A DNA stretch of 64,000 bases, from contig NZ_CP127915.1 in assembly GCF_032823475.1 (NCBI RefSeq), forward strand, positions 3,038,001-3,102,000, read 5' to 3'. The translations under genes were made by a program, and so were the position numbers. Source of the DNA: Acinetobacter sp. SAAs474 (GTDB lineage: Bacteria > Pseudomonadota > Gammaproteobacteria > Pseudomonadales > Moraxellaceae). Below the pieces are notes generated by a model. The model saw only the letters and a list, made by a program, of their open reading frames with translations, ran no database searches and had not been told where the DNA came from. This document shows, one piece after another, positions 1 to 64,000 of this stretch; positions within the stretch are counted from its first letter, which is position 1, and each line of letters starts with the position of its first letter.

Positions 1-3000
1 ATGAGTAACCCTGTCTTTGGGATGAGTCTAATGAATAAAGCATTGCTTTTTGCTTAGCTTGATTCATTTCGCTTGCATTAGTTAGATCAAACTCTCGCAA
101 TTTTAAAGCTTGAGTCCTTTTAAACTGATCAATCTCATACCGAGTTTGTGTATCTAATGCTTTTTTTCTCAAAGCAATTTCAGCTTCAGAATATTGACCC
201 TCTGCAGTTAAACGCTGAATATTAATATCACGCGTGTTTTGAAGCTTTTGCTCTTCAGTCCACTTGTATGCATTTAATTCAGCATCTAATTGCAGTTTAG
301 CAATCTGATCTTGAGCATCATAACGAGCATTGATTTGGGGAATTAAAGCTTGTTGGCCAAGAATAGTCGCTCTATTGATTTCTTCATCACGAAGCTTAGA
401 ACGCTTAACGGCATCAGTGTCATATTGAATTTGAAGCTGTTTGACTTCTTCCTCAGTTTTGGCACGGGCCTTATAAGCCTCATCCTGAAACTTAGACAAG
501 TCTTTAATTGCACTCATTATATTTTCAGGATCTTTACCCAAGATTTCACTAATCTTATTGTAGTAGCTATCTTGCTTTGAGAGATGACTGGCAGCCTTAG
601 TTTTACCTAATTTCCCCTTACCATCATAATCCCAGCCAATACCATTTTTACCAACAATCTTTTCGATGGTACGGTAATCAAGATTATCATTAGTTAATGC
701 CTTTCTTGATGATGCATAACTCTTTCCTGACATGACCTCCTGTACAAAAAACTTTGCCATTGCATCTAGTGAATCTTGGGTTTGCTGAATCTTCCCCTTG
801 CTATCCAAAAGGCCTTGACCTTGGAGAGATTGCATTAACTGAGTTGATCTTACTTTTTGCCACGAAAGAAAGCCTGTATTGGTGTAACCATTATTACTAT
901 CCTTGTGACTCCCAAACATAGCATCTGCTCTATAATCATTTTCACGGCCAACCTGTGCAGTCATCACACGAGCTTGTTTATCACCTAAACCAGCATTTCT
1001 AAATGCCTGATAAACTCGAAGCATATTCCGTACTTTTTCATCATTACCAGCTAAAAGAGCAGCTTGTTTTTCGGATAGCTTTAAATGCTTTTCTTTCTCC
1101 TTGGTTGCTTCACGCTCTGCATTATTTCTATCGTCAATAATTTTTTTATTGGCTTGCTCAATCGCATTAACACGTAATGCCTCTTGGGCCAACTCTGTAG
1201 TGAACTTAACATTGTTCTTTCTAGCCCACTGTGATGCCTCGAGTATTGCCTTGATTTGATCTTCAGATAAACCTTTTGCGAGTAATTGCTGAGTAAAAAC
1301 AGCTTCAAACTCTTTATTGTACAGAGATGATTTATAGTCTTTTTGTGCTTTTGCTGCCTTTTGTGCTGCAATTTCATTAGCACTTAAGCTCTTTGTATTT
1401 TCATCAACACCGACGGCACTTGTTTGTGCATCACGCCCTGCCAATACAACTTCTCGGCCAAAAAGATGTAGCTTTTCCTTAGAATTTTTGGACTCCTCAG
1501 TGTGTTTAACAAATTGAAAGATATTTTCTTTTAATGCGGTGTAAATATCTTTACTGATCCGCAGTTCATTAAACTTTTTCAAAGCGGTAGTCATGCTGAT
1601 AGTGCCATTCTGAGCATCGTCAACAACCTTAACTATATCTTTGTTACCAGAGTATAGTCGCTTAATTGCAGTCAACTGAATGTTAACCTGACTACTAGAT
1701 TCAGCTAATGCTTTATTTTGGCGCTCGAAAGCCTCTGCCATATCATTAATGGCATCATCTTTCTCAAGCCCCTTAAGTGCAAGTAGCTCATTCTTAGCTT
1801 TTTTGGCAACACTGGCTTGTTCTTCTAGTTTTTTATTAGCCTCTGATGCTTTACCTTGCATATAAATATAACCAGCAGCCAAGGCGGTTACACTCCATGT
1901 CAATGCGCCCACTGGACCACCAACCAGGGCTAGCATACGAGATCCAGCCAATTGGCTAGCATTCAGTGCATTTTGTGCGGCAGTTTGAGCAGTAGTTGCA
2001 ATGGTTGATTGCTTTGAAGCTAAATTATAGGCAATCTCCGCTTGTGTTAATCGCATGGTTGCGGCTGCTCTAGCTGTTCGTGAAGCTGCCGAATTGTATT
2101 CAACACGAGCTAAATTTACCTCTGTTGCGGCTAATGCTGTTACTTGACGAGTTCTTTGTACCTCAGCTGCAGCTAAAGTGACTTGGCTCTGCAACTCAGC
2201 AGTCAAAGCAGCTCTTTTTGCTAGAGAGGTTGCAACTGATGTTTTGACAGCTATTGTTTGTGTCACAATCGCTTTTGTTAAAAATGCCACACCGCCAAGC
2301 ATGGCTATATTGGCAATATTGCTAAGATTCTCACCTAGAAATTGAATTGATGATGCTAGTGTTTTTGATGCGCCAGATGCCTGACCAGCACCGCCAACAA
2401 ATTTAGATACTTCGTTATTTAGAAGTGTGAGCGACTGGCCAATCGTTATATCTGTTTTAGCAAATAATTCATCAACAGAACCCTTGGCTTTGGTTAATGC
2501 TTTTACAAGTACATCACCAGTGATTTTTCCTTCTGCAGCAACTGATCTTAATTGACCTTTGGTAATACCCATACCTTCAGCAATCGCATCAGCTAAACCT
2601 GGTGTTTGCTCCATTACTGAGTTTAACTCTTCACCACGAAGCACACCGGATGCTAAGGCTTGCCCGAATTGGGTTAGCGCTGCCTCTGCTGCCTGAGTGC
2701 TGGCACCTGAAATTGCTACAGCTTTTGATACTGTTTCAGTCAATGCGGCAGTCTGTGTCATATCAATTTTTAGGCGTTTCGCATTATCACTAAAACGCTG
2801 ATAAACCTGGACAACTGAATCCCACGAAGCATAAGACTTTTGAGCAATCAAAAACGTATCATTCATTGCCCGGTTTAATTCTGTTTGCGAAGTTGTAACT
2901 AGCTTTAAACGGTTCTGTAAATTGGTGTATGCATCCATTTTGTTGATTGCAGTACCAACGGTCACAATCCTTGCCATATTTGCAGCTAGGCTACGTGCAG

Positions 3001-3142
3001 CGACCGACATACTATCCATTGATTTGGTGGCATATGTGCCATTCTTTTCAATACTTTTTAGCTCTCGGTTTATTACTTCCGCATTTCTTCTTGCGTGCTC
3101 TGTGCTAATTTCAATTACCAGACGGCTTCTTTGCTCTGTCAT
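1..3142 (-). CDS. Phage tape measure protein with embedded lysozyme-like domain (3' end cut by window)
   Basis: Tail length-determining protein; about 1047 codons are visible and the frame is still open at base 1. The start ATG at 3142 has an AGGA ribosome site about 8 bases upstream. The N-terminal ~200 residues match the tape-measure domain (for example GASTQAAEAALTQFGQAL and VMEQTPGLADAIAEGMGITK). Hydrophobic Ala-rich segments lie around residues 270-440 and long charged helical stretches follow. Residues ~690-850 look like the phage tail lysozyme fold: an Ala/Val-rich helix ending in the candidate catalytic Glu of VGRENDY, then a GxTNTGFLSW segment, so it probably also cuts peptidoglycan during DNA injection. 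It lies downstream of the tail chaperone, the usual order, though three cassettes intervene. Family is confident; the enzymatic domain is inferred from pattern. Confidence 0.93.
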   Translation of the reverse strand, partial: MTEQRSRLVIEISTEHARRNAEVINRELKSIEKNGTYATKSMDSMSVAARSLAANMARIVTVGTAINKMDAYTNLQNRLKLVTTSQTELNRAMNDTFLIAQKSYASWDSVVQVYQRFSDNAKRLKIDMTQTAALTETVSKAVAISGASTQAAEAALTQFGQALASGVLRGEELNSVMEQTPGLADAIAEGMGITKGQLRSVAAEGKITGDVLVKALTKAKGSVDELFAKTDITIGQSLTLLNNEVSKFVGGAGQASGASKTLASSIQFLGENLSNIANIAMLGGVAFLTKAIVTQTIAVKTSVATSLAKRAALTAELQSQVTLAAAEVQRTRQVTALAATEVNLARVEYNSAASRTARAAATMRLTQAEIAYNLASKQSTIATTAQTAAQNALNASQLAGSRMLALVGGPVGALTWSVTALAAGYIYMQGKASEANKKLEEQASVAKKAKNELLALKGLEKDDAINDMAEAFERQNKALAESSSQVNIQLTAIKRLYSGNKDIVKVVDDAQNGTISMTTALKKFNELRISKDIYTALKENIFQFVKHTEESKNSKEKLHLFGREVVLAGRDAQTSAVGVDENTKSLSANEIAAQKAAKAQKDYKSSLYNKEFEAVFTQQLLAKGLSEDQIKAILEASQWARKNNVKFTTELAQEALRVNAIEQANKKIIDDRNNAEREATKEKEKHLKLSEKQAALLAGNDEKVRNMLRVYQAFRNAGLGDKQARVMTAQVGRENDYRADAMFGSHKDSNNGYTNTGFLSWQKVRSTQLMQSLQGQGLLDSKGKIQQTQDSLDAMAKFFVQEVMSGKSYASSRKALTNDNLDYRTIEKIVGKNGIGWDYDGKGKLGKTKAASHLSKQDSYYNKISEILGKDPENIMSAIKDLSKFQDEAYKARAKTEEEVKQLQIQYDTDAVKRSKLRDEEINRATILGQQALIPQINARYDAQDQIAKLQLDAELNAYKWTEEQKLQNTRDINIQRLTAEGQYSEAEIALRKKALDTQTRYEIDQFKRTQALKLREFDLTNASEMNQAKQKAMLYSLDSSQRQGYS

Positions 3143-3194
3143 TTTACTTTCCTCTAGGCGTAAAAAAACGCCTTTAAGGCGCTACTGATTCATT

Positions 3195-3284
3195 TTAGGC
3201 TTTAATTGCTGTGATAATTTCAGGTAGTTTCCATATTAAAATTAGTATGAAAAACAATATTAAAAAGGCGAGTATAGTCACCAT
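3195..3284 (-). CDS. 29-residue single-pass membrane peptide
   Basis: A very small frame starting MVTILAFLILFFILILIWKL: almost the whole protein is one hydrophobic segment followed by a short PEIITAIKA tail. It lies in the same direction as, and just downstream of, two other small membrane proteins and just upstream of the tape measure gene. No strong ribosome site is visible, so expression would depend on coupling to the preceding frame. Function unknown; holin-like or tail-associated roles are possible but not supported by anything specific. Confidence 0.4.
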   Translation of the reverse strand: MVTILAFLILFFILILIWKLPEIITAIKA

Positions 3285-3302
3285 AACCCATATTTTTCCA
3301 TT

Positions 3303-3422
3303 TTATTTTATACCTATGTAGAATTTTGCACATTGAATCAAGAATGTAACTAGCATGATGAATGCTGCAATTAGTGCTAAATGCCAAAATATCTTTATAA
3401 AACTATCAGGGCTTAGATTCAC
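3303..3422 (-). CDS. 39-residue membrane protein (GTG start)
   Basis: Starts at GTG 3422 with an excellent ribosome site (AAGGAG, 7-base spacing), and the GTG overlaps the stop codon of the upstream frame (GTGA). The sequence MNLSPDSFIKIFWHLALIAA continues into a single hydrophobic helix ending QCAKFYIGIK. The good ribosome site and stop-start overlap argue that it is real. No family recognised. Confidence 0.6.
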   Translation of the reverse strand: MNLSPDSFIKIFWHLALIAAFIMLVTFLIQCAKFYIGIK

Positions 3423-3586
3423 TTCTTATCTCCTTTTCTATATTCAAGATACGCTTTTAGAAGATGTGGTGATTGCCAAGCAAGTATGCAAACAATGATG
3501 GCTAGTAACAAAAATACTAATCGCCAAATAGAAATATCTGCTGTCATTTTTAGTATTCCATTTAAACCTATGATAAAATCATTCAT
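3419..3586 (-). CDS. 55-residue membrane protein
   Basis: Start chosen at ATG 3586 (MNDFIIGLNG), which has AGAGGAAAA at good spacing; a longer frame to 3652 would read through the upstream terminator hairpin and is rejected. One membrane helix (WRLVFLLLAIIVCILAW) is followed by a charged tail, LEYRKGDKK. It is the first of three consecutive small membrane proteins between the ant cassette terminators and the tape measure gene. Function unknown. Confidence 0.65.
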   Translation of the reverse strand: MNDFIIGLNGILKMTADISIWRLVFLLLAIIVCILAWQSPHLLKAYLEYRKGDKK

Positions 3587-3630
3587 GCAATATATTTTCC
3601 TCTTGTTCTTGCTGTTCGACTGGAAACAAA

Positions 3631-3661
3631 AAAGCCCATGACTGCGAATCACGGGCTTTTT
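3631..3661 (-). terminator. Bidirectional intrinsic terminator
   Basis: AAAGCCC (3631-3637) pairs with GGGCTTT (3653-3659), with TGA/TCA extending the stem past one mismatch. A run of T follows on the plus strand, and an A-rich flank serves the minus strand. It is the second of two hairpins in a row after the Ant-like gene. Confidence 0.7.
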
Positions 3662-3680
3662 GCCATTTATGGGTATTAAA

Positions 3681-3700
3681 AAACCTCCCGAAGGAGGTTT
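3681..3700 (-). terminator. Intrinsic terminator after the Ant-like gene
   Basis: AAACCTCC CGAA GGAGGTTT forms a perfect 8-bp stem with a tetraloop and A/T flanks on both sides, immediately downstream of the stop at 3708. It closes the Arc-Ant cassette. Confidence 0.85.
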
Positions 3701-3707
3701 TAGTTAT

Positions 3708-4658
3708 TTATTTCTCTAGGTACCAATGAATTGTGTGCACTGGCTGATTTCCAACATGGTTTAAATTGGTCATGCCACCCTCAATAGCTCGTCTATTTAA
3801 TAGATTTGCATAACCAACAATTTCATGAGTTAAACCGATAAGTTGACCAGCATAAGCACTTTGTATTGTTTGAAGTGCTGGATATATTTCATTCTTTACA
3901 TATTTAGCAAGTATTGGAACATACCACATTAGGAATTGCACATTCTTATCTTCATAAGGCTGCATGGCAATTAACTTAACTTCTTGTTTAGCTTTAACTT
4001 CCATTTCTAATAGATATTTAACAGCATCTTCAAAATGAATAGCCAATAATTCATGATAAGAGTTAATTTTAAAATGTCGGTTATGACGAGTCCAAACTTG
4101 TGCACGTAACCCATTATTACCATCAACCTTATGATCCACAATTTTTTGAAGCGTATCTTTTTGTTCAGGTGAAATGGTTTGGCGATCGTTTATTTTCCAT
4201 TGCATCACCATGGCATCATAAGCACGAATAACTGTTAAATGAAATTTTGCAGAAATCCACATTGCGTATGAATATATCAACTCTTTAACCGCATATGTAC
4301 CTTGCTCTCGACCTTTACCACGAATGATATTTATAGCCTTTTTGCATGATGTCGGATTTCCGACATCATAATATTCATCCTCAATAACACCAATTAACTC
4401 TTGAGTTTTTTCATTCTCAATGAAGTAGCTTGGTCTATCTTTTCTCTGGTCACCGCTCGCCTTATGCAAATCATTCAGACAATAACGCCCTTCATCATCT
4501 TGGCGAATAGAAAACTCACCAATAACTAAGGGTTGATTGTTTGGGTTTACGAAATTTTGTGTTAAATTAGTCATGTGTTTTACATCCTTTGTGATGGCAA
4601 CTAAACCTTGCGTTTGATTGGTAGTCTGGCAAGGTTTTTTTGTGCCTATTGATTTCAT
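3708..4658 (-). CDS. Antirepressor: KilA-N domain with P22AR C-terminal domain
   Basis: DNA-binding antirepressor-type protein. The KilA-N domain spans about residues 40-155 (GEFSIRQDDEGRYCLNDLHK, then YAVKELIYSYAMWISAKFH). The C-terminal half (RHNRHFKINSYHELLAIHFE) matches the P22 antirepressor C-terminal family. P22 Ant inactivates the prophage repressor. The ATG at 4658 overlaps the stop of the upstream Arc-like gene as ATGA. A second start, M29 at 4574 (MTNLTQNF), has AAGGATG upstream, and the 28 codons between contain a perfect 9-bp inverted repeat (AAACCTTGC/GCAAGGTTT). Initiation at 4574 with a structured leader is therefore a serious alternative. Confidence 0.85.
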   Translation of the reverse strand: MKSIGTKKPCQTTNQTQGLVAITKDVKHMTNLTQNFVNPNNQPLVIGEFSIRQDDEGRYCLNDLHKASGDQRKDRPSYFIENEKTQELIGVIEDEYYDVGNPTSCKKAINIIRGKGREQGTYAVKELIYSYAMWISAKFHLTVIRAYDAMVMQWKINDRQTISPEQKDTLQKIVDHKVDGNNGLRAQVWTRHNRHFKINSYHELLAIHFEDAVKYLLEMEVKAKQEVKLIAMQPYEDKNVQFLMWYVPILAKYVKNEIYPALQTIQSAYAGQLIGLTHEIVGYANLLNRRAIEGGMTNLNHVGNQPVHTIHWYLEK

Positions 4659-4834
4659 GCTTTCGCACTCTCTACTTCATTTTTCATTTGCTTAACTGCA
4701 TGGTTAATCAAATAATTCACAGGTCTTTCATATTCCTGACCTAGTTTTTTAAGCCACTCTAGCAATTCAGGCTCAATTCGCAGATTGTATTGAACCTTTG
4801 TGCGTGTGCTCTTTGGCTTAGTTGGTAGCTCCAT
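4655..4834 (-). CDS. Arc-like ribbon-helix-helix repressor (59 aa)
   Basis: Small DNA-binding protein with the ribbon-helix-helix pattern: beta strand VQYNLRIEP, then two helices containing LLEWLKKLG and RPVNYLINHAVKQ. The start at 4834 has AGGAG at ideal spacing. Its stop overlaps the start of the antirepressor gene (ATGA), so the two are translationally coupled, as arc and ant are cotranscribed in phage P22. Expected to repress its own promoter and ant. Assignment to the Arc/MetJ superfamily is good; the Arc role is inferred from gene order. Confidence 0.8.
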   Translation of the reverse strand: MELPTKPKSTRTKVQYNLRIEPELLEWLKKLGQEYERPVNYLINHAVKQMKNEVESAKA

Positions 4835-4858
4835 TATTCAACTCCTATTTAATATACC

Positions 4859-4930
4859 CATCGGCTACTTTTTTATAATCGTATATGCATCGGCTACCAT
4901 TGTCAATATACACTGGCTACTTTTATTATA
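4859..4930 (+). promoter_or_regulatory. Overlapping divergent promoters with GGCTAC operator repeats
   Basis: Minus promoter for arc-ant: TTGACA (4906-4901), 17-bp spacer, TACGAT (4883-4878). Plus promoter for the Mnt-like gene: TTGTCA (4900-4905), 18-bp spacer, TATTAT (4924-4929). The two -35 boxes share the same bases. Three direct repeats, CATCGGCTAC at 4859-4868 and 4888-4897 and CACTGGCTAC at 4911-4920, lie between the -10 boxes or beside them and are the likely operators of the two ribbon-helix-helix proteins. Confidence 0.7.
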
Positions 4931-4965
4931 TAAAGTAAGTACAATCCAACTAAAGTGATTTTCTT

Positions 4966-5232
4966 ATGAGTAGCGGTCATCTTCACCCTCAGTACAACCT
5001 TCGTTGGCCTAAAGAATTAAAAGAAAAAATTGCACAATCAGCTAAAAAGCATAATCGCTCAATGAATGCAGATATTGTCGCTCGCCTAGAGCAATCTTTA
5101 GCGAACGAAGAACTACCAACTATCACTCAAGCAGATAAAGACTATTTGACTAAAATTCAATCAATTGAAGAAAAGCTGGATATGATTATTAATAGCACTG
5201 ACGGTTTGCTGGGTAATAAAAAAGCACCTTAG
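4966..5232 (+). CDS. Mnt/Arc-like ribbon-helix-helix repressor (88 aa)
   Basis: Clear Arc/Mnt family protein: QYNLRWPKELKEKIAQSAKK followed by NRSMNADIVARLEQSL closely follows the pattern of P22 Mnt and Arc as I remember them (Arc QFNLRWPREV, Mnt NGRSMNSELLQIVQDAL). The C-terminal tail (TKIQSIEEKLDMI) could be a short coiled coil, where Mnt has its tetramerisation helix. Divergent from the Arc-Ant pair across 131 bases holding overlapping promoters, which is the P22 immI layout. The last codons overlap the terminator stem. Confidence 0.85.
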   Translation: MSSGHLHPQYNLRWPKELKEKIAQSAKKHNRSMNADIVARLEQSLANEELPTITQADKDYLTKIQSIEEKLDMIINSTDGLLGNKKAP

Positions 5233-5240
5233 GGTGCTTT
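5221..5240. terminator. Bidirectional terminator between convergent genes
   Basis: AAAGCACC TTAG GGTGCTTT is a perfect 8-bp stem flanked by A and T runs; it contains the stop codon of the Mnt-like gene and serves the convergent lipoprotein gene too. Confidence 0.85.
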
Positions 5241-5243
5241 TAT

Positions 5244-5768
5244 CTACCAGTTATCATTTAAACTGCTTGATGTGATAGCAGTCCTATACTGATCAATGAC
5301 ATTTTTTAATTTAACCTCAATTTTTTGTTGATGCTCAATCAAATTAATAGGAGCTTCCTTACCCATATTTGCATTATATCCACCTTGTACATAAGTTAGA
5401 TTTGTGCGAGTAATATCGGAAATAGCTACTCTAGCCTTATTATCCTTACTATCTATTTTGATAGTGAAATTAACTTTATCGTTACCAAATGCACCACAAT
5501 CAATAAAGCCGTCGCACGGATACTGAATATTACCCTTTCCAATTATTGATCCACTATCTTTATCTGCATACTGGATAACATTGTTAGCAGACTTAAAAGA
5601 TTGTGCTATCCAAATTTTTGAACCTTCAAAAATCTGATCTTTTGTTTTATTTGGAACCTCAATAACCTCAACTAAATCATTCATTTTTTTATCTGTTGGT
5701 GTTGGCATTGTCACACACCCACCTAACCCCAACCCCACAACCAAACACAACCCTAATATTTTTTTCAT
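5244..5768 (-). CDS. Lipoprotein with DUF4468-like domain
   Basis: Begins with a lipoprotein signal, MKKILGLCLVVGLGLGGCVT, with lipobox LGGC, so the mature protein starts at Cys18. The rest resembles the DUF4468 (TBP-like fold) family: EVPNKTKDQIFEGSKIWIAQ, then GSIIGKG and a second beta region NFTIKID. Phage-encoded lipoproteins are often expressed from the lysogen and can alter the envelope or exclude other phages, but nothing here proves that. It lies just downstream of the Panacea module, separated by that module's terminator. Confidence 0.7.
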   Translation of the reverse strand: MKKILGLCLVVGLGLGGCVTMPTPTDKKMNDLVEVIEVPNKTKDQIFEGSKIWIAQSFKSANNVIQYADKDSGSIIGKGNIQYPCDGFIDCGAFGNDKVNFTIKIDSKDNKARVAISDITRTNLTYVQGGYNANMGKEAPINLIEHQQKIEVKLKNVIDQYRTAITSSSLNDNW

Positions 5769-5826
5769 GAAATCATCCTCTTGAATGGTATCACGATACT
5801 AAATATTAGGTGGAAAGGGAATAAAA

Positions 5827-5844
5827 AACCACCGTGAGGTGGTT
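5827..5844 (-). terminator. Terminator of the Panacea module
   Basis: AACCACC GTGA GGTGGTT forms a 7-bp stem; on the minus strand it is followed by TTTTTTAT. Lies about 60 bases beyond the stop of the membrane-protein gene. Confidence 0.8.
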
Positions 5845-5904
5845 AATTAATCATGTAATGATTAGCCTGTAGACTCGGTATTTGCAGCAGGTAGTTTTTA
5901 TATT

Positions 5905-6807
5905 TTAGTTTTTTCCTTCGGGCTTTTCTGTATTTATAAAAAATAAACTGTTCTGATTATTTGACTTACTGTCATCTTGTTTAGGCCTAATATCTTGATC
6001 CTTGTGGGTATAAGCAATACAAATTGCACTAGCAATTACAGTTACTAAAAAACAACTAATACTTTTAGTATAAAAATCTATTTTTTTCTTACTAGGCTCT
6101 TTTCCATCATCAGAATCCTCATCTCTAGATCTTATGGAGGTAATCCATGATATTAATAATTTAAGCAATGTTAGTAAACAAATCATTAGAAAGGAAATAA
6201 CAAAGACCAAGTAGACTAATTTATTGTTACCTTCTAATAGCTTTACTGTTGAACTAACAATATTAATGCCACCAAAAACAGTAATAATAATTGTAGCAAA
6301 AACACCTAGAATAGTAACAAAGTTAGTTACCATATTATTGGACATGTCTTTTGCTTTTTTTGCTTGTTTTTTTGCAAATTCAGCTTGTTTTTGAGCAAGG
6401 TTAGCTACCCTATGCGCCTCTTTAGCGGCATCTAGCATAAATTTTTTTTGAATTAGCGCAAGCTCAATATGAGAGGCAAATTTTTCATAACAAGCAATTA
6501 CATGATCCCTACTTACGCTTACCTCATATATGTCAAACGTATCACTAATTTCCTCTATTACCGTAGTAATAAAACCATCAAAGGAATCTGATTTTACCTC
6601 TATGGATTTATCATTAAATACTAAATTAGAAATATCTTTATACGGTAAATTGTAAAATGTTTCCCTATCAGCTTTTATAATATAATTTTCATACTCTACC
6701 AAAACAAAAAACATTGAGGCTGTTTCTACAACAACCTCTCTATTGTTAAAATTTTCCGGATTTAAATGATTCTTTATAAAAGCATCCTGAGCAACATTCA
6801 TACGCAT
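5905..6807 (-). CDS. Coiled-coil multi-pass membrane protein, probable effector partner of a Panacea-domain antitoxin
   Basis: 300 residues with no family I can name. Residues 1-115 are a soluble N-terminal domain; ~118-155 form an Ala/Lys/Gln-rich helix (LAQKQAEFAKKQAKKAKD); three hydrophobic helices follow at about 160-185, 197-222 and 249-267, with a charged, Asn-rich tail. The start codon shares a base with the stop of the upstream gene (TAATG), so the pair is translated together. Panacea-type antitoxins are known to pair with many unrelated toxins, including membrane-acting ones, so a membrane-targeting toxin or abortive-infection effector is a reasonable inference. The second Met (residue 3) is an alternative start. 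Confidence 0.6.
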   Translation of the reverse strand: MRMNVAQDAFIKNHLNPENFNNREVVVETASMFFVLVEYENYIIKADRETFYNLPYKDISNLVFNDKSIEVKSDSFDGFITTVIEEISDTFDIYEVSVSRDHVIACYEKFASHIELALIQKKFMLDAAKEAHRVANLAQKQAEFAKKQAKKAKDMSNNMVTNFVTILGVFATIIITVFGGINIVSSTVKLLEGNNKLVYLVFVISFLMICLLTLLKLLISWITSIRSRDEDSDDGKEPSKKKIDFYTKSISCFLVTVIASAICIAYTHKDQDIRPKQDDSKSNNQNSLFFINTEKPEGKN

Positions 6808-7328
6808 TAAACATTAACCGATTTAGCAGATAATAGCTCATTATCAGAATATGTTAATTCAATACCTTTCATAATATCGGACTCAAAGTCTTTCCATGCT
6901 TCTTCTGTATGTGTGAGCTCAACAAGATCAAAAGCTTTCCATGGCGCATAGGTGCTTATAATCTTATTAGCAATATTGGTAAATTCATTGTCACCACTCA
7001 GCTCAAGTGGATCATACTCTTTTCGAGAAATACTGAATGTACCACTATCACATATTGTTAAAGATGCTTTAGGTTTAGAAATATGATGGAACCCAAATCC
7101 TTTGAATTCGTGATAGACCTCTTTAACAACGGGACCATACTGCCACTTTTGAATATGTTCACTGAACAATCGAGTACCGGTTTTCTTAAAGTAAGTACTA
7201 GCGATATAGTAAAGAATTTTTTGAAGCTTTAAAGGAGTTAATTCGCACAATGGATTTTCGGCATTTCTATTAACATACCAAACTATATAGTTAGCAATAT
7301 CCATAGCTGTATATTTTTTATTATCCAT
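6807..7328 (-). CDS. Panacea (DUF4065/SocA-like) antitoxin-domain protein
   Basis: 173 residues matching the Panacea/SocA-like family: MDIANYIVWYVN, LTPLKLQKILYYIASTYFKK, then HIQKWQYGPVVKEVYHEFKG and a C-terminal VELTHTEEAWKD block. The family neutralises diverse toxins and some members act as proteolysis adaptors. Start set at ATG 7328, preceded by GAGGTG; an in-frame GTG at 7340 would overlap that ribosome site. It is the first gene of a two-gene unit with its own promoter and terminator. Domain assignment is strong; antitoxin function is inferred from the pairing. Confidence 0.82.
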   Translation of the reverse strand: MDNKKYTAMDIANYIVWYVNRNAENPLCELTPLKLQKILYYIASTYFKKTGTRLFSEHIQKWQYGPVVKEVYHEFKGFGFHHISKPKASLTICDSGTFSISRKEYDPLELSGDNEFTNIANKIISTYAPWKAFDLVELTHTEEAWKDFESDIMKGIELTYSDNELLSAKSVNV

Positions 7329-7449
7329 ATTGCACCTCACTTAAAACACTTAAATCAACAGAACTTAGAATTACAAAACTAAGACTCAACATTGTCGAAA
7401 AATAGTGACTGTGTGCATTTCACATTTCCTTAATTTAGATACAACAAAA

Positions 7450-7483
7450 GACAAGATCTATTCTTGTCCATCTCCAAATTATA
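7450..7483 (-). promoter_or_regulatory. Extended -10 promoter and palindromic operator of the Panacea module
   Basis: On the minus strand TGCTATAAT gives a consensus extended -10 (TATAAT at 7483-7478) with a weak TTGCAT upstream. Starting about 10 bases downstream is the perfect inverted repeat GACAAGA-N5-TCTTGTC (7450-7468), placed at about +3 to +21, suitable for autoregulation. The 5' leader to the start codon would be about 140 bases. Confidence 0.55.
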
Positions 7484-7555
7484 GCATTTGCGATAAATAT
7501 GCAATACGTGGAACATAAAAATGTTTCACAAAAGTTTACACTAAAAAGAAACCAA

Positions 7556-8274
7556 TTACTTATTGGCTTCTTTTAAAAACTCACCATCCAAAGCGTAAAT
7601 ACATTCAATAAATAGCCCTTTATCAAAGTCGCAGCCAAACAACTCAAAGTAAGCTTGAATATCATGAAGTGAAATTTCTTGATAAATCGCGCTTACTTGA
7701 GTTGCTATGACTCGTCTGCACTTAGAAATATACGAGAATGCTTTAATCATATAGTTAGCAGTAAAACTATATTCAAGCTTTGACGGTGGTTCTATTCCAA
7801 GTTTTTTGTAAACTTCTTCGGTTTTTTCTGGTGCCCATCGGATACTTCGCTGTTTGTAGTGTTCGACGACTTTCCCACCTCATCAGCAACCGTTTTATTT
7901 TTTTCATCATGCAGTAGATAGGCTTTACTCAAACAGAAGTTTATAAGGTCTAAAGACTGCTCTGTACTTGTGCACAGCAATTCAGCATTTTGATGATTGT
8001 ATTCAAAAGGCTGGCCATCCTTTTCAATACCTTCCCAGTCGAGAATTAAATAAGCTACTGCCCGATTAAATGCTAAATTTGACGCAAGTGCAGACTCATC
8101 GGTAATCGGTTGAAATCCGCGTAATTCACGCTCGGCTTGCATGCCATTTAATTCTAAAGCTCGGTTAAAAGCTGGTCTACCTTTGTCTGCGATTAATAGC
8201 TTTGCGCCATCTTCAAAGTCAAACCAGCGTTGAGCATATTCGGCAACTTCACGTTTTTTAATTTCAATTTTCAT
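7556..8274 (-). CDS. Tail assembly chaperone, frameshifted long form (lambda GT equivalent)
   Basis: The minus-strand -1 frame is open from the lysine-rich end of the short chaperone through to 7556: after slippage it reads KLGIEPPSKLEYSFTANYMI and then KAFSYISKCRRVIATQ, ending GEFLKEANK. The apparent separate 64-residue frame at 7556-7750 has no ribosome site and is the T-like extension, not an independent gene. Long tail phages make both forms in a fixed ratio by -1 frameshifting. The coordinates span both frames; the shift occurs near 7801-7807. Confidence 0.72.
7792..8274 (-). CDS. Tail assembly chaperone, short form (lambda G equivalent)
   Basis: 160 residues, located between the tail tube gene and the tape measure region, the position of the G/GT chaperones. 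Start set at ATG 8274 (MKIEIKKREV), with GGAG 5-6 bases upstream; the longer TTG frame lacks a ribosome site. The mostly helical protein ends in a lysine-rich tail, HQKKPKKFTKNLE, encoded over the slippery sequence. The short form binds tape measure protein during tail assembly in lambda; here the role is inferred from position and the programmed frameshift. Confidence 0.8.
   Translation of the reverse strand: MKIEIKKREVAEYAQRWFDFEDGAKLLIADKGRPAFNRALELNGMQAERELRGFQPITDESALASNLAFNRAVAYLILDWEGIEKDGQPFEYNHQNAELLCTSTEQSLDLINFCLSKAYLLHDEKNKTVADEVGKSSNTTNSEVSDGHQKKPKKFTKNLE
7801..7807 (-). promoter_or_regulatory. -1 frameshift site of the tail assembly chaperone
   Basis: In the reading frame of the shorter protein the codons ACA AAA AAC form the heptamer A AAA AAC, a canonical X XXY YYZ slippery sequence, four codons before the TAG at 7792-7794. 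A second A6 run lies at 7822-7827. Slipping back one base at either joins the open frame that continues to 7556. Confidence 0.75.
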
Positions 8275-8302
8275 TATAACTCCAAGCCACAAGGGCCATT
8301 AA

Positions 8303-9217
8303 TTAAGGCCCAGCAACGACAGGGACACGGGTTAAAGTTGGCGCTTGATCAGCAACAGTGAATGTGAACTGGGTGTTTAGAATGTCGCCCATGCTGCCAC
8401 TAGGTAATGGTGCTGTTATTTTTAGGTTTGGTAGTTTTAGTGTGTACTTATTACCATCACTATCTTTAATTGAATACTGAAGACTGATCGACTCATTCAA
8501 GAACTGTTTTTCATAAAATTCAGCAGTATTTTTAGACCATGCAACTGTAAAGGTACCCGTGCCCTTCATGATAGTTTCGAGAATTGCGCTGATATTATTT
8601 TCGTAATTTAGGCATTTTTGCATTTGCATTGAGTTATCAATGGTTAGATCCAGTTGTGTGATACACATGCCAGCTTTAACTTCACCATCAATTAAAATAT
8701 CGCCAGTAGATAATGATGTAAATTGAGTTGCATCTTCTGCGGGTGTAACCGTTGTTGCCGGTGAGACCATATAAGCAGTGCGCTTCATTCCCATAATTGA
8801 GAATTTAGAAGTGACGATACCACCATCAGGAATAGATAAAGTCCACTGATTGATGTGGCAACCAGTAAACACTTGATAGTTTTCAATGTCTTTGAAGCCG
8901 CGAATGATTGAGAATGTTTTACGTGTATCACCGCCAAAAGTTAATACATTATTCACCCACTGATTGAATGCAACACCTTCAAGTAAGCTATCTTGAATAT
9001 CGTAAGCAAACTCCGTTTCCACATCACCAGTAACTTCTACACCAGTAACTAAAGTTCCAGCAGCAATACGGCTATCTTTGATCGTTTGTGATTCTGTGGT
9101 TTGTGCAGCAGCATCTAAGCTATTTGTTGTAAATGGAAGTGTTTTCCAAGTTGTGGCAATTACACCAGGTGCCGATTCCACACCATATGCACTTGTCTGT
9201 TTAGCGCCTGAACTCAT
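8303..9217 (-). CDS. Major tail tube protein
   Basis: 304 residues, of the Phage_tube_2 type: N-terminal SAYGVESAPGVIATTWKTLP, then RIAAGTLVTGVEVTGDVETE and a beta-rich core ending NTQFTFTVADQAPTLTRVP. Very strong ribosome site (AAGGAGGA) before ATG 9217, fitting a protein made in many copies. It follows the tail terminator gene, with a KilA-N/C4 cassette inserted between them, and precedes the chaperone. A terminator lies immediately upstream, so it needs either antitermination or a local promoter. Confidence 0.88.
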   Translation of the reverse strand: MSSGAKQTSAYGVESAPGVIATTWKTLPFTTNSLDAAAQTTESQTIKDSRIAAGTLVTGVEVTGDVETEFAYDIQDSLLEGVAFNQWVNNVLTFGGDTRKTFSIIRGFKDIENYQVFTGCHINQWTLSIPDGGIVTSKFSIMGMKRTAYMVSPATTVTPAEDATQFTSLSTGDILIDGEVKAGMCITQLDLTIDNSMQMQKCLNYENNISAILETIMKGTGTFTVAWSKNTAEFYEKQFLNESISLQYSIKDSDGNKYTLKLPNLKITAPLPSGSMGDILNTQFTFTVADQAPTLTRVPVVAGP

Positions 9218-9246
9218 GGAGTCCTCCTTAATTTAGGCATAAAAAA

Positions 9247-9263
9247 ACCTCCTTTAAGGAGGT
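9247..9263 (-). terminator. Terminator closing the KilA-N/P63C cassette
   Basis: ACCTCC TTTAA GGAGGT stem; on the minus strand it is followed by seven T. It lies between the stop at 9287 and the tail tube gene's start. Confidence 0.8.
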
Positions 9264-9286
9264 GGATTTGAATTAATACTTTGCGG

Positions 9287-9649
9287 CTAACAATGCCCTG
9301 CTTGCCGTGCTACATCTTGTTTATCTTCCCAATTGAACGCATCTACAATTCGGCCTTCAGGTTTATTACTAATTAGATCTCCATCTGAGATCATAGCTGC
9401 TTCTAATTGCTCTAATTTTGCTAAAGTTTCAATAAGATTGAATAACGGACGATGTGTAATTAGTATTTTGTGTTTCGGAAACTTTGCCTCAAGTGCTGTC
9501 TGCTTTTCTTCAAGATTGTATAAATTGGCCTTTGATGCGGCATGAATAACAAACTTTTCATCATTAATAATGAAGTCCACCTCAGTGTCGCTTTGATTTG
9601 CATTTCTGCATGCAAACACTAAATAAATATCATCATAAAAAACATTCAC
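9287..9649 (-). CDS. Hypothetical protein, coupled to the KilA-N/P63C gene
   Basis: 120 residues, no family recognised. A beta-rich N-terminus (VNVFYDDIYLVFACR) is followed by a helical region rich in Leu and Glu (NLEEKQTALEAKF, LIETLAKLEQLEAAM). The GTG at 9649 overlaps the upstream stop (GTGA) and has AGGAG 8 bases away, so it is preferred to the GTG at 9658. As second gene of a terminator-bounded cassette it probably works with the KilA-N protein. Confidence 0.7.
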   Translation of the reverse strand: MNVFYDDIYLVFACRNANQSDTEVDFIINDEKFVIHAASKANLYNLEEKQTALEAKFPKHKILITHRPLFNLIETLAKLEQLEAAMISDGDLISNKPEGRIVDAFNWEDKQDVARQAGHC

Positions 9650-10485
9650 ACTACACACTCCTGCTCAACCATCACTAAGCGTAATTGACCTTTTGCCTGT
9701 GGAAAGGCTTGATAACAACGAGCTGTAAAGTCTTGGTAATCAGTTGAACTATTTGCAATAACCTCAATAGAGTTAATCTGTTTTGATAGCATCTGTTCAC
9801 CACCATTGGTAAGCCATTGATGCATCTTTTCACCATCGCGCTTATTAGCTCGAATCTCTAAGAGAACTTCTTTTGGCATGATGATTCGATATATCCATTT
9901 ATTAGTGATATCACCAAATATGGCAGGACTACCACCAACATGATTATTAAATTTAGTGTTAGTTATTTTTGCTAATGCTTTGTAGTAAGAATCTGGAAAG
10001 CGTTTTTCCCAAGTTGATGCTGAAGGCAACAACATCAAGCGAATCATGTCTTGTACGGATGGTGGGGCTTGGTTTGCACGAATAAGGTTATCTATCTGTA
10101 AATCACACCAAACACCAAAGTGAACATTTAACCATCGTGCAAATGCGACTGCCAATTTAGGATGTAACCAAGTACCACCACCATTCTCAGAAGATCCATT
10201 TTTTACCTTAACTAGCCCTGTTTGCTTAGCTAAAGATAATAATTTTCTTTGTGATTTTGCGGAATCCCCATCCAACTCAATGATTTTATTGAAGTGTTCC
10301 AGAAAAGCGTATTTGTTATTTAATGAATGAGCTATTGCACAAAGATACTCTACAGTATCTCGCTGTCTTAGCCACATTAACGGCTTTTTTTCATATCTCT
10401 TTGCTGCCTCAGTAGCATTAAACCAACCTGAGTTATCAAAGGATTGATCTATATTTTCATACTTAATCTTTACTATTGTATTCAT
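9646..10485 (-). CDS. KilA-N domain protein with P63C C-terminal domain
   Basis: 279 residues. KilA-N features cover residues ~15-115 (GWFNATEAAKRYEKKPLMWL, GTWLHPKLAVAFARWLNVHF); the C-terminal half fits the P63C domain (FPDSYYKALAKI, PAIFGDITNKWIYRIIMP). KilA-N is a DNA-binding domain of phage antirepressor and regulatory proteins; KilA of P1 is toxic to the host. Start at ATG 10485 (MNTIVKIKYEN), with GGAG 7 bases upstream; a longer frame would enter the leader RNA. Expression is probably repressed by the C4-like RNA directly upstream, whose loop can pair with the ribosome site. Confidence 0.85.
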   Translation of the reverse strand: MNTIVKIKYENIDQSFDNSGWFNATEAAKRYEKKPLMWLRQRDTVEYLCAIAHSLNNKYAFLEHFNKIIELDGDSAKSQRKLLSLAKQTGLVKVKNGSSENGGGTWLHPKLAVAFARWLNVHFGVWCDLQIDNLIRANQAPPSVQDMIRLMLLPSASTWEKRFPDSYYKALAKITNTKFNNHVGGSPAIFGDITNKWIYRIIMPKEVLLEIRANKRDGEKMHQWLTNGGEQMLSKQINSIEVIANSSTDYQDFTARCYQAFPQAKGQLRLVMVEQECVV

Positions 10486-10507
10486 TGCTTTACTCCAACT
10501 ATTCATT

Positions 10508-10587
10508 AAAAAAAGAAAAGCCGACAAGAAGATGCAATGAATAGTCGAAACGACCATCTTCTCTTTCAGGAGCTACCCTAGTCGGCT
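10508..10587 (-). ncRNA. C4-like antisense RNA in the leader of the KilA-N/P63C gene
   Basis: About 80 nt on the minus strand. The outer stem AGCCGAC (10587-10581) pairs with GTCGGCT (10525-10519) and runs into TTTTCTTTTTTT, a terminator. Inside, AGAAGATG pairs with CATCTTCT, and GTCG-TTT-CGAC forms a small hairpin. The segment CGACUAUUCAUU (10546-10535) can pair over 12 bases, one of them G-U, with AAUGAAUAGUUG (10507-10496), right next to the GGAG of the downstream gene. This is the mechanism of P1/P7 C4 RNA, which controls ant. Acinetobacter is reported to carry a family of C4-like small RNAs, to my recollection. Confidence 0.72.
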
Positions 10588-10612
10588 TGATTGCCATATC
10601 TCAGGCATAAAA

Positions 10613-10635
10613 AAACCGCCCAATAAGGACGGTTT
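10613..10635 (-). terminator. Terminator after the tail terminator gene
   Basis: AAACCG (10613-10618) pairs with CGGTTT (10630-10635), with CC/GG extending the stem; on the minus strand a T run follows. It separates the structural gene at 10651 from the C4/KilA-N cassette. Confidence 0.65.
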
Positions 10636-10650
10636 AATTAAGTGGTTAAG

Positions 10651-11061
10651 CTAGTTCACTCGAAACTCAGCTCTAATAATTTTTCCATAGAAATTATCAT
10701 CATCGATATTTTGTGGTGCATGGACCAGATAGATCTCAAGACTATCTACACTATGCGCTTCAAGCAAGTCACGCCACTCCTGGCAAATTTTCATTAAAGT
10801 TAAGGTACCTGAGTTTTTTGGCACAAAACATTGAATCGAAATAAGGCCAAAATCTCTAAATTTAGGCTTATCAGCGAATCCAGCAAATTGAGTATCAGCA
10901 TATTGAATTGAAACACGGCACCATGGTTTATCCTTGGGTGCGACAAATGGTTTACCGTTAGAATTCGGCTTATTTTCATACTGAATATATTGTTTTTCTA
11001 CTGTGCCTTTATATTGAGAAATTAAACTTACAATCGCTGTTTCGGCTTGGACTAGGTTCAT
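10651..11061 (-). CDS. Tail terminator protein (DUF4128-like)
   Basis: 136 residues; resembles minor tail/tail terminator proteins that cap the finished tail tube (lambda U position): MNLVQAETAIVSLISQYKGT, later FGLISIQCFVPKNSGTLTL and a CQEWRDLLE helix. The start overlaps the upstream stop by ATGA. It is the last gene of the head-tail connector run before the cassette region. Assignment is from pattern and gene order. Confidence 0.72.
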   Translation of the reverse strand: MNLVQAETAIVSLISQYKGTVEKQYIQYENKPNSNGKPFVAPKDKPWCRVSIQYADTQFAGFADKPKFRDFGLISIQCFVPKNSGTLTLMKICQEWRDLLEAHSVDSLEIYLVHAPQNIDDDNFYGKIIRAEFRVN

Positions 11062-11450
11062 TTGTATTTACTCGATACTGACTGGAATGCCAACGCATAA
11101 ACACCTTCAGGGGTTTGATCAGAATGACCATTTTCTATCTTTACTGAATAAGGCAAGGCATTGGTTAAATAAACACTGTCACCTAGTTTTATTTTTAGGA
11201 TTTCCTTAGTGCCACGATCAAATGCTTTCTGATCTAGTGTGCCCCTTGGCGCTCTATTACCCTCACCTTCAATATAATGATAAGTGGGCTGATTAATGGT
11301 AATTAAATTTGAATTACGAAATGAACCATCCATCACAGGACTACCAGTAATTACTGTTTGAAGCATATCAGCACTGATTTTCTTCACATGCTGCTCAGTA
11401 TCACTAATCACAGTATTTATAAAATCAGTCGGCCTGTTTTGCCATGACAT
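11058..11450 (-). CDS. HK97 gp10-like head-tail/tail completion protein
   Basis: 130 residues with the gp10 pattern: an N-terminal helix (VISDTEQHVKKISADMLQTV), then VMDGSFRNSN, a glycine-rich middle and a C-terminal LTNALPYSVKIENGHSDQTP motif (normal family form: YA..vE.G.S.Q.p.G). It has a strong GGAGGTGG ribosome site. It sits between the connector genes and the tail terminator, the usual place for this neck protein. Confidence 0.78.
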   Translation of the reverse strand: MSWQNRPTDFINTVISDTEQHVKKISADMLQTVITGSPVMDGSFRNSNLITINQPTYHYIEGEGNRAPRGTLDQKAFDRGTKEILKIKLGDSVYLTNALPYSVKIENGHSDQTPEGVYALAFQSVSSKYK

Positions 11451-11498
11451 TTGATCACCACCTCCAACCTTGTTTATGGTACCGAATTGAAAACGGTA

Positions 11499-11879
11499 CT
11501 ATGGTTCAACAATCTTTCTAAGCTGAATTGAATAAATCGAATCCGTCGGATCAGCACCGACATTCACCACTTTAAAATCACCTTTTTCAGTGGTCCAAAC
11601 ATCATCTATTTGTGGTTTTGCTGTCACTTCGTTTTGTAATAATGTGGCTTTGGCATCTTCTACCTGATAATCAACCGGCTTTACAAAATCACGCTTATAC
11701 GAGCCAAATAAAACACCACGACCTGAGTAAGAGCCATCTATTTGTTCGGGATAGGTTTCTGTAACCGGATCATATTCGCCTGAATAGATGACTTTGGCGC
11801 ACGTAAAGGCATGAACTGCATCGGATAATTTTTTATCAAATGCCTTGGCTAATTTTGATTGAATCTTATCTTTGATCAT
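11499..11879 (-). CDS. Head-tail connector/stopper protein
   Basis: 126 residues, beta-rich (VIYSGEYDPVTETYPEQIDG, YQVEDAKATLLQNEVTAKPQ, DVWTTEKGDFKVVNVGADPT). Position after the adaptor gene, which it overlaps by ATGA, and before gp10 suggests the stopper that seals the neck. Homologues in Acinetobacter are, as I recall, sometimes mislabelled glutamate 5-kinase; nothing here supports kinase activity. Confidence 0.68.
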   Translation of the reverse strand: MIKDKIQSKLAKAFDKKLSDAVHAFTCAKVIYSGEYDPVTETYPEQIDGSYSGRGVLFGSYKRDFVKPVDYQVEDAKATLLQNEVTAKPQIDDVWTTEKGDFKVVNVGADPTDSIYSIQLRKIVEP

Positions 11880-12250
11880 GACCGAAAAACCTCAAAGCCA
11901 AAACCTTTCTTTTTTAAATCTAAAGAACTGATATATGCTCTTGCAATCTGCTCATATTCAGACACTTCAACACTGCCAGCAGCAAATGATTCTTCGGTTT
12001 CTACCGTATCACCCTTAACCCTTTCGCTAAGTGTTTGCCGTGCAATACCAGAATAAACAACACCAGCTTTAATGCCCTGGATAATTTCACAAGCAGCATC
12101 TTTTAATAGTGGGTCAATTGGATCAGGAACAAAGCTTACTTCATTCTTCATCCATGTATTAGCTAAGCGAATAAAACGAGCCTTATCACTATCACTGGCA
12201 AAGTCTGCCCCAAGGATAGATTCAGCTTCTTCAATAGTGATAAAACTCAT
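11876..12250 (-). CDS. Head-tail adaptor protein (DnaT-like putative domain family)
   Basis: 124 residues, mostly helical: FITIEEAESILGADFASDSD, then KARFIRLANTWMKN and LLKDAACEIIQGIKAG. This is the pattern of phage head-tail adaptors, labelled in databases as putative DnaT-like ssDNA binding. It connects the portal to the stopper. It ends in ATGA overlap with the next gene. Confidence 0.7.
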   Translation of the reverse strand: MSFITIEEAESILGADFASDSDKARFIRLANTWMKNEVSFVPDPIDPLLKDAACEIIQGIKAGVVYSGIARQTLSERVKGDTVETEESFAAGSVEVSEYEQIARAYISSLDLKKKGFGFEVFRS

Positions 12251-12257
12251 AAATTAC

Positions 12258-12491
12258 CTATTCAGTTGATTGTGTGGGCTTACGCGTTGCTGCTTTCTTT
12301 GGTTCCTCAACCTTTTCTTGCTTTGGGTACCAGTCTGGAACATCACCACCATACTCATCTGCCTGTTCAACAAATGAATCAGATTTCGCCAACTGTGCAT
12401 TACGGATAATCCAACCTTCATCCTGTAATTTTTTTACATTTTCAGGACTAAAATCATTGGTGAAATACAGTTTTTTTGACTTTTCTTTCAT
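12258..12491 (-). CDS. Small hypothetical protein after the capsid gene
   Basis: 77 residues: KLYFTNDFSPENVKKLQDEG, then WIIRNAQLAKSDSFVEQADE and a Lys/Thr/Pro-rich tail. No family recognised. The position between capsid and adaptor is often taken by a capsid decoration or joining protein, but there is no specific evidence. The start follows an AT-rich spacer with a weak ribosome site. Confidence 0.65.
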   Translation of the reverse strand: MKEKSKKLYFTNDFSPENVKKLQDEGWIIRNAQLAKSDSFVEQADEYGGDVPDWYPKQEKVEEPKKAATRKPTQSTE

Positions 12492-12531
12492 AATTTTTCC
12501 AAAAATAAAGCCCCAATCAAGGGGTTGTAAT

Positions 12532-13485
12532 TTATTTTGATTTCACCAAAACACCGGCAGTATCTTTTACTGAAGTAGCAATTTTATCCCAGTTAGTTGA
12601 TGTGCCAATTGCGGCATCTGTTGGAGACTTGCCACCAGCAGCAATATCCCAAGCAAAACCTTTAACACCTACGCCATAGGTCCATTCAGCTTGATATTCA
12701 TATTCAATGTTTTCACCACCAGTAATGGCGTTAAGTTCAGCATTAAAGTCATTGTTATCATTAACAACAACAGCACCTTCGACAAGGCCAAGTGTGTTGT
12801 AGATGGTACCAGTTGAAGTAACTGCCAATGCTGGCGCATCAGTCACCACAAACAAGCGACCAAACGGATCACGAATAACATTTACACCATCGTAGCGGAA
12901 TAAGTTTTCTGTATTCGCTAAGGCATTATCAAATAGATTATGCATAGTAGTTGAATGCATCACCCAAGCACGAATTGCACCTGAACGATCCCCCATTCGT
13001 GAAGCACCTTTGTTAAGTAGCCGGAATGTTGCATCACCAGTGCCATCACCTTCAACCAGATCAACCACACTACCAATTGCAGCAGAACCACACAAGATAC
13101 CTGCATTTAACATATCAGCAACTTTGGCTTTACCAAGTTGTTCACCAATAGTTAATGCAGCTAATTCTGGGTTTTGTTGGATCCAAAGATATTGTTGTTT
13201 TTCATAGCGAATAGGCGGTGTGCCTGCTGCTACTTTTACTGCAACATCCAACATTTGTTGTAAGCGTTTTGCTGCAACAGCGCCTGAGCCATGAGCATTA
13301 CGACGACGTACTAAACCATCAATCGCTTTAAATGATGCCTCAATGTCGAAGTCACCTGAAAATGGCTTGCTGATTAACTGGATGGTACCTTGCGATGCTT
13401 CGTTAAACTTATCTACCGCCTGATCCATATATTCAGTCATGGCGAAGTAAGTCTGTTTATTAAAAATCTGTAAATCAAAAGCCAT
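12532..13485 (-). CDS. Major capsid protein (HK97-fold type)
   Basis: 317 residues, following a scaffold-like gene. Starts MAFDLQIFNKQTYFAMTEYM with an ideal AGGAGG ribosome site. The E-loop/spine region (AGTPPIRYEKQQYLWIQQNP) and C-terminal IEYEYQAEWTYGVGVKGFAW fit the capsid family found with DUF4055 portals. It assembles the icosahedral head around the scaffold. Confidence comes from order and composition rather than from motifs, which capsids lack. Confidence 0.85.
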   Translation of the reverse strand: MAFDLQIFNKQTYFAMTEYMDQAVDKFNEASQGTIQLISKPFSGDFDIEASFKAIDGLVRRRNAHGSGAVAAKRLQQMLDVAVKVAAGTPPIRYEKQQYLWIQQNPELAALTIGEQLGKAKVADMLNAGILCGSAAIGSVVDLVEGDGTGDATFRLLNKGASRMGDRSGAIRAWVMHSTTMHNLFDNALANTENLFRYDGVNVIRDPFGRLFVVTDAPALAVTSTGTIYNTLGLVEGAVVVNDNNDFNAELNAITGGENIEYEYQAEWTYGVGVKGFAWDIAAGGKSPTDAAIGTSTNWDKIATSVKDTAGVLVKSK

Positions 13486-13510
13486 AAGGCCTCCTAAATT
13501 ATTAAATTAT

Positions 13511-14254
13511 TTATTGAACTGTTTTTAAGAGTTCAATCTTTTCTTCACGCGTTTTACAGTCAGCAAGCGTTTTCTTGGTGCCGCCACCCTGACCACCACC
13601 CTGGAATCCACCGCCACCAGCCTGAGAGCCTTTCAAAATAGAATTTTTGTGTTGATATCCACCAACCAAGGTTTCTAAAGCTTCATCAAAATCGGCAACT
13701 TCACCCGGTCGAGAGCGTGAAAAGATTTTTTGACCATCTGCACCGTAAGCAACAACCTTTCCATCTTCGATCTTGAAGTTTTGACCAAAGGTGGCTTGGA
13801 CCATATCTACTGGCACAGCAATGTTGTCTTGAATAAACTTAGAACGAGAGAATCCACCGCCAATAAGCTCTTTATGCAGTTGTGCTTGATAGGTATCACG
13901 CTCCTGAACAATAGGTGCGTATTTCTCTTCCACCGCCTTAATTGCTTCGGCTTTGACTTTTTCGACTTCACCAGCATCCACTAGTTTTTTATCATCAAAG
14001 TTTTTTAATGTTTCTAAAGCTTTTTTAGCAGCGACAGGATCTTCAATACCTTCAAATGTTTTAAGTGTAGATTCAGCTTTTTCTTTTGCTTCACGATGAT
14101 TTTTAGCTTCCGCATTTAGTGAGCTGATTTTCTGTAATGCTGAACCAGCATCAAAACCAACTTCTTTTCCATCGTCATGCACATAGACAGGAAGCCCTTG
14201 GTCATCTACTTCCGCATAAGTTTTACCGTCGATTGTTTGTGTTTTAAGTTTCAT
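13511..14254 (-). CDS. Scaffold-like protein (DUF6651 type)
   Basis: 247 residues. Acidic, helical middle (NHREAKEKAESTLKTFEGIE, EVEKVKAEAIKAVEEKYAPI) typical of capsid scaffolds, then a folded C-terminal part and a Gly-rich linker (GGGGFQGGGQGGG). Start at ATG 14254 (MKLKTQTIDGKTY), with GGTGG upstream; the nine extra upstream codons read through a region without a ribosome site. Directly before the capsid gene, as scaffolds are. Confidence 0.75.
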   Translation of the reverse strand: MKLKTQTIDGKTYAEVDDQGLPVYVHDDGKEVGFDAGSALQKISSLNAEAKNHREAKEKAESTLKTFEGIEDPVAAKKALETLKNFDDKKLVDAGEVEKVKAEAIKAVEEKYAPIVQERDTYQAQLHKELIGGGFSRSKFIQDNIAVPVDMVQATFGQNFKIEDGKVVAYGADGQKIFSRSRPGEVADFDEALETLVGGYQHKNSILKGSQAGGGGFQGGGQGGGTKKTLADCKTREEKIELLKTVQ

Positions 14255-14324
14255 AGGTTTCCACCATTTTTGAGAGAGCATCCGCTCGTTGCGCCTTATT
14301 CATCCGAATTACAGGCAATAAAAA

Positions 14325-14340
14325 AGCACCCGAAGGTGCT
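14325..14340 (-). terminator. Intrinsic terminator between head morphogenesis and scaffold genes
   Basis: AGCACC CGAA GGTGCT; read on the minus strand the loop is TTCG and a run of six T follows. It sits inside the head gene cluster, upstream of the scaffold gene, so readthrough or a new promoter is needed for capsid expression. Confidence 0.8.
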
Positions 14341-14354
14341 GTGATTTAAATTAA

Positions 14355-15473
14355 TTAAAGTCCTAATTCTCTAAAAGTCTTTTCATCCAAAAGCTTTAAC
14401 TCTGCCAATGTATACTGACGGCCCATTGGATCAACAAACTTGTCTATTGAATAATGACCCTCTTTATAGAGTTTGTACCGAGTTGGCCCAAGCCATTCTT
14501 CCTGAAAAAAATCATCTGCTTTTTTAAAGAAGTCCTTGAATGAAGTGTTTGCATTCAATTGGCCAATAATACCGTCACGCTGATCTTTTGGAATGTCTTT
14601 AATCTTGCGCTCATCCATCACAAAAGGACGTTTACCGGGTAATTCACCATCGGCATTTACTCCAAGCAGGACACTGCGGCAATGCGGATGCAAAGGTGGC
14701 CGTCTAATCATTGGATCGTTAATGGCCCATATCGCCTGATCATACGAGGCGCATGTTTTGGAAGTTCTGCCGTCCAAAGTTGCCAAAAACTTAAGATGAG
14801 TAAATCCTAAAGCTTTGTAAGTTTCTTCATAAGCCACATTAGCAACATGACTTCGTGCAGTTCTAACTTGCCTCTCAATTGATTCTCTAGATGACTTTAA
14901 AATCCCATCTTTATAATCTAAAGACTTTTTACCTTTGATTTTTTGAATAATTTGCTGATTAGTTAGGCCCTGTGAAATACCATCACGAATAATGTATTCG
15001 ACTTTTTTTCTCAATGATTCAGATAAATCAGAAAAAAGGGAGTCAACCAATTGCCCACCGGCATATGGTGTATTTTTTACAGCTTGATATATTTCAGTGC
15101 CTGAGATAGCAATAACTTCACCGACCAATCTAGCTGTATAAGTTGCTTCATAAATCGCTAAATCTAAAGCTGATTTATTAAATTTTTCAGATAGATCGAT
15201 ATCAATAGAAGCAAACCAATCATTCAGCAAAGTTTTAATTTCTTCAATTCGTTTAGATGACTTAGCTTTACTGCCAAAATTAAGCGATTTAAGCGCATTT
15301 AATTCAGAACTGGTTAGTTCATCTAGAAGATCACTTAATCGGCTTAATTTAGCGTTTGAAATACTATTAAATTGCTTAGTTAACTCATTTACAGACTGCG
15401 ATGATACGCGATACAAATATGCTTGATGCTGAGTCAACGCATCAAGTAAGACTTTTTGCGCTGACTTATCCAT
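14355..15473 (-). CDS. Phage head morphogenesis protein (Mu gpF / SPP1 gp7-like)
   Basis: 372 residues. The diagnostic C-terminal half is clear: RTARSHVANVAYEETYKALG, then LKFLATLDGRTSKTCASYD and PPLHPHCRSVLLG, the Phage_Mu_F motif with conserved Cys and His-Pro-His-Cys. Minor head protein that acts with the portal in procapsid assembly or DNA ejection. Start overlaps the stop of the portal gene (TAATG), which implies coupling. Confidence 0.9.
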   Translation of the reverse strand: MDKSAQKVLLDALTQHQAYLYRVSSQSVNELTKQFNSISNAKLSRLSDLLDELTSSELNALKSLNFGSKAKSSKRIEEIKTLLNDWFASIDIDLSEKFNKSALDLAIYEATYTARLVGEVIAISGTEIYQAVKNTPYAGGQLVDSLFSDLSESLRKKVEYIIRDGISQGLTNQQIIQKIKGKKSLDYKDGILKSSRESIERQVRTARSHVANVAYEETYKALGFTHLKFLATLDGRTSKTCASYDQAIWAINDPMIRRPPLHPHCRSVLLGVNADGELPGKRPFVMDERKIKDIPKDQRDGIIGQLNANTSFKDFFKKADDFFQEEWLGPTRYKLYKEGHYSIDKFVDPMGRQYTLAELKLLDEKTFRELGL

Positions 15474-16891
15474 TATTCATCCTCTGTACCATCTTCACGC
15501 TTTTCTATCAGTTTTACGATGTCATCCCACTTGTTTTCAGGGAATGTACCTGTTTGCTCATAGTGGTACCAAATAAATTCAGGCAGGCTCCCATTTAAGC
15601 ATGCCTCATAAATCAACTTAGATCGAGCTGAATCATATTTTGGTTTATTAAAATCCTGAGCAATCGTAAAACTAAGTTCTTCGACCTTTAAATCGTGATT
15701 AGGCATTGCAAACTTTGCACACCACCGCAAGGCATTAGTCAAGGCTTCAGAAACATTGGCCACAACCAGTGATAAAACAGAATGCTGAATTGAACTATCA
15801 TTATCTGCCTGAGTTGCTGTTTTGTTTGCAGATCCCACTTCAATAAGTCGTGCACCAAGTTCTTTCATTTGGTCCCATTTGTCATTCATACGATCATAAG
15901 CAAGATTATTACTATCTGCCTGGACCATCTTGGCATCTGTTGGAATACCTGATCGACTCCCTACACTCGCCCCACTCTCCTTGACCATTTTGTACTGATC
16001 TTCGGTGATTGATGGGAAACAAAGTGTAGGCTGACCAACAATAAAAGCAGACTCTTCAACATCAGCCGTACTTGCATAATATGAAAGCTCCATGGACCCC
16101 AATTCATAGAGCGGTGCGGTACCTATTTCTTCTGAATTATCAACCGCACCACAAAACGTAAAAGGAATATAATCCCAAGTCTGCCCCTGGTAATCTGTTG
16201 GTATCTTTTCGCCTTCAGATAACCATTCACCATTTTCATTTCGCTTATAAATGTTCACCGTATAGATAAAGCCACTATCACTTTCTTTCAGCTGTAGAAT
16301 GCGATACTGTTCCTCTGACTTAACGCTAAACCCGTCACGGACCTTTATTGTTTCCAGAATTTTGACAAAGCTTAGTTTCTTTTGATTACCAACAATAATG
16401 TAATCCCAATCTTTAATCGCAGACGCTTTGATGATATGAATCATCGGAAAAGCACCTTTGGACTTTTCTTCTGCTTTATTTCGACTAGGGCCTATATCTG
16501 GATAATCAACATAGACACCACAACGATAATTTCGGTTAATCAAACGTGTAGCACGCTGGGCTACCTGATAGATCGATCTTCCTGCGCCATCTGCATTACG
16601 CTCTAAATATTCAAGTTCATTCGGCCGATTAAAGACCGGTGTTTTGCCAAATGCTAAACCAATATGGCTTGCTAGAGTACGAGAAGTTACACCTGGAAAG
16701 ATTGCACGATGTAAATACTCTAAATAACGCAATTTTCCTGTTTCATCATTTTTCGATTTAAATAAAAAAGGAAGCTTTAAATAAACCTCCCCTTTTTGCT
16801 TGATAACTTCCTGACCAGCACAAACATCATCTAACTTATTCCAGGTATTTATGTGCTTATCATATTCAGCATGTGTTGCGGTAATACTCAT
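15473..16891 (-). CDS. Portal protein (DUF4055 family)
   Basis: 472 residues, DUF4055: VYLKLPFLFKSKNDETGKLR, then AIFPGVTSRTLASHIGLAF and YRCGVYVDYPD, with the stem/wing segments and a C-terminal helical crown. It forms the dodecameric DNA gate at the capsid vertex. Directly follows the large terminase, two bases away, the standard order. Confidence 0.87.
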   Translation of the reverse strand: MSITATHAEYDKHINTWNKLDDVCAGQEVIKQKGEVYLKLPFLFKSKNDETGKLRYLEYLHRAIFPGVTSRTLASHIGLAFGKTPVFNRPNELEYLERNADGAGRSIYQVAQRATRLINRNYRCGVYVDYPDIGPSRNKAEEKSKGAFPMIHIIKASAIKDWDYIIVGNQKKLSFVKILETIKVRDGFSVKSEEQYRILQLKESDSGFIYTVNIYKRNENGEWLSEGEKIPTDYQGQTWDYIPFTFCGAVDNSEEIGTAPLYELGSMELSYYASTADVEESAFIVGQPTLCFPSITEDQYKMVKESGASVGSRSGIPTDAKMVQADSNNLAYDRMNDKWDQMKELGARLIEVGSANKTATQADNDSSIQHSVLSLVVANVSEALTNALRWCAKFAMPNHDLKVEELSFTIAQDFNKPKYDSARSKLIYEACLNGSLPEFIWYHYEQTGTFPENKWDDIVKLIEKREDGTEDE

Positions 16892-16893
16892 AA

Positions 16894-18393
16894 TTAAAAT
16901 CCAAAAATTGGGATATCGACTTTGGTGACTTGAGGTTTCTTACTCATCGCTACCGCAAAATACCTAAATCCATCTGCTCCATGGGAAGTGTGGTCATGTA
17001 GTGGTTTATCTTTCCAAAAACCTTTGTCATCCCACTCTTTACGATAGTTTTCCAGATGCGAAATACCTTGTTCACATTTATTTTCGTCAAATTCACAGTA
17101 CGGCAGAATTTCGCGAACTTGCTCAATACCATCCATAATTCCAATATTTGGAACTACATTAAATTTAACTGAATAGATTTGACCATCAATTTCATAACCT
17201 TCCTTCGCAATATCAAGGCGAGATTTACCGTCATTCATCAATGATCTATTTTGAATATCGTGTGGTGCATAATGCTCTGAATACTGATAACCACGATCTT
17301 TAAGCACTTTAAAATAATGCCTCATGCCTTCGCCTGAGTTTTCATAGTAATCAATCACCTGGTAATAGCTTTCACCAATCTTTCTAACAAACCAGATGGC
17401 TGTTGAGTCGGATACCCCTAGATCCCAAAAGGTCATTACTGGTAAGTGGCTATTATCTGGCAATTCACCAATACGACCTTTTAAATACAACTCCTTGAAC
17501 TGCTTTGAATAGTAAGCGCCTTCGACTGACTGTTGAAATGCTTCTTCTGGTATAGATGGATATTCACGCTTAATATCATCACCCAGCGTTTTTTCTTTAG
17601 ATGCATACCAGGCTTGTTGTTCTGGTGTGGTCTTAATCCCGTACTTTGATTCTAATTTTTCAAAGTATTCTTTTAATCGGTCACTTAGTTTTTCAGTAAC
17701 AGGGATTGAATATTCTTGATTCTTCCACCACGAAAAAAAGAAGAATTTCCATTCTAGGATATTCAGTGTTCTGCCTTGCAAACTCAGCTTTTCAGCTTCT
17801 TGACAATAATCATAAAAATATCCTGCTCGACCCTCAGCAGTAGACTCAAGCGTAATTACCCCACCAAGAGGTACGGCTTCAAATGCACCTGTGACAATTT
17901 CTCTAGCCTTATCAGGGAACTTTGCACAAATCTTACCAAATTCAGATACATGAAGGCTTTTAAGCGTACCACCACGAAATGAAGTTGATACCGATACCGA
18001 GCCACCTTTGGAAAATACAATTTCCTCAGTGGTCATCTTCTCTAGTGGATTGGCTTTCTTTATGATTTGTGGCAAGCAATCGTATGCAAATTTAACTTTT
18101 TCACGGAATAACCGTTGTGCGTCACTTAGCTTGTGAGCAATCATGGCACATTGTTTATTTTCAAAGATTGCTGTATCTAGCTGCATAATGCATTTTTCAG
18201 TAGTGAATCCAAGCTGACGAGCCTTTAAAATAACATTACGACTATGCATGCCTTCGTAATACTCCAGCTGCTCTTGTGTCATCTTGAACTTAACTTTTTT
18301 ACCGTGCTTATCTTTAATGTAGTAGAGATGATTTAAACGCCAAAACTTGTCTTTGAGTTTTTCTTTAAGTTCCGCAAAAGTCATTTTGGCCAT
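16894..18393 (-). CDS. Terminase large subunit
   Basis: 499 residues; DNA-packaging motor. ATPase: Walker A variant KARQLGFTT at ~57-65, Walker B region LKSLHVSEF with catalytic Glu at ~151, coupling motif ITLESTAEG at ~180-188. Nuclease: VMTFWDLGVSDSTAIWFV with Asp ~324, HYAPHD near 378, and a final acidic residue in the HGADGF segment. ATG 18393 has AAGGAG at 6 bases. Downstream of the small subunit by 14 bases. Confidence 0.93.
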   Translation of the reverse strand: MAKMTFAELKEKLKDKFWRLNHLYYIKDKHGKKVKFKMTQEQLEYYEGMHSRNVILKARQLGFTTEKCIMQLDTAIFENKQCAMIAHKLSDAQRLFREKVKFAYDCLPQIIKKANPLEKMTTEEIVFSKGGSVSVSTSFRGGTLKSLHVSEFGKICAKFPDKAREIVTGAFEAVPLGGVITLESTAEGRAGYFYDYCQEAEKLSLQGRTLNILEWKFFFFSWWKNQEYSIPVTEKLSDRLKEYFEKLESKYGIKTTPEQQAWYASKEKTLGDDIKREYPSIPEEAFQQSVEGAYYSKQFKELYLKGRIGELPDNSHLPVMTFWDLGVSDSTAIWFVRKIGESYYQVIDYYENSGEGMRHYFKVLKDRGYQYSEHYAPHDIQNRSLMNDGKSRLDIAKEGYEIDGQIYSVKFNVVPNIGIMDGIEQVREILPYCEFDENKCEQGISHLENYRKEWDDKGFWKDKPLHDHTSHGADGFRYFAVAMSKKPQVTKVDIPIFGF

Positions 18394-18407
18394 TGCGACT
18401 CCTTAAA

Positions 18408-18887
18408 TTATTCCTCGCTCAATTCGTCAATAAGTTCTGACATAAGATCAACTTCAACATTGATCTTCTTCTTTTCAACAAACATGCCGATATGCTTACC
18501 AATCAATTCATTGGCTTTAGTTGCACCTTGTTCTTTAAAAACATAAGCTGGCTGAATTTGACCATCTGGGCCTTCAATATATACAGGATTACCTTCACGA
18601 TCTGTGACTGCTTCTGCTTGCATACAGCGTTCAGCAATAGACTTAAGATTTTTCAGTACATAATATGCATCTAAACCAAGCTCATTCATGCGAATTTCTT
18701 TGAGATAAGCAATCCGTTCCTGAATCTCAGGCTTTGCAAACAACTTGCTGCAATGCTGTTTAGCTGATTTTGTGCTATACCCTGCACGTATACCAGCTTG
18801 AGTAATGTTTAAATCTTTTAAGTATTCCTGGCAAAACAGTTCATGACGATCATCTTTTAAACTGTCCGCCCCTGCGTGTTTTGTCAT
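18408..18887 (-). CDS. Terminase small subunit (Terminase_2)
   Basis: 159 residues. N-terminal DNA-binding part reads RHELFCQEYLKDLNITQAG followed by IRAGYSTKSAKQHCSKLF, the typical small-terminase helix-turn-helix; the C-terminal half is the oligomerisation helix and the large-subunit-binding tail (KKINVEVDLMSELIDELSEE). It recognises the packaging site, which should lie within or just upstream of this gene. Confidence 0.9.
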   Translation of the reverse strand: MTKHAGADSLKDDRHELFCQEYLKDLNITQAGIRAGYSTKSAKQHCSKLFAKPEIQERIAYLKEIRMNELGLDAYYVLKNLKSIAERCMQAEAVTDREGNPVYIEGPDGQIQPAYVFKEQGATKANELIGKHIGMFVEKKKINVEVDLMSELIDELSEE

Positions 18888-18907
18888 AATTTTTCCTTGG
18901 TTAATAA

Positions 18908-18929
18908 AAAACCTCCCGAAGGAGGTTTT
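18908..18929 (-). terminator. Intrinsic terminator before the terminase operon
   Basis: AAAACCTCC CGAA GGAGGTTTT, a perfect 9-bp stem with tetraloop; nearly the same sequence as the hairpin at 3681-3700. Confidence 0.85.
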
Positions 18930-18931
18930 AG

Positions 18932-19294
18932 CTATCTGAGAACTGATAAGGGGATTTTTAATTCCTTGCGTTTAAATTCAGGAGTATCACCAAAAGACAC
19001 ATAAGGTGTCATTTTAATCATGGGCTTTTCAATCACAATATAACCATCAATAATATTGTGCATATTTCGTTTAGCTTCATCAATATCACTAAATCTAAGA
19101 ACAACAAATTCGCATTCCATATCATTAATCACCATGACATCCATACCGCAAAGCTTCTTATCCCATCTAATATCTGGGCGTTCTTGCTGTATAGCTTCAC
19201 TCAAACCTAGATTAATAAATACAACATTAGGTGAAATAGAGAAATCTTGTTCGTATTGAATCTTAGCTTTATTTAGTTTTCTGATTAAAGACAT
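18932..19294 (-). CDS. Hypothetical protein upstream of terminase
   Basis: 120 residues, no family recognised. N-terminal helix LIRKLNKAKIQYEQDF, then alternating strands (NVVFINLGLSEA, CEFVVLRFSDIDEAKRNMHN, GYIVIEKPMIKMTPYVSFG). Its position between the non-coding region and terS, followed at once by a terminator, makes it either the first late gene or a separate unit. Confidence 0.7.
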   Translation of the reverse strand: MSLIRKLNKAKIQYEQDFSISPNVVFINLGLSEAIQQERPDIRWDKKLCGMDVMVINDMECEFVVLRFSDIDEAKRNMHNIIDGYIVIEKPMIKMTPYVSFGDTPEFKRKELKIPLSVLR

Positions 19295-19417
19295 TATTTG
19301 ATCTCAGTATACTTTGGTCAAAATATATCATTATTTTAATTATTTAACGATTGCTTGGTATTATTTATTACTTCTATTCCATCAACTATTTAATGCCTTT
19401 CTTTAGATATGAAAAAA

Positions 19418-19441
19418 GCCACATCTTGGGGAAAATGTGGC
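19418..19441 (-). terminator. Hairpin repeat copy 1 (CTTGGGGA loop)
   Basis: GCCACAT / ATGTGGC stem with loop containing CTTGGGGAA; on the minus strand followed by TTTTTTC. One of three similar hairpins. Confidence 0.65.
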
Positions 19442-19678
19442 AAAGCGGATATGCGTCATATTGTATTGTCCGCATATTTATCTTGAATAATTTCATGTGA
19501 AATATCAGTGAATTTTTATATCAATTTATAAATAAAGAATATCGTAATTATGACTATAAATAATCACACTAAGTTAGTGCTGCTTTAGTCTAAAAAGTTT
19601 GACAATATCTCAAATCCTAATAATATCAATTGAACAATAAAAATACAAACCACTATAAATCCAGAGGGTTTAATTAGG

Positions 19679-19709
19679 CCTACATCTCTAAAAAGATGTA
19701 GGTTTTTTT
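19679..19709 (+). terminator. Plus-strand intrinsic terminator
   Basis: CCTACATCT CTAAAA AGATGTAGG is a perfect 9-bp stem followed by seven T on the plus strand, with no plus-strand gene in front of it. Points to a plus-strand small RNA ending near 19709. Confidence 0.75.
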
Positions 19710-19730
19710 AAATATTTTACCAACAAAAAA

Positions 19731-19756
19731 AGCCACGTCTTGGGGAAGACATGGCT
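19731..19756 (-). terminator. Hairpin repeat copy 2 (CTTGGGGA loop)
   Basis: AGCCACGTCTT pairs with AAGACATGGCT with one mismatch and a GGGG (minus CCCC) loop; on the minus strand a run of seven T follows. Confidence 0.7.
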
Positions 19757-19980
19757 ATGAATCAGGGTGTACTTAACAAGTAAATTGACTATCTAAATAT
19801 ATCCTATCTTCCATAAAAAATTAGTAGAGTTATGTAAATTTTAGGAATTAAACTGTAACAATCAATCAATTTATAAAACAATCTGGTTACTTAAAAGAAG
19901 TATTTGAAATACAAAATCTTTAAAATTTAAGTTATATGCTTACTGCATAAAAACGATAAAGACTTCACTCCAATGATCAA

Positions 19981-20011
19981 CTGCAAACTTCCCTATTTGC
20001 AGTTTTTTTTT
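19981..20011 (+). terminator. Plus-strand intrinsic terminator
   Basis: CTGCAAA / TTTGCAG stem, 8-base loop, then nine T on the plus strand; again no plus-strand gene in front of it. Confidence 0.75.
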
Positions 20012-20102
20012 CAAAAAAAAACCCCGAGAATATCAGGGTATTTACTCAGTTGAGCAAGGCCACTCCCGTGGCAGAGGTGTTCTACAATATTAATAAAAAA
20101 AA

Positions 20103-20130
20103 ATACCCACAAATGAGTAGAAGTGGGTAT
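20103..20130 (-). terminator. Minus-strand intrinsic terminator
   Basis: ATACCCAC / GTGGGTAT, 8-bp perfect stem, 12-base loop, followed on the minus strand by a long T run. Confidence 0.75.
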
Positions 20131-20201
20131 ATAAAGCTTAAATCTAGTGGTGCATAAATTAATCACTTTTAAAATAAAATTCAAGTACTTTAATAAAAAA
20201 A

Positions 20202-20223
20202 ACCACACCTTGGGGAGTGTGGT
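20202..20223 (-). terminator. Hairpin repeat copy 3 (CTTGGGGA loop)
   Basis: ACCACAC / GTGTGGT stem with loop CTTGGGGA; on the minus strand followed by eight T. Ends the small-gene unit 21251-20301. Confidence 0.75.
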
Positions 20224-20300
20224 GAGAAATCAAAAGTGTGCTATACACTTCATGGAAGTCCTATAGTAGCATTCGGTTATGTGAAATTTGGGTGAATAGT

Positions 20301-20408
20301 CTACCCAATATCATTGATCGTCTGCCCTGTTGCCGCTTCGAATAAATGTATGTGTTTAGATATTGATTGATAAAGATCGCGTTTAAGTTGATCCAGGTTA
20401 TCTGTCAT
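20301..20408 (-). CDS. 35-residue phage protein
   Basis: MTDNLDQLKRDLYQSISKHI continues to HLFEAATGQTINDIG. The ATG at 20408 has a strong AAGGTGA ribosome site 5 bases upstream, and a terminator follows about 80 bases after the stop. Soluble and helical; no family recognised. Too short to be called by length alone, but the ribosome site and protein-like composition support it. Confidence 0.6.
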   Translation of the reverse strand: MTDNLDQLKRDLYQSISKHIHLFEAATGQTINDIG

Positions 20409-20450
20409 ATAATCACCTTATCCAACCGAGGAAACGTAGACTTATCTAAG

Positions 20451-20753
20451 CTACTTAATTCCTAAAATACTTACAGGGCAATTATTTCGGCTTGAAATCT
20501 CTTGCTCAATGCCTTTTGGGTGCTCACCATGCAATGCCAACATCGATTCAGCAATTTGGTCATCAGTGTTGTGACCTAATTCCCATGAAGTACCAGAGCC
20601 GCGAATATTCTTTTCAACATCGATAATGGTGTAATAACCTTTACCAAATATGCTTTGTGTACAGATAACAAAAGGATGGCGTACAACACGAACCAACCAC
20701 CAAGATTTATCTAACTTAACTTTTTGACCAACTTTAAGATCCTTTGCTTCCAT
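20451..20753 (-). CDS. Hypothetical phage protein
   Basis: 100 residues; N-terminal MEAKDLKVGQKVKLDKSWWL looks like a small beta-barrel (SH3-like) opening, followed by RGSGTSWELGHNTDDQIAES. Second gene in a run of small early/middle genes; begins one base after the previous stop. Function unknown. Confidence 0.65.
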   Translation of the reverse strand: MEAKDLKVGQKVKLDKSWWLVRVVRHPFVICTQSIFGKGYYTIIDVEKNIRGSGTSWELGHNTDDQIAESMLALHGEHPKGIEQEISSRNNCPVSILGIK

Positions 20754-20754
20754 A

Positions 20755-20970
20755 TCAAGCCACCATCATTGCTTCACGCAATTCACTAAGTTTGTAATGT
20801 GTATGTGGATTGTGAATACCGATAATCATTTTGTCTGTGCAATACCCATGAATACCACCAAAGTTATCCGTCCACTCATCGACGTAATAGACTGCTTCTT
20901 CATGGGCTTCATCGAGAATATCTTGGACTTTCTCAGCCCCAAGCTTCTCTATTAGTTTTTGAGCTTTCAT
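20755..20970 (-). CDS. Hypothetical phage protein
   Basis: 71 residues from ATG 20970 (MKAQKLIEKLGAEKVQDILD). The longer frame to 21003 would start inside a terminator stem and is rejected. Acidic, with a C-terminal NPHTHYKLSELREAM. Unknown function. Confidence 0.65.
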   Translation of the reverse strand: MKAQKLIEKLGAEKVQDILDEAHEEAVYYVDEWTDNFGGIHGYCTDKMIIGIHNPHTHYKLSELREAMMVA

Positions 20971-20992
20971 TTTCTCTATTCCTAAAAAAGAA

Positions 20993-21012
20993 ACCCCGAA
21001 CAATGTCGGGGT
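20993..21012 (-). terminator. Intrinsic terminator
   Basis: ACCCCGA / TCGGGGT, 7-bp stem, followed by TTTCTTTTTT on the minus strand; between the genes at 21030 and 20970. Confidence 0.75.
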
Positions 21013-21029
21013 ATTTAATTACGCTTTTT

Positions 21030-21251
21030 TTACTTCAAATAAACAGTAAGCAAAATCAAATTATCTTTGACTTCCTCAACTTTGCTTTTGTACCCATGTT
21101 GTTTGCAATATTCTAAAAATTTACCTAAAGCATCACCCGCCAATGAAGAAACAACTATTTCTGTCTCCATGATGCCATCTTTTGGTGGATTCCATCTCCT
21201 AAAAGTGGAACCAAATAAATCATTAAAAGTTGTGGTGAATGTAGTGATCAT
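21030..21251 (-). CDS. Hypothetical phage protein
   Basis: 73 residues (MITTFTTTFNDLFGSTFRRW, later LAGDALGKFLEYCKQHGYKS). Looks like a small alpha/beta protein. AAGGAC precedes the start. The 230 bases upstream (21252-21484) are AT-rich with no gene; I see no clear promoter there. Confidence 0.6.
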   Translation of the reverse strand: MITTFTTTFNDLFGSTFRRWNPPKDGIMETEIVVSSLAGDALGKFLEYCKQHGYKSKVEEVKDNLILLTVYLK

Positions 21252-21484
21252 ATTGAAGTCCTTATGCCTAGGTTAATAAACACAAACATAAGCTTAAACA
21301 AACAACCAATTCAATCTTAAAAATCAACATAAATCATTGATAATATTATTTTTATATGATTTTAAGACAGCAACCAAATGAATTGATTAGGGTTTTAAAT
21401 AAAGCATTTTAACTTGAGAATTGGTAACTAAATGTGTGCTTATGATTTAAGGGTTTAATTATGGCGAATTCGACCTAATTAGAA

Positions 21485-21601
21485 TTAACGACGATTCTTA
21501 CAGAACGCATTACTCGCAGCACCACATTTCTTTGATGTAATAAACGCTGCGCTAGTTACAACTGGCATAGTTAAAATTAAAATCAATGCAATATATTTCA
21601 T
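21485..21601 (-). CDS. 38-residue exported peptide
   Basis: MKYIALILILTMPVVTSAAF is a complete signal peptide, followed by a short basic, two-Cys mature part (ITSKKCGAASNAFCKNRR). AGGTGA precedes the ATG at 21601. It lies between tRNAs and small phage genes. A disulfide-bonded periplasmic peptide is implied; function unknown. Confidence 0.6.
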   Translation of the reverse strand: MKYIALILILTMPVVTSAAFITSKKCGAASNAFCKNRR

Positions 21602-21617
21602 GAGTCACCTATAAAAC

Positions 21618-21694
21618 TGGTGGGCCTTATCAGATTTGAACTGATTATCTTCCTGTTATGAGCAGGGTGCTTATACCACTTAAGCTTAAGGCCC
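21618..21694 (-). tRNA. tRNA with CAT anticodon (Met or Ile2)
   Basis: Cloverleaf on the minus strand: acceptor GGGCCTT/AAGGCCC, D-stem GCTT/AAGC, anticodon loop CTCATAA, T-arm ATCAG-TTCAAAT-CTGAT, A discriminator and encoded CCA. One C-A mismatch at the top of the anticodon stem. CAT could be Met or, if lysidine-modified, Ile (AUA). Phage-borne. Confidence 0.88.
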
Positions 21695-21696
21695 AT

Positions 21697-21773
21697 TGGC
21701 ACGCCATACAGGATTCGAACCTGTGACCATCTACTTAGAAGGCAGATGCTCTATCCAACTGAGCTAATGGCGT
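21697..21773 (-). tRNA. tRNA-Arg (TCT)
   Basis: Cloverleaf on the minus strand: acceptor ACGCCAT/ATGGCGT, D-stem GCTC, anticodon loop CTTCTAA (TCT), T-arm ACAGG-TTCGAAT-CCTGT, G discriminator and encoded CCA. Reads AGA, a codon favoured in AT-rich phage genes. Two bases from the other tRNA. Confidence 0.93.
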
Positions 21774-22039
21774 ATGATCACCACAGAAGATCTATGCTGT
21801 GGCCCATAGCTACTCCTTACTTTGATTGCCACCTAATAGGCACGGTACTAATCAATTTTCAGTTTCGATATCATATGTTTTGTCGGGGCATCACTCCCAA
21901 TTCTGATTTCACTTTCCTGCATATCCTATTCATGCTCGATGAACTGCATGGGTTGTACCCTCTTTCGTAGGGTCTAAACGCTGCCAATCAAAGCCGATTA
22001 GCACAAAGTTAAAACTTCATGACTTTTCTCCTGACAACA
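21774..22039. other. Gene-free stretch between the tRNAs and the late-switch terminator
   Basis: About 270 bases. On the minus strand I see only tiny frames with partial ribosome sites (for example a 9-codon frame after AAGGAG directly before the tRNAs) and a small hairpin ACCCT/AGGGT near 21955-21975. It is the place where a late promoter and a Q-type loading site would be expected, but neither can be identified by eye. Confidence 0.4.
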
Positions 22040-22067
22040 AAAAAGCCCACCATTTGGCGAGCTTTTT
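22040..22067 (-). terminator. Terminator downstream of the antiterminator-position gene
   Basis: AAAAAGC / GCTTTTT stem with internal CC/GG pairs; on the minus strand a T run follows. It separates the early operon from the tRNAs and late genes, as tR' does in lambda. Confidence 0.65.
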
Positions 22068-22141
22068 AGTCTTGGTCTCGGATAACCGTAATACGACCAG
22101 TATAGTAAAACTATACCTTAGTCTTCGCTAAAACGAAATAG

Positions 22142-22705
22142 CTATACTCGTATTTCTTTGTAAGTATTTTTTTTATACTTTTCAATTGCCTTGGATGCCT
22201 CATCGATTGCAGACTCCAAAGCCAAAAACATTAAGTTTTCGTAGCGCTTCCAAGTTACACGATACGCATCAACATTAATAATATGACTACCAATCCCGGC
22301 ATAATATAAACGGCCCTTAGCTGTGTAGTTTTCTTCTAATTCAGGATTTAAAGAAAAATCAATGACCATACGTGCAATCAAATAAGCCAAGTGATACATG
22401 CCAATATTTTCAGGCTCTCGCTTCTTATCACTAGTCGCATTTAAAATCATAATGTTGGCCAAATGATTACGCACATACTCATAATCACTTTGACATTTAC
22501 CACCAAATACAATTAGCGCTGTTACTGATTTTGCCAATTGAGTTTCCATACTTGCAATGGCACCCAAGCGATCCTGATAGTCCAATGGTTTTTCTCCCGT
22601 GCCATGTGCTTGTGGTTCAAAATTAGGTGACTTTGCAGTAATGCCATGAGTCAACCATTCAAATTGTTCAAACTTTTCCGATGCTACATTTACTGCAATA
22701 TTCAT
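22142..22705 (-). CDS. Hypothetical protein at the late antiterminator position
   Basis: 187 residues, helical: DYQDRLGAIASMETQLAKSV, later MYHLAYLIARMVIDFSL and VTWKRYENLMFLALESAIDE. It does not show a zinc finger or another Q-family mark I recognise. It is the last early gene, after RusA and directly before a terminator, which is where Q-type antiterminators are found, so a late regulator is possible from position only. Confidence 0.6.
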   Translation of the reverse strand: MNIAVNVASEKFEQFEWLTHGITAKSPNFEPQAHGTGEKPLDYQDRLGAIASMETQLAKSVTALIVFGGKCQSDYEYVRNHLANIMILNATSDKKREPENIGMYHLAYLIARMVIDFSLNPELEENYTAKGRLYYAGIGSHIINVDAYRVTWKRYENLMFLALESAIDEASKAIEKYKKNTYKEIRV

Positions 22706-22714
22706 CCCACCACC

Positions 22715-23203
22715 TCAAACCTTCTTAACTGAAATAATCAACTTCCCATTTTTATGAACTGGCAGTCGTTCGACCACCAGCTTATCCACTTGTCTATCAT
22801 CTAAAATCAGACCGCATTTTGATAAAGCATCAAAGATAGGCTTCACTATGTTGTCTATATCCCTCACTTTCGCATCAGGTGGCGCAAATTGGACGTTTAC
22901 CGACACCTTCCCATCGTACCTACACGGATTAATGAAACGCTCCATAACAGCTTTAAAATGCTTTGCACGTAGGCTTAATCTTTTTCGTGCTTTTCCTGAA
23001 TCTAACCAGTAGTTATTGACTGACGGTGGCACTATTTCGATTTCGCATAACAGCAAGTCATCTTCAAACAATCCATCACTTGCAAAGCCTTTGATTAGGT
23101 GTGCTGGTATCTTTGGCGCTGGATCAGGATTGCGTTTCTTCTTCGGTGCAGGCTTACCCACACCTTGAAGTTGTCGGAGTTGTGATACGGTTAGGCGAGT
23201 CAT
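22715..23203 (-). CDS. RusA-family Holliday junction resolvase
   Basis: 162 residues. Core motifs are visible: IVPPSVNNYW near the start of the fold and PPDAKVRDIDNIVKPIFDAL then GLILDDRQVDKL, carrying the conserved metal-binding aspartates. Resolves branched DNA before packaging. The N-terminal ~45 residues are a basic, Pro/Lys-rich extension not normal for RusA. Overlaps the next upstream frame by four bases. Confidence 0.88.
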   Translation of the reverse strand: MTRLTVSQLRQLQGVGKPAPKKKRNPDPAPKIPAHLIKGFASDGLFEDDLLLCEIEIVPPSVNNYWLDSGKARKRLSLRAKHFKAVMERFINPCRYDGKVSVNVQFAPPDAKVRDIDNIVKPIFDALSKCGLILDDRQVDKLVVERLPVHKNGKLIISVKKV

Positions 23204-23415
23204 TCACACCCCTTAACCTTGTCAATACTTCCCACATCGTGAAATCTATATTTTTTAGATAGACGACCAATAACCTGATTTCTTGTTAGAGGTTTTTCAG
23301 ACTTGATACTTATTGTCTGCCACACCAACCCTAATCTGATTCGAGCCTCATACCTGCACGATGCATTAACTTGAGTGGATAACACCAATAAAAATATGAT
23401 TAACAGGAATTTCAA
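23200..23415 (-). CDS. Small exported protein
   Basis: 71 residues with a clear signal peptide (MKFLLIIFLLVLSTQVNAS) and a mature part with two Cys at its ends, beginning CRYEARIRLGLVWQTI. It sits with 4-base overlaps between a coiled-coil protein gene and rusA. Unknown function. Confidence 0.65.
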   Translation of the reverse strand: MKFLLIIFLLVLSTQVNASCRYEARIRLGLVWQTISIKSEKPLTRNQVIGRLSKKYRFHDVGSIDKVKGCE

Positions 23416-24089
23416 GACTCACCTCGCAAAGAGTTTTCCAGCTGCTCAATTTGCGCTTCTATAGCATCAAATCCCTCACCGTCATCAGCCCAAAGATCAA
23501 ATTCATTTCTCAATCCTTTGGTAAATTTTTTAATCAATGCAATTTGAAGTTCTGCATCATGTATTTGTTCATGAAGCTTATCGCTGTAATTTCGAGAATT
23601 AGTCAGCTCAACTTCTAATGCTTTTGCTCTATGACGCTCAAGTGATAATAGGTTTTCTAACTGCTCGATTTTGGATTGTTGATGAGTCCATACTTCAAAC
23701 TGATCTTGAACATCCTTACATGCATAAAACATAGTGCCATCAACATCTTCAAGCTTATGAGTTAAAACCTTTGCTGATCTATTCGGATATTTCGCCACAA
23801 TGTATTTTTCAAAACCAGAAGCACTTCCTTCATGTTCAGTAATAGCAGTACGAAGGTCATCAAGTGAAATAAACCCATTATCAGCAAGAAGTAATTCCCA
23901 GTTTTGATATGAACTAAGGCCCCAGTAAGAATTATCACCATCATCTATCCATAAGCCAGCTTGATGTGATTCATCGTTTGATGAATTAAAGTAGTAACCC
24001 ACAGAACCAAGTAAAACTTTTGAATGCGTCGCATCATTAGGTGCACCATCTAAAATCTGGTGCATTTGCTCAATTGTTAAATCACCCAC
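23412..24089 (-). CDS. Hypothetical phage protein with coiled coil
   Basis: 225 residues. N-terminal half: MGDLTIEQMHQILDGAPNDA, SYWGLSSYQNWELLLADNGF. C-terminal half from ~residue 135 is a coiled coil (SKIEQLENLLSLERHRAKAL, then LRNEFDLW). Gene overlaps both neighbours. No family recognised. Confidence 0.65.
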   Translation of the reverse strand: MGDLTIEQMHQILDGAPNDATHSKVLLGSVGYYFNSSNDESHQAGLWIDDGDNSYWGLSSYQNWELLLADNGFISLDDLRTAITEHEGSASGFEKYIVAKYPNRSAKVLTHKLEDVDGTMFYACKDVQDQFEVWTHQQSKIEQLENLLSLERHRAKALEVELTNSRNYSDKLHEQIHDAELQIALIKKFTKGLRNEFDLWADDGEGFDAIEAQIEQLENSLRGES

Positions 24090-24351
24090 CGCACACCTCC
24101 ACCACAGTCTGAATTGCCTTTAGCGTCAATTCCTTGTCGCTTGGATCACGAAGCAAGTCAGCAATTTGCTGCACCTTCCAACCATATTTTTTAGCTAATT
24201 TCTCAGCTTCCTTCTGTTTACGATCTAGCACAGTATTGAAAGCGATTAGCTCTGCATGTTCGCGCTGCAACTCAGCAAGATTCATATGCAAAAAGTGGCC
24301 ATGCTTTAAAAGCACTTCAACTTCTTTTGGATCACCCATTTCAATCTTCAT
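24082..24351 (-). CDS. Hypothetical helical phage protein
   Basis: 89 residues, nearly all helix (ELQREHAELIAFNTVLDRKQ, KEAEKLAKKYGWKVQQIADL). Overlaps the downstream gene by eight bases and the tiny upstream frame by eleven. Unknown function. Confidence 0.6.
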   Translation of the reverse strand: MKIEMGDPKEVEVLLKHGHFLHMNLAELQREHAELIAFNTVLDRKQKEAEKLAKKYGWKVQQIADLLRDPSDKELTLKAIQTVVEVCGG

Positions 24352-24406
24352 TCGTTTCCCACCCCTGTTCCAGCAACAATTCTTCTTCCAAGTCGTGATT
24401 TGTCAT
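24341..24406 (-). CDS. 21-residue bridging frame
   Basis: MTNHDLEEELLLEQGWETNE plus a final Asp. It fills the only gap between two genes of a tightly overlapping run: its ATG overlaps the upstream stop (ATGA) and its stop lies inside the next start region. The exact fit suggests translation, but chance cannot be excluded for 21 codons. Confidence 0.35.
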   Translation of the reverse strand: MTNHDLEEELLLEQGWETNED

Positions 24407-24975
24407 GCAGCCATTCCTTGACTTCTAAGCAGCTTTGCTTGTCTGAAGTAGAGATAGTCCTCTGTGTTATTAAAACGCGTCTCAACGCGAAGCAGTGCAT
24501 CACTACGCACACGCTCAAAGCCAACCGGAACTTCTGATAATAGAATTTCATTCAACTCATCATTAATCCCTTTCCAGCGAGTTTTTAAGCCATGACCCCG
24601 ATCAACCTTCAGATCAGAACCAAAGCGAAATTCTTCAAAGCTCATTTTTGGCATTTGGAATTGAGTTGGTACTGTGAGTACCTCATCTGTTTCAGCATTG
24701 TAATAATGCGAATCAACACCTAAGAACCACTCTTGCTCTAGCGGAATTAGCAAGTTTTTAAGACAGATAATCAGATCACCGTGATACACCTCATAAACCA
24801 CATGCTTTGGCGTCAACTCCTTATCAGCCAAATTGTTTTCTTCACGCCACTGATCAATATTTTCATTTACATCATCAATATTGAACGTCATCTCGAGCAC
24901 ATGATTTTGATTGGCTTGTGCTTGGTACAAATTGCCGATTTTCTTCGGGTTATATTTTTTATTGCGTTTTTTCAT
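24403..24975 (-). CDS. Hypothetical phage protein
   Basis: 190 residues, basic N-terminus (MKKRNKKYNPKKIGNLYQAQ) followed by an acidic alpha/beta body (MTFNIDDVNENIDQWREENN, YEVYHGDLIICLKNLLIPLE). I do not recognise the family. Overlaps both neighbours by four bases. Confidence 0.65.
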   Translation of the reverse strand: MKKRNKKYNPKKIGNLYQAQANQNHVLEMTFNIDDVNENIDQWREENNLADKELTPKHVVYEVYHGDLIICLKNLLIPLEQEWFLGVDSHYYNAETDEVLTVPTQFQMPKMSFEEFRFGSDLKVDRGHGLKTRWKGINDELNEILLSEVPVGFERVRSDALLRVETRFNNTEDYLYFRQAKLLRSQGMAA

Positions 24976-25274
24976 GACTTAGCTCCACAACGAACACAAG
25001 TTCCATCTTTTACTTTAAATTGCCCAATTCCGTGCTTATCACACCAATAACTAAAGGTTTTGCGCTTATTTTTAATCGCTACTTTTTGAAGTTCTTTTAG
25101 CGACTTATCAAAGCAAGGACTTCTAAACGTTTGGTACTGAGAACGATCCAATGTTTTAATCTTTCCACCGGTAGCAAGGAATTTTTTAACATCGGTTTCA
25201 AGCTGCTCACGAATCACATTCTTTTCAACAGTTCTTGAATAGCTCATGTGAGCCAATAATTCTGGATTTCTCAT
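24972..25274 (-). CDS. Hypothetical phage protein with C-terminal Cys motif
   Basis: 100 residues. The C-terminus SYWCDKHGIGQFKVKDGTCV ends CVRCGAKS, giving C-x2-C plus an upstream Cys/His that could bind zinc. The N-terminus is helical. ATGA overlaps on both sides. A small nucleic-acid-binding protein is possible. Confidence 0.65.
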   Translation of the reverse strand: MRNPELLAHMSYSRTVEKNVIREQLETDVKKFLATGGKIKTLDRSQYQTFRSPCFDKSLKELQKVAIKNKRKTFSYWCDKHGIGQFKVKDGTCVRCGAKS

Positions 25275-26053
25275 GCTTCACCACCATCGTAACAACCACA
25301 CGGAATATCAAAATTCGTATACTCAGCCATAAATGCATCCTCGTGCTGTTGAATAGACTTCCAAGAAAACTTACGACCCAACCCAACAACTTTCGTGAGA
25401 TCTGCCTGCTTCTCAATAAGCAATGCTCTCTCCAATAATTCAGGGTGGAATTTTTCTAACCATTTGATTTCGCTTGGTCGTGAGTTCGGACAAAAGTAAC
25501 AAGCAGACTTACCTGGTAAAGCTAGCCCAGCATCTCGAATAGATTGGATACATTCATCACGGCCCATTCCCCACTCAATTAATGGATAAACTCTTGTGAA
25601 TTTATCGTCATAAGTTCTGCTTGCACGTTGTGGTTCATCTGCGTCATAACCAATAACTTTGACAATTCGACCAGCAACAAACACTGTGTTATTTACTGCC
25701 TTATCTTGCGGTGCAATCTTAAAACGCTGACTACACGTTTTAAGTCCGTATGCCAAACTTGGTAATGCCTTGCGATCCAAACAATCTTGCTCTAGCGATT
25801 TATTTGCTTTAACCACCTTGATTGCCGGATAACCTTTTGACTCAAGCCACTGAGAGAAATACTCAACGTATTTATATGTATGTGGTTTTTCCGCACCAGT
25901 ATCAGCAAACATAATCAAATCAACACGCATTCCTCGATTTACATATTCAATCAATAGAGCTGTTGAATTAGTTCCTCCACCATAACTAACCACTACAAAA
26001 TCAGAAGTGAGCACTTGAACTTGCGTTGTTAAAATTTTGTTATATGCATTCAC
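25271..26053 (-). CDS. Phage PAPS-reductase-like (adenine nucleotide alpha hydrolase) protein
   Basis: 260 residues, PP-loop ATPase fold. The nucleotide loop is VVVSYGGGTNSTALLIEYVN; later LIMFADTGAEKPHTY and a distal CYFCPNSRPSEIKWL. This subgroup is common in phages and resembles the DndC/PAPS-reductase group, but its substrate is not known. Start chosen at GTG 26053 (NAYNKILTTQVQVL), which overlaps the preceding small frame by GTGA; the longer frame from 26125 is an out-of-frame reading of that small gene. The host has its own cysH at 41.7 kb with different motifs. Confidence 0.82.
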   Translation of the reverse strand: MNAYNKILTTQVQVLTSDFVVVSYGGGTNSTALLIEYVNRGMRVDLIMFADTGAEKPHTYKYVEYFSQWLESKGYPAIKVVKANKSLEQDCLDRKALPSLAYGLKTCSQRFKIAPQDKAVNNTVFVAGRIVKVIGYDADEPQRASRTYDDKFTRVYPLIEWGMGRDECIQSIRDAGLALPGKSACYFCPNSRPSEIKWLEKFHPELLERALLIEKQADLTKVVGLGRKFSWKSIQQHEDAFMAEYTNFDIPCGCYDGGEA

Positions 26054-26118
26054 ACCCCACCCCACTTGACCAAAGCCGCACCGAGCAACATGAAAGAAAA
26101 TAAGAGAACTTTGTTCAT
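26050..26118 (-). CDS. 22-residue membrane peptide between dnaB and the PAPS-reductase-like gene
   Basis: MNKVLLFSFMLLGAALVKWG followed by GV: one hydrophobic helix with a basic start. Its ATG overlaps the dnaB stop (ATGA) and its stop overlaps the next GTG (GTGA), so it fits perfectly into a coupled series. Function unknown. Confidence 0.45.
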   Translation of the reverse strand: MNKVLLFSFMLLGAALVKWGGV

Positions 26119-27416
26119 GCGACATCCTCCTGGATTCCCATAAAGCGGCAAATATCTAAACGCTCCACAACCCTTGCTATGCCTTTTTTACCGTGACGAT
26201 TTTTCCCAACAATAATTTCAGTAATACCTGTCGACTCCTCATTAGGATCAACAACCGGATTAACAAGTAGAATTTGATCGGCATCTTGCTCAATCTGGCC
26301 TGATTCTTTTAAATCACTTGGTTTAGGACGTTTACCCTTTTCTGACTCACGGTTAAGCTGTGCAAGTGCAATCACCGGGCAATCAAACTCTTTCGCTAAT
26401 GCCTTTAAATCACGACTAATAGAACTAACCTCTTGATAGCGGTCTTTCTTTGTTGGGTCCCTTACAAGCTGAAGGTAATCAACAATAATGCAGCCGAGCT
26501 TTTTATAATTCCGCTTTGCTTTTCGTGCATAAGCGTGTATTTCTGCAATAGTTGGTTTTTGCTTATCTTCAATATGAATAGGCAATTTACTAAAGCGACT
26601 CTGAGCCTCAACAAATGTATGCAACATCCCTTCAATCTCAGCGTTGTGGATATTCTCAAAAGGAATATGCGTGAGTGCTGATATGCATCGATTGGTAAAT
26701 GTCTCAACATCCATTTCAGCAGACACAACCAGTACAGCTTCACCAAATTGCATAGCTGTTTGAATTGCAACCATTTGAGCCAGGGTGGACTTTCCGGAAC
26801 CAGGGCGACCACCGATCACACAAAAATGGCCTTTTTGAATCGTGCCAATCAAGTTATCTAAGTGTGGAAGGTTAAATTTAACGCCTGTATATTTCTTGGC
26901 TGCCTTAGCTTCTGCTTTTTGAATCAACTGATCGCCAGCACGTTTTAAAGCTTCCTCAAAAGTAAAACTGGTTTTCTCAGATTTATCAGTTGATGCCGAT
27001 TGGCTTAATATATTTTCAGCAGCGTTATGAATATCGGTAATTGATAAATCTTTTGCAGTCTCCTGGATGCTACGCCCCATTGCCTCAACTTCACGATGGT
27101 TTTTAAACTTCACCAGCTCAGCAACATAGCTTTCAAGATTGTAAAAACTTGATGGGGCCTCAGTCATCATCGTCATAAGATATTCAGTTGCATCAAATAC
27201 TGATTTGCTTTGATTAAGTTGTTGCTCAACCATGATGATGTCATAAGGCTTATTGTTTTCAGCAAGTGTAGCAATTGCTTTAAAAATCTCTTGATGCTTT
27301 GTTGAATGGAAGCAATCAACGGTTAAATCACCCATCACTGTTTCATATGAGTTCTGAACTGTCATCAGCGCTGCGAGTGTGCATTGCTCAATTGAGATAT
27401 TGTGAATATTGCTCAT
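26115..27416 (-). CDS. dnaB: Replicative DNA helicase, DnaB type
   Basis: 433 residues. N-terminal domain MSNIHNISIEQCTLAALMTV, then linker and RecA-like ATPase: Walker A GGRPGSGKST, Walker B CIIVDYLQL, then FDCPVIALAQLNRESEKGKR, and an arginine-finger region near VGKNRHGKKG. Unwinds DNA at the phage fork. The start shares bases with the stop of the initiator gene (TAATG), so initiator and helicase are made together, like lambda O and P. Confidence 0.93.
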   Translation of the reverse strand: MSNIHNISIEQCTLAALMTVQNSYETVMGDLTVDCFHSTKHQEIFKAIATLAENNKPYDIIMVEQQLNQSKSVFDATEYLMTMMTEAPSSFYNLESYVAELVKFKNHREVEAMGRSIQETAKDLSITDIHNAAENILSQSASTDKSEKTSFTFEEALKRAGDQLIQKAEAKAAKKYTGVKFNLPHLDNLIGTIQKGHFCVIGGRPGSGKSTLAQMVAIQTAMQFGEAVLVVSAEMDVETFTNRCISALTHIPFENIHNAEIEGMLHTFVEAQSRFSKLPIHIEDKQKPTIAEIHAYARKAKRNYKKLGCIIVDYLQLVRDPTKKDRYQEVSSISRDLKALAKEFDCPVIALAQLNRESEKGKRPKPSDLKESGQIEQDADQILLVNPVVDPNEESTGITEIIVGKNRHGKKGIARVVERLDICRFMGIQEDVA

Positions 27417-28210
27417 TACCAATCCCCTTGTACTTCAGTGAAGTTTTGAGGGATGATTGGTTGGGTGTCTGATTTCAGTAAACTGTAAGCATGTTGCCAG
27501 TTGTATCTACTTGCAAAACCTTGCCAAGATTCACTTAGCACAATTTTTGCAGAATCATTCGTGGATATGCCAGCATTGCAAGTTTCATGATAATGCTTAA
27601 TCACAGCATCTAAAGTTAATGGTTTTTTAATTGATTTTCGATATTCATTAAATCTTTTTGCCACATCTTCATTCAAACCAATAAGCATTAATGCTTGAAC
27701 TGGCTTTTTCCCTTTCAGTATTTTTTCAAGGTCAGCGCGGCTTAGTTTTATATCTGTAGTAATCTCTTGTGTATTCTCTGTATTAGTATGTTGGTTTTCC
27801 ACATCACTGTTTGATGGTTCTTCACAATCTAGTATGTTGGAATCCCACATACTAGAATGATGGATTTCCGCATACTGAATAAGAGCTTGATATAGAGCAT
27901 CATGATTGACTTTAAAATGTATTTTACAAGGTACGCCTCGCTTGATTTCGGAAACAAAACCAAGCTTGCGTAAAGTCTTTCTAGCTGTCTCTTGTTCATA
28001 GCGAGTAAGACCAGTTTCTTCCTCCCAGTCTTCTTGGGTTTTATAAAAAACACCATCTCTATCTTTAGTTCGTTTTGACCAATAAACCATTTGAGATAAC
28101 ATTAATGCGCCATTGATCCCACAGCCCAAACGAACATAATGACGATTAAAAGCAATCGGCTTATCATTCATTGCATCTATTAACGCTATAAGTTGAATTT
28201 GTGAACTCAT
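27416..28210 (-). CDS. Phage replication initiator with winged-helix N-terminus
   Basis: 264 residues. N-terminal winged-helix region: GCGINGALMLSQMVYWSKRT, then FYKTQEDWEEETGLTRYEQE and TARKTLRKLGFVSE, a pattern of phage replication initiators. The C-terminal domain (KPLTLDAVIKHYHETCNAGI, SESWQGFASRYNW) resembles a helicase-loading domain. Directly upstream of dnaB and coupled to it. Its centre would be the natural site for the phage origin, but I see no clean iteron array. Confidence 0.8.
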   Translation of the reverse strand: MSSQIQLIALIDAMNDKPIAFNRHYVRLGCGINGALMLSQMVYWSKRTKDRDGVFYKTQEDWEEETGLTRYEQETARKTLRKLGFVSEIKRGVPCKIHFKVNHDALYQALIQYAEIHHSSMWDSNILDCEEPSNSDVENQHTNTENTQEITTDIKLSRADLEKILKGKKPVQALMLIGLNEDVAKRFNEYRKSIKKPLTLDAVIKHYHETCNAGISTNDSAKIVLSESWQGFASRYNWQHAYSLLKSDTQPIIPQNFTEVQGDW

Positions 28211-28449
28211 GCATCACCTCGCATGAAAACAAGTAAGTCGTGCTTTGCTTTCGCAACATTCGACAGATTTTTCAAAGTTTGGTTTTGGATATTTGCTTTA
28301 AGTGCCATTTTCAAAAGTTGGATTTTTTGATCAAGCAGTTTTTCACGGTAAGTTACCGTTTTACCCGACATAACTTGTCGCTCTTGTTTTGGAAATAAAA
28401 CCACTTCGCCTTGTGGCATTGGTGGTTTATGTGCTAAATTTGATTTCAT
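28207..28449 (-). CDS. Small basic phage protein
   Basis: 80 residues, basic and helical (KTVTYREKLLDQKIQLLKMA, LKANIQNQTLKNLSNVAKAK). Overlaps the initiator gene by four bases (ATGA). No family recognised. Confidence 0.65.
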   Translation of the reverse strand: MKSNLAHKPPMPQGEVVLFPKQERQVMSGKTVTYREKLLDQKIQLLKMALKANIQNQTLKNLSNVAKAKHDLLVFMRGDA

Positions 28450-28477
28450 ATTTGATCCTAGATGATTGAATTACCGA

Positions 28478-28505
28478 AGCCTGATCTGATACATCAGGCT
28501 TTTTT
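28478..28505 (+). terminator. Plus-oriented terminator at the end of the CII-position gene
   Basis: AGCCTGAT CTGATAC ATCAGGCT, 8-bp perfect stem followed by five T on the plus strand, opposite to the surrounding operon. It overlaps the 3' end of the minus gene ending at 28494, and recalls the place where lambda oop RNA ends. Confidence 0.65.
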
Positions 28506-28766
28506 ATTGCCTACAACCTGTAACGGGAACTTGACCTGACTATCCCCGTCACTCCCATCACCGACCACAATTCCCCTCATCCGCTCATTTCTTTTGATGC
28601 GCTCAAGCCCTAAATTAACGATATGCCACTCACCAACAATGGCTTTTTCAAAAAGGATTGCAGCTTGTCTACTCATCTCCATACCGTAATAAGCAGAAAT
28701 ATCACGGAGCTTATCCATGATTTCAGGATCATGCTTTGTGCGAAGATCTTCTTTTTCGAGACTCAT
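28494..28766 (-). CDS. Small protein at the CII position, possibly ribbon-helix-helix
   Basis: 90 residues. The segment TKHDPEIMDKLRDISAYYGM followed by EMSRQAAILFEKAIVGEWH could be the two helices of a ribbon-helix-helix domain, and the C-terminus is Gly/Asp-rich. Second gene of the PR-type operon, after the Cro-like gene, where lambda has cII; a regulatory role is suggested by place only. Confidence 0.6.
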   Translation of the reverse strand: MSLEKEDLRTKHDPEIMDKLRDISAYYGMEMSRQAAILFEKAIVGEWHIVNLGLERIKRNERMRGIVVGDGSDGDSQVKFPLQVVGNKKA

Positions 28767-28774
28767 AATTTTTC

Positions 28775-28963
28775 CTATGCACTTAAGGCTTGTAGATCAG
28801 CCTTAACTTTTCCTTTGGTTTTTAGTTGCAATAAGGCCTGTGTTTCTAGGGAGATACCTTTACTGCGCCACTTACTGATAGCACCTTTGGTGTATCCAAT
28901 CTTTTTAGCCAAATCAGTGTCATTTTTAGCTCTGTAATAGAGTTTTAGCTCATCTACAGTCAT
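28775..28963 (-). CDS. cro: Cro-like repressor
   Basis: 62 residues with a helix-turn-helix of the Cro/YdaS type: TDLAKKIGYTKGAISKWRSK. First gene of the minus early operon, divergent from the CI-type repressor across 101 bases that carry three operator-like dyads, the first of which overlaps its own ribosome site region. It should repress cI and tune the early promoters. Gene symbol by analogy. Confidence 0.85.
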   Translation of the reverse strand: MTVDELKLYYRAKNDTDLAKKIGYTKGAISKWRSKGISLETQALLQLKTKGKVKADLQALSA

Positions 28964-28964
28964 G

Positions 28965-29046
28965 GTTTACCCTTGTCAACTAATAGTTTCCATTAGTAAA
29001 CCATAAGTTTATTCATAAATCAATAGAGCTGTTTACTATAGGAAAC
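28965..29046. promoter_or_regulatory. Right operator region: three repressor sites
   Basis: Three 16-bp imperfect dyads: GTTTACCCTTGTCAAC (28965-28980), GTTTCCATTAGTAAAC (28986-29001) and GTTTACTATAGGAAAC (29031-29046). They share GTTTMC-N4-(G)KMAAC. They fill the space between the divergent Cro-like and CI-like genes; a TACTAT -10 box for the cI direction lies inside the third. The same motif recurs at 32,082-32,151. Confidence 0.78.
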
Positions 29047-29064
29047 ATTAGAGAGGATTTTTTT

Positions 29065-29808
29065 ATGGCCACAATTAGCGACCGAATTATTCAAAGAATG
29101 AAAGAGCTTAAGGTTCGCCAAGTTAATATTGTTGAAGCGACAGGAGCGACCAAAGGTGCTGTTTCTAAGTGGGTTGCAGGAACAAATGTGCCAAAAGCTG
29201 AATTTTTACCAGCATTAGCTAGTGTTCTAAAAACATCTCAAAACTGGCTACTAACTGGCGAACAGGAAAAGCCTTTTAATAATTTCAATATGCAAGAATT
29301 CATAGATAAGCATGGATTAAATACAAAATTAGATGCTTCTTTTGATGTTAATGAGATGCACAAGCCTACTGTTGTTGATTATGAAACTGAAAACGGATTT
29401 ATTTGGATTGATGTTGTGGAAGCTAATTTTTCTTGTGGTACCGGCGAAGCTATAGAATTTCACTTTGATGTTATTAACGGGAAGTTCCCCTTTCCTCCAT
29501 CATTTTTTCAAAGAAAACATGTAGACCCAACTAATATGCGCATCATTAAAGCTAAGGGCGATAGTATGTCTGACTTCATTCATGATGGAGATATGGTTGG
29601 AATTGATGTGTCTCAAACAGAAATTATAGATGGCGAAATTTATGCTGTTTATTTTGAAGGTGAAGGCATGATTAAGCAGATATTTAAAGAAGAAGGCGGA
29701 AAACTAACACTACATAGTCTTAATCCCAAATATCGTGATCGAGAAGTATCAGAACAAAATGGCTTAAATTTTAGAGTTATGGGTCGTCAATTTTGGCGAG
29801 CTGGATAA
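29065..29808 (+). CDS. CI-type prophage repressor (XRE HTH plus S24 peptidase)
   Basis: 247 residues. N-terminal helix-turn-helix at ~18-40 (RQVNIVEATGATKGAVSKWV). C-terminal LexA/CI self-cleaving domain: cleavage pair Cys124-Gly125 in NFSCGTGE, Ser167 in KGDSMSDFIHDGD, Lys204 in GEGMIKQIF. This makes the repressor SOS-sensitive. It opens a plus operon that goes on with a small gene and the HipA-like pair, so those are made in the lysogen. Confidence 0.93.
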   Translation: MATISDRIIQRMKELKVRQVNIVEATGATKGAVSKWVAGTNVPKAEFLPALASVLKTSQNWLLTGEQEKPFNNFNMQEFIDKHGLNTKLDASFDVNEMHKPTVVDYETENGFIWIDVVEANFSCGTGEAIEFHFDVINGKFPFPPSFFQRKHVDPTNMRIIKAKGDSMSDFIHDGDMVGIDVSQTEIIDGEIYAVYFEGEGMIKQIFKEEGGKLTLHSLNPKYRDREVSEQNGLNFRVMGRQFWRAG

Positions 29809-29825
29809 TAAAAAAGGAATCCAAA

Positions 29826-30125
29826 ATGATCGCAACACTTAATAAATCCAAAACCGCACTAACAATTAATCGTCAAGAATTTAAATTGGCCTTGGATAAA
29901 ATTGGCGTAGGAATTGATAAGCAAATTGCTTCACTCAAGAAAGCCAAGCAGAGCTATGACGCTTCAGAAATAGCAAATGAAACTATCAATGAATTGAATA
30001 TCTTTGAAGCAATCATTGAAGGCTTTAACGAAGCGGAAGGCACTAATCTAAAACTGTCAGACATAACCAACCTTGAAACTGCTCAAGGATGGATAGATGA
30101 GTTTTTAGAAAAGTATTCGAAGTGA
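29826..30125 (+). CDS. Small helical protein in the CI operon
   Basis: 99 residues from ATG 29826 (AAGGAA upstream); a longer in-frame start at 29793 lies inside cI and is rejected. LTINRQEFKLALDKIGVGID, then a helical, Ile/Asn/Glu-rich rest (NETINELNIFEAIIEGFNEA). No family recognised. Expressed with the repressor. Confidence 0.7.
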   Translation: MIATLNKSKTALTINRQEFKLALDKIGVGIDKQIASLKKAKQSYDASEIANETINELNIFEAIIEGFNEAEGTNLKLSDITNLETAQGWIDEFLEKYSK

Positions 30126-30252
30126 TAAACATTCGAGATCAAGTTTATTGACTAAACAAATATCACCTCATTTTGTGCAGGGAAAGTTAATAAAAGTACA
30201 ATCCCGATTAATTATTTACATCAAGATCGGGCACACTTAAAAGGTTAAAGAA
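30126..30252 (+). promoter_or_regulatory. Intergenic hairpin before the HipA-like gene
   Basis: 127 bases. CCCGAT (30203-30208) and ATCGGG (30226-30231) form a dyad with a 17-base loop, not followed by T, shortly before an AAGG ribosome site and the ATG at 30253. Could be an mRNA structure or an operator; TTGACT near 30150 is a possible -35 box with no obvious partner. Confidence 0.35.
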
Positions 30253-31143
30253 ATGAGTATATCTGTTTTACCAGACACATCTTATATAACAACTCATGAA
30301 CTAATTAGTGGTGGTCAAATGGGGGCTACACGCAAAGCAAGTATAGAGTGGGATGATGGATCAATACGTAAATGTTATGTCAAAGTTTACCCAAAGCAAG
30401 AGCGTATAAGAAAAATTTTCAATGAAGTTACAGGCTTTTTATTAGGTAATGCTATTGGGATACTACAACCTGGCAGTGCTGCATTAATGCCATTGAATGA
30501 GTTGTTTTTCGAAGACTATGGGATTAAAAAAAATCAAGAAAATACAGATGTTTGGGTTTGGGTAACTTCCGAATGTGGTGATAGTGTTGCTGGTATTTTT
30601 CAGCTTAACAAATCAATTGAATCTCTTGAGAAAGATATCGATAATACAAACAAAAAGTACATAAATGCCATATCCTTAATTTGCACGCAAAATAATATAC
30701 CTCAAATCATAGCATTTGATGATTTTATCGCAAATGATGATCGTAATATTGGTAATATTGTTATGACTGGGGATGGGAATATGGGGATCATTGATCATGG
30801 TGAAATTTTAGGAAGGATTGATTGGTTATCTAATTTAAATGATTTAGATAAAAATCAATTTTTCTTCAACAAACTACTTGTGATGCTTGATCAATACTCA
30901 GCTTTAAAAAAGTTAACAAGCTTTACAGTTAAAAGCCAAGCTGTTGATGCTATAACAAAACATGAACAAGCTTTCATATCTATACAACAACAATTACAAG
31001 TTTGGTGGAAAAATATTTTAGAAATATCTAATATACCCGAAAAAGATCACTCAATTTATTTAAAATATTTAGATGAATTTCTTCATCATCGTTGCAAACA
31101 ACCTAGTGTGGTATTTGCTAATCGAATAGGACTGGTGGCTTAA
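30253..31143 (+). CDS. HipA-like Ser/Thr kinase family protein
   Basis: 296 residues. Kinase features: Gly-rich GGQMGATRKASIEW, ATP-site Lys in RKCYVKVYP (Lys44), catalytic loop FIANDDRNIGNIV (~158-170) and metal-binding Asp181 in MGIIDHGEIL. It is shorter than classical HipA and lacks an obvious HipA N-terminal subdomain. Classical HipA phosphorylates Glu-tRNA synthetase and causes persistence; the target here is unknown. It stops exactly where its partner begins. Expressed from the lysogen's repressor operon. Confidence 0.8.
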   Translation: MSISVLPDTSYITTHELISGGQMGATRKASIEWDDGSIRKCYVKVYPKQERIRKIFNEVTGFLLGNAIGILQPGSAALMPLNELFFEDYGIKKNQENTDVWVWVTSECGDSVAGIFQLNKSIESLEKDIDNTNKKYINAISLICTQNNIPQIIAFDDFIANDDRNIGNIVMTGDGNMGIIDHGEILGRIDWLSNLNDLDKNQFFFNKLLVMLDQYSALKKLTSFTVKSQAVDAITKHEQAFISIQQQLQVWWKNILEISNIPEKDHSIYLKYLDEFLHHRCKQPSVVFANRIGLVA

Positions 31144-32010
31144 ATGTCTTTAATTGAACGTTTATCTAAAAATAAAACAACCACTTTACTTACTGGTGAG
31201 TGGATGACTATTAAGTGGACCCCTGATTTAACTTCACAAGAGTTTTTTAATATCGGTGTTGTATTAAAAACAGACACTGAAGTTTTTATTCGCACAATTG
31301 ATGGTGATAATTTTAATCGATTCTCATGCATGTTTGGGGAGGAAATGAAATTTCATGCTCAACGTATTACAAAACTAGCAGAATCATTAGCTAATGATGA
31401 GTGCTTAGAACTATCAGACCAATTAGTGTTTGATAATCGTGGATTCATTCGTGGTAAAAGCGGTAGTCAATTAATTGACCATCTATTTGAAATAGCTGTA
31501 CCTCTTGGTCGCCCAATTATCTCAAAAAAAAGAAATAATACCGGATTTAATTCATTTAACTTTCAACAATTAAGTAACAGTTTACTAGATGAGTTAAAAC
31601 GTCAAGATCATGATGGTCTAAGTTTTGATAAACTTATTCCTACATCTAGATTCATAGAGATTAATCAACAAAATATTCACATACCATTGCGACCGAACAA
31701 CTCAAATGTTGTAGGTAATTGGGCCAGTGTTGTTTTTTCAGATCCTGCTAGGATTAAAATGGACTATCTCCAAGCTATTAATGATTTACGAACAGCGTCT
31801 GATCATTTAAAAAGAGAACCTTATCTATTCATATTAAAGCCAAATGAAGAAAATTTAAAAAATTTAAAATCTCACCGTATTGATCAAATTGATGAAATTA
31901 TTGATAAATTGGATAGGACATTAAGACCACAAGGAATTGAACTATATAGCTCAACATCACTAGAAGGTCTAGCTAGTGGAATTTATGAATGGGATAAGGC
32001 AGTAGCATAA
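31144..32010 (+). CDS. Partner of the HipA-like kinase, DUF3037-like
   Basis: 288 residues; the ATG follows the kinase stop with no spacer. The N-terminal part (GEWMTIKWTPDLTSQEFFNI followed by GVVLKTDTEVFIRTID) resembles DUF3037, a family often found beside HipA-like kinases. The middle is variable and the C-terminus helical (RIDQIDEIIDKLDRTLRPQG). May be the regulator, target or substrate-binding partner of the kinase. Family call is moderate. Confidence 0.6.
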   Translation: MSLIERLSKNKTTTLLTGEWMTIKWTPDLTSQEFFNIGVVLKTDTEVFIRTIDGDNFNRFSCMFGEEMKFHAQRITKLAESLANDECLELSDQLVFDNRGFIRGKSGSQLIDHLFEIAVPLGRPIISKKRNNTGFNSFNFQQLSNSLLDELKRQDHDGLSFDKLIPTSRFIEINQQNIHIPLRPNNSNVVGNWASVVFSDPARIKMDYLQAINDLRTASDHLKREPYLFILKPNEENLKNLKSHRIDQIDEIIDKLDRTLRPQGIELYSSTSLEGLASGIYEWDKAVA

Positions 32011-32037
32011 TCTAATCACATCTACATCAATTTATCT

Positions 32038-32060
32038 AACCCACCCAGTGTGGGTTTTCT
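32038..32060 (+). terminator. Terminator of the repressor/HipA operon
   Basis: AACCCAC CCAGT GTGGGTT, 7-bp stem, followed by TTCTTTT on the plus strand. Confidence 0.8.
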
Positions 32061-32081
32061 TTTGTCTGTTAAAACATAAAA

Positions 32082-32151
32082 GTTTCCATAATTAAAAATA
32101 AGTTTCCTTTTGTTGACTTTCTTATTGACAATAAAGTTTCCTTTGGTAAAC
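32082..32151. promoter_or_regulatory. Left operator region: three repressor sites
   Basis: GTTTCCTTTGGTAAAC (32136-32151) is a full copy of the dyad found at the cI-cro region; GTTTCCTTTTGTTGAC (32102-32117) and GTTTCCATAATTAAAA (32082-32097) are weaker copies. A TTGACT/TTGACA pair of possible -35 boxes lies at 32113-32118 and 32125-32130. This is the PL/OL equivalent controlling the plus early operon. Confidence 0.75.
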
Positions 32152-32168
32152 TAAACCTCGTAAACAAC

Positions 32169-32206
32169 AAAAAAGCACCTAACTTTTCGACGGACAGGTG
32201 CTTTGC
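32169..32206 (-). terminator. Leader hairpin of the plus early operon, terminator-like on the minus strand
   Basis: AAAGCACCT and AGGTGCTTT form a 9-bp stem with a 15-base loop (AACTTTTCGACGGAC). On the minus strand TTTTTTG follows, so it would stop transcripts coming from the right; on the plus strand it would be a stable leader structure just before the first gene. Confidence 0.5.
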
Positions 32207-32223
32207 TAAATAGCGAGATCATT

Positions 32224-32475
32224 ATGAAGCAATTCCCTATTCAGAGTCAAATCTCCATCCCTGCGGATAAAGGCATGACCTCTCAAATCCTTTATCGTGA
32301 ACCAACTCACGAAGAAATGTACGGTAAAAAAGGTACGGCTACAGGCAATTTATTTGCGTGGATTTTTCTTATTGCTGTGTTTTTTGGTCTTGGCTTAATG
32401 CTTATCAAAACTGCTGAGCGCGAATCAGCAAATCAAGTCCAAGCGATTGTAAAAGCTGTGGAGGTGGCGAAGTGA
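32224..32475 (+). CDS. Small single-pass membrane protein
   Basis: 83 residues from ATG 32224; one transmembrane helix (LFAWIFLIAVFFGLGLMLI) near the C-terminus after a soluble N-terminal part (MKQFPIQSQISIPADKGMTS). First gene of the PL-type operon. Unknown function. Confidence 0.65.
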   Translation: MKQFPIQSQISIPADKGMTSQILYREPTHEEMYGKKGTATGNLFAWIFLIAVFFGLGLMLIKTAERESANQVQAIVKAVEVAK

Positions 32476-32750
32476 ATAATTCTACTGTCGTCATGCCATT
32501 CGGTAAGTATGCTGGCACTCCAATTTCAGAACTAAAACCAAGCTATGTGAGCTGGTTACTTACTCTCGAAAACTTGAAATCTGACTTACGTTTAAGTCTA
32601 GAGAAAATTGTTTCTGATCGTGAAAAACAATTTCAGCGTCGTAAAAAATTAGCAATAGGTCTTCAACAATCACACATCGCATCTTATGAGCGTCGAGCTT
32701 ATAAACATAATCGTGGGCGTGGTTGGAATAACTCTACTGGTTGGAATTGA
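32472..32750 (+). CDS. DUF3820-like protein (ExoX C-terminal-type motif)
   Basis: 92 residues. MPFGKYAGTPISELKPSYVS followed by WLL is the DUF3820/ExoX_C motif, and the C-terminus is basic (RRKKLAIG, YKHNRGRGW). The same motif ends the exonuclease at 33871-34551 in this operon. GTG start overlaps the previous stop by GTGA. Confidence 0.75.
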   Translation: MNNSTVVMPFGKYAGTPISELKPSYVSWLLTLENLKSDLRLSLEKIVSDREKQFQRRKKLAIGLQQSHIASYERRAYKHNRGRGWNNSTGWN

Positions 32751-32761
32751 GGGGAATCATC

Positions 32762-33874
32762 ATGGCTTTAAATATTATTACTCCTGCTCAAATTATTACT
32801 GTAAATGCAATCAAGCTTTATTTTTATGGTGATCCAGGTATGTATAAAACAACTCTTGGTATGACTGCTAATAAAGCACTCGTTATTGATGCTGACAAAG
32901 GTGCATATCGAACTGGTGCTAATCGTCGTGCGGATGTTGTGGTTGCAGAATGTTGGAATGATATTGCAAATATTACTACAGCAGATTTAGAGGGTTATCA
33001 AACTGTTGTTTTTGATACCATCGGACGTGTACTTGACTTAATTAAAGCTCACCTTGCAAATGATCGAAAAAATACAAAAGGTGATGGCTCTCTAAAACTT
33101 AATGTACAGGGTGTAGCTAACACAATGTTTAGCACCTTCGTAAACAAAATCATTACAAGTGGTCGTGATGTAGTTTTTATCGCACATGCAACAGAGGATA
33201 AAAACGATAATCTTACTCTAATTAGACCTGATTTGGGCGGTAAAAATCGTCAGGAGATTTATCGTTTATGTGATGCTATGGCTTATCTATGTTTAGAAAC
33301 AAATAAGCAAGGTATTCAAGAGCGTGTTTTAAAATTTGAATCACAAGAAGGTTATCACTCTAAGGATGCTGGCAGTTTGGGAAATGTTCCTGTACCAGAC
33401 TTAAGACAAAGTCAAAATAGTCACTTTCTTGGGGACCTCATTGAAAAAGTCAAAACAACATTAAATACAATGACACCTGAACAACAGGAAGCTCAAAAAT
33501 TAAAACTTGAATGGGAACAGTGGGAAAAATCATGTGTGGAGGCTAAATATCCTAGTGACTTTAATGCCCTTATGTCTGAACTCAAACAAGAACATCCAAA
33601 CTTTAAGAATATGTGGGAATGCATGAAGCATTTTGCTTACCAGTTAGGCTTTACCTACAACAAACAAAGCACTAAATGGATTGAAATTGAGATTGTTCAG
33701 TCAAAAATCACAGATGCTCAACGTGACGAACTTCAGGACCTATTAAATCAAGCTGGTATCGATGTAATGACGTTCTGTGAAAACAACGGAATTGACAGTC
33801 TTATAAGTATTGAAGCTCAACATTTTGAAGCTGTTAAAGCAAGCATTATTAACAAAGGAAAAGCTGTTGCATGA
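32762..33874 (+). CDS. AAA ATPase of the Sak4-like recombinase group
   Basis: 370 residues. P-loop YFYGDPGMYKTTLGMTANKA and Walker B YQTVVFDTIGR place it in the RecA-like phage ATP-binding family (AAA_24) to which Sak4-type single-strand annealing proteins belong. The C-terminal 130 residues (TDAQRDELQDLLNQAGIDVM) are a separate helical domain. Start at ATG 32762, with AGGGGAA upstream. Next to an exonuclease, as recombination genes usually are. Confidence 0.75.
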   Translation: MALNIITPAQIITVNAIKLYFYGDPGMYKTTLGMTANKALVIDADKGAYRTGANRRADVVVAECWNDIANITTADLEGYQTVVFDTIGRVLDLIKAHLANDRKNTKGDGSLKLNVQGVANTMFSTFVNKIITSGRDVVFIAHATEDKNDNLTLIRPDLGGKNRQEIYRLCDAMAYLCLETNKQGIQERVLKFESQEGYHSKDAGSLGNVPVPDLRQSQNSHFLGDLIEKVKTTLNTMTPEQQEAQKLKLEWEQWEKSCVEAKYPSDFNALMSELKQEHPNFKNMWECMKHFAYQLGFTYNKQSTKWIEIEIVQSKITDAQRDELQDLLNQAGIDVMTFCENNGIDSLISIEAQHFEAVKASIINKGKAVA

Positions 33875-34551
33875 ACGCAGTAATTTTAGACACGGAAACT
33901 CATGCTTTAAACGGGTACCCGATTGAAATTGCTTACATGCCTTGCTCATTTGAGCAGGGTATGTTGGTTGCTGATATTAACCAGGCATTTGATGAGTTCT
34001 TTTCTTGCCCTGAACCAATTTCATTAGGTGCTAAAGCAACTCATCATATTCTTGAAAGTGATATTGCTCAAAAGCCTAGTTATGAAGTGTTTCGTTTACC
34101 AAACACTGTGCAGTACATGATTGGTCATAACATTGATTATGACATTCAGGCAGTAAAGCTATGTGATCCGTCAATCGATGTGAAAAGCATCTGCACTTTG
34201 GCACTTGCTCGAATGGCTTGGAAAAATCTTGATAGCCATACGTTGGGTGCTCTGTACTACAACGTTATGAAAGATCAAGAGAAAGCGCGTAAACACTTAC
34301 AACATGCACATAATGCAAAAGCTGATATCTATTTTACAGGTGTGATTTTAAAAGCATTGGTTGAATGTCTTGGTATTAAGGATATGAATTCATTACATCT
34401 TATATCTGAAACAGCAAGAATTCCTAAAGAAATAAGTTTCGGTAAACATAAAGGCACAGCACTAAAAGACTTAGAGAAGAGTTATGTGTCTTGGTTACTC
34501 AAACAACCTGAACTTGATAAATATTTACGCAAAGCGTTGGAGGCACTATGA
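33871..34551 (+). CDS. DnaQ-like exonuclease, ExoX type
   Basis: 226 residues. DEDDh motifs: VILDTETHAL (Asp-x-Glu), MIGHNIDYDIQA, and HAHNAKADIYFT (His-x4-Asp). The C-terminal tail ISFGKHKGTALKDLEKSYVS followed by WLL is the ExoX C-terminal domain. Degrades DNA 3' to 5' and likely supplies single strands to the neighbouring recombinase. ATGA overlaps on both sides. Confidence 0.88.
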   Translation: MNAVILDTETHALNGYPIEIAYMPCSFEQGMLVADINQAFDEFFSCPEPISLGAKATHHILESDIAQKPSYEVFRLPNTVQYMIGHNIDYDIQAVKLCDPSIDVKSICTLALARMAWKNLDSHTLGALYYNVMKDQEKARKHLQHAHNAKADIYFTGVILKALVECLGIKDMNSLHLISETARIPKEISFGKHKGTALKDLEKSYVSWLLKQPELDKYLRKALEAL

Positions 34552-34763
34552 ATACTCCTAAATTATATATCTGGGCTTATAAGGCAAAAGTACAAGGTGG
34601 TCGTGGTTTTATCCGTGGTCGTGTTGAAGCACCTACTGGCTCTCATGCAGAACAAGCAATTAAGCGTAATAACTTGATGGTTGACTCTATCGATAAGATC
34701 AAAATTGACCGTTCTGTAAATGCTCGTATTTTACCTTATGAAAAGTGGGAAGGTGCAGCATGA
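34548..34763 (+). CDS. Hypothetical phage protein
   Basis: 71 residues, basic: LYIWAYKAKVQGGRGFIRGR, then VEAPTGSHAEQAIKRNNLMV. Overlaps its neighbours by four bases. Unknown function. Confidence 0.65.
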   Translation: MNTPKLYIWAYKAKVQGGRGFIRGRVEAPTGSHAEQAIKRNNLMVDSIDKIKIDRSVNARILPYEKWEGAA

Positions 34764-35080
34764 AAAAAATTACTCTACCCGACTCTTTATCGTCGCCATT
34801 CATCGAATGGTTAGATCGTGGTGGTCACGGCATTAAAGTGAAACGCAACCGGGTAACTGCTACAAAAGGTGATAAGGTCGGCATTATCTATTGTGAAAAT
34901 GGCAAGACTCAAAGCCATTACAACATGAATGAATATCTAGTTGAGCGTTACCAAGTATTTTTAAAACAGTGGCTTAACCATGATAAGCAGTTCATTTTGA
35001 ATCTAAGATCAGCAATGGTTGGTAGGTATTTGGCTTGTCAGCATCAACATAATTTATTAAAGATGGCGAAGGTGGCGTGA
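34760..35080 (+). CDS. Hypothetical phage protein
   Basis: 106 residues from ATG 34760, which overlaps the previous stop (ATGA). KKITLPDSLSSPFIEWLDRG, later YLVERYQVFLKQWLNHDKQF; basic. No family recognised. Confidence 0.65.
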   Translation: MKKITLPDSLSSPFIEWLDRGGHGIKVKRNRVTATKGDKVGIIYCENGKTQSHYNMNEYLVERYQVFLKQWLNHDKQFILNLRSAMVGRYLACQHQHNLLKMAKVA

Positions 35081-35463
35081 TGGAAGATAACAAATTGTGG
35101 TGCGTAGGAATCTGCCCTGAAGATGATAGTCCTCATGAGCAGTCACCTGCTGCATCAAAAGAAATTGCTGAACGTGCTTTGGCTCGCTACAGAACTATGA
35201 CTAAGGCTGAAGGCAATCAGTTCATGATTGAGTCATTTGATGAATACTTTCAGGTTCAAGAATGGGAAGGCACAGCCAAAGACCACCAGGAACAAATGTT
35301 TTATACAGAAGACTGGTTTAAAGAGCCGATGTATCAGTGCAAAAACATGCAGCAAGCCGAACAAGTTTTTAAGTACGGTGAAATCGTGCACTGCTACAAA
35401 GATAGTGCTGAGTTAATTACTTCTGATTTTGAAGAAGCTAAGCACTTCTATGAGGTGGCGTGA
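35080..35463 (+). CDS. Hypothetical acidic phage protein
   Basis: 127 residues: NKLWCVGICPEDDSPHEQSP, then an acidic alpha/beta rest with many aromatic residues (FDEYFQVQEWEG). The start overlaps the previous stop as TGATG. An acidic small early protein; no family recognised. Confidence 0.65.
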   Translation: MEDNKLWCVGICPEDDSPHEQSPAASKEIAERALARYRTMTKAEGNQFMIESFDEYFQVQEWEGTAKDHQEQMFYTEDWFKEPMYQCKNMQQAEQVFKYGEIVHCYKDSAELITSDFEEAKHFYEVA

Positions 35464-35858
35464 TGGATATTCAAGAAAAACAAGCTCGGTGGGCTTTAGA
35501 AAAACCGCTATTTGAAGCTGAGTTTATTCACTCTCACCTTCTGCAATTTTTCAATTTCAATGAAAACACTGGCGATTATGAAATCAAAAGTGAGTTTTCA
35601 GAAGATGAAGACAAAGAGCTCGCTTTTGAAGTTTTAAATACTGGTGGGGTTATGTGGTTACGTGCAAAACGTGATGCCAAAGCCCAAGCGGTGTCGGAAG
35701 GTTTTGTTTTGGTTAAGCGCGAAAGTTTAGCAATGATTTTTGAAACAGCAACAAATGCGCTCGTTTATCATGCAGCAGCGCCCAAGCATGATGCACTCAG
35801 TATCATTCAAGGAATTGCACGAAAAGCCATGATCGAAGCACAGGAGCAAGTGGGATGA
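35463..35858 (+). CDS. Hypothetical phage protein
   Basis: 131 residues: MDIQEKQARWALEKPLFEAE, then a helical C-terminus (LAMIFETATNALVYHAAAPK). TGATG overlap with the previous gene. Unknown function. Confidence 0.65.
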   Translation: MDIQEKQARWALEKPLFEAEFIHSHLLQFFNFNENTGDYEIKSEFSEDEDKELAFEVLNTGGVMWLRAKRDAKAQAVSEGFVLVKRESLAMIFETATNALVYHAAAPKHDALSIIQGIARKAMIEAQEQVG

Positions 35859-36151
35859 AAATGAATGCACCAATTCAAATTGAAATGAAAGTTTATGCTG
35901 TTGAAGAAAAAACTGAACAGCAAGCTGTAGTAACTATGTCGCTTCCAGTTGGTCAATACCCTACTCGCTCTACACTTGAAGCCATATTTAAGAAAGCGGA
36001 AGAAGCTTTACCAGATGGATTTCGTGTGATGAATAAATCTGAATTTTTTAATGCATATTTACAAGAGGAATATGGCACGACTGAAAAATTCGCTACTCCT
36101 GGTTCTCGTGATTTTACAGATGATGTAATTGAAATGGAGCAAGTGGGATGA
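35855..36151 (+). CDS. Hypothetical phage protein
   Basis: 98 residues, N-terminal beta region (IQIEMKVYAVEEKTEQQAVV) and an alpha/beta middle (LEAIFKKAEEALPDGFRVMN). Coupled by ATGA on both sides. Unknown function. Confidence 0.65.
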   Translation: MKMNAPIQIEMKVYAVEEKTEQQAVVTMSLPVGQYPTRSTLEAIFKKAEEALPDGFRVMNKSEFFNAYLQEEYGTTEKFATPGSRDFTDDVIEMEQVG

Positions 36152-36429
36152 AATCAATTTTCTACGTTGTTCCAGATCATTGTGATGCTAGTAGGTATTC
36201 GATCAAGCTTAAACACGACACTGATGTTGAATATATTTCAAGAAATGCTTTTGTTTTTGCAGATGATTGTGCTGAAGATTATTACGATAACCATGATGGC
36301 TGGGAATCTACATGGCCTTTGGAATTTCATTTATATGAATCTGAAGATGCTGATAAACCTTTCCATAAATGTTTAATTTCAATACAAATAAACCCCAGCT
36401 TTAGTTGCAAGGATTTACCCAATGAATGA
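36148..36429 (+). CDS. Hypothetical acidic phage protein
   Basis: 93 residues; strongly acidic centre (FADDCAEDYYDNHDGWESTW). Acidic proteins of this size in phages can mimic DNA, but that is only a thought from composition. Overlaps both neighbours. Confidence 0.65.
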   Translation: MKSIFYVVPDHCDASRYSIKLKHDTDVEYISRNAFVFADDCAEDYYDNHDGWESTWPLEFHLYESEDADKPFHKCLISIQINPSFSCKDLPNE

Positions 36430-36781
36430 AATTAAACAAGCTATGCATTGGCTACTAAACGGGAATACAGGCATGTCAAGCGAGTGCCTAATGGCAACAA
36501 TACTTAATGGTGGTCCTGTAAGTGGTAATGGGTGGGCGACTTATTTTCATCCCAGAGATCCAAGTGATTTTAAGCGTTGTATTGGACTTCTTGAAGCTGT
36601 GCCAACGTTTCGATCACACTTATCTTTAATGAAAAATGTTTCTAAGGAGTGGTCTGTACTAGTCGAGCATTGGGATGAGTTGGAAGTGTTATTAAAAGAA
36701 GAAATTCCGCAACGTTCAGCACCAAGAACATACGCTCGAATGAAAGAATTATTTAACTCTGTGGAACCAACCCATGACTAA
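36422..36781 (+). CDS. Hypothetical phage protein
   Basis: 119 residues, Trp-rich (AMHWLLNGNTGMSSECLMAT, GNGWATYFHPRDPSDFKRCI). Pattern recalls phage proteins of unknown function that lie in early operons. Overlaps neighbours by eight bases. Confidence 0.65.
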   Translation: MNEIKQAMHWLLNGNTGMSSECLMATILNGGPVSGNGWATYFHPRDPSDFKRCIGLLEAVPTFRSHLSLMKNVSKEWSVLVEHWDELEVLLKEEIPQRSAPRTYARMKELFNSVEPTHD

Positions 36782-36977
36782 TAATTTCCAGTGCCATAAA
36801 TGCAATATTAAAGTTGAAGTGCGTGACTGCCCTGTTTGTAAAACAGATGCTCACATGCTGGATCTAAATAATCCGATGGATGCATTTATCGCTAATGGCG
36901 GTTTTGATCAGGCAATGACTAAAGCAGCGGAAAGTTTGCCTGAAGGTGTGGTTGAGAGTTTGAAGGAGATTAGTTGA
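36774..36977 (+). CDS. Small zinc-ribbon-like protein
   Basis: 67 residues. Two Cys pairs, FQCHKCNIKVEVRDCPVCKT (C-x2-C ... C-x2-C), form a probable zinc ribbon, followed by a short helical tail. Likely nucleic-acid or protein binding. Ends right before the excisionase candidate. Confidence 0.65.
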   Translation: MTNNFQCHKCNIKVEVRDCPVCKTDAHMLDLNNPMDAFIANGGFDQAMTKAAESLPEGVVESLKEIS

Positions 36978-37178
36978 ATGAGTTTAAGACTCTTGAATAT
37001 TGAGCAAGTTGTCGAAAAAGTTAATATTTCAAAGCCGACTATATATAACTGGATCAAAAGTGGCTACTTCCCTTCTTCTGTATTATTTGGCAATGGGAAA
37101 AGACAGCTTGCTAGATGGAATGAAGAAGAAATTGACGATTGGATTAAACAACATTACACTCAACCTAGAGCCTCTTAA
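36978..37178 (+). CDS. AlpA-family regulator, excisionase candidate
   Basis: 66 residues of MerR-like winged HTH: LLNIEQVVEKVNISKPTIYN followed by WIKSGYFPSSVLFG and ARWNEEEIDDWIKQ, the AlpA pattern. AlpA/Xis-type proteins control integrase genes or bend att DNA. It is the last phage gene, about 110 bases from the att-like sequence, so excisionase is the preferred role. No integrase gene lies in the window; it should be at the other prophage end. Confidence 0.8.
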   Translation: MSLRLLNIEQVVEKVNISKPTIYNWIKSGYFPSSVLFGNGKRQLARWNEEEIDDWIKQHYTQPRAS

Positions 37179-37289
37179 TTGAGGCTTTAATTTTATTAGG
37201 ACTTATTCTTTTAGCGGTATATATAACGGTATCATTATTTTTTACTTAAAAATAAACGATATAATACAGTAACTTAAATTCATGTTTCT

Positions 37290-37308
37290 AGTCCCGCAGG
37301 GCGCACCA
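37290..37308 (+). other. Prophage attachment site: orphan 3' end of a tRNA gene
   Basis: AGTCCCGCAGGGCGCACCA has the form of a tRNA 3' end: T-loop end, T-stem half CCCGC, acceptor half AGGGCGC, A discriminator and CCA. The bases upstream do not supply the other T-stem half (GCGGG), so this is a duplicated att core; the intact tRNA (perhaps Leu, given the T-arm) is expected at the far prophage end, outside the window. Marks the prophage boundary. Confidence 0.72.
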
Positions 37309-37910
37309 TCCTGATCACAAAATGATGATTTATCTTAAACGCTCTGGTAAATATGGTGAGCTTTTAGTCATCGATTGGCCTTTAAATCCTAAAAATTAAA
37401 TCGATCATCAATCATATTTCGCCATTAGACTCAGTACCTCATCCTCTATTTTGATCATCAATCTGATCAATGCATATTATATTTTAGGCAAGACAAACTA
37501 TCATTCAGTCAATCAATAACAGATCATCCTTTGTAAATTAATTCTGCTACGATCTGGTGAACATAACAGTCAATTTACTGTCATTTTGCAATGATTTGGT
37601 CAAAATAAAAAAAAATACTGTTTAAGCAAAAAATTTATCTTTTTTTTTATTTCCTTACATCAATTAAATAAGCATTTGAAATTTAAGCTTTCATTGAGAA
37701 TTTTCAATTTATCAGATCGCCTTTATATGCCATTTGCCTGTTTTTTAAACTAAGCATTCACCTTTAGAGCATTTACTCTTATTGCAATTATGGTATTTTG
37801 AGCACATGGAGCATACGATAATTTCAAGTAACGAAATAATATCTCCAAATCACACATAAAAGTAATAGCACAAAGTGATGATAACTTTGCATCTCAAGGG
37901 AACATGAAGA
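37309..37910. other. Intergenic region: prophage edge to FadL-like gene
   Basis: About 600 bases. A 25-codon frame at 37,323-37,400 (MIYLKRSGKYGELLVIDWPL) has no ribosome site and may be a relic. The rest is AT-rich, with the FadL-like gene's promoter and leader somewhere in the last 200 bases; I cannot fix the boxes. No other feature seen. Confidence 0.4.
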
Positions 37911-39263
37911 ATGAAACTAACAACTCTTAGCACCGCAATGATTCTAGCGACAATACCCATGACGGGTGCTTTTGCAGCAGCCATGGATCGTTCTGGTCAA
38001 CCAATTTCTGCTTTTTTACAGCCAGGTAATTATTTTGAAGCAGGGATTTCTGTTTTAGATCCAACCGTGACCGGACAAGAAATCTCCGCTTTGGGTGGTG
38101 ACAATATTGACAATATGGGTAGTGATTACTATTTCCCTGGGGCAGCATTAAAATTTCAAGTTAATGATCAATTTTCTGTTGGTTTTCTTTATGACCAACC
38201 TTTTGGTGCCAAAGCACAATATAAAGGTGAAAATGCTTTTGTAGCATCAAACCAAGATATTATTTTAAGTTCACTCCCCTCTATAACCACAGATTTATTA
38301 GAAAAGAAGGGACTACCAATTCCTGAAGGTGCAACATCCGTTAAGGTAGATACCCAAAGCTTTTCATTTTTAATGGGTTATCAACCGAACGCAAATTGGA
38401 ATTTTTATGCAGGCCCAGTCTACCAAACCATTAAAGCAGATGTCAGTTTACGTGGTTCAGCTTATAGTGCCTATAATGGCTATGATGCCCATATTAAAGA
38501 AAATGGCGATTGGGGTTGGCTCGCAGGTTTAGCATACCAAATTCCTGAAATTGCCCTTAAAGCCTCATTAACCTATCGTTCAAAAATCGATTATAGCTTT
38601 AACGCAGATGAAAATTTAGCATTAGCAGATTCATTACTTGCCGCTTTACCTGAATTATCAAATAAAATTGGAAATTTACCTCCCGCAGAACAACTTAAAA
38701 TAGCTAATGCTATCAAAGGTTTAGCTGCTGCAAACAATGCATCAGGAACAACAAAATTATCAACACCACAATCGGTAAACTTTGATTTCCAAACTGGAAT
38801 TATGGAAGATACCGTTGCTTTTGCTAATATACGCTGGGTACATTGGAAAGACTTTGCGATTCAACCATATAAATTTGGTGCTGCGTCTCAAATCGTTGGT
38901 TCCTTGGTCGGCAAGCCAAATGGTTTTAATCTAGTTGAATACTCTAAAGATCAATGGTCTATTTCCACAGGTCTTGGTCGTAAATTTACCGATCAATGGG
39001 CCGGTAATTTCTCGATTGGCTGGGATTCTGGCGCAGGGAATCCAGTCACCACCCTTGGACCAACCAAAGGCTATTGGAGCTTAGGTTTAGGGGGACAGTA
39101 TAGTCCGGCGAAAGATTACTTTATTCAAGCTGGGGTACGTTACTTCTGGCTAGGTGATGCCAAAGCACAAACCGGCGCACAAGCAGGAACCTCTAATTAC
39201 GTGGCAACCTTCGATAAAAACCATGCTTTGGGTTATATGATGAAAATTGGCTATCGCTTCTAA
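37911..39263 (+). CDS. FadL/OmpP1-type outer membrane transporter 1
   Basis: 450 residues. Signal peptide (MILATIPMTGAFA) then the FadL N-terminal hatch with AMDRSGQPISAFLQPGNYFE, beta-barrel repeats and a C-terminal Phe (HALGYMMKIGYRF), the outer membrane insertion signature. Takes up long-chain fatty acids or other hydrophobic substrates. Contains an insert of about 60 residues, around 230-280 (ALAEL-type helix LAALPELSNKIGNLPPAEQL), which is absent from its tandem paralogue. Confidence 0.9.
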   Translation: MKLTTLSTAMILATIPMTGAFAAAMDRSGQPISAFLQPGNYFEAGISVLDPTVTGQEISALGGDNIDNMGSDYYFPGAALKFQVNDQFSVGFLYDQPFGAKAQYKGENAFVASNQDIILSSLPSITTDLLEKKGLPIPEGATSVKVDTQSFSFLMGYQPNANWNFYAGPVYQTIKADVSLRGSAYSAYNGYDAHIKENGDWGWLAGLAYQIPEIALKASLTYRSKIDYSFNADENLALADSLLAALPELSNKIGNLPPAEQLKIANAIKGLAAANNASGTTKLSTPQSVNFDFQTGIMEDTVAFANIRWVHWKDFAIQPYKFGAASQIVGSLVGKPNGFNLVEYSKDQWSISTGLGRKFTDQWAGNFSIGWDSGAGNPVTTLGPTKGYWSLGLGGQYSPAKDYFIQAGVRYFWLGDAKAQTGAQAGTSNYVATFDKNHALGYMMKIGYRF

Positions 39264-39287
39264 TCACTTCATACCCACAACGTAACA

Positions 39288-39323
39288 AAATGCCAATGAT
39301 GCCAATCATTGGCATTTTTTCTA
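39288..39323 (+). terminator. Terminator between the two FadL-like genes
   Basis: AAATGCCAATGA / TCATTGGCATTT, 12-bp perfect stem, six T on the plus strand. The second gene therefore needs its own promoter in the AT-rich 290 bases that follow. Confidence 0.88.
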
Positions 39324-39614
39324 TCTACGCTGAACACCTCATGATTTCTTATCCCGATCGTGCCATAAGACCACTGACCATTGCTGTTTTTTTCAGCAAT
39401 CAGATCATGCTTTCCATTTCACTTTTATAAAGTAAAAACTCTAATTAACTTATTCATTTTAAAATAGTAATTTTATTTTTTTAGATTTTTTACTCTATTT
39501 TTTGCTAAATTTGTGATCTAAATCGTGTTTTAAAAGCAAAACAGAGTATTTACTCTTTTTTTATTTATGTTAGCTTTCCAGCACATTTTGGTTAAAAATA
39601 GCATCAGGGACACC

Positions 39615-40748
39615 ATGAAGCTGAAAAATTTATCAATTGTGCTGTGTTTAAGCACTCTTCCACTCTCTGCCATTGCGGCAGGTTTAGACCGTTCTGGTCA
39701 ATCTATTGCGGCATTTTTACAACCAGGTAATTATGCTGAAGCCAGTTATCATGTATTAGATCCAAACGTTCAAGGACAAGATAAGAGCAATAATGCGGTT
39801 GGTGACATGGGAAAAAGTTATAGCTTTCCGACTGCAGCCATTAAAGTTCAAGCCACAGATCAAATTTCTGTCGGTCTTTTATATGATCAACCTTATGGTG
39901 CTGATGCTCAATATGCAGTAGATGGTTCAGATTTTGCGACTGCAACAGAAGGGACCCGTGTTAAAGTTCGTACCAATAATTTAACTGCTTTAATTGGTTA
40001 TCAACCGACTGAAAACTGGAATGTCTATGCAGGACCCGTCTGGCAAACAGTTAAAGCTGATATTGCTTTACGTGGTGATGCCTATAGTAGCCTGAGTGGT
40101 TATAATATTGATGTTAAGGAAAAAGAAGCTTATGGTTGGGTGGCTGGTGCGGCCTACCAAATTCCGGAAATTGCCCTTAAAGCGTCTATAACATATCGCT
40201 CTGAAATTAAACATAACGCTCAGTCTACAGAAAGTCATCCTAGGTTTGGTTCATTTGTAACATCTTTACAAGCAGTCACTCCACAATCGGTTAATATTGA
40301 TTTACAAACAGGAATTACACAAAACACGTTGGCCTTTGCCAATATGCGCTGGGTACATTGGGATCAATTTGTTGTTAGTCCACAAATATTAGGTGATACC
40401 ACTGAAAAATTAACTAAAATACGCCAAGATCTCATCTCATATAGTAAAGACCAATATTCAATTAGTACCGGTCTTGCACATAAATTTAATGACCAATGGG
40501 CAGGTACTGCTTTAGTTGGCTGGGATTCTGGTGCAGGTAATCCTGTGACTGTTCTTGGTCCAACAGAAGGTTACTGGAGTGTAGGCCTAGGTGGGCAATA
40601 TAGTCCAGCACCAGATTATTTTATTCAAGCGGGAATGAAATATTTTTGGCTCGGTGATGCAGAGGGTCAAACCGGTGGAACCGTCAAAGGTTATTTTGAA
40701 AATAACCACGCCCTTGGTTATAGCGTCAAGATCGGTTATCGCTTCTAA
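39615..40748 (+). CDS. FadL/OmpP1-type outer membrane transporter 2
   Basis: 377 residues from ATG 39615 (AGGGAC upstream; the 16 extra upstream codons lack a signal-like start). Signal peptide ending PLSAIAA, then GLDRSGQSIAAFLQPGNYAE, and the barrel ends NHALGYSVKIGYRF. Many stretches are nearly the same as in the previous gene (YGWVAGAAYQIPEIALKASI, GWDSGAGNPVTVLGPTEGYW), so the pair arose by duplication. Shorter in two extracellular-loop regions, which suggests a different substrate. Confidence 0.9.
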   Translation: MKLKNLSIVLCLSTLPLSAIAAGLDRSGQSIAAFLQPGNYAEASYHVLDPNVQGQDKSNNAVGDMGKSYSFPTAAIKVQATDQISVGLLYDQPYGADAQYAVDGSDFATATEGTRVKVRTNNLTALIGYQPTENWNVYAGPVWQTVKADIALRGDAYSSLSGYNIDVKEKEAYGWVAGAAYQIPEIALKASITYRSEIKHNAQSTESHPRFGSFVTSLQAVTPQSVNIDLQTGITQNTLAFANMRWVHWDQFVVSPQILGDTTEKLTKIRQDLISYSKDQYSISTGLAHKFNDQWAGTALVGWDSGAGNPVTVLGPTEGYWSVGLGGQYSPAPDYFIQAGMKYFWLGDAEGQTGGTVKGYFENNHALGYSVKIGYRF

Positions 40749-40844
40749 GCTTTAAATACGTTTAATGCGTTGGCTTTGTTCATGTTTCATAAAATAAGTC
40801 TGCAATATGTAAACTTATTTCAGAACAGGACAGAAACAAAAATT

Positions 40845-40875
40845 AAAAAGGCGCCCTATTCCAGAGCGCCTTTTT
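40845..40875. terminator. Bidirectional terminator, fadL2/thrH
   Basis: AAAAAGGCGC / GCGCCTTTTT, 10-bp stem between convergent genes. Confidence 0.9.
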
Positions 40876-40893
40876 GATTTTAAAAGCAATCGA

Positions 40894-41511
40894 TTATGCA
40901 GGAATATCGCGTACCGAAGCTTGGCGAATAGCTTCTTTTAATGCAGCATAACCATGAATGGCTGGGAACTGTGGAAATTCTGCAATCACATTGTCTGGTG
41001 CATCAAACAAGAAACCTGCATCAGCTTCACCCAACATAGTGGTATCATTATATGAATCACCAGCAGCAATCACACGGAAGTTTAAACCATGCAATGCTTG
41101 TACGGCTTTACGCTTTTGGTCTGGCTGACGTAATTTATAAGCTTTGATCATGCCTTGATCATCTGTTTCTAATTTATGACAGAAAATAGTTGGCCAACCC
41201 AACTGTTGCATTAATGGATGTGCAAATTCATAAAAAGTATCAGAAAGAATAATCAGTTGAAAATGAGTACGAACCCATTCAACAAACTCTTTTGCCCCTT
41301 CAAATGGCCCCATATCAGCAATAACCGCTTGAATATCATTTAATCCTAAGCCATGTTGCTTTAAGATATTTAAACGCTGAGTCATCAATACATCATAGTC
41401 AGGAATATCACGCGTGGTTGCTTCTAACTCTTTAATTCCTGTTTTTTTTGCAAAATTAATCCAAATTTCTGGAACCAATACACCTTCTAAGTCAAGACAA
41501 ACAATTTCCAT
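40894..41511 (-). CDS. thrH: ThrH, phosphoserine phosphatase / homoserine phosphotransferase
   Basis: 205 residues, the usual ThrH length, from ATG 41511 (GGGAG upstream). HAD-fold motifs: CLDLEGVLVPEIW (nucleophile Asp in DLEG), LIILSDTFYEF, Lys in PDQKRKAVQAL, and AGDSYNDTTML. Transfers phosphate from phosphoserine to homoserine or water, in Ser/Thr metabolism. Confidence 0.93.
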   Translation of the reverse strand: MEIVCLDLEGVLVPEIWINFAKKTGIKELEATTRDIPDYDVLMTQRLNILKQHGLGLNDIQAVIADMGPFEGAKEFVEWVRTHFQLIILSDTFYEFAHPLMQQLGWPTIFCHKLETDDQGMIKAYKLRQPDQKRKAVQALHGLNFRVIAAGDSYNDTTMLGEADAGFLFDAPDNVIAEFPQFPAIHGYAALKEAIRQASVRDIPA

Positions 41512-41710
41512 GGATACTCCCAAATATCACAATTAAAAAACTGTCCTATCATATCTGAAGAATAGTGATTTGCATTGCTATTTTTTTAAATCTATTTTTT
41601 TCATATCGTTTTATTTTTTAATGCTAAGTACTATTTAGCAATTCTATTAAAATAGTCAGCAAACTATTTAATATAGGTTTTTATTGCCAAGCCTATTTGC
41701 CAGGACTCTC

Positions 41711-42442
41711 ATGACCACTATTCCAACCATTGATATGATTGATGCACTCGCTGCTGAGTATGCAACAAAATCGCCAAACGAAATCTTACAACTTGCACTC
41801 AATCAAACAGGTGAAATTGCTATTTCATTTTCGGGGGCTGAAGATGTTGTACTGATTGATATGGCATCTCATTTAGGAAAACCTTTCCGCGTTTTTAGTC
41901 TAGATACTGGACGCCTACATCAAGAAACCTATCAATTTATAGAAAAAGTCCGCCAACACTACAATATTGAAATTGAAATCTGTTTTCCAGAAACAACCGC
42001 AGTAGAAAAACTGGTAACAGAAAAAGGTTTATTTAGCTTTTATCAAGATAATCATCAAGAGTGCTGTGGAATTCGTAAAGTACAACCTTTACGTAAAAAA
42101 TTAGCCACCTTAGATGGCTGGATTACTGGTCAACGTAAAGATCAAAGCCCAGGTACACGTCATGAAATTCCAGTGATTCAACTTGATCAGGGTTTTTCAG
42201 GACCAAATCGCCAATTGATCAAATATAATCCTTTGGCAAACTGGTCAAGTGCTGATGTATGGAACTATATTCGTATGATGGAAATTCCCTTTAATCCCTT
42301 ACATGAAAAAGGTTTTATTTCCATTGGCTGTGAACCTTGTACACGCCCAGTATTACCCAATCAACATGAACGTGAAGGACGCTGGTGGTGGGAAGAAGCA
42401 ACCCATAAAGAATGTGGCTTACATGCAGGTAATTTAAAATAA
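41711..42442 (+). CDS. cysH: Adenylylsulfate (APS) reductase, [4Fe-4S] type
   Basis: 243 residues from ATG 41711 with AGGA upstream. PP-loop [15 protein letters not shown]; first Cys pair [17 protein letters not shown]; second [10 protein letters not shown]; catalytic KECGLHAG near the end. The CC...CxxC set marks the iron-sulfur APS reductase group rather than cluster-free PAPS reductase, so it reduces APS to sulfite with thioredoxin in assimilatory sulfate reduction. Confidence 0.92.
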
Positions 42443-42516
42443 TCGATCAGTATTATCGTGACACAACAATTTGACATTCTCACCGCCTTAAAAAACTGCG
42501 TGTTATGCTCAATATA

Positions 42517-42551
42517 ATCAATAGTATAGAATTAATCTCTATACTATTGAT
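42517..42551. repeat. 14-bp perfect inverted repeat between cysH and the wax ester synthase gene
   Basis: ATCAATAGTATAGA / TCTATACTATTGAT with a 7-base loop. It is not followed by T, so it is a poor terminator; it could be a regulator site or small relic. The other ~400 bases of this gap (42,443-42,859) hold no gene I trust. Confidence 0.6.
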
Positions 42552-42859
42552 CTGTTTGATAGATTATAACAACGCCATCTGCACTGCATAGTTAAAGCCA
42601 ACTGATCAACCACATATTCCTAGTCCCCTTACTTTTAAATCAACAATAAGGCATTCAAAGCTAATCGATAATTTTATGAATAAAAAGTTGAAGAATTTAA
42701 CTTTATCCTGTTATGAGCAACAAATATTTTTATAAATCTGGATCATCCGCTATATTTGATCAGGAAAGTGTTTATAATTTAGCAGCAACCCTTAACTTTT
42801 ATCTCAATATGGCCACTCATAATGGAGTAGCAAATTTTTGCAATGAGGCAATAAAGATT

Positions 42860-44221
42860 ATGCGTCCATTACATCCAATTGACTTTATTTTTCTTTCATT
42901 GGAAAAAAGACAGCAACCTATGCATGTAGGTGGACTTTTTTTATTTCAAATTCCAGCTCATGCACCTGCTTCATTTATTCAAGATCTCGTGAGTGAAATT
43001 AGACAAAGCAAATCAATTCCTGTCCCTCCTTTTAACAATAAATTAAATGGACTATTTTGGGATGAAGATGAGGAGTTTGATTTAGATCATCATTTTCGCC
43101 ATATTGCGCTACCTAAACCCGGTCGTATTCGTGAATTATTTACTTATATTTCACAAGAACATAGCTCATTACTTGATCGTGCCAAGCCGCTATGGACCTG
43201 TAATTTAATTGAAGGGATTGAAGGGCATCGTTTTGCATTATACTTTAAAATTCATCATGCAATGGTCGATGGTATTGCCGGTATGCGTTTGGTTGAAAAA
43301 TCACTTGCACATGACCCACATCGTAAAAGTATTGTACCACCGTGGTGTGTGCAAACTCATTCTGCACCACATCCTAAAAAACATCGTTTACATAACATGA
43401 TGACAGGGATTAAAAGTCAGTTGGCATCCACGCCTCGCGCACTGTATGAATTATCACAAACCATGATTAAAGATATGGGGCGTAATCCTGATTATGTTTC
43501 CAGCTTCCAAGCACCTGTCACCCTTTTAAATCAACGAGTAAGTTCATCTCGTCGCTTTGCTGCACAATCTTTTGAGTTAGCACGACTAAAAAAAATTGCT
43601 AAAAATTTTAATGTCACACTCAATGATGTCATTTTGGCCATTTGTTCTGGAGCACTACGTCAATATCTGATCCTGCATGATGCTTTACCGGAAAAACCTT
43701 TAATTGCAATGATTCCAGCATCAATACGTGAGGATGATTCGGATGTCTCCAACCGTATTACTATGATTCTGGCCAATTTAGCCACCAATCAGACTGACCC
43801 ATTAGCACGTTTGATGACGATTCATCGTAGTGTATTAAATGCAAAACAAAAATTTAGGCGTATGAGTGCCAATCAGATTCTCAGTTATAGTGCTTTTGTG
43901 TACAGTTTGGCCGGCCTGAATATTCTTTCTGGTTTAATGCCACAACGACAAGCATTTAATCTGGTGATTTCTAACGTACCTGGTCCACGTGAACCCTTAT
44001 ATTGGAATGGTGCCAAACTCGACGCCTTATACCCTGCTTCGATTGTACTTGATGGTCAAGCATTGAATATCACGATGACCAGTTATCTCGATAAACTTGA
44101 AGTTGGCTTGATCGCCTGTCGCGATATATTGCCTAAAATGCAGAACCTGCTTATTTACTTAGAAGATGAAATTCAACAATTTGAAACGATTATGACCACG
44201 GCTGAATCATCATCACTCTAG
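42860..44221 (+). CDS. atfA: Wax ester synthase / diacylglycerol acyltransferase (WS/DGAT)
   Basis: 453 residues. Start at ATG 42860, because MRPLHPIDFIFLSLEKRQQP is how A. baylyi AtfA begins; 49 in-frame codons upstream look non-native. Active-site HHAMVDG at 132-138, in the AtfA position; later NDVILAICSGALRQYL, NLVISNVPGPREPLYWNGAK. Makes wax esters and triacylglycerols from acyl-CoA at the membrane/lipid droplet. Characteristic of Acinetobacter storage metabolism. Confidence 0.95.
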   Translation: MRPLHPIDFIFLSLEKRQQPMHVGGLFLFQIPAHAPASFIQDLVSEIRQSKSIPVPPFNNKLNGLFWDEDEEFDLDHHFRHIALPKPGRIRELFTYISQEHSSLLDRAKPLWTCNLIEGIEGHRFALYFKIHHAMVDGIAGMRLVEKSLAHDPHRKSIVPPWCVQTHSAPHPKKHRLHNMMTGIKSQLASTPRALYELSQTMIKDMGRNPDYVSSFQAPVTLLNQRVSSSRRFAAQSFELARLKKIAKNFNVTLNDVILAICSGALRQYLILHDALPEKPLIAMIPASIREDDSDVSNRITMILANLATNQTDPLARLMTIHRSVLNAKQKFRRMSANQILSYSAFVYSLAGLNILSGLMPQRQAFNLVISNVPGPREPLYWNGAKLDALYPASIVLDGQALNITMTSYLDKLEVGLIACRDILPKMQNLLIYLEDEIQQFETIMTTAESSSL

Positions 44222-44239
44222 CTTATTAAGATTGAAACT

Positions 44240-44261
44240 AAAGGGCTGAATTCAGCCCTTT
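44240..44261. terminator. Bidirectional terminator
   Basis: AAAGGGCTGAATTCAGCCCTTT, a perfect 22-base palindrome (about 8-10 bp stem) between convergent genes, followed by T on the plus strand. Confidence 0.8.
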
Positions 44262-44454
44262 AGTTTTTAATATTACGACATTGCTTGAGCAGTTGATGAC
44301 ACACTGTCGTCACCATTGCTGTTGTGATTTGCACTTCTTTACCTTCAGCATTGACCAAATAAGCCTGATGGGTATTCTGGCCTTCTAATGCTTTTACGCT
44401 ATCTTGAATTACAACATTACTTACATTCATCTTTGCACCTCTTGGCTTAGACAT
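44260..44454 (-). CDS. Small conserved hypothetical protein
   Basis: 64 residues: MSKPRGAKMNVSNVVIQDSV, then YLVNAEGKEVQITTAMVTTV and CHQLLKQCRNIKN. A short strand-turn-strand followed by a helix. The second ATG (44430) has AGAGGTG at good spacing and is an alternative start. No family recognised. Confidence 0.7.
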   Translation of the reverse strand: MSKPRGAKMNVSNVVIQDSVKALEGQNTHQAYLVNAEGKEVQITTAMVTTVCHQLLKQCRNIKN

Positions 44455-44557
44455 CTAACACGTGTCCTTCATTAGCTAGTCAATGTAGTATTGTAAATTT
44501 CAGAATAAAAGTAAAATTTCAGTTGTAACAACTGGTTAACGATATTCTGTTACAATT

Positions 44558-46012
44558 TCAACTTAAAATGATATCGTATTGCTCTTGCGTGTATAAATTT
44601 TCTACTTGAAATTTAATTACACGGTTAAGAAAATGTTCTAAATCAGCAACAGAACTGGCCTCTACGGTGAGCAACCGATCAATCACTTGCGGATGTGCAA
44701 CAACAGTAAAGCCGCTCTGTGACTCATATGCACGTGCATATCGCATAATTTCACGAAAGATTTCGTAACATATTGACTCTGCTGTTTTTACAAAACCACG
44801 CCCTTGACATGTTTGGCAAGATTCACACAATAAATGCTCTAAAGATTCACGTGTTCTTTTTCGTGTCATTTCAACCAAACCAAGTTCAGAAACTTGCGTA
44901 ATCTTAGTTTTTGCATGATCACGTTCTAGCATACGTTCAAATTGTGTTAACACCTCTTCACGATGATGTGATTCTTGCATATCAATAAAATCAATAATAA
45001 TAATACCACCTAAGTTTCTTAATCTGAGTTGGCGTGCAATTACCTTAGTGGCTTCCATATTGGTTTTAAAAACTGTATCTTCCAAGGAGCGGCCACCGAC
45101 ATAAGAGCCAGTATTCACATCAATGGTTGCCATGGCCTCAGTTTGATCAATCATCAAATAGCCACCAGATTTTAATGCAACCCGCGTTTGTAATGCTTTT
45201 TGAATATCCTCTTCAACATTATATAAATCAAAAATTGGCCGCTCACCTGGATAATGTATCAGCCGATCTTGCATCATGGGTACAAATTCTTTAACAAATT
45301 CTTTTAATTTGCCATAAATTTCACGTGAATCGACTAAAATTTTTGCTGTATCTTCACTGGCAAGATCACGAATAATGCGCTGTGGTAATGGTAATTCTTC
45401 AAAAACAAGTGCTGGAGCAGTAATCAATTGCTGGGTACGTTGAATATATTCCCATAGCTTGACCAGATAGGTCATATCTTGTGCTAATGCATCTTCATCC
45501 ACACCATCTGCGGCTGTTCTAACAATTACTGATCCGGGTAACTTATGCTGCGTTTGAATCTTTTCAATAATCTTACGTAAACGTTCTCGTTCTTCTTCAG
45601 ATTCAATTCGCTGTGAAACACCCAAATGATTACCAAAGGGCATTAACACCAAATAACGCGAAGGAATGGAAAGATCTGTACTTAAACGGGCACCTTTCGT
45701 ACCCAGCATATCTTTCATCACCTGAACACTGAGAATTTGTCCCGGTTGTAAAAGATCAAAGACATTCGGTGTAGGCTGATGGCGTGGCCAAACCATATCA
45801 TTGATATGTAGGAAAGCAGTACGTGATAGACCAATATCAACAAATGCAGCTTGCATCCCCGGTAAAACCCGTACGACCTTACCTTTGTAAATATTACCTA
45901 CCAAACCACGTTTTGCAGTACGTTCAACAAATAACTCATTGACTGTACCATTTTGGATTAATGCAACCCGACACTCCATAGGTGTCACATTAATCAATAA
46001 TTCGTCAGACAT
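44558..46012 (-). CDS. rng: Ribonuclease G
   Basis: 484 residues from ATG 46012. N-terminal S1 domain (GNIYKGKVVRVLPGMQAAFV, DIGLSRTAFLHINDM), catalytic acidic residues in MATIDVNTGSYVG and GGIIIIDFIDM, and the Zn-link CESCQTCQGRG. Processes 5S/16S rRNA and mRNA. Its place next to maf and mreBCD is the usual gammaproteobacterial order. Confidence 0.96.
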   Translation of the reverse strand: MSDELLINVTPMECRVALIQNGTVNELFVERTAKRGLVGNIYKGKVVRVLPGMQAAFVDIGLSRTAFLHINDMVWPRHQPTPNVFDLLQPGQILSVQVMKDMLGTKGARLSTDLSIPSRYLVLMPFGNHLGVSQRIESEEERERLRKIIEKIQTQHKLPGSVIVRTAADGVDEDALAQDMTYLVKLWEYIQRTQQLITAPALVFEELPLPQRIIRDLASEDTAKILVDSREIYGKLKEFVKEFVPMMQDRLIHYPGERPIFDLYNVEEDIQKALQTRVALKSGGYLMIDQTEAMATIDVNTGSYVGGRSLEDTVFKTNMEATKVIARQLRLRNLGGIIIIDFIDMQESHHREEVLTQFERMLERDHAKTKITQVSELGLVEMTRKRTRESLEHLLCESCQTCQGRGFVKTAESICYEIFREIMRYARAYESQSGFTVVAHPQVIDRLLTVEASSVADLEHFLNRVIKFQVENLYTQEQYDIILS

Positions 46013-46050
46013 AATAAAACTCAAAACATTATAAAAATTCTGTTCAGCAG

Positions 46051-46617
46051 TTAATTTAATGCCTTAACTGTCTGTAATAACTGTACTGTTTCAAAAAGTG
46101 GTAATCCAACAACATTACTATAACTCCCCTGAATTCGAGGAATATAACGTGCTGCTATGCCTTGAATAGCGTAAGCCCCTGCTTTACCGATTGGCTCACC
46201 TGTTGCCCAATAATCTTCCATATCATTGGCAGTCATCTTTTGAAATTCAACCGCAGTTGAAACGACTATACTGTGCTTTTGTTGTTTTGTCCGCACACAT
46301 ACACCAGAATATACATGATGCTGACGTCCAGAAAGTAAAGACCACATTGCAAATGCATGTTGCTTTGATTCTGGTTTTGCTAAAATATGTTGCTCTATCG
46401 CTACACTGGTATCCGCAGCAAGTACAATGGCATTTGGAAACTGTTTAAGTACAGCCTCTGCTTTTTGAGATGCCAAACGTTCAACATAATGCTCAACTTG
46501 CTCATTGGGATGTAATGTTTCATCAATATCAGGACTACAGATTTCAAACTGCAGGCCTAATTGTGATAAAAGCTCACGACGACGTGGTGAGCTTGAAGCA
46601 AGAATTATATGCGCCAT
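46051..46617 (-). CDS. maf: Maf-family nucleotide pyrophosphatase
   Basis: 188 residues from ATG 46617, which overlaps the mreD 3' end by 13 bases. Maf motifs: ILASSSPRRRELLSQLGL, then VLAADTSVAI and QKMTANDMEDYWATGEPIGK, GAYAIQG. Removes non-canonical nucleotides and affects septation. Third-base and order typical of the mre operon. Confidence 0.93.
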   Translation of the reverse strand: MAHIILASSSPRRRELLSQLGLQFEICSPDIDETLHPNEQVEHYVERLASQKAEAVLKQFPNAIVLAADTSVAIEQHILAKPESKQHAFAMWSLLSGRQHHVYSGVCVRTKQQKHSIVVSTAVEFQKMTANDMEDYWATGEPIGKAGAYAIQGIAARYIPRIQGSYSNVVGLPLFETVQLLQTVKALN

Positions 46618-47108
46618 TTTTTTAACAAATAATACATTACAGGCCAAACCAGAATACTACTAAGCAAGGGTTGCCCATGTCGGGTATAAACAAAAGCAAT
46701 TCCTCCCATGACTTGCATTAAAAATGTCAGCATTAAATAAGCAATTAAGGCCAAAATGGTAATGACCCATAAGTTGTTAAAGGTCATTATATAGCGTTCT
46801 CGTGTTAAATAACGTGCTATAAATGTAATAACAACAAAACTTAAGGCATTCATTCCTAATGGAGCATCAATTAATAAATCTGTAAATAATCCTGTGGTAA
46901 ATGCAAACCATACACCACACCATGTTGGCTGCCCCATAATCCAAAATAATACCACCATGAACATAAAACATGGTCGCCATCCAGAAATCGCATAAGAGAG
47001 CGGATAAACCGTCAAAACCGAAGCAATTACAACTGAAATAATAATCGGAAATAACGGATCTCTATTGGGTGTAGCACCTAAACGATTACCCAATTTAGCG
47101 ATCAGCAT
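46605..47108 (-). CDS. mreD: Rod shape-determining protein MreD
   Basis: 167 residues, about five membrane helices (VVIASVLTVYPLSYAI, FMFMVVLFWIMG, LLIDAPLGMNALSFVVITFI). Couples MreB/MreC to cell-wall synthesis. Overlaps mreC by 14 bases. Confidence 0.92.
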   Translation of the reverse strand: MLIAKLGNRLGATPNRDPLFPIIISVVIASVLTVYPLSYAISGWRPCFMFMVVLFWIMGQPTWCGVWFAFTTGLFTDLLIDAPLGMNALSFVVITFIARYLTRERYIMTFNNLWVITILALIAYLMLTFLMQVMGGIAFVYTRHGQPLLSSILVWPVMYYLLKKWRI

Positions 47109-47952
47109 AAGGTTGCTCCTTCGCTAAAGAATTGGAATACAACACCACAACATGATGCCCACTCGCGAGTTTTGCAGCAGGAATAACATCAATTTGAGCA
47201 AATTCGCCAGAATTATGACGACGAACTTTTGCTACCGTTCCCACAAGATAACCCGCAGGGAAATGCTCACCTAAGCCAGAACTATAAACTTTTTCACCGA
47301 CTTTAATATCTGCACTGGTTGGGACATATTCCATTTTTAATAGACCTAAATCGCCAGTTCCAGAAACAATTGCACGCATACCACTACGCTCTAGATAGAC
47401 AGATAATGCATGTTCTTTGTCTGATAACAGCATCACCCGACTACTTCTTGGTGAAACTGAAATAATTTGACCGACAATCCCTTTATCATCCAGTACGGTT
47501 TGACCCACTTTTAATTGATTTAAGGCACCACGGTTAATCACAATAATATGTCGTAATGGATCGGGATCCGTACCAATCACTTCAGCGATTTCCATACGAC
47601 CATCAATAATTAAAGGTGTATCCAATAAACCACGTAAACGCGTATTTTCTGCAGAAAGTTCTGACAACTTTTGCAGTCGAACATTCGCTTGAGATAATTC
47701 TGCACGCATAGCGGTATTTTCACGTCTGAGTTGTGCTTCAGACTTACTTTGTTGACTTAACCATTCTCTCGAAAGTACGGGATAGCTTGCAACGGTATAA
47801 ATTGGATTATAAGCCGTATACAAGACATCTCTTGCGGGTTGAATCACATGTGGCATACGGTAGTTAAAAAACAATATGACCAAACATGTAATCACCGCAA
47901 TAACAAATGAGCGAAAAGATGGCGGTTGTCTGGAAAACAGATTTGCTTGCAC
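47095..47952 (-). CDS. mreC: Rod shape-determining protein MreC
   Basis: 285 residues: one N-terminal membrane anchor (FVIAVITCLVILFFNYRM), coiled coil (LRRENTAMRAELSQANVRLQ), then the periplasmic beta domain with MEIAEVIGTDPDPLRHIIVI. Scaffold for the elongation machinery. Confidence 0.94.
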   Translation of the reverse strand: MQANLFSRQPPSFRSFVIAVITCLVILFFNYRMPHVIQPARDVLYTAYNPIYTVASYPVLSREWLSQQSKSEAQLRRENTAMRAELSQANVRLQKLSELSAENTRLRGLLDTPLIIDGRMEIAEVIGTDPDPLRHIIVINRGALNQLKVGQTVLDDKGIVGQIISVSPRSSRVMLLSDKEHALSVYLERSGMRAIVSGTGDLGLLKMEYVPTSADIKVGEKVYSSGLGEHFPAGYLVGTVAKVRRHNSGEFAQIDVIPAAKLASGHHVVVLYSNSLAKEQPYADR

Positions 47953-47968
47953 CCATCTTTTCCTTTAG

Positions 47969-49015
47969 TTACCCAACGAACAGCATATCGTGATTTGGAT
48001 TGTCAAAGAATTCTAGTACTTTACCACCACCACGTGTTACACAAGTCAGAGGCTCTTCTGCAACCACAACAGGCAAACCTGTTTCTTGTGATAACAGTTT
48101 GTCTAAATTACGTAATAATGCACCACCACCGGTAATAACAATACCGCGTTCTGCAATATCTGAAGATAATTCAGGCGGTGTTTGTTCTAAAGCTGATTTT
48201 ACGGCTTGTACAATACTTTGTAATGGATCTGAAATCGCCTGAGCAATTTCATCTGAAGTTACAGTAATTGAACGTGGTACACCCTCAGCCAAATTACGCC
48301 CACGTACTTCAATCTCTAGTGGCGTTTGACCTTCTTCAACCAAAGCCATACCCACTTCTTTTTTAATGTTCTCTGCAGTTGTTTCACCAATTACACAACC
48401 ATGTGCTTTACGCACATAATTAATAATTTGCTCATCAAATACATCTCCACCAATACGTAGAGAATCTGCATAAACACAGCCTTGTAAGGAAATAATGGCG
48501 ATTTCCGTGGTACCACCACCGACATCGACCACCATTGAACCACAAGCTTGCTCAACGGGCATGCCAGCACCAATAGCTGCTGCCATAGGCTCTTCAATTA
48601 AACGTACATCTCGTGCACCTGCATTATAGACAGCTTCACGAATCGCACGGCGCTCAACCAGTGTTGATTTACACGGCACACATACCACAACACGAGGTGC
48701 AGGTGGGAATAAACGTTTTTCATGTACTTTACCAATAAATTGGTTCAACATGGTTTCAGTTACTTCAAAATCTGCAATAACACCATCTTTCATTGGACGG
48801 ATTGCAGAAATATTCGCTGGGGTACGGCCTAACATCTGCTTTGCGTCAAGGCCTACAGCGACAACGATTTTTTGAGAACCACTGTGTCTGATTGCCACAA
48901 CGGTAGGTTCATTTAATATAATACCTCTTCCTGGCGCATAAATAAGTGTATTTGCTGTACCTAAGTCAATGGCTAAATCAGGTGAAAACAAGCCAATTAG
49001 TCGTTTTAGAATCAC
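47969..49015 (-). CDS. mreB: Rod shape-determining protein MreB
   Basis: 348 residues, actin fold: phosphate loops [20 protein letters not shown] and [19 protein letters not shown], adenosine motif [16 protein letters not shown]. First gene of mreBCD-maf-rng; divergent from gatC across 133 bases. Confidence 0.97.
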
Positions 49016-49148
49016 GGAATCGTTCTCTATTAATCTTTGTGTAGACGCAAACGGTAACTTTAACTAAATGTGATGATTTGAACAAGTCAATCGCTTATTA
49101 TAACGTACGATATTTTAATTTTTTTTTATATTGAATTTAGGTGATGTT

Positions 49149-49463
49149 ATGTCTTTATCAGATACAGAGCAATCTGAAGGTCTAAATGCACAAACTGTAA
49201 CACAAATTGCACATCTTGCTCGTTTGTCATTAAATGATACTCAATCTACTGAATATGCTCAAAGTCTCAACAAAATTTTAGGCATGATGGAAACTTTAAA
49301 AGCGATCAATACCGATGATGTTGAACCGTTAAAAAGTCCATTCGACCATCCTCAACCCTTACGTCAAGATCGTGTGACTGAACAGAACCATCGTGAAGAA
49401 TATCAAGCCATTGCTCCTGCTGTTCAAGATGGCTTATATCTGGTTCCACGTGTAATTGAATAA
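49149..49463 (+). CDS. gatC: Asp-tRNA(Asn)/Glu-tRNA(Gln) amidotransferase subunit C
   Basis: 104 residues from ATG 49149 (AGGTGA upstream). VTQIAHLARLSLNDTQSTEY, DDVEPLKSPFDHPQPLRQDR are the GatC marks. Helps fold and stabilise GatA in the transamidosome. Confidence 0.94.
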   Translation: MSLSDTEQSEGLNAQTVTQIAHLARLSLNDTQSTEYAQSLNKILGMMETLKAINTDDVEPLKSPFDHPQPLRQDRVTEQNHREEYQAIAPAVQDGLYLVPRVIE

Positions 49464-49517
49464 TTTTTACTCCGTTCAGACTATTTATCTTCAGTTATAG
49501 GCAAAGAATCTTTAATT

Positions 49518-50996
49518 ATGTCCGATTTACACCATTTATCTATTCGTGAACTCTCAGAAGGTTTAGCACAAGCTAAATTTTCATCACGAGAACTTACACA
49601 ACATTACTTAAAACGTATCGAAACACTCGATACACAAATTAAATCGTATGTCACTGTGACTGCCGAGCAAGCACTGGCTGAAGCAGATGCAGCAGATGCA
49701 GCACTAAAAGCAGGTCATGCCACTGCATTAACAGGCATTCCAATTGCACATAAAGATATTTTTTGTACTCAAGGAATAAAAACCACTGCGGGTTCAAAAA
49801 TATTAGACAATTTTATTGCACCATATGATGCAACTGTTGTAGCAAAAGCCAAAGCTGCAGGTTTGGTGACTTTAGGTAAAGTTAACATGGATGAGTTCGC
49901 CATGGGCTCAACCTCTGAATCATCTTATTTTGGTGCAACCAAAAACCCTTGGGCACTTGATCATGTTCCAGGAGGATCTTCTGGTGGTTCTGCTGCGGCT
50001 GTTGCTGCAAATTTAGCACCTTTTGCAACAGGTACAGATACCGGTGGTTCTATTCGTCAACCAGCCTCATTCTGTGGACTGACCGGTTTAAAACCAACCT
50101 ATGGACGTGTTTCTCGTTTTGGTATGATTGCCTATGCATCATCTTTAGATCAAGGTGGTCCAATGGCGCGTTCTGCAGCAGACTGTGCTTATCTCATGAA
50201 TGTTATGGCTGGTCACGATGCTCAGGATTCAACCTCAGTACAACAGCCTGTTGATGATTATGTGGCGCAACTCAATGCAACTGCGCTCAAAGGTTTACGT
50301 ATTGGTATTCCAAAACAATATTTTAATGTGACCGGATTAAATGCAGAAGTTAAGGCGCGTACTGAAGAAGCATTAAAACAATTGGAGCAACTGGGCGCAA
50401 TCTTGGTAGAAATAGATCTACACATGACTGAAGCTTATGTGCCAACTTATTATTTAATCGCACCAGCAGAGGCATCCTCTAACTTGTCACGTTTTGATGG
50501 TGTACGCTATGGCTATCGCTGTGAAAATCCAGTGGATCTGATGGATTTATACAAGCGTTCACGCTCAGAAGGCTTTGGTACAGAAGTACAACGTCGTATT
50601 CTTATCGGTACCTATGCGCTATCTGCTGGCTATTACGATGCATACTACGTAAAAGCACAAAAAGTACGTCGCTTAATTCAACAAGACTTTTTAGCTGCAT
50701 TTAAGCAAGTCGATGTCATTGCAGCACCATCTGCACCAACGACTGCCTATAAAATCGGAGCAAATTTAACTCCAGTTGAAATGTATTTAGGCGATATTTA
50801 TACCATTGCTGTGAACCTTGCAGGTTTACCTGCCATTAATGCACCGGTTGGTTTTGATCAAAACCAATTACCGATTGGTTTACAACTGATTGGCCAATAT
50901 TGGTCTGAGGCACAATTATTGTCTGTGATACATCAGTATCAACAAAGCACAAATTGGCATACAAAACGTGCTGCAATCGCTGAGGAGAATGCATAA
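49518..50996 (+). CDS. gatA: Asp-tRNA(Asn)/Glu-tRNA(Gln) amidotransferase subunit A
   Basis: 492 residues, amidase signature family: catalytic Lys in [11 protein letters not shown], Ser pair in [20 protein letters not shown] and [16 protein letters not shown]. Releases ammonia from Gln for tRNA-dependent amidation. Shares TAATG with gatB. Confidence 0.96.
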
Positions 50997-52477
50997 TGGC
51001 TCAAGCACAAAAAAATCCAACAGCAACATCTAACCTGATTGATGGTTGGGAAGTGGTCATTGGCATTGAAATTCATACCCAACTTGCGACACGTTCTAAA
51101 ATTTTCTCTGGTGCATCAACTGAATTTGGTCAAGATCCAAATACACAGGCATGTCTTGTTGATTTGGCTATGCCTGGCGTATTACCTGTCTTAAATCAGG
51201 AGGTGGTTGATCTTGCCATCCGCTTTGGTTTAGGTGTCGATGCTTATATTGATCAAGCGTCTGTGTTTGCACGTAAAAATTACTTTTATCCAGATTCGCC
51301 TAAAGGTTATCAAATTAGTCAAATGGACAATCCTATTGTCGGTTTAGGTCATATTGATATTCAACTAGAAGATGGCTCGGTAAAACGTATTGGTATTACA
51401 CGTGCACACCTCGAAGAGGATGCGGGTAAATCCATTCATGATCAATTTGAGGGTATGTCTGGTATTGACTTAAACCGTGCTGGAACACCATTACTTGAGA
51501 TTGTGTCTGAACCCGATATGCGCTCTGTTGCTGAAGCTGTAGCATATATTAAAGCAATTCATAGCTTAGTACGCTGGTTAGGCATTTCTGACGGGAATAT
51601 GGCGGAAGGTTCTTTCCGTGCCGACTGTAATGTTTCTTTGCGTCGACCTGGTCAACCTTTTGGTACACGCTGTGAATTAAAAAATCTCAACTCATTCCGT
51701 TTTATTGAACAAGCCATTAATGTTGAAATTGAACGTCAAATGGAAATTTTAGAGTGGGATGGTAGCATTGATCAGGAAACACGTTTATTCGATCCGATCA
51801 AAATGGAAACACGTTCCATGCGCTCTAAGGAAGAAGCAAATGATTATCGCTATTTTCCTGATCCAGATCTATTACCGGTCATCATTTCAGATCTACAAAT
51901 TGATGCCATCAAAGCGACTATGCCAGAACTCCCTGCTGCACGCCGCGCACGTTTTGTAAATGATTTTACCATTACCGAATATGATGCTCATGTTTTAACA
52001 CTGACGCGTGAAATGTCAGAGTTTTATGAAGCAGTTGTTCATGCTGCTGGTGGTGCAGCACAAGCTAAAATTGCAGCCAACTGGGTTATGGGTGAATTTT
52101 CTGGCGCACTCAATAAGGCAGGACTTGAATTAAATCAATCCCCTGTTCAAGCAGAACAACTAGGTGCAATGATTGCGCGTATTGTCGACAATACCATTAG
52201 CGGTAAAATCGCAAAACAAGTATTTGGTTTTATGTGGGAAGAAGGTAAAACTGCAGACGAAATTATTGCAGAAAAAGGCCTTAAACAGGAAACAGATACT
52301 GCTGCAATTGAGGCAATCATTAAGGAAGTACTCGCAGCCAATGAAAAAATGGTTGAAGAATACAAAGCTGGTAAAGATAAAGCCTTTAATGGTCTCGTTG
52401 GTCAGGTCATGAAAGCTTCTCGTGGCAAAGCCAATCCAGCACAAGTCAACGCGTTAATGAAACAATTAATTGGTTAA
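50996..52477 (+). CDS. gatB: Asp-tRNA(Asn)/Glu-tRNA(Gln) amidotransferase subunit B
   Basis: 493 residues: [20 protein letters not shown], then [26 protein letters not shown] and C-terminal YqeY-like tail ([20 protein letters not shown]). Kinase/transamidation subunit of GatCAB, needed for Gln-tRNA (and Asn-tRNA) formation. Confidence 0.96.
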
Positions 52478-52495
52478 TTTAATCAATTAAACTGC

Positions 52496-52551
52496 CCTGC
52501 TTGATTGACAACTGGCAATAGATGCTGGCATTAAATCAAGCAGGTTTTTTT
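52496..52551 (+). terminator. Terminator after gatCAB
   Basis: CCTGCTTGATT / AATCAAGCAGG, 11-bp stem with a 27-base loop holding a smaller hairpin, then seven T. Confidence 0.82.
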
Positions 52552-52645
52552 GAGCTACTTACTGTATAAAAATAGCTAAATTTGTTCTGATTTAAAATTA
52601 TATTTGGCGTTATACTAAAGTATCTTATCCTTGCATCCCGCACAC

Positions 52646-53578
52646 ATGACCAAAAATATTGCCACATTAATTGGTTTTAGCGCCATTTTACAATGGTCAT
52701 CCATTGTGGGATTACTGAAAAAAGTCAGCTTTAGTATTGGTGCAGACTTGGCCGTATTATTTATGTATAGCCTCAGTACAATTTTACTCTTATTACTCTT
52801 TCGTATTCCTCATTTAAAACAAATGCCACGTCACTATCTGTATGGGGCAACGTTAATTTTTCTCGTCTACGAAATTTGTTTTTCTTATGCTATTGCCTTG
52901 GCACAAACAGCACAACAAGCAATTGAAATCAGCTTGGTGAATTATCTATGGCCAAGCATGACCATTGTATTATTAATTGTGTTTAAAGAACTCAAATTTA
53001 ATTTTTTAGTGATTATTGGTTTATTGATTAGTCTATCTGGGGTGTTTTATATTCAAACTGGCAATGGACAAATAAGTCTATCGACAGTTATTGCCAATAT
53101 TCAAACCAATCCAGCCAGTTATCTATTGTCTTTTATTGGTGCGATTTTATGGTCTATTTATTGTGTAATCACTAAAAAATATAGTGCAGGCCATAATCCG
53201 ATTGCTTTTTTCTTTATAGTCATCACTGTAATGCTATGGCTTAAAATGTGGTTATTACATCCAGAACAATTTAGTAAAATTCCACATATTGATCCACATA
53301 TCATGATCTATATGCTGATGGTTTCAATCGTGACTGGCTTGGGCTATGCCGCATGGAATATTGGTATTAATCAAGGCAATATTACCCTTTTAGTCACCTT
53401 ATCCTATTTTAGTCCAATTTTCTCTTCTGTACTTTCTATGTGGATTTTACAGTCAACATTATCGTCTACCTTTTGGATTGGTGCGATAATGGTCACGTTA
53501 GGCTCATTTGTCTGCTGGATTTCCACCAATTGGCAAGTCATATATTACAAGCTCAGACAGCTTAGACGAATGATATAA
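52646..53578 (+). CDS. EamA-family exporter, YddG-like
   Basis: 310 residues from ATG 52646; about ten membrane helices in two EamA halves. ATLIGFSAILQWSSIVGLLK, NYLWPSMTIVLLIVFKELKF and GYAAWNIGINQGNITLL are the YddG (aromatic amino acid exporter) patterns. Inner-membrane efflux of amino acids or methyl viologen-like drugs is expected. Confidence 0.85.
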   Translation: MTKNIATLIGFSAILQWSSIVGLLKKVSFSIGADLAVLFMYSLSTILLLLLFRIPHLKQMPRHYLYGATLIFLVYEICFSYAIALAQTAQQAIEISLVNYLWPSMTIVLLIVFKELKFNFLVIIGLLISLSGVFYIQTGNGQISLSTVIANIQTNPASYLLSFIGAILWSIYCVITKKYSAGHNPIAFFFIVITVMLWLKMWLLHPEQFSKIPHIDPHIMIYMLMVSIVTGLGYAAWNIGINQGNITLLVTLSYFSPIFSSVLSMWILQSTLSSTFWIGAIMVTLGSFVCWISTNWQVIYYKLRQLRRMI

Positions 53579-53924
53579 ATGCCAATCCGCAACCGTAACA
53601 TCATCGCTATACCGGTATTATCGTAATCAATGTAACGCAACTATCTAGTTATACAATACTCATCATCAGCGCTGATCATGGGCAGTGATTTAAACTCTAT
53701 CATGAGCCTATGATCAATTTGATCATTAATTTCATCAGTCTGTCACTATAAATACTTTATTTTATTTAATCTTTGATAGTATTTATTTGTATAAAAAATC
53801 AGCATATAAATAAGAAAGTTTTTTAACTCCCGTTCAGCTGATGATTTATGCTGCATTTTTTTTGCACTGCCCATTTAACTTTTACACAATATATTGTTAC
53901 ATTTACTATTAGGTTAAAATCAAC
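53579..53924. other. Intergenic region before the carbonic anhydrase gene
   Basis: About 345 bases, AT-rich, with short dyads such as TGATCAATTTGATCA near 53,711-53,725. No gene or clear promoter boxes can be fixed. Confidence 0.4.
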
Positions 53925-54656
53925 ATGAAATTTAAAGCAGTTATCGTGATGACGCTCTTTGCGTCACAAGCAATTTTTGCTGGCGCTAATTTAGATTGGG
54001 GCTATAGCGGTCAACAGGCACCGACGCATTGGGCTGAGATTAATCCCAAATATGCAGCATGTTCAGGACTTAACCAATCCCCAATTAATATCGATCAAAC
54101 AGTTGATGCAAAATTGCCTCCATTGAAATTTAATTATTCTACCTCCAGTAAAAGCATTATCAACAATGCGCGCACGGTACAAATTAATTTCAACGAAGGC
54201 AATTTTTTATCTTTAGACCATAAACAGTTTGAACTTAAACAATTTCATTTACATAGCCCAAGCGAAAATCTGCTGCATGGCCAATCTTATCCGATGGAAA
54301 TGCACTTGGTACATGCAAGCAAAGACGGTGAGTTAACCGTTGTTGCAGTCATGTTTAAAGAAGGTCAAGAAAATAAAAAACTGAAACAACTTTGGCAACA
54401 ACTCCCTAAAACAGCAGGAGATGTCACTGCACTTAAACAGACAGATCTTGCAAGTGCATTTCTGCCTAAAACACTCGACTACTATCGTTTTAATGGTTCT
54501 TTAACCACACCACCATGTTCTGAAGGTGTACGCTGGATTGTCCTTAAAGAAATACAACAGGCGTCTCCTGAGCAAATTAAAGCTTTTTCTAGTCTAATGG
54601 AACACCCTAACAACCGTCCTGTTCAAGCACAAAATGCACGTCTAGTTTTAGAATAA
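53925..54656 (+). CDS. Periplasmic alpha-type carbonic anhydrase
   Basis: 243 residues. Signal peptide MKFKAVIVMTLFASQAIFA, then LDWGYSGQQAPTHWAEINPK, CSGLNQSPINID, zinc ligands in FHLHSPSEN and MEMHLVHASKDG, and the SLTTPPCSEGVRWIVL signature; the two Cys form the usual disulfide. Interconverts CO2 and bicarbonate in the periplasm. Confidence 0.94.
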   Translation: MKFKAVIVMTLFASQAIFAGANLDWGYSGQQAPTHWAEINPKYAACSGLNQSPINIDQTVDAKLPPLKFNYSTSSKSIINNARTVQINFNEGNFLSLDHKQFELKQFHLHSPSENLLHGQSYPMEMHLVHASKDGELTVVAVMFKEGQENKKLKQLWQQLPKTAGDVTALKQTDLASAFLPKTLDYYRFNGSLTTPPCSEGVRWIVLKEIQQASPEQIKAFSSLMEHPNNRPVQAQNARLVLE

Positions 54657-54680
54657 GATTAAAGATCATTACTTTCCATA

Positions 54681-54710
54681 AAAAAAGACCTTAATTTAAG
54701 GTCTTTTTTT
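54681..54710. terminator. Bidirectional terminator
   Basis: AAAAAAGACCTTAA pairs with TTTAAGGTCTTTTTT around an AATT centre; T/A runs on both sides. Serves the carbonic anhydrase gene. Confidence 0.88.
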
Positions 54711-54818
54711 AGAATAATTTTAACGATTGCGTCACCTAAAGAGAGCGCCATGCCTCATTGGATTCAGGCAAGGAGCTGTATATAAGTGACTCGTCGTCTC
54801 GATCTAACACTGCGCATA

Positions 54819-55358
54819 TTAGCGAATAATACCTATTTTTTGGAATAACTGCGGTGTTAAAAACGTGGTGGTTAATTTACCCCAATCCAGATAACGTAAT
54901 ACGCCTTTATATTGTTCTTTAATTTCAGGTGTTTTTAAAATTTGCGCACCCGTCTCCTGCCCTAGTGCCTGAAAACTACTGCCTACTGCCTGTATGCCAT
55001 CATTTTGAATGACGGTCTTGGTTTCATTCGCACATTGCTCTAATAAAATACGTTGCAAAACTTGAGCAAGATTTTGATCCAAACGATCACGCTGTTCAGT
55101 TGTCACCTGACTATACGCCTGTAAATCTGGATGTGCTGACAATGCAACAAAAGTCCATTGTAATACAATACTTTTATCTGCTGCTGTTGTTGACGTTAAT
55201 AGACACTGACTTAATTGATCTACACTGTCACTGGCGCGTGTCAACTGACTGGTCAATAACAATAACGATATCACCATCCATAACATCATACAAAAACGCT
55301 TATAGGGCTGTTGACCTAAACGCAACGCTGATATTATTGCTTCTTTCACCTTGTACAC
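54819..55358 (-). CDS. Exported hypothetical protein
   Basis: 179 residues. Hydrophobic segment MMLWMVISLLLLTSQLTRAS near residues 24-43 looks like a signal peptide or anchor after a basic lead; the rest is helical with two Cys (LSQCLLTSTT, LLEQCANET). No family recognised; probably periplasmic. Convergent with the carbonic anhydrase gene. Confidence 0.7.
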   Translation of the reverse strand: MYKVKEAIISALRLGQQPYKRFCMMLWMVISLLLLTSQLTRASDSVDQLSQCLLTSTTAADKSIVLQWTFVALSAHPDLQAYSQVTTEQRDRLDQNLAQVLQRILLEQCANETKTVIQNDGIQAVGSSFQALGQETGAQILKTPEIKEQYKGVLRYLDWGKLTTTFLTPQLFQKIGIIR

Positions 55359-55429
55359 CCATTACCCACATACATTCTATAGACTAAAAAATAGCATGTA
55401 TTGCGCGATAACGTTGATCTATTTTTATA

Positions 55430-56626
55430 CTACTTATCATCTAAAATAGATTCAAATGCTTTTAAACGTTTATAAATCGATAATAATTCAATAATCGTGG
55501 TCCATGATGAAATCAGATATTGAAATGATTCTCGAACTTTACCAAAGACATTCAAAATTTGCATCATTAAACCCAAAGTAATGGTTCCAGCTGCAATACT
55601 TGGAAAAAGCATAAATAAGCCAAATAAGTTATCGAGCTGCATATACCAAATACGCACTAAATTAAAATAAGCATAATGAAAATATAATCTAAAATAATTC
55701 ACACGAACTTGAGCAAATAATTCCTGTAGTTTTAATGGTTCAGCACGTGTCTCATAATCCTCACCATAAACCAGTTCTTTACGATAAGCCGCTTCTACTT
55801 TTTGATTATTAAACTCCAATCCAGGGAGTTTATAACCAACCGTCATTAATACGACTGTACCCAAAATGGCCCAGACAACTGCTGCCCAGACTAACGCATA
55901 CGACAATTCTCCCACGACAGGTAAACGCTGAACATGAACTGATAATTGAACTAAAACAGGTAGAAAGGCAATTAATACCATAAGTGCTTCTACTAAATTC
56001 ACGCCCAATCCTTCTACTGTTCTGGCAAAACGCATCGTATCTTCCTGAATACGTTGTGATGCACCTTCAATATGACGTAATTTTGCCCATCGTGCAGTAT
56101 AAAAATCATTCATTGCCGTACGCCAACGAAAGATATAATGACTGACAAAAAATAAATTAAATACCGCAATGGTCACGGCAATCATGGCAATATAAAGAAA
56201 GGTTAATGTTTCAGCATAAAGTAAATGAACATTTCCACCACCATTACTGAGCATTTTTTGAATTAAGTCATAAAATGGGTTGTACCATGCATTAATCACC
56301 ACATTGACTTGCACGCCAAACCAAATATTAAATAAAATAAAAGCAGAACCCCAAATCGACCAATTTTGCCAAGGATGATTGGTTTTTAATCGCCAGCCAA
56401 GTGCAAAAATCGTAGTCGCCATCAAAAACCATAGATAAAACCATAAAAAGTTAGGTGACCAGAAACGTGTTACATTAATGGGCAACTGCTCACTACTTAC
56501 TGCGGTTAAACCAATATATGCGCCCCAATTGTGTCCACCGGAATACCACAGTGCCATATTTAAGCAACACCATAATAATAATGAGCTAAAAAACCATTTA
56601 GGATTGGGAAAGAACGATTTAAACAC
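55430..56626 (-). CDS. sbmA: SbmA/BacA-type peptide transporter
   Basis: 398 residues, close to the family's ~406. Many membrane helices ([59 protein letters not shown]), then a conserved [20 protein letters not shown] and [20 protein letters not shown]. Proton-driven importer that takes up microcins, bleomycin and antimicrobial peptides. Confidence 0.93.
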
Positions 56627-57059
56627 ACTTATTCCTCAGTATTTTTTAAAAAAAAATAATTCCACATCAACATCATATATCCCCTATAACGTAAATTATT
56701 CGATGGGTCAATTGATGAGTTAATCTAACATATAACCGCTAGATTAATCTTTTCTTAACGTTATACCACCAGCTAAAATCAAATAGATTTAAGGCGATCG
56801 AAATGCACATTAAACTTGCTGATATTCTGTAAAATATTGGCTGAAGAAAATAGCGTTTTTTCGTGCTTATTTATTTTCAATTAGTCAAAAAAATTCTGCA
56901 AAGCATAGCCAGCGCTGTATAGTGTACTCTGTTTTCGATAAATTTTAATTTATGATTTGATTCATAATTATAATCTTCTTAAATTTATCATTTAAATTAA
57001 AAATAGATTTTTTTTCAAAATTGCAAGTCATTTATCTTACATATTTAACACAAACTTCG
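56627..57059. other. Intergenic region between sbmA and the carA promoter
   Basis: About 430 very AT-rich bases; contains the sbmA upstream region and short inverted pieces but no gene that I can support. Confidence 0.4.
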
Positions 57060-57154
57060 TGGACTTTTTATGCTTATATGCGTATAATGCAATGTTAAGT
57101 TCAAGCGAGCAGACACAAGGAGGGTGGGTTTAAATAATAACCTTCCTTTTTTTT
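57060..57154 (+). promoter_or_regulatory. carAB promoter and terminator-like leader
   Basis: Promoter: TGGACT (57060-57065), 17 bp, TATAAT (57083-57088). About 25 bases after the expected start the leader has AAGGA...GGGTT / AACC...TCCTT (57117-57146) followed by eight T: an intrinsic-terminator-like hairpin 45 bases before the carA start. Points to attenuation of carAB, perhaps by pyrimidines, though no leader peptide is obvious. Confidence 0.6.
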
Positions 57155-57197
57155 CGTCTTCTCGCTTTTTTACAGCCTAAATTTCAGGAGCTTTGGT

Positions 57198-58340
57198 TTG
57201 AGCACCCCAGCAATTTTAGCCCTTGCCGATGGTACGATCTTTAAAGGAACGTCTATTGGTGCATCGGGTAGTACGACTGGTGAAGTCGTTTTTAATACTG
57301 CCATGACTGGCTATCAAGAAATTTTGACTGATCCGAGTTATGCACAACAACTGGTGACATTAACTTACCCACATATTGGGAATACGGGTTGTAATGATGA
57401 AGACGCGGAATCTGGTCGAATTCATAAAGTATGGGCGAACGGTTTAATTATTCGTGATCTCCCGCTATTACACAGTAATTTCCGATCCACACAATCCTTA
57501 GCTGAATACTTAAAACATCATAATGTTGTGGCAATTGCTGACATTGATACGCGTAAATTAACCCGAATTTTACGCGACAAAGGTGCACAAAATGGTTGTA
57601 TCCTTGCTGGCGAAAATATTACTGAAGAACAAGCATTAGAAAAAGCACGTGCATTCGGTGGCTTAAACGGTTTAGATCTGGCAAAAGAATGCTGTGATCC
57701 AACTGGTTTCGAATGGACAGAAGGTTCATGGGCGCTGGGTAAAGGCTTTTCTCAACCTGAACTTAAATACCATGTTGTTGCATACGATTACGGTGTCAAA
57801 ACCAACATCTTACGTATGCTTGCAGACCGCGGTTGTAAATTGACTGTCGTTCCTGCACAAACACCAGCAGAAAAAGTATTGGCTTTAAATCCAGATGGTG
57901 TGTTCTTATCTAATGGTCCTGGCGATCCTGCTGCATGTGACTATGCGATTGAAGCAGTCAAAACTATTGTAGAAGATGCACGTAATATTCCTGTGTTTGG
58001 TATCTGTTTAGGTCATCAAATTCTTGCCCTTGCATCTGGTGCTAAAACTGTGAAAATGCCGCATGGTCATCATGGTGCCAACCATCCTGTACAAAATCTT
58101 GAAGATGGTACAGTGATGATTACTTCACAAAACCACGGTTTCGCAGTTGATGCAGAGACATTGCCTGCACATCTCAAAGCGACTCACACATCATTATTCG
58201 ATCAAACCTTGCAAGGGATTCATCGTACTGATAAACCAGCATTTAGCTTCCAGGGCCATCCTGAAGCCAGTCCTGGTCCACATGATTGTGCGCCGTTGTT
58301 CGATCATTTTATCGAACTTATTGAAGCAGCTAAGAAGTAA
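57198..58340 (+). CDS. carA: Carbamoyl phosphate synthase small subunit
   Basis: 380 residues. The only sensible start is TTG 57198, with CAGGAG 8 bases upstream. [40 protein letters not shown]; class I glutaminase triad with Cys in [16 protein letters not shown] and His-Glu in [14 protein letters not shown]. Supplies ammonia to CarB for arginine and pyrimidine synthesis. Confidence 0.96.
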
Positions 58341-58353
58341 TTAAGGAGCAAAA

Positions 58354-61300
58354 ATGCCAAAACGTACGGATATTAAAAGCATCTTAATTATTGGTGCTGG
58401 TCCTATTGTTATCGGTCAAGCCTGTGAGTTTGACTACTCTGGTGCTCAAGCATGTAAAGCACTTCGTGAAGAAGGTTATCGTGTTATTTTGGTCAACTCT
58501 AATCCAGCGACCATCATGACTGATCCGGCAATGGCTGATGCAACCTATATCGAGCCAATTACTTGGCAAACTGTTGCACAAATCATTGAAAAAGAACGTC
58601 CAGATGCTGTGTTACCAACCATGGGTGGTCAAACAGCGCTGAACTGTGCGCTTGCACTGGATGCCAATGGTATTTTAAAAAAATACAATGTTGAGCTGAT
58701 TGGTGCGACCAAAGACGCCATTGAAAAAGCAGAAGATCGTAAACTATTCGATATTGCGATGCGCAAAATTGGTCTTGAATGTCCAAAAGCAGATATTGCC
58801 GAGAGCATGGAACAAGCGCTTGAAATTCAAGCACGCTTTGGTTTCCCTGTCATTATCCGCCCGTCATTTACTATGGGTGGTTCAGGCGGTGGTATTGCCT
58901 ATAATAAAGAAGAATTTATTGAAATCTGTGAACGCGGTTTTGATCTTTCTCCAACCCACCAATTATTGATTGATGAATCTTTAATTGGTTGGAAAGAATA
59001 CGAAATGGAAGTTGTACGTGATAAAAACGACAACTGTATTATCGTATGTGCGATTGAAAACTTTGATCCAATGGGTGTACATACCGGTGACTCTATCACA
59101 GTGGCACCAGCACAAACATTGACAGACAAAGAATATCAGTTAATGCGTAACGCTTCTTTAGCAGTATTACGTGAAATTGGTGTTGAAACTGGTGGATCTA
59201 ACGTACAGTTTGGTATTTGTCCAAATACAGGCCGTATGGTTGTGATCGAAATGAATCCTCGTGTTTCTCGTTCATCAGCATTGGCATCAAAAGCAACAGG
59301 ATTCCCAATTGCTAAAGTTGCAGCCAAACTCGCTGTAGGTTATACCCTTGATGAATTAAAAAATGACATCACTGGTGGTGTAACCCCTGCTTCTTTTGAA
59401 CCGTCAATCGACTATGTCGTGACTAAAATTCCACGTTTCAACTTTGAAAAATTCCCACAAGCAGATGCTGTATTAACCACACAGATGAAATCTGTTGGTG
59501 AGGTGATGGCGATTGGTCGTAACTTCCAAGAGTCTGTAAATAAAGCACTACGTGGTCTTGAAGTTGGTGCATGTGGTTTTGATGAAAAGATTGCAATCGG
59601 TACTGAAGGCGCAAAAGAAAAGATCTTGGTTGAACTTAAAGTTCCTGGTCCTGAGCGTATTTGGTATGTCGCTGATGCATTCCGTCATGGCTTTAGTCTA
59701 GAAGAAGTTTTTCAAGCCACTAAAATTGATCGCTGGTTCCTGATTCAAATTGAAGATATCGTTAAGACTGAAAACCAAATTAAGACCTTAGGTTTTGGTG
59801 ATTTAAATGCCGATAATATTCGTACATTTAAACGCAAAGGTTTATCTGATCTTCGTATTGCCAATTTAATGGGCATTTCACAAAAGCAATTCCGTAAACA
59901 TCGTTGGAACTTAGGCGTTACACCTGTTTATAAACGTGTTGATACGTGTGCAGCAGAGTTTGAATCTGATACTGCGTATATGTATTCAACCTATGATGAA
60001 GAGTGTGAATCGAATCCATCTAATCGTGACAAAATCATGGTCATTGGTGGTGGTCCTAACCGTATTGGTCAAGGTATCGAGTTTGATTATTGCTGTGTAC
60101 ACGCTGCTCTTGCAATGCGTGAGGACGGTTATGAAACCATCATGGTTAACTGTAACCCTGAAACTGTTTCAACTGACTATGACACTTCCGATCGTTTATA
60201 CTTCGAGCCAATTACTCTTGAAGATGTATTAGAAATCGTACGTACAGAAAAACCAAAAGGTATTATTGTACAATACGGCGGTCAAACACCACTTAAATTG
60301 GCACGTGCTTTAGAAGAAGCAGGCGCACCAATTATCGGTACATCTCCTGATGCGATTGACCGTGCAGAAGACCGTGAACGTTTCCAGCAAATGATTCAAC
60401 GCTTACAACTTCGCCAACCAAACAACAGCATTGTTAAATCTGCTGAAGAAGGCATGGCTGAAGCAGCTAAAGTGGGTTATCCATTGGTAGTACGTCCATC
60501 TTATGTTCTTGGTGGTCGTGCGATGGAAATCGTGTATAACGATGACGAACTCAAACGCTATTTACGTGATGCTGTTCAAGCATCAAATGAAGCACCAGTA
60601 CTACTTGATCACTTCCTTGATGATGCGATTGAAGTTGATGTTGACTGTGTTTCTGATGGTAAAGATGTGGTGATTGGCGGTATTATGCAACACATCGAAC
60701 AAGCAGGTATTCACTCTGGTGACTCTGCATGTTCAATTCCGCCTTATTCTTTATCTAAAGACATTCAAGACGAAATGCGTCGTCAAACTGTTGCGATGGC
60801 AAAAGAGCTCGGTGTTGTTGGTTTAATGAATGTACAATTTGCTGTAAAAGGCAATGACGTCTATATTCTAGAAGTGAACCCACGTGCATCGCGTACCGTA
60901 CCATTTGTTTCTAAATGTATTGGTGAGTCGTTAGCTAAAGTTGCTGCACGTTGTATGGCAGGCCAATCTCTTGAATCACAAGGCTTTACTCAAGAAATTA
61001 TTCCTGAGCATTTCTCTGTCAAAGAAGCGGTCTTCCCATTCAATAAATTCCCTGGTGTTGATCCAATCCTTGGCCCTGAGATGAAATCTACAGGTGAAGT
61101 CATGGGTGTTGGCAAAACTTTTGGTGAGGCATTCTATAAAGCTGTGTTAGGCTCAAATGATCGCTTGCCAGGTAAACCAACCGAAGGCGAAGTCAAACAT
61201 GCCTTTATTTCCGTACGTCACTCAGATAAACCACGTGCCGTCGGTATTGCTAAGCAACTTGTTGATTTAGGCTTTAAAGTGATCGCGACTGGCGGTACTT

Positions 61301-61584
61301 ATGATGTGATTAAAGATGCTGGTATTGAATGTGAGCGTGTCAATAAAGTGACAGAAGGTCGTCCAAATATTGTTGACCGCTTGAAAAATGGTGAAGTTCA
61401 CCTCATTATCAATACAACTGAAGGCAAACAGGCACAAGAGGATTCATTCTCTATTCGCCGCTCAGCACTACAAGGTAAAGTGTATTACACCACAACCTTA
61501 AATGGTGCAGATGCTGTATGCCAAGCTTTAACGATTAAATTACCAATGGATGTATACCGCTTGCAAGATCTTAGCAAAGGTTAA
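58354..61584 (+). CDS. carB: Carbamoyl phosphate synthase large subunit
   Basis: 1076 residues, full length. Two ATP-grasp halves: [20 protein letters not shown] at the start and [20 protein letters not shown] at ~558, plus MGS-like C-terminal domain ([20 protein letters not shown]). Makes carbamoyl phosphate. Follows carA by 13 bases with AAGGAG in the gap. Confidence 0.97.
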
Positions 61585-61601
61585 TTCACATTCCGATAGG
61601 T

Positions 61602-61631
61602 CCCGTCACCTGATCGGTGGCGGGATTTTTT
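61602..61631 (+). terminator. Terminator after carB
   Basis: CCCGTCACC TGATC GGTGGCGGG (one T-G pair) and six T after one A. Confidence 0.82.
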
Positions 61632-61676
61632 CATTTTATAAACCTTGTATTTTTATACGCAACGAGAGGGACAACA

Positions 61677-62153
61677 ATGCAACGTTATCCTATGACACCT
61701 GAAGGCAAATTAGCCTTAGAGAAAGAATTACAACAGCTTAAGTCTGTGGATCGTCCACGTATTATTGCAGCTATTGCAGAAGCACGTGAACATGGGGATT
61801 TAAAAGAAAATGCAGAATACCATGCAGCACGTGAGCAACAGGGTTTCTGTGAAGGACGTATCCAAGATATTGAAGGTAAACTAGGCGCATGCCAAGTTAT
61901 CGAAGTTAAAAAACTGGAACAAAATGGTCGTGTGGTTTTTGGTGTGACCGTCACCATTGAAAACTTGGATAGTGAAGAACGTAAAACCTATAAAATCGTT
62001 GGTGATGATGAAGCTGACTTTAAAATCAATAAAATTTCTGTTAACTCACCGATTGCCCGTGGGTTATTAGGTAAAAGTGAAGGTGATGAAGTCAAAATTA
62101 CTACACCTCAAGGTGAAGTAGAATACGAAATCGTCAGTGTTGAATATTTATAA
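61677..62153 (+). CDS. greA: Transcription elongation factor GreA
   Basis: 158 residues, the standard length, from ATG 61677 (GAGAGGGA upstream). [20 protein letters not shown], then the acidic tip of the coiled coil at [20 protein letters not shown] and the C-terminal [20 protein letters not shown]. Rescues backtracked RNA polymerase. Confidence 0.97.
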
Positions 62154-62470
62154 TACAATTAATATCATGACTGTCATACATCAATATAAAACTGGTGTGC
62201 GATGATCATTTGTATCATCTTCCATATGCTGATGTCAGACCAAAATCTGATCACCTGTTAAATTCAATAAAGATGATGAGTGTTAATAGAACACTCATCA
62301 TTAACATGAGATTAAAAACATGGCATTAAAATTACAGTATCCATCCATGATTTAAAACTTACCTCTCCTGCTTAATGTAACTCGATTTGCCTCTCAATAT
62401 AAATTAAAAATCAACCCTAGTTGCAAATTACTGGATAAGTCGGCCACTTAAATTAAAAAAAAATAAGCTT
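62154..62470. other. Intergenic region after greA with strong hairpin
   Basis: ATGATGAGTGTT (62273-62284) and AACACTCATCAT (62290-62301) form a 12-bp stem with a 5-base loop, not followed by a T run. No gene seen in the remaining sequence. Confidence 0.5.
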
Positions 62471-63000
62471 TTATTTTTGAGAAAAGATTTTCTCTCTGTA
62501 CGACCGGCCTAAAATCTCAAGCTCATAAGATCTATGTAAAATCCGATCCATGACTGCATCTGCAATGATAGGATCTTAAAACTGCTCAAACCATAATTTT
62601 TTAGGAACTTGGCTTGTAATTAAAAGTCCACCGCTCTGAGATTGCTTATCAATAATTTCAAGAAAAGCTGGTGCTAATGCTTGATTAAATCCACCCAAAC
62701 CAAAATCATCAATAATAAGTAATTTTGCAGTACGTACTTTTTTTTGAAGTCTTTGATTTCACCTAAAGTGATTGCATTGGCAATTTCATCAAATAAGCTA
62801 ATCGCATTAAAATACATGGTGCTATAACTGCAATGACAAACCTCCGCTCCGAAAGCTTTATGTTCATCCTTTATCCATTCTTCGTACTGTTCAAACCTCA
62901 TTCTGGTGGGAGGAAATTTGGAAAAAACAGCCAAGCACACATATGGCGCATTTATATAAAGAACAATCGCCAGATTGGATATCAACAGCACATGTGGCAA
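62471..63000 (-). pseudogene. istB: Decayed IS21-family element (IstB with possible IstA remnant)
   Basis: Reading the minus strand in pieces gives IstB: MYFNAISLFDEIANAITLGE, then after a frameshift in the A run near 62,740 KLLIIDDFGLGGFNQALAPA, SGGLLITSQVPKKLWFEQF, a TAA stop near 62,576, then DPIIADAVMDRILHRSYELE to FSQK. The Walker A part is missing. The piece before it (RFEQYEEWIKDEHKAFGA) resembles an IstA segment. At least one frameshift, one nonsense codon and a deletion: an inactive relic. Confidence 0.75.
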
Positions 63001-63112
63001 GTGAAGGCCCTGTCCAAAATATAGATAAAGATTAGGTTATAATAAAATCACACGGTAAATTTTATTAATTACTAAAAATCAATAACTTAAATTTTTTATT
63101 TTTTCTTTAAAT

Positions 63113-63128
63113 GGCTTTGTTGCACAAA
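63113..63128 (+). mobile_element. Solo insertion-sequence end (IS903-group-like)
   Basis: GGCTTTGTTGCACAAA is the kind of terminal repeat found in IS5-family (IS903 group) elements of Acinetobacter. No matching opposite end or transposase is seen here, so it is a left-over end. A GGCTTCTTC/GAAGAAGCC dyad follows within 50 bases. Confidence 0.5.
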
Positions 63129-63219
63129 GCTGTTCTTAGGGGCTTCTTCAGCAATATAATTTCTAAATGAAGAAGCCTATACACAAAATTTAGAACAGTC
63201 TCTGCTCCTTTCCTGTGAT

Positions 63220-64000
63220 TTAGAATCGTAAAGTATCAATCACCAATTTTAAAGCCGAGGATTGCTGTCTGCGATGTGGGTAATAAAGGTGATAACCTGA
63301 AAACTGGATACTATATTCTTCTAAAACCTGAATTAAGTCACCTTGTTGAATTTCTTTTTCGACCATATCCTTTGGAATATATGCTAATCCCATACCCGAT
63401 TTAACAGCGTGGACAATATCAAAGCTCTCATTAAATACCCATTTAGCATTTATCTTAACTTTAAACCCCTGATTATCTTTTTCAAATTCCCATGCGTAAA
63501 TCCCCCCCTGAGTCATTAACCTGAATCCAATACAGGGATATTGATCTAAATCTTTTGGAGCATTGGGGATACCATAATGTTGGAAATAATCAGGTGTTGC
63601 CACAACTGCCATTTTTACATCTTCGCCAATTCTCACAGCGACCATACCATCCGCGACTCGGCTACCAAACCTGACTCCTGCATCAAAATGCTCAGCAACA
63701 ATATCAACCATGCCACTGTTGGCACTAAACTCCACTTCGACATCAGGATAAAGGTGGGCAATTTTTGTCAGTTTAGGAATTAGGATATGTTGTATGGCAT
63801 GACTACTGGCATTGATTTTTATCTTACCTGCTGGCGTATCCCGAAAGGTATTAAGTAAGGTCAGTTCATTATCAATTTGGTCAAAACTGGCACTAATTGT
63901 TTGTCTTAGTCGTTCACCTGCTTCGGTGGGTGATACGCTACGAGTAGTACGATTCAGTAATAATATCCCTAGACGTTCTTCCAGACCACGAATGCTATGA
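63220..64000 (-). CDS. LysR-family transcriptional regulator (5' end beyond window)
   Basis: About 260 codons are visible; the frame is open at 64,000. The C-terminal half of the HTH region remains (LGILLLNRTTRSVSPTEAGE), then the linker helix and substrate-binding domain (DVEVEFSANSGMVDIVAEHF, GVRFGSRVADGMVAVRIGED). The apparent start at 63735 is internal. Resembles the CrgA-like regulator group; target unknown, since its neighbours lie outside. Confidence 0.85.
   Translation of the reverse strand, partial: HSIRGLEERLGILLLNRTTRSVSPTEAGERLRQTISASFDQIDNELTLLNTFRDTPAGKIKINASSHAIQHILIPKLTKIAHLYPDVEVEFSANSGMVDIVAEHFDAGVRFGSRVADGMVAVRIGEDVKMAVVATPDYFQHYGIPNAPKDLDQYPCIGFRLMTQGGIYAWEFEKDNQGFKVKINAKWVFNESFDIVHAVKSGMGLAYIPKDMVEKEIQQGDLIQVLEEYSIQFSGYHLYYPHRRQQSSALKLVIDTLRF

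Follow-up and report, generated by a model that had tools for sequence, protein, structure and literature searches.

PanAT systems are type II toxin-antitoxin (TA) pairs, and nine partners of the Panacea antitoxin have been validated as toxins (PMC8832971, Kurata 2022). PanT_Hel.sp., from Helicobacter sp. 13S00482-2, has a coiled-coil N-terminus and C-terminal transmembrane segments (TMs) and depolarises the membrane without SYTOX entry (PMC8832971). The Panacea domain itself has been proposed as the PanAT sensor (PMC10440598), and the same source describes RosmerTA (toxin RmrT, Gordonia phage Kita), a phage-borne TA with a membrane-depolarising toxin and a role in anti-phage defence. For control through a leader, the toiL upstream open reading frame (uORF) pairs with the topAI ribosome-binding site, which opens upon ribosome arrest (PMC12121999). 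What fires prophage TA pairs is a long-standing question.

Here we have analysed a window, meaning the whole stretch of 64,000 nucleotides, taken from a 3.5-Mb genome; its minus strand carries a tailed-phage prophage. The host is called Acinetobacter-type because Acinetobacter is the organism of every named relative of the PanT protein described below in a search of 5.8 billion proteins, and because all six phage records with DNA common to window positions 5000-8500 are Acinetobacter phages. Within the prophage we find what is probably a PanAT cassette, in which a depolarising PanT would be neutralised by PanA and PanA synthesis would be set by a dedicated uORF leader. The elements of the unit are as follows.

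7544-7574, minus strand: hairpin and T run where the preceding tail ORF ends, a possible terminator (fold -13.4 kcal/mol)
7508-7529, no strand assigned: candidate regulator site ahead of the promoter, the inverted repeat GTGAAAC-N8-GTTCCAC
7478-7486, minus strand: extended -10 promoter element TGCTATAAT, kept in close leaders
7450-7468, minus strand: 5' hairpin GACAAGA-N5-TCTTGTC, then a T run; two pairs changed on both sides; also terminator-like
7386-7418, minus strand: uORF1, 10 codons, MHTVTIFRQC-stop, with the conserved ending CGA CAA TGT TRR
7364-7383, minus strand: small stem CTTAG-N10-CTAAG between the uORF1 stop and PanA (consensus fold of nine leaders)
7321-7392, minus strand: possible uORF2, 23 codons, starting at the ATG inside CAATGTT (the uORF1 end) and ending over the PanA start
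7333-7340, minus strand: Shine-Dalgarno of PanA, GTGAGGTG, with predicted pairing to the uORF1 region in most leaders
6807-7328, minus strand: PanA, putative Panacea-domain antitoxin (PF13274; the listed ORF, 6807-7340, extends to a GTG at 7340)
5905-6807, minus strand: PanT, putative membrane toxin, 300 aa (PHROG 38724, E 4e-42; hydropathy; AlphaFold2 model)
5827-5844, minus strand: intrinsic-terminator-like hairpin closing the unit (7-pair stem with 4 G-C, T tail; -11.5 kcal/mol in context)

A sequence-only reading of this DNA had described a self-contained minus-strand unit, and its promoter, Panacea gene, 300-residue partner and terminator were all found: the extended -10 and the palindrome GACAAGA-N5-TCTTGTC are both present, and the two genes are joined by TAATG with an overlap of 1 nt. 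That reading, which spanned 5827..7483, overlooked the 10-codon uORF, and the inverted repeat at 7508-7529 falls outside its coordinates. A sigma-70 consensus scan did not list the PanAT promoter, and promoter-like sites were not in excess (5 vs 10.4 in shuffles); the promoter call therefore depends on the extended -10 being present and conserved. Terminator-like sites in 5700-7800 numbered three, against a shuffle mean of 0.9 (sd 1.1); besides the closing hairpin these are the start-site palindrome and one within PanT, and the hairpin at 7544-7574 is absent from the terminator-scan list.

The first gene matches Pfam SocA_Panacea, PF13274 (DUF4065), with an E-value of 3.3e-21 and 76.7 bits over a cut-off of 25.7. 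Its true start is most likely the ATG at 7328 rather than the listed GTG at 7340, given that this GTG lies within the Shine-Dalgarno and that relatives start at the equivalent of 7328. Against the SocA equivalog NF047745 (type VI antitoxin) PanA scores 72.5 bits, under the cut-off of 190, and it has no PADLOC match.

The sequence-only reading also drew the partner as a soluble N-terminus, a helical rod and three membrane helices, and the AlphaFold2 model of PanT (mean pLDDT 77.5, pTM 0.53) bears this out. The model has a helical N-domain (about 1-94) with a beta hairpin, a single 92-residue helix (100-191) continuing into TM1, and two further helices (196-230 and 245-270), with pLDDT below 50 in 231-243 and in the tail, 270-300; hydropathy places hydrophobic segments at 163-181, 197-215 and 249-267. 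Identity to the window PanT over the 66 other rows of alignment A2 rises from 36% in the N-domain and 46% in the rod to 77% in TM1, and is 55% in TM2, 36% in TM3 and 16% in the tail; the invariant residues are residue 145 and ten within 166-180. Conservation thus peaks in TM1, and it is the membrane module that stays constant, which would suit a regulated effector. PanT reaches no curated Pfam or NCBIfam cut-off and matches two PHROGs of unknown function.

The two genes co-occur in other genomes, where a failure to do so was one of the observations that the sequence-only reading had set against its own proposal. The protein search gave 68 PanT matches, one being PanT itself. In all 20 loci fetched by the toxin (two viral contigs and 18 genome loci), PanA, called with its own HMM at E <= 1e-3, lies directly upstream of PanT on the same strand, with gaps of -20 to +22 nt. 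Across 175 genomes of the genus, PanT is found in 10, each with PanA beside it (10/10), although one of these (G170; G numbers denote genomes and L numbers loci) holds a truncated remnant, and an ORF near it looks transposase-like by eye. A family-alignment search gave 33 viral rows, two of them fetched before, and thus 31 further viral loci: PanA is present in 31/31, and a PanT ORF is recognised by HMM in 30, of which one (L094) is broken. Together with four other loci, two of which are among the 20, PanA is found in 35/35. No plasmid match was found.

PanT relatives span Moraxellaceae, Bacillota, Actinomycetota and Helicobacter; hosts of PanAT loci include Acinetobacter, Moraxella cuniculi, Psychrobacter, Niallia, Oceanobacillus, Staphylococcus edaphicus, Roseburia, Paraeggerthella and Helicobacter rodentium. 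In Moraxella phage Mcat28 the pair stands just ahead of the tail terminator gene, and in Staphylococcus phage SpT152 a PanA ORF adjoins a PanT relative annotated as two pieces at the record ends. With relatives of this breadth, PanT does not make up a new toxin family. The earlier remark that no known toxin family was recognised in the partner is not supported at the family level: its relatives extend over several phyla, every toxin-fetched locus has a Panacea gene next to them, and the published PanT_Hel.sp. is described as sharing its architecture. The candidate TA pair of a Panacea protein with a coiled-coil, three-TM partner is supported by its co-occurrence and by the published PanAT systems; its novelty is not, at the family level.

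A Panacea match occurs in 26 of the 175 genus genomes: 10 with PanT, 11 with low-scoring frames of 251-268 aa and 5 with other partners; PanT is thus absent from 16/26, where other Panacea partners exist. The 11 Panacea-like frames (L049-L059) score 21.8-27.5 bits, about the cut-off, and may not be antitoxins; nearby ORFs have the look of cobalamin adenosyltransferase and glycerophosphodiester phosphodiesterase, which we assume from the sequences by inspection. At three loci (L047 and L048, from G004 and G138, and L067, from G185 of the H. rodentium genus) the order is partner first, with the Panacea gene directly behind a gene of 240-330 aa that has an N-terminal hydrophobic part (computed for L067, by eye for the others); that they are GAF-like, as in toxFtsL, would be a guess, and Pfam gave no match for L048. 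In Mcat28, a 21-codon ORF, MKTLAKVFIIIVLLLLSYPAY, lies antisense just before the PanA gene (L001:4146-4211, minus strand); it presumably has the look of an Ibs-like type I toxin, a kind of small hydrophobic peptide, and the region has no Rfam match.

The unit had also been said to interrupt the tail operon, and it does sit there, with tube and chaperone-like ORF on one side and tape measure on the other.

8303-9217: tail tube gene (PF18906)
7556-7750: tail chaperone-like ORF (Pfam Phage_TAC_18 below cut-off; PHROG 3817, tail chaperonin, E 1e-4)
2-3142: tape measure ORF (match to L008:8583-12881, itself Pfam TMP_3)

The tube, tail and KilA-N proteins of the window were identified by Pfam, and the head and terminase ORFs were recognised by reading the ORF list only. 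Between the tail chaperone-like ORFs and the tape measure lie PanA-PanT and, by Pfam, a DUF4468 protein, an Arc-type regulator and a KilA-N protein. The PanAT unit is one among several accessory genes at this tail-gene site. In all, two KilA-N proteins, one with P63C, count among the late-region accessory genes (3708-4658 and 9646-10557, both minus strand; Pfam). The Arc-type ribbon-helix-helix gene (4966-5232) is on the opposite, plus strand, has relatives near PanAT in L005 and L091, and is a candidate binder of an inverted repeat. Elsewhere in the window, at 21621-21952 on the minus strand, two tRNAs lie beside a Pseudomonadales-1 RNA (RF03046, 91.1 bits).

The site of the cassette varies among prophages. 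In L008, as in the window, tube and chaperones precede it and tape measure follows; tube and chaperone ORFs precede it in L005 and L091, and tape measure follows in L075 and L092. An integrase (PF00589, Pfam) adjoins it in L006, L007, L083, L084 and L085; ORF reading alone places it after lysis-type or end-of-phage genes (e.g., in L011, L089 and L093) and at still other places in L073, L074 and L080. These varied sites indicate that the cassette behaves as a mobile accessory unit. Furthermore, the two genes recur with their inverted repeat, promoter, hairpin and uORF, both next to integrases and at other sites of different prophages, including tail genes, which suggests that the mobile unit is larger than PanA and PanT.

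The regions upstream of PanA are alike among Acinetobacter PanAT pairs at different sites, and behind the start-site hairpin lies the conserved uORF1, which ends CGA-CAA-UGU-stop (Arg-Gln-Cys). We gathered 19 distinct leaders by motif from the fetched loci. Seventeen carry 10 codons ending R-Q-C-stop (counting the first ATG in L008); the other two read MKHRQC-stop (L086) and a longer uORF ending YRQ-stop (L010). Among 13 compared ten-codon leaders CGACAATGT is invariant, third codon positions included, while other codons vary; since the leaders were gathered by that very motif, this invariance is inflated. The 22-nt pattern YACTNNNYTNCGACAATGTTRA occurs in 8 of the 175 genus genomes, once each and always before PanAT, with 0 hits for the reversed control; the other two of the 10 PanT genomes are G077, with the YRQ form, and the remnant G170, without the motif. 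The pattern has 31 viral hits, 9 with an in-frame ATG and all 9 on PanAT contigs: 7/9 show PanA in the fetched stretch, and the other two (L128, L130) end early but belong to the same contigs as L006 and L084, where PanA is present. The remaining 22, of which 17 are one recurrent sequence, lack an in-frame ATG over 50 codons, and their fetched stretches show no PanA. R1, a covariance model built on 15 leaders, found 8 of 348 family genomes, all with PanAT and all already in the model; with stricter filters and the best 8 of 1041 to 2320 first-look candidates per genome scored in the listed rows (2374 in one row), it weakly supports exclusivity of the leader. Stronger evidence comes from searching the genus for the exact pattern.

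The conserved short uORF before the regulated gene is a property of the RQC-type branch only. The motif is absent from genus PanA genes with other partners (L035, L037, L040), and CGACAATG is absent from seven distinct Acinetobacter-like PanAT leaders (L005, L072, L073, L074, L075 = L076, L090, L092), two of which show partial likeness (MTHQRC in L072, MKIYQCY in L092), and from the PanAT loci of Moraxella, Psychrobacter, Helicobacter, Bacillota and Eggerthellaceae. Rfam gave three hits far below gathering scores in one search and no leader match in another, and in the open-access articles that we searched we came across no Panacea pair described with a leader peptide. In 17/19 leaders the stop of the possible uORF2 falls between -13 and +14 nt relative to the PanA ATG; that this frame could link translation of uORF1 to that of PanA is a matter of speculation.

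In predicted folds the PanA ribosome-binding site tends to be masked by pairing with uORF1, although for the window alone no more so than in shuffles. In a consensus fold of nine leaders, CACC of uORF1 pairs with GGTG of the Shine-Dalgarno, CACT with an AGTG upstream of it, and TCGACA with TGTTGA; in the window leader one of the four CACC-GGTG pairs is broken. Most of these long-range pairs never vary and are therefore uninformative, and the small stem CTTAG-N10-CTAAG, invariant in the nine close leaders, likewise gives no covariation evidence. The pairing probability between Shine-Dalgarno and uORF1 averages 0.53 over the 19 related leaders vs 0.27 with uORF1 shuffled, with values of 0.00-0.12 in L010, L077, L081 and L089; for the window leader it is 0.42 vs 0.31 in the control, a level that 35% of shuffles reach (not significant). 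A species swap test of leader pairing was weak (p 0.06, 18 leaders).

Taken as a PanAT cassette with a uORF leader, the locus might work as follows. The cassette would be expressed on its own from the lysogen, and PanA would bind and silence PanT, whose translation would follow that of PanA via the TAATG coupling. Were PanA lost or titrated, PanT could assemble in the inner membrane via its helical rod and conserved TM1 and dissipate the membrane potential, so that growth would stop, e.g., in a cell infected by another phage or cured of the prophage. In the Acinetobacter branch, the mRNA fold would sequester the PanA ribosome-binding site by pairing it with uORF1, and the site would open when ribosomes translate uORF1 (ending Arg-Gln-Cys-stop) or arrest there, such that antitoxin output might follow the translation state. 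Abortive infection by PanAT is plausible by analogy, as RosmerTA, a phage TA with another membrane-depolarising toxin, defends against phages (PMC10440598).

In the boldest reading the leader would be a translation sensor, with a ribosome slowed or arrested at CGA-CAA-UGU controlling the antitoxin ribosome-binding site and another phage's takeover of translation freeing the toxin; we hold this version to be rather unlikely as it stands, but if true it would describe an antitoxin-first TA whose trigger is read by a leader peptide and whose cassette moves between phages with its sensor. Alternatively, the pair may be an ordinary PanAT whose leader is no more than a conserved 5' UTR, a stability hairpin that came down with the cassette, and whose uORF1 is a by-product, with regulation by protein decay and a binder of the inverted repeat. 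This reading is doubtful; in its favour, PanAT pairs elsewhere lack the motif, the long-range pairing is moderately supported and, in the window alone, unsupported, and the inverted repeat, as GTGRAAC-N5-9-GTTYCAC, is present in 15/19 leaders (not L008, L010, L026 and L033) and at a single place in the whole genome. What speaks against a by-product is the invariance of CGACAATGT in the 13 ten-codon leaders, inflated though it is by motif gathering, and the lack of a reading frame in the 22 chance matches to the pattern.

The sequence-only reading placed a palindrome at the start site, which is indeed present and perfect in the window; taken as a DNA operator for autorepression, it fares poorly. 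In relatives the arms show G-U or compensating changes at two of six core pairs (A-U/G-U/G-C and C-G/U-G/U-A), and the core is paired in 77/78 cells across the 13 of 19 leaders found by pattern, with a single break in L006. The independent, pattern-free consensus fold of nine leaders also has both-sided changes at two hairpin pairs, with few single breaks. These G-U and both-sided changes in relatives argue for an RNA hairpin and against an operator, as does the fact that PanA matches the Panacea family only and no HTH family in Pfam; autorepression through this site therefore strikes us as very improbable, and the inverted repeat at 7508-7529 is the better candidate protein-binding site. PanT could also be a superinfection-exclusion or lysogenic-conversion membrane protein, with PanA as its chaperone or regulator, for it is a membrane protein with its own promoter, carried by temperate phages at accessory-gene sites. 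The validation of nine Panacea partners as toxins (PMC8832971) and the retention of PanA-PanT pairing in distant phyla leave such a role with a slim chance.

Among the known systems close to this cassette is PanT_Hel.sp. (WP_095295403.1), as a counterpart of the putative toxin. Compared by description, both proteins have a helical or coiled-coil N-terminal part and C-terminal TMs, features that the model and hydropathy give for PanT. Across 19 genomes of the H. rodentium genus we found 11 Panacea loci in 8 genomes, and three Panacea neighbours match the PanT HMM: L060 (6.7e-70), which is the H. rodentium protein itself and part of that HMM, L066 (1.3e-46) and L063 (5.4e-42). Furthermore, hhalign aligned the PanT family with a Helicobacter rodentium-led Panacea-partner alignment at a probability of 99.4% (E 2.4e-21). 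Among the other partner ORFs of at least 80 aa in the Helicobacter stretches read, none has several C-terminal TMs, and no partner was seen at L062. PanT_Hel.sp. is thus probably a relative of PanT, although its strain may lie outside the H. rodentium genus. The Helicobacter PanAT leader has no uORF motif.

Other resemblances are looser. The PADLOC candidate PDC-M18B bears a weak likeness to PanT over the hydrophobic TM part only (E 1.5e-3, 15.9 bits), reaches E<=0.01 in 8 of 63 PanT alignment members (best 3.4e-5) and has none to PanA. RosmerTA shares with PanAT its phage-borne TA nature, but the antitoxins differ and the two are likened by toxin description (PMC10440598). The toiL leader of the E. 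coli topAI-yjhQ operon is alike in being a short conserved uORF upstream of a TA operon; it has a hairpin between the uORF and the first gene's ribosome-binding site, which here is predicted for the leaders as a group and, in the window alone, does not exceed shuffles. It differs in its genes, in that the first gene there is the toxin and here the antitoxin, and in that stalling is shown there, whereas arrest is here a proposal from sequence (PMC12121999).

With the PanAT systems themselves the locus shares an antitoxin placed first and a toxin second, short spacing and retention across species and prophages, and membrane toxins, like the putative one here, form one main class among them (PMC8832971). 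It departs from them in its leader with a uORF and structured RNA: the main texts of the two PanAT papers do not contain the words 'leader peptide' or 'uORF'. What is new here is a leader with a uORF ahead of a known kind of TA pair. Its leader peptide, whose ending is invariant and which goes with PanAT, is a specific candidate for an additional input and would be simple to mutate.
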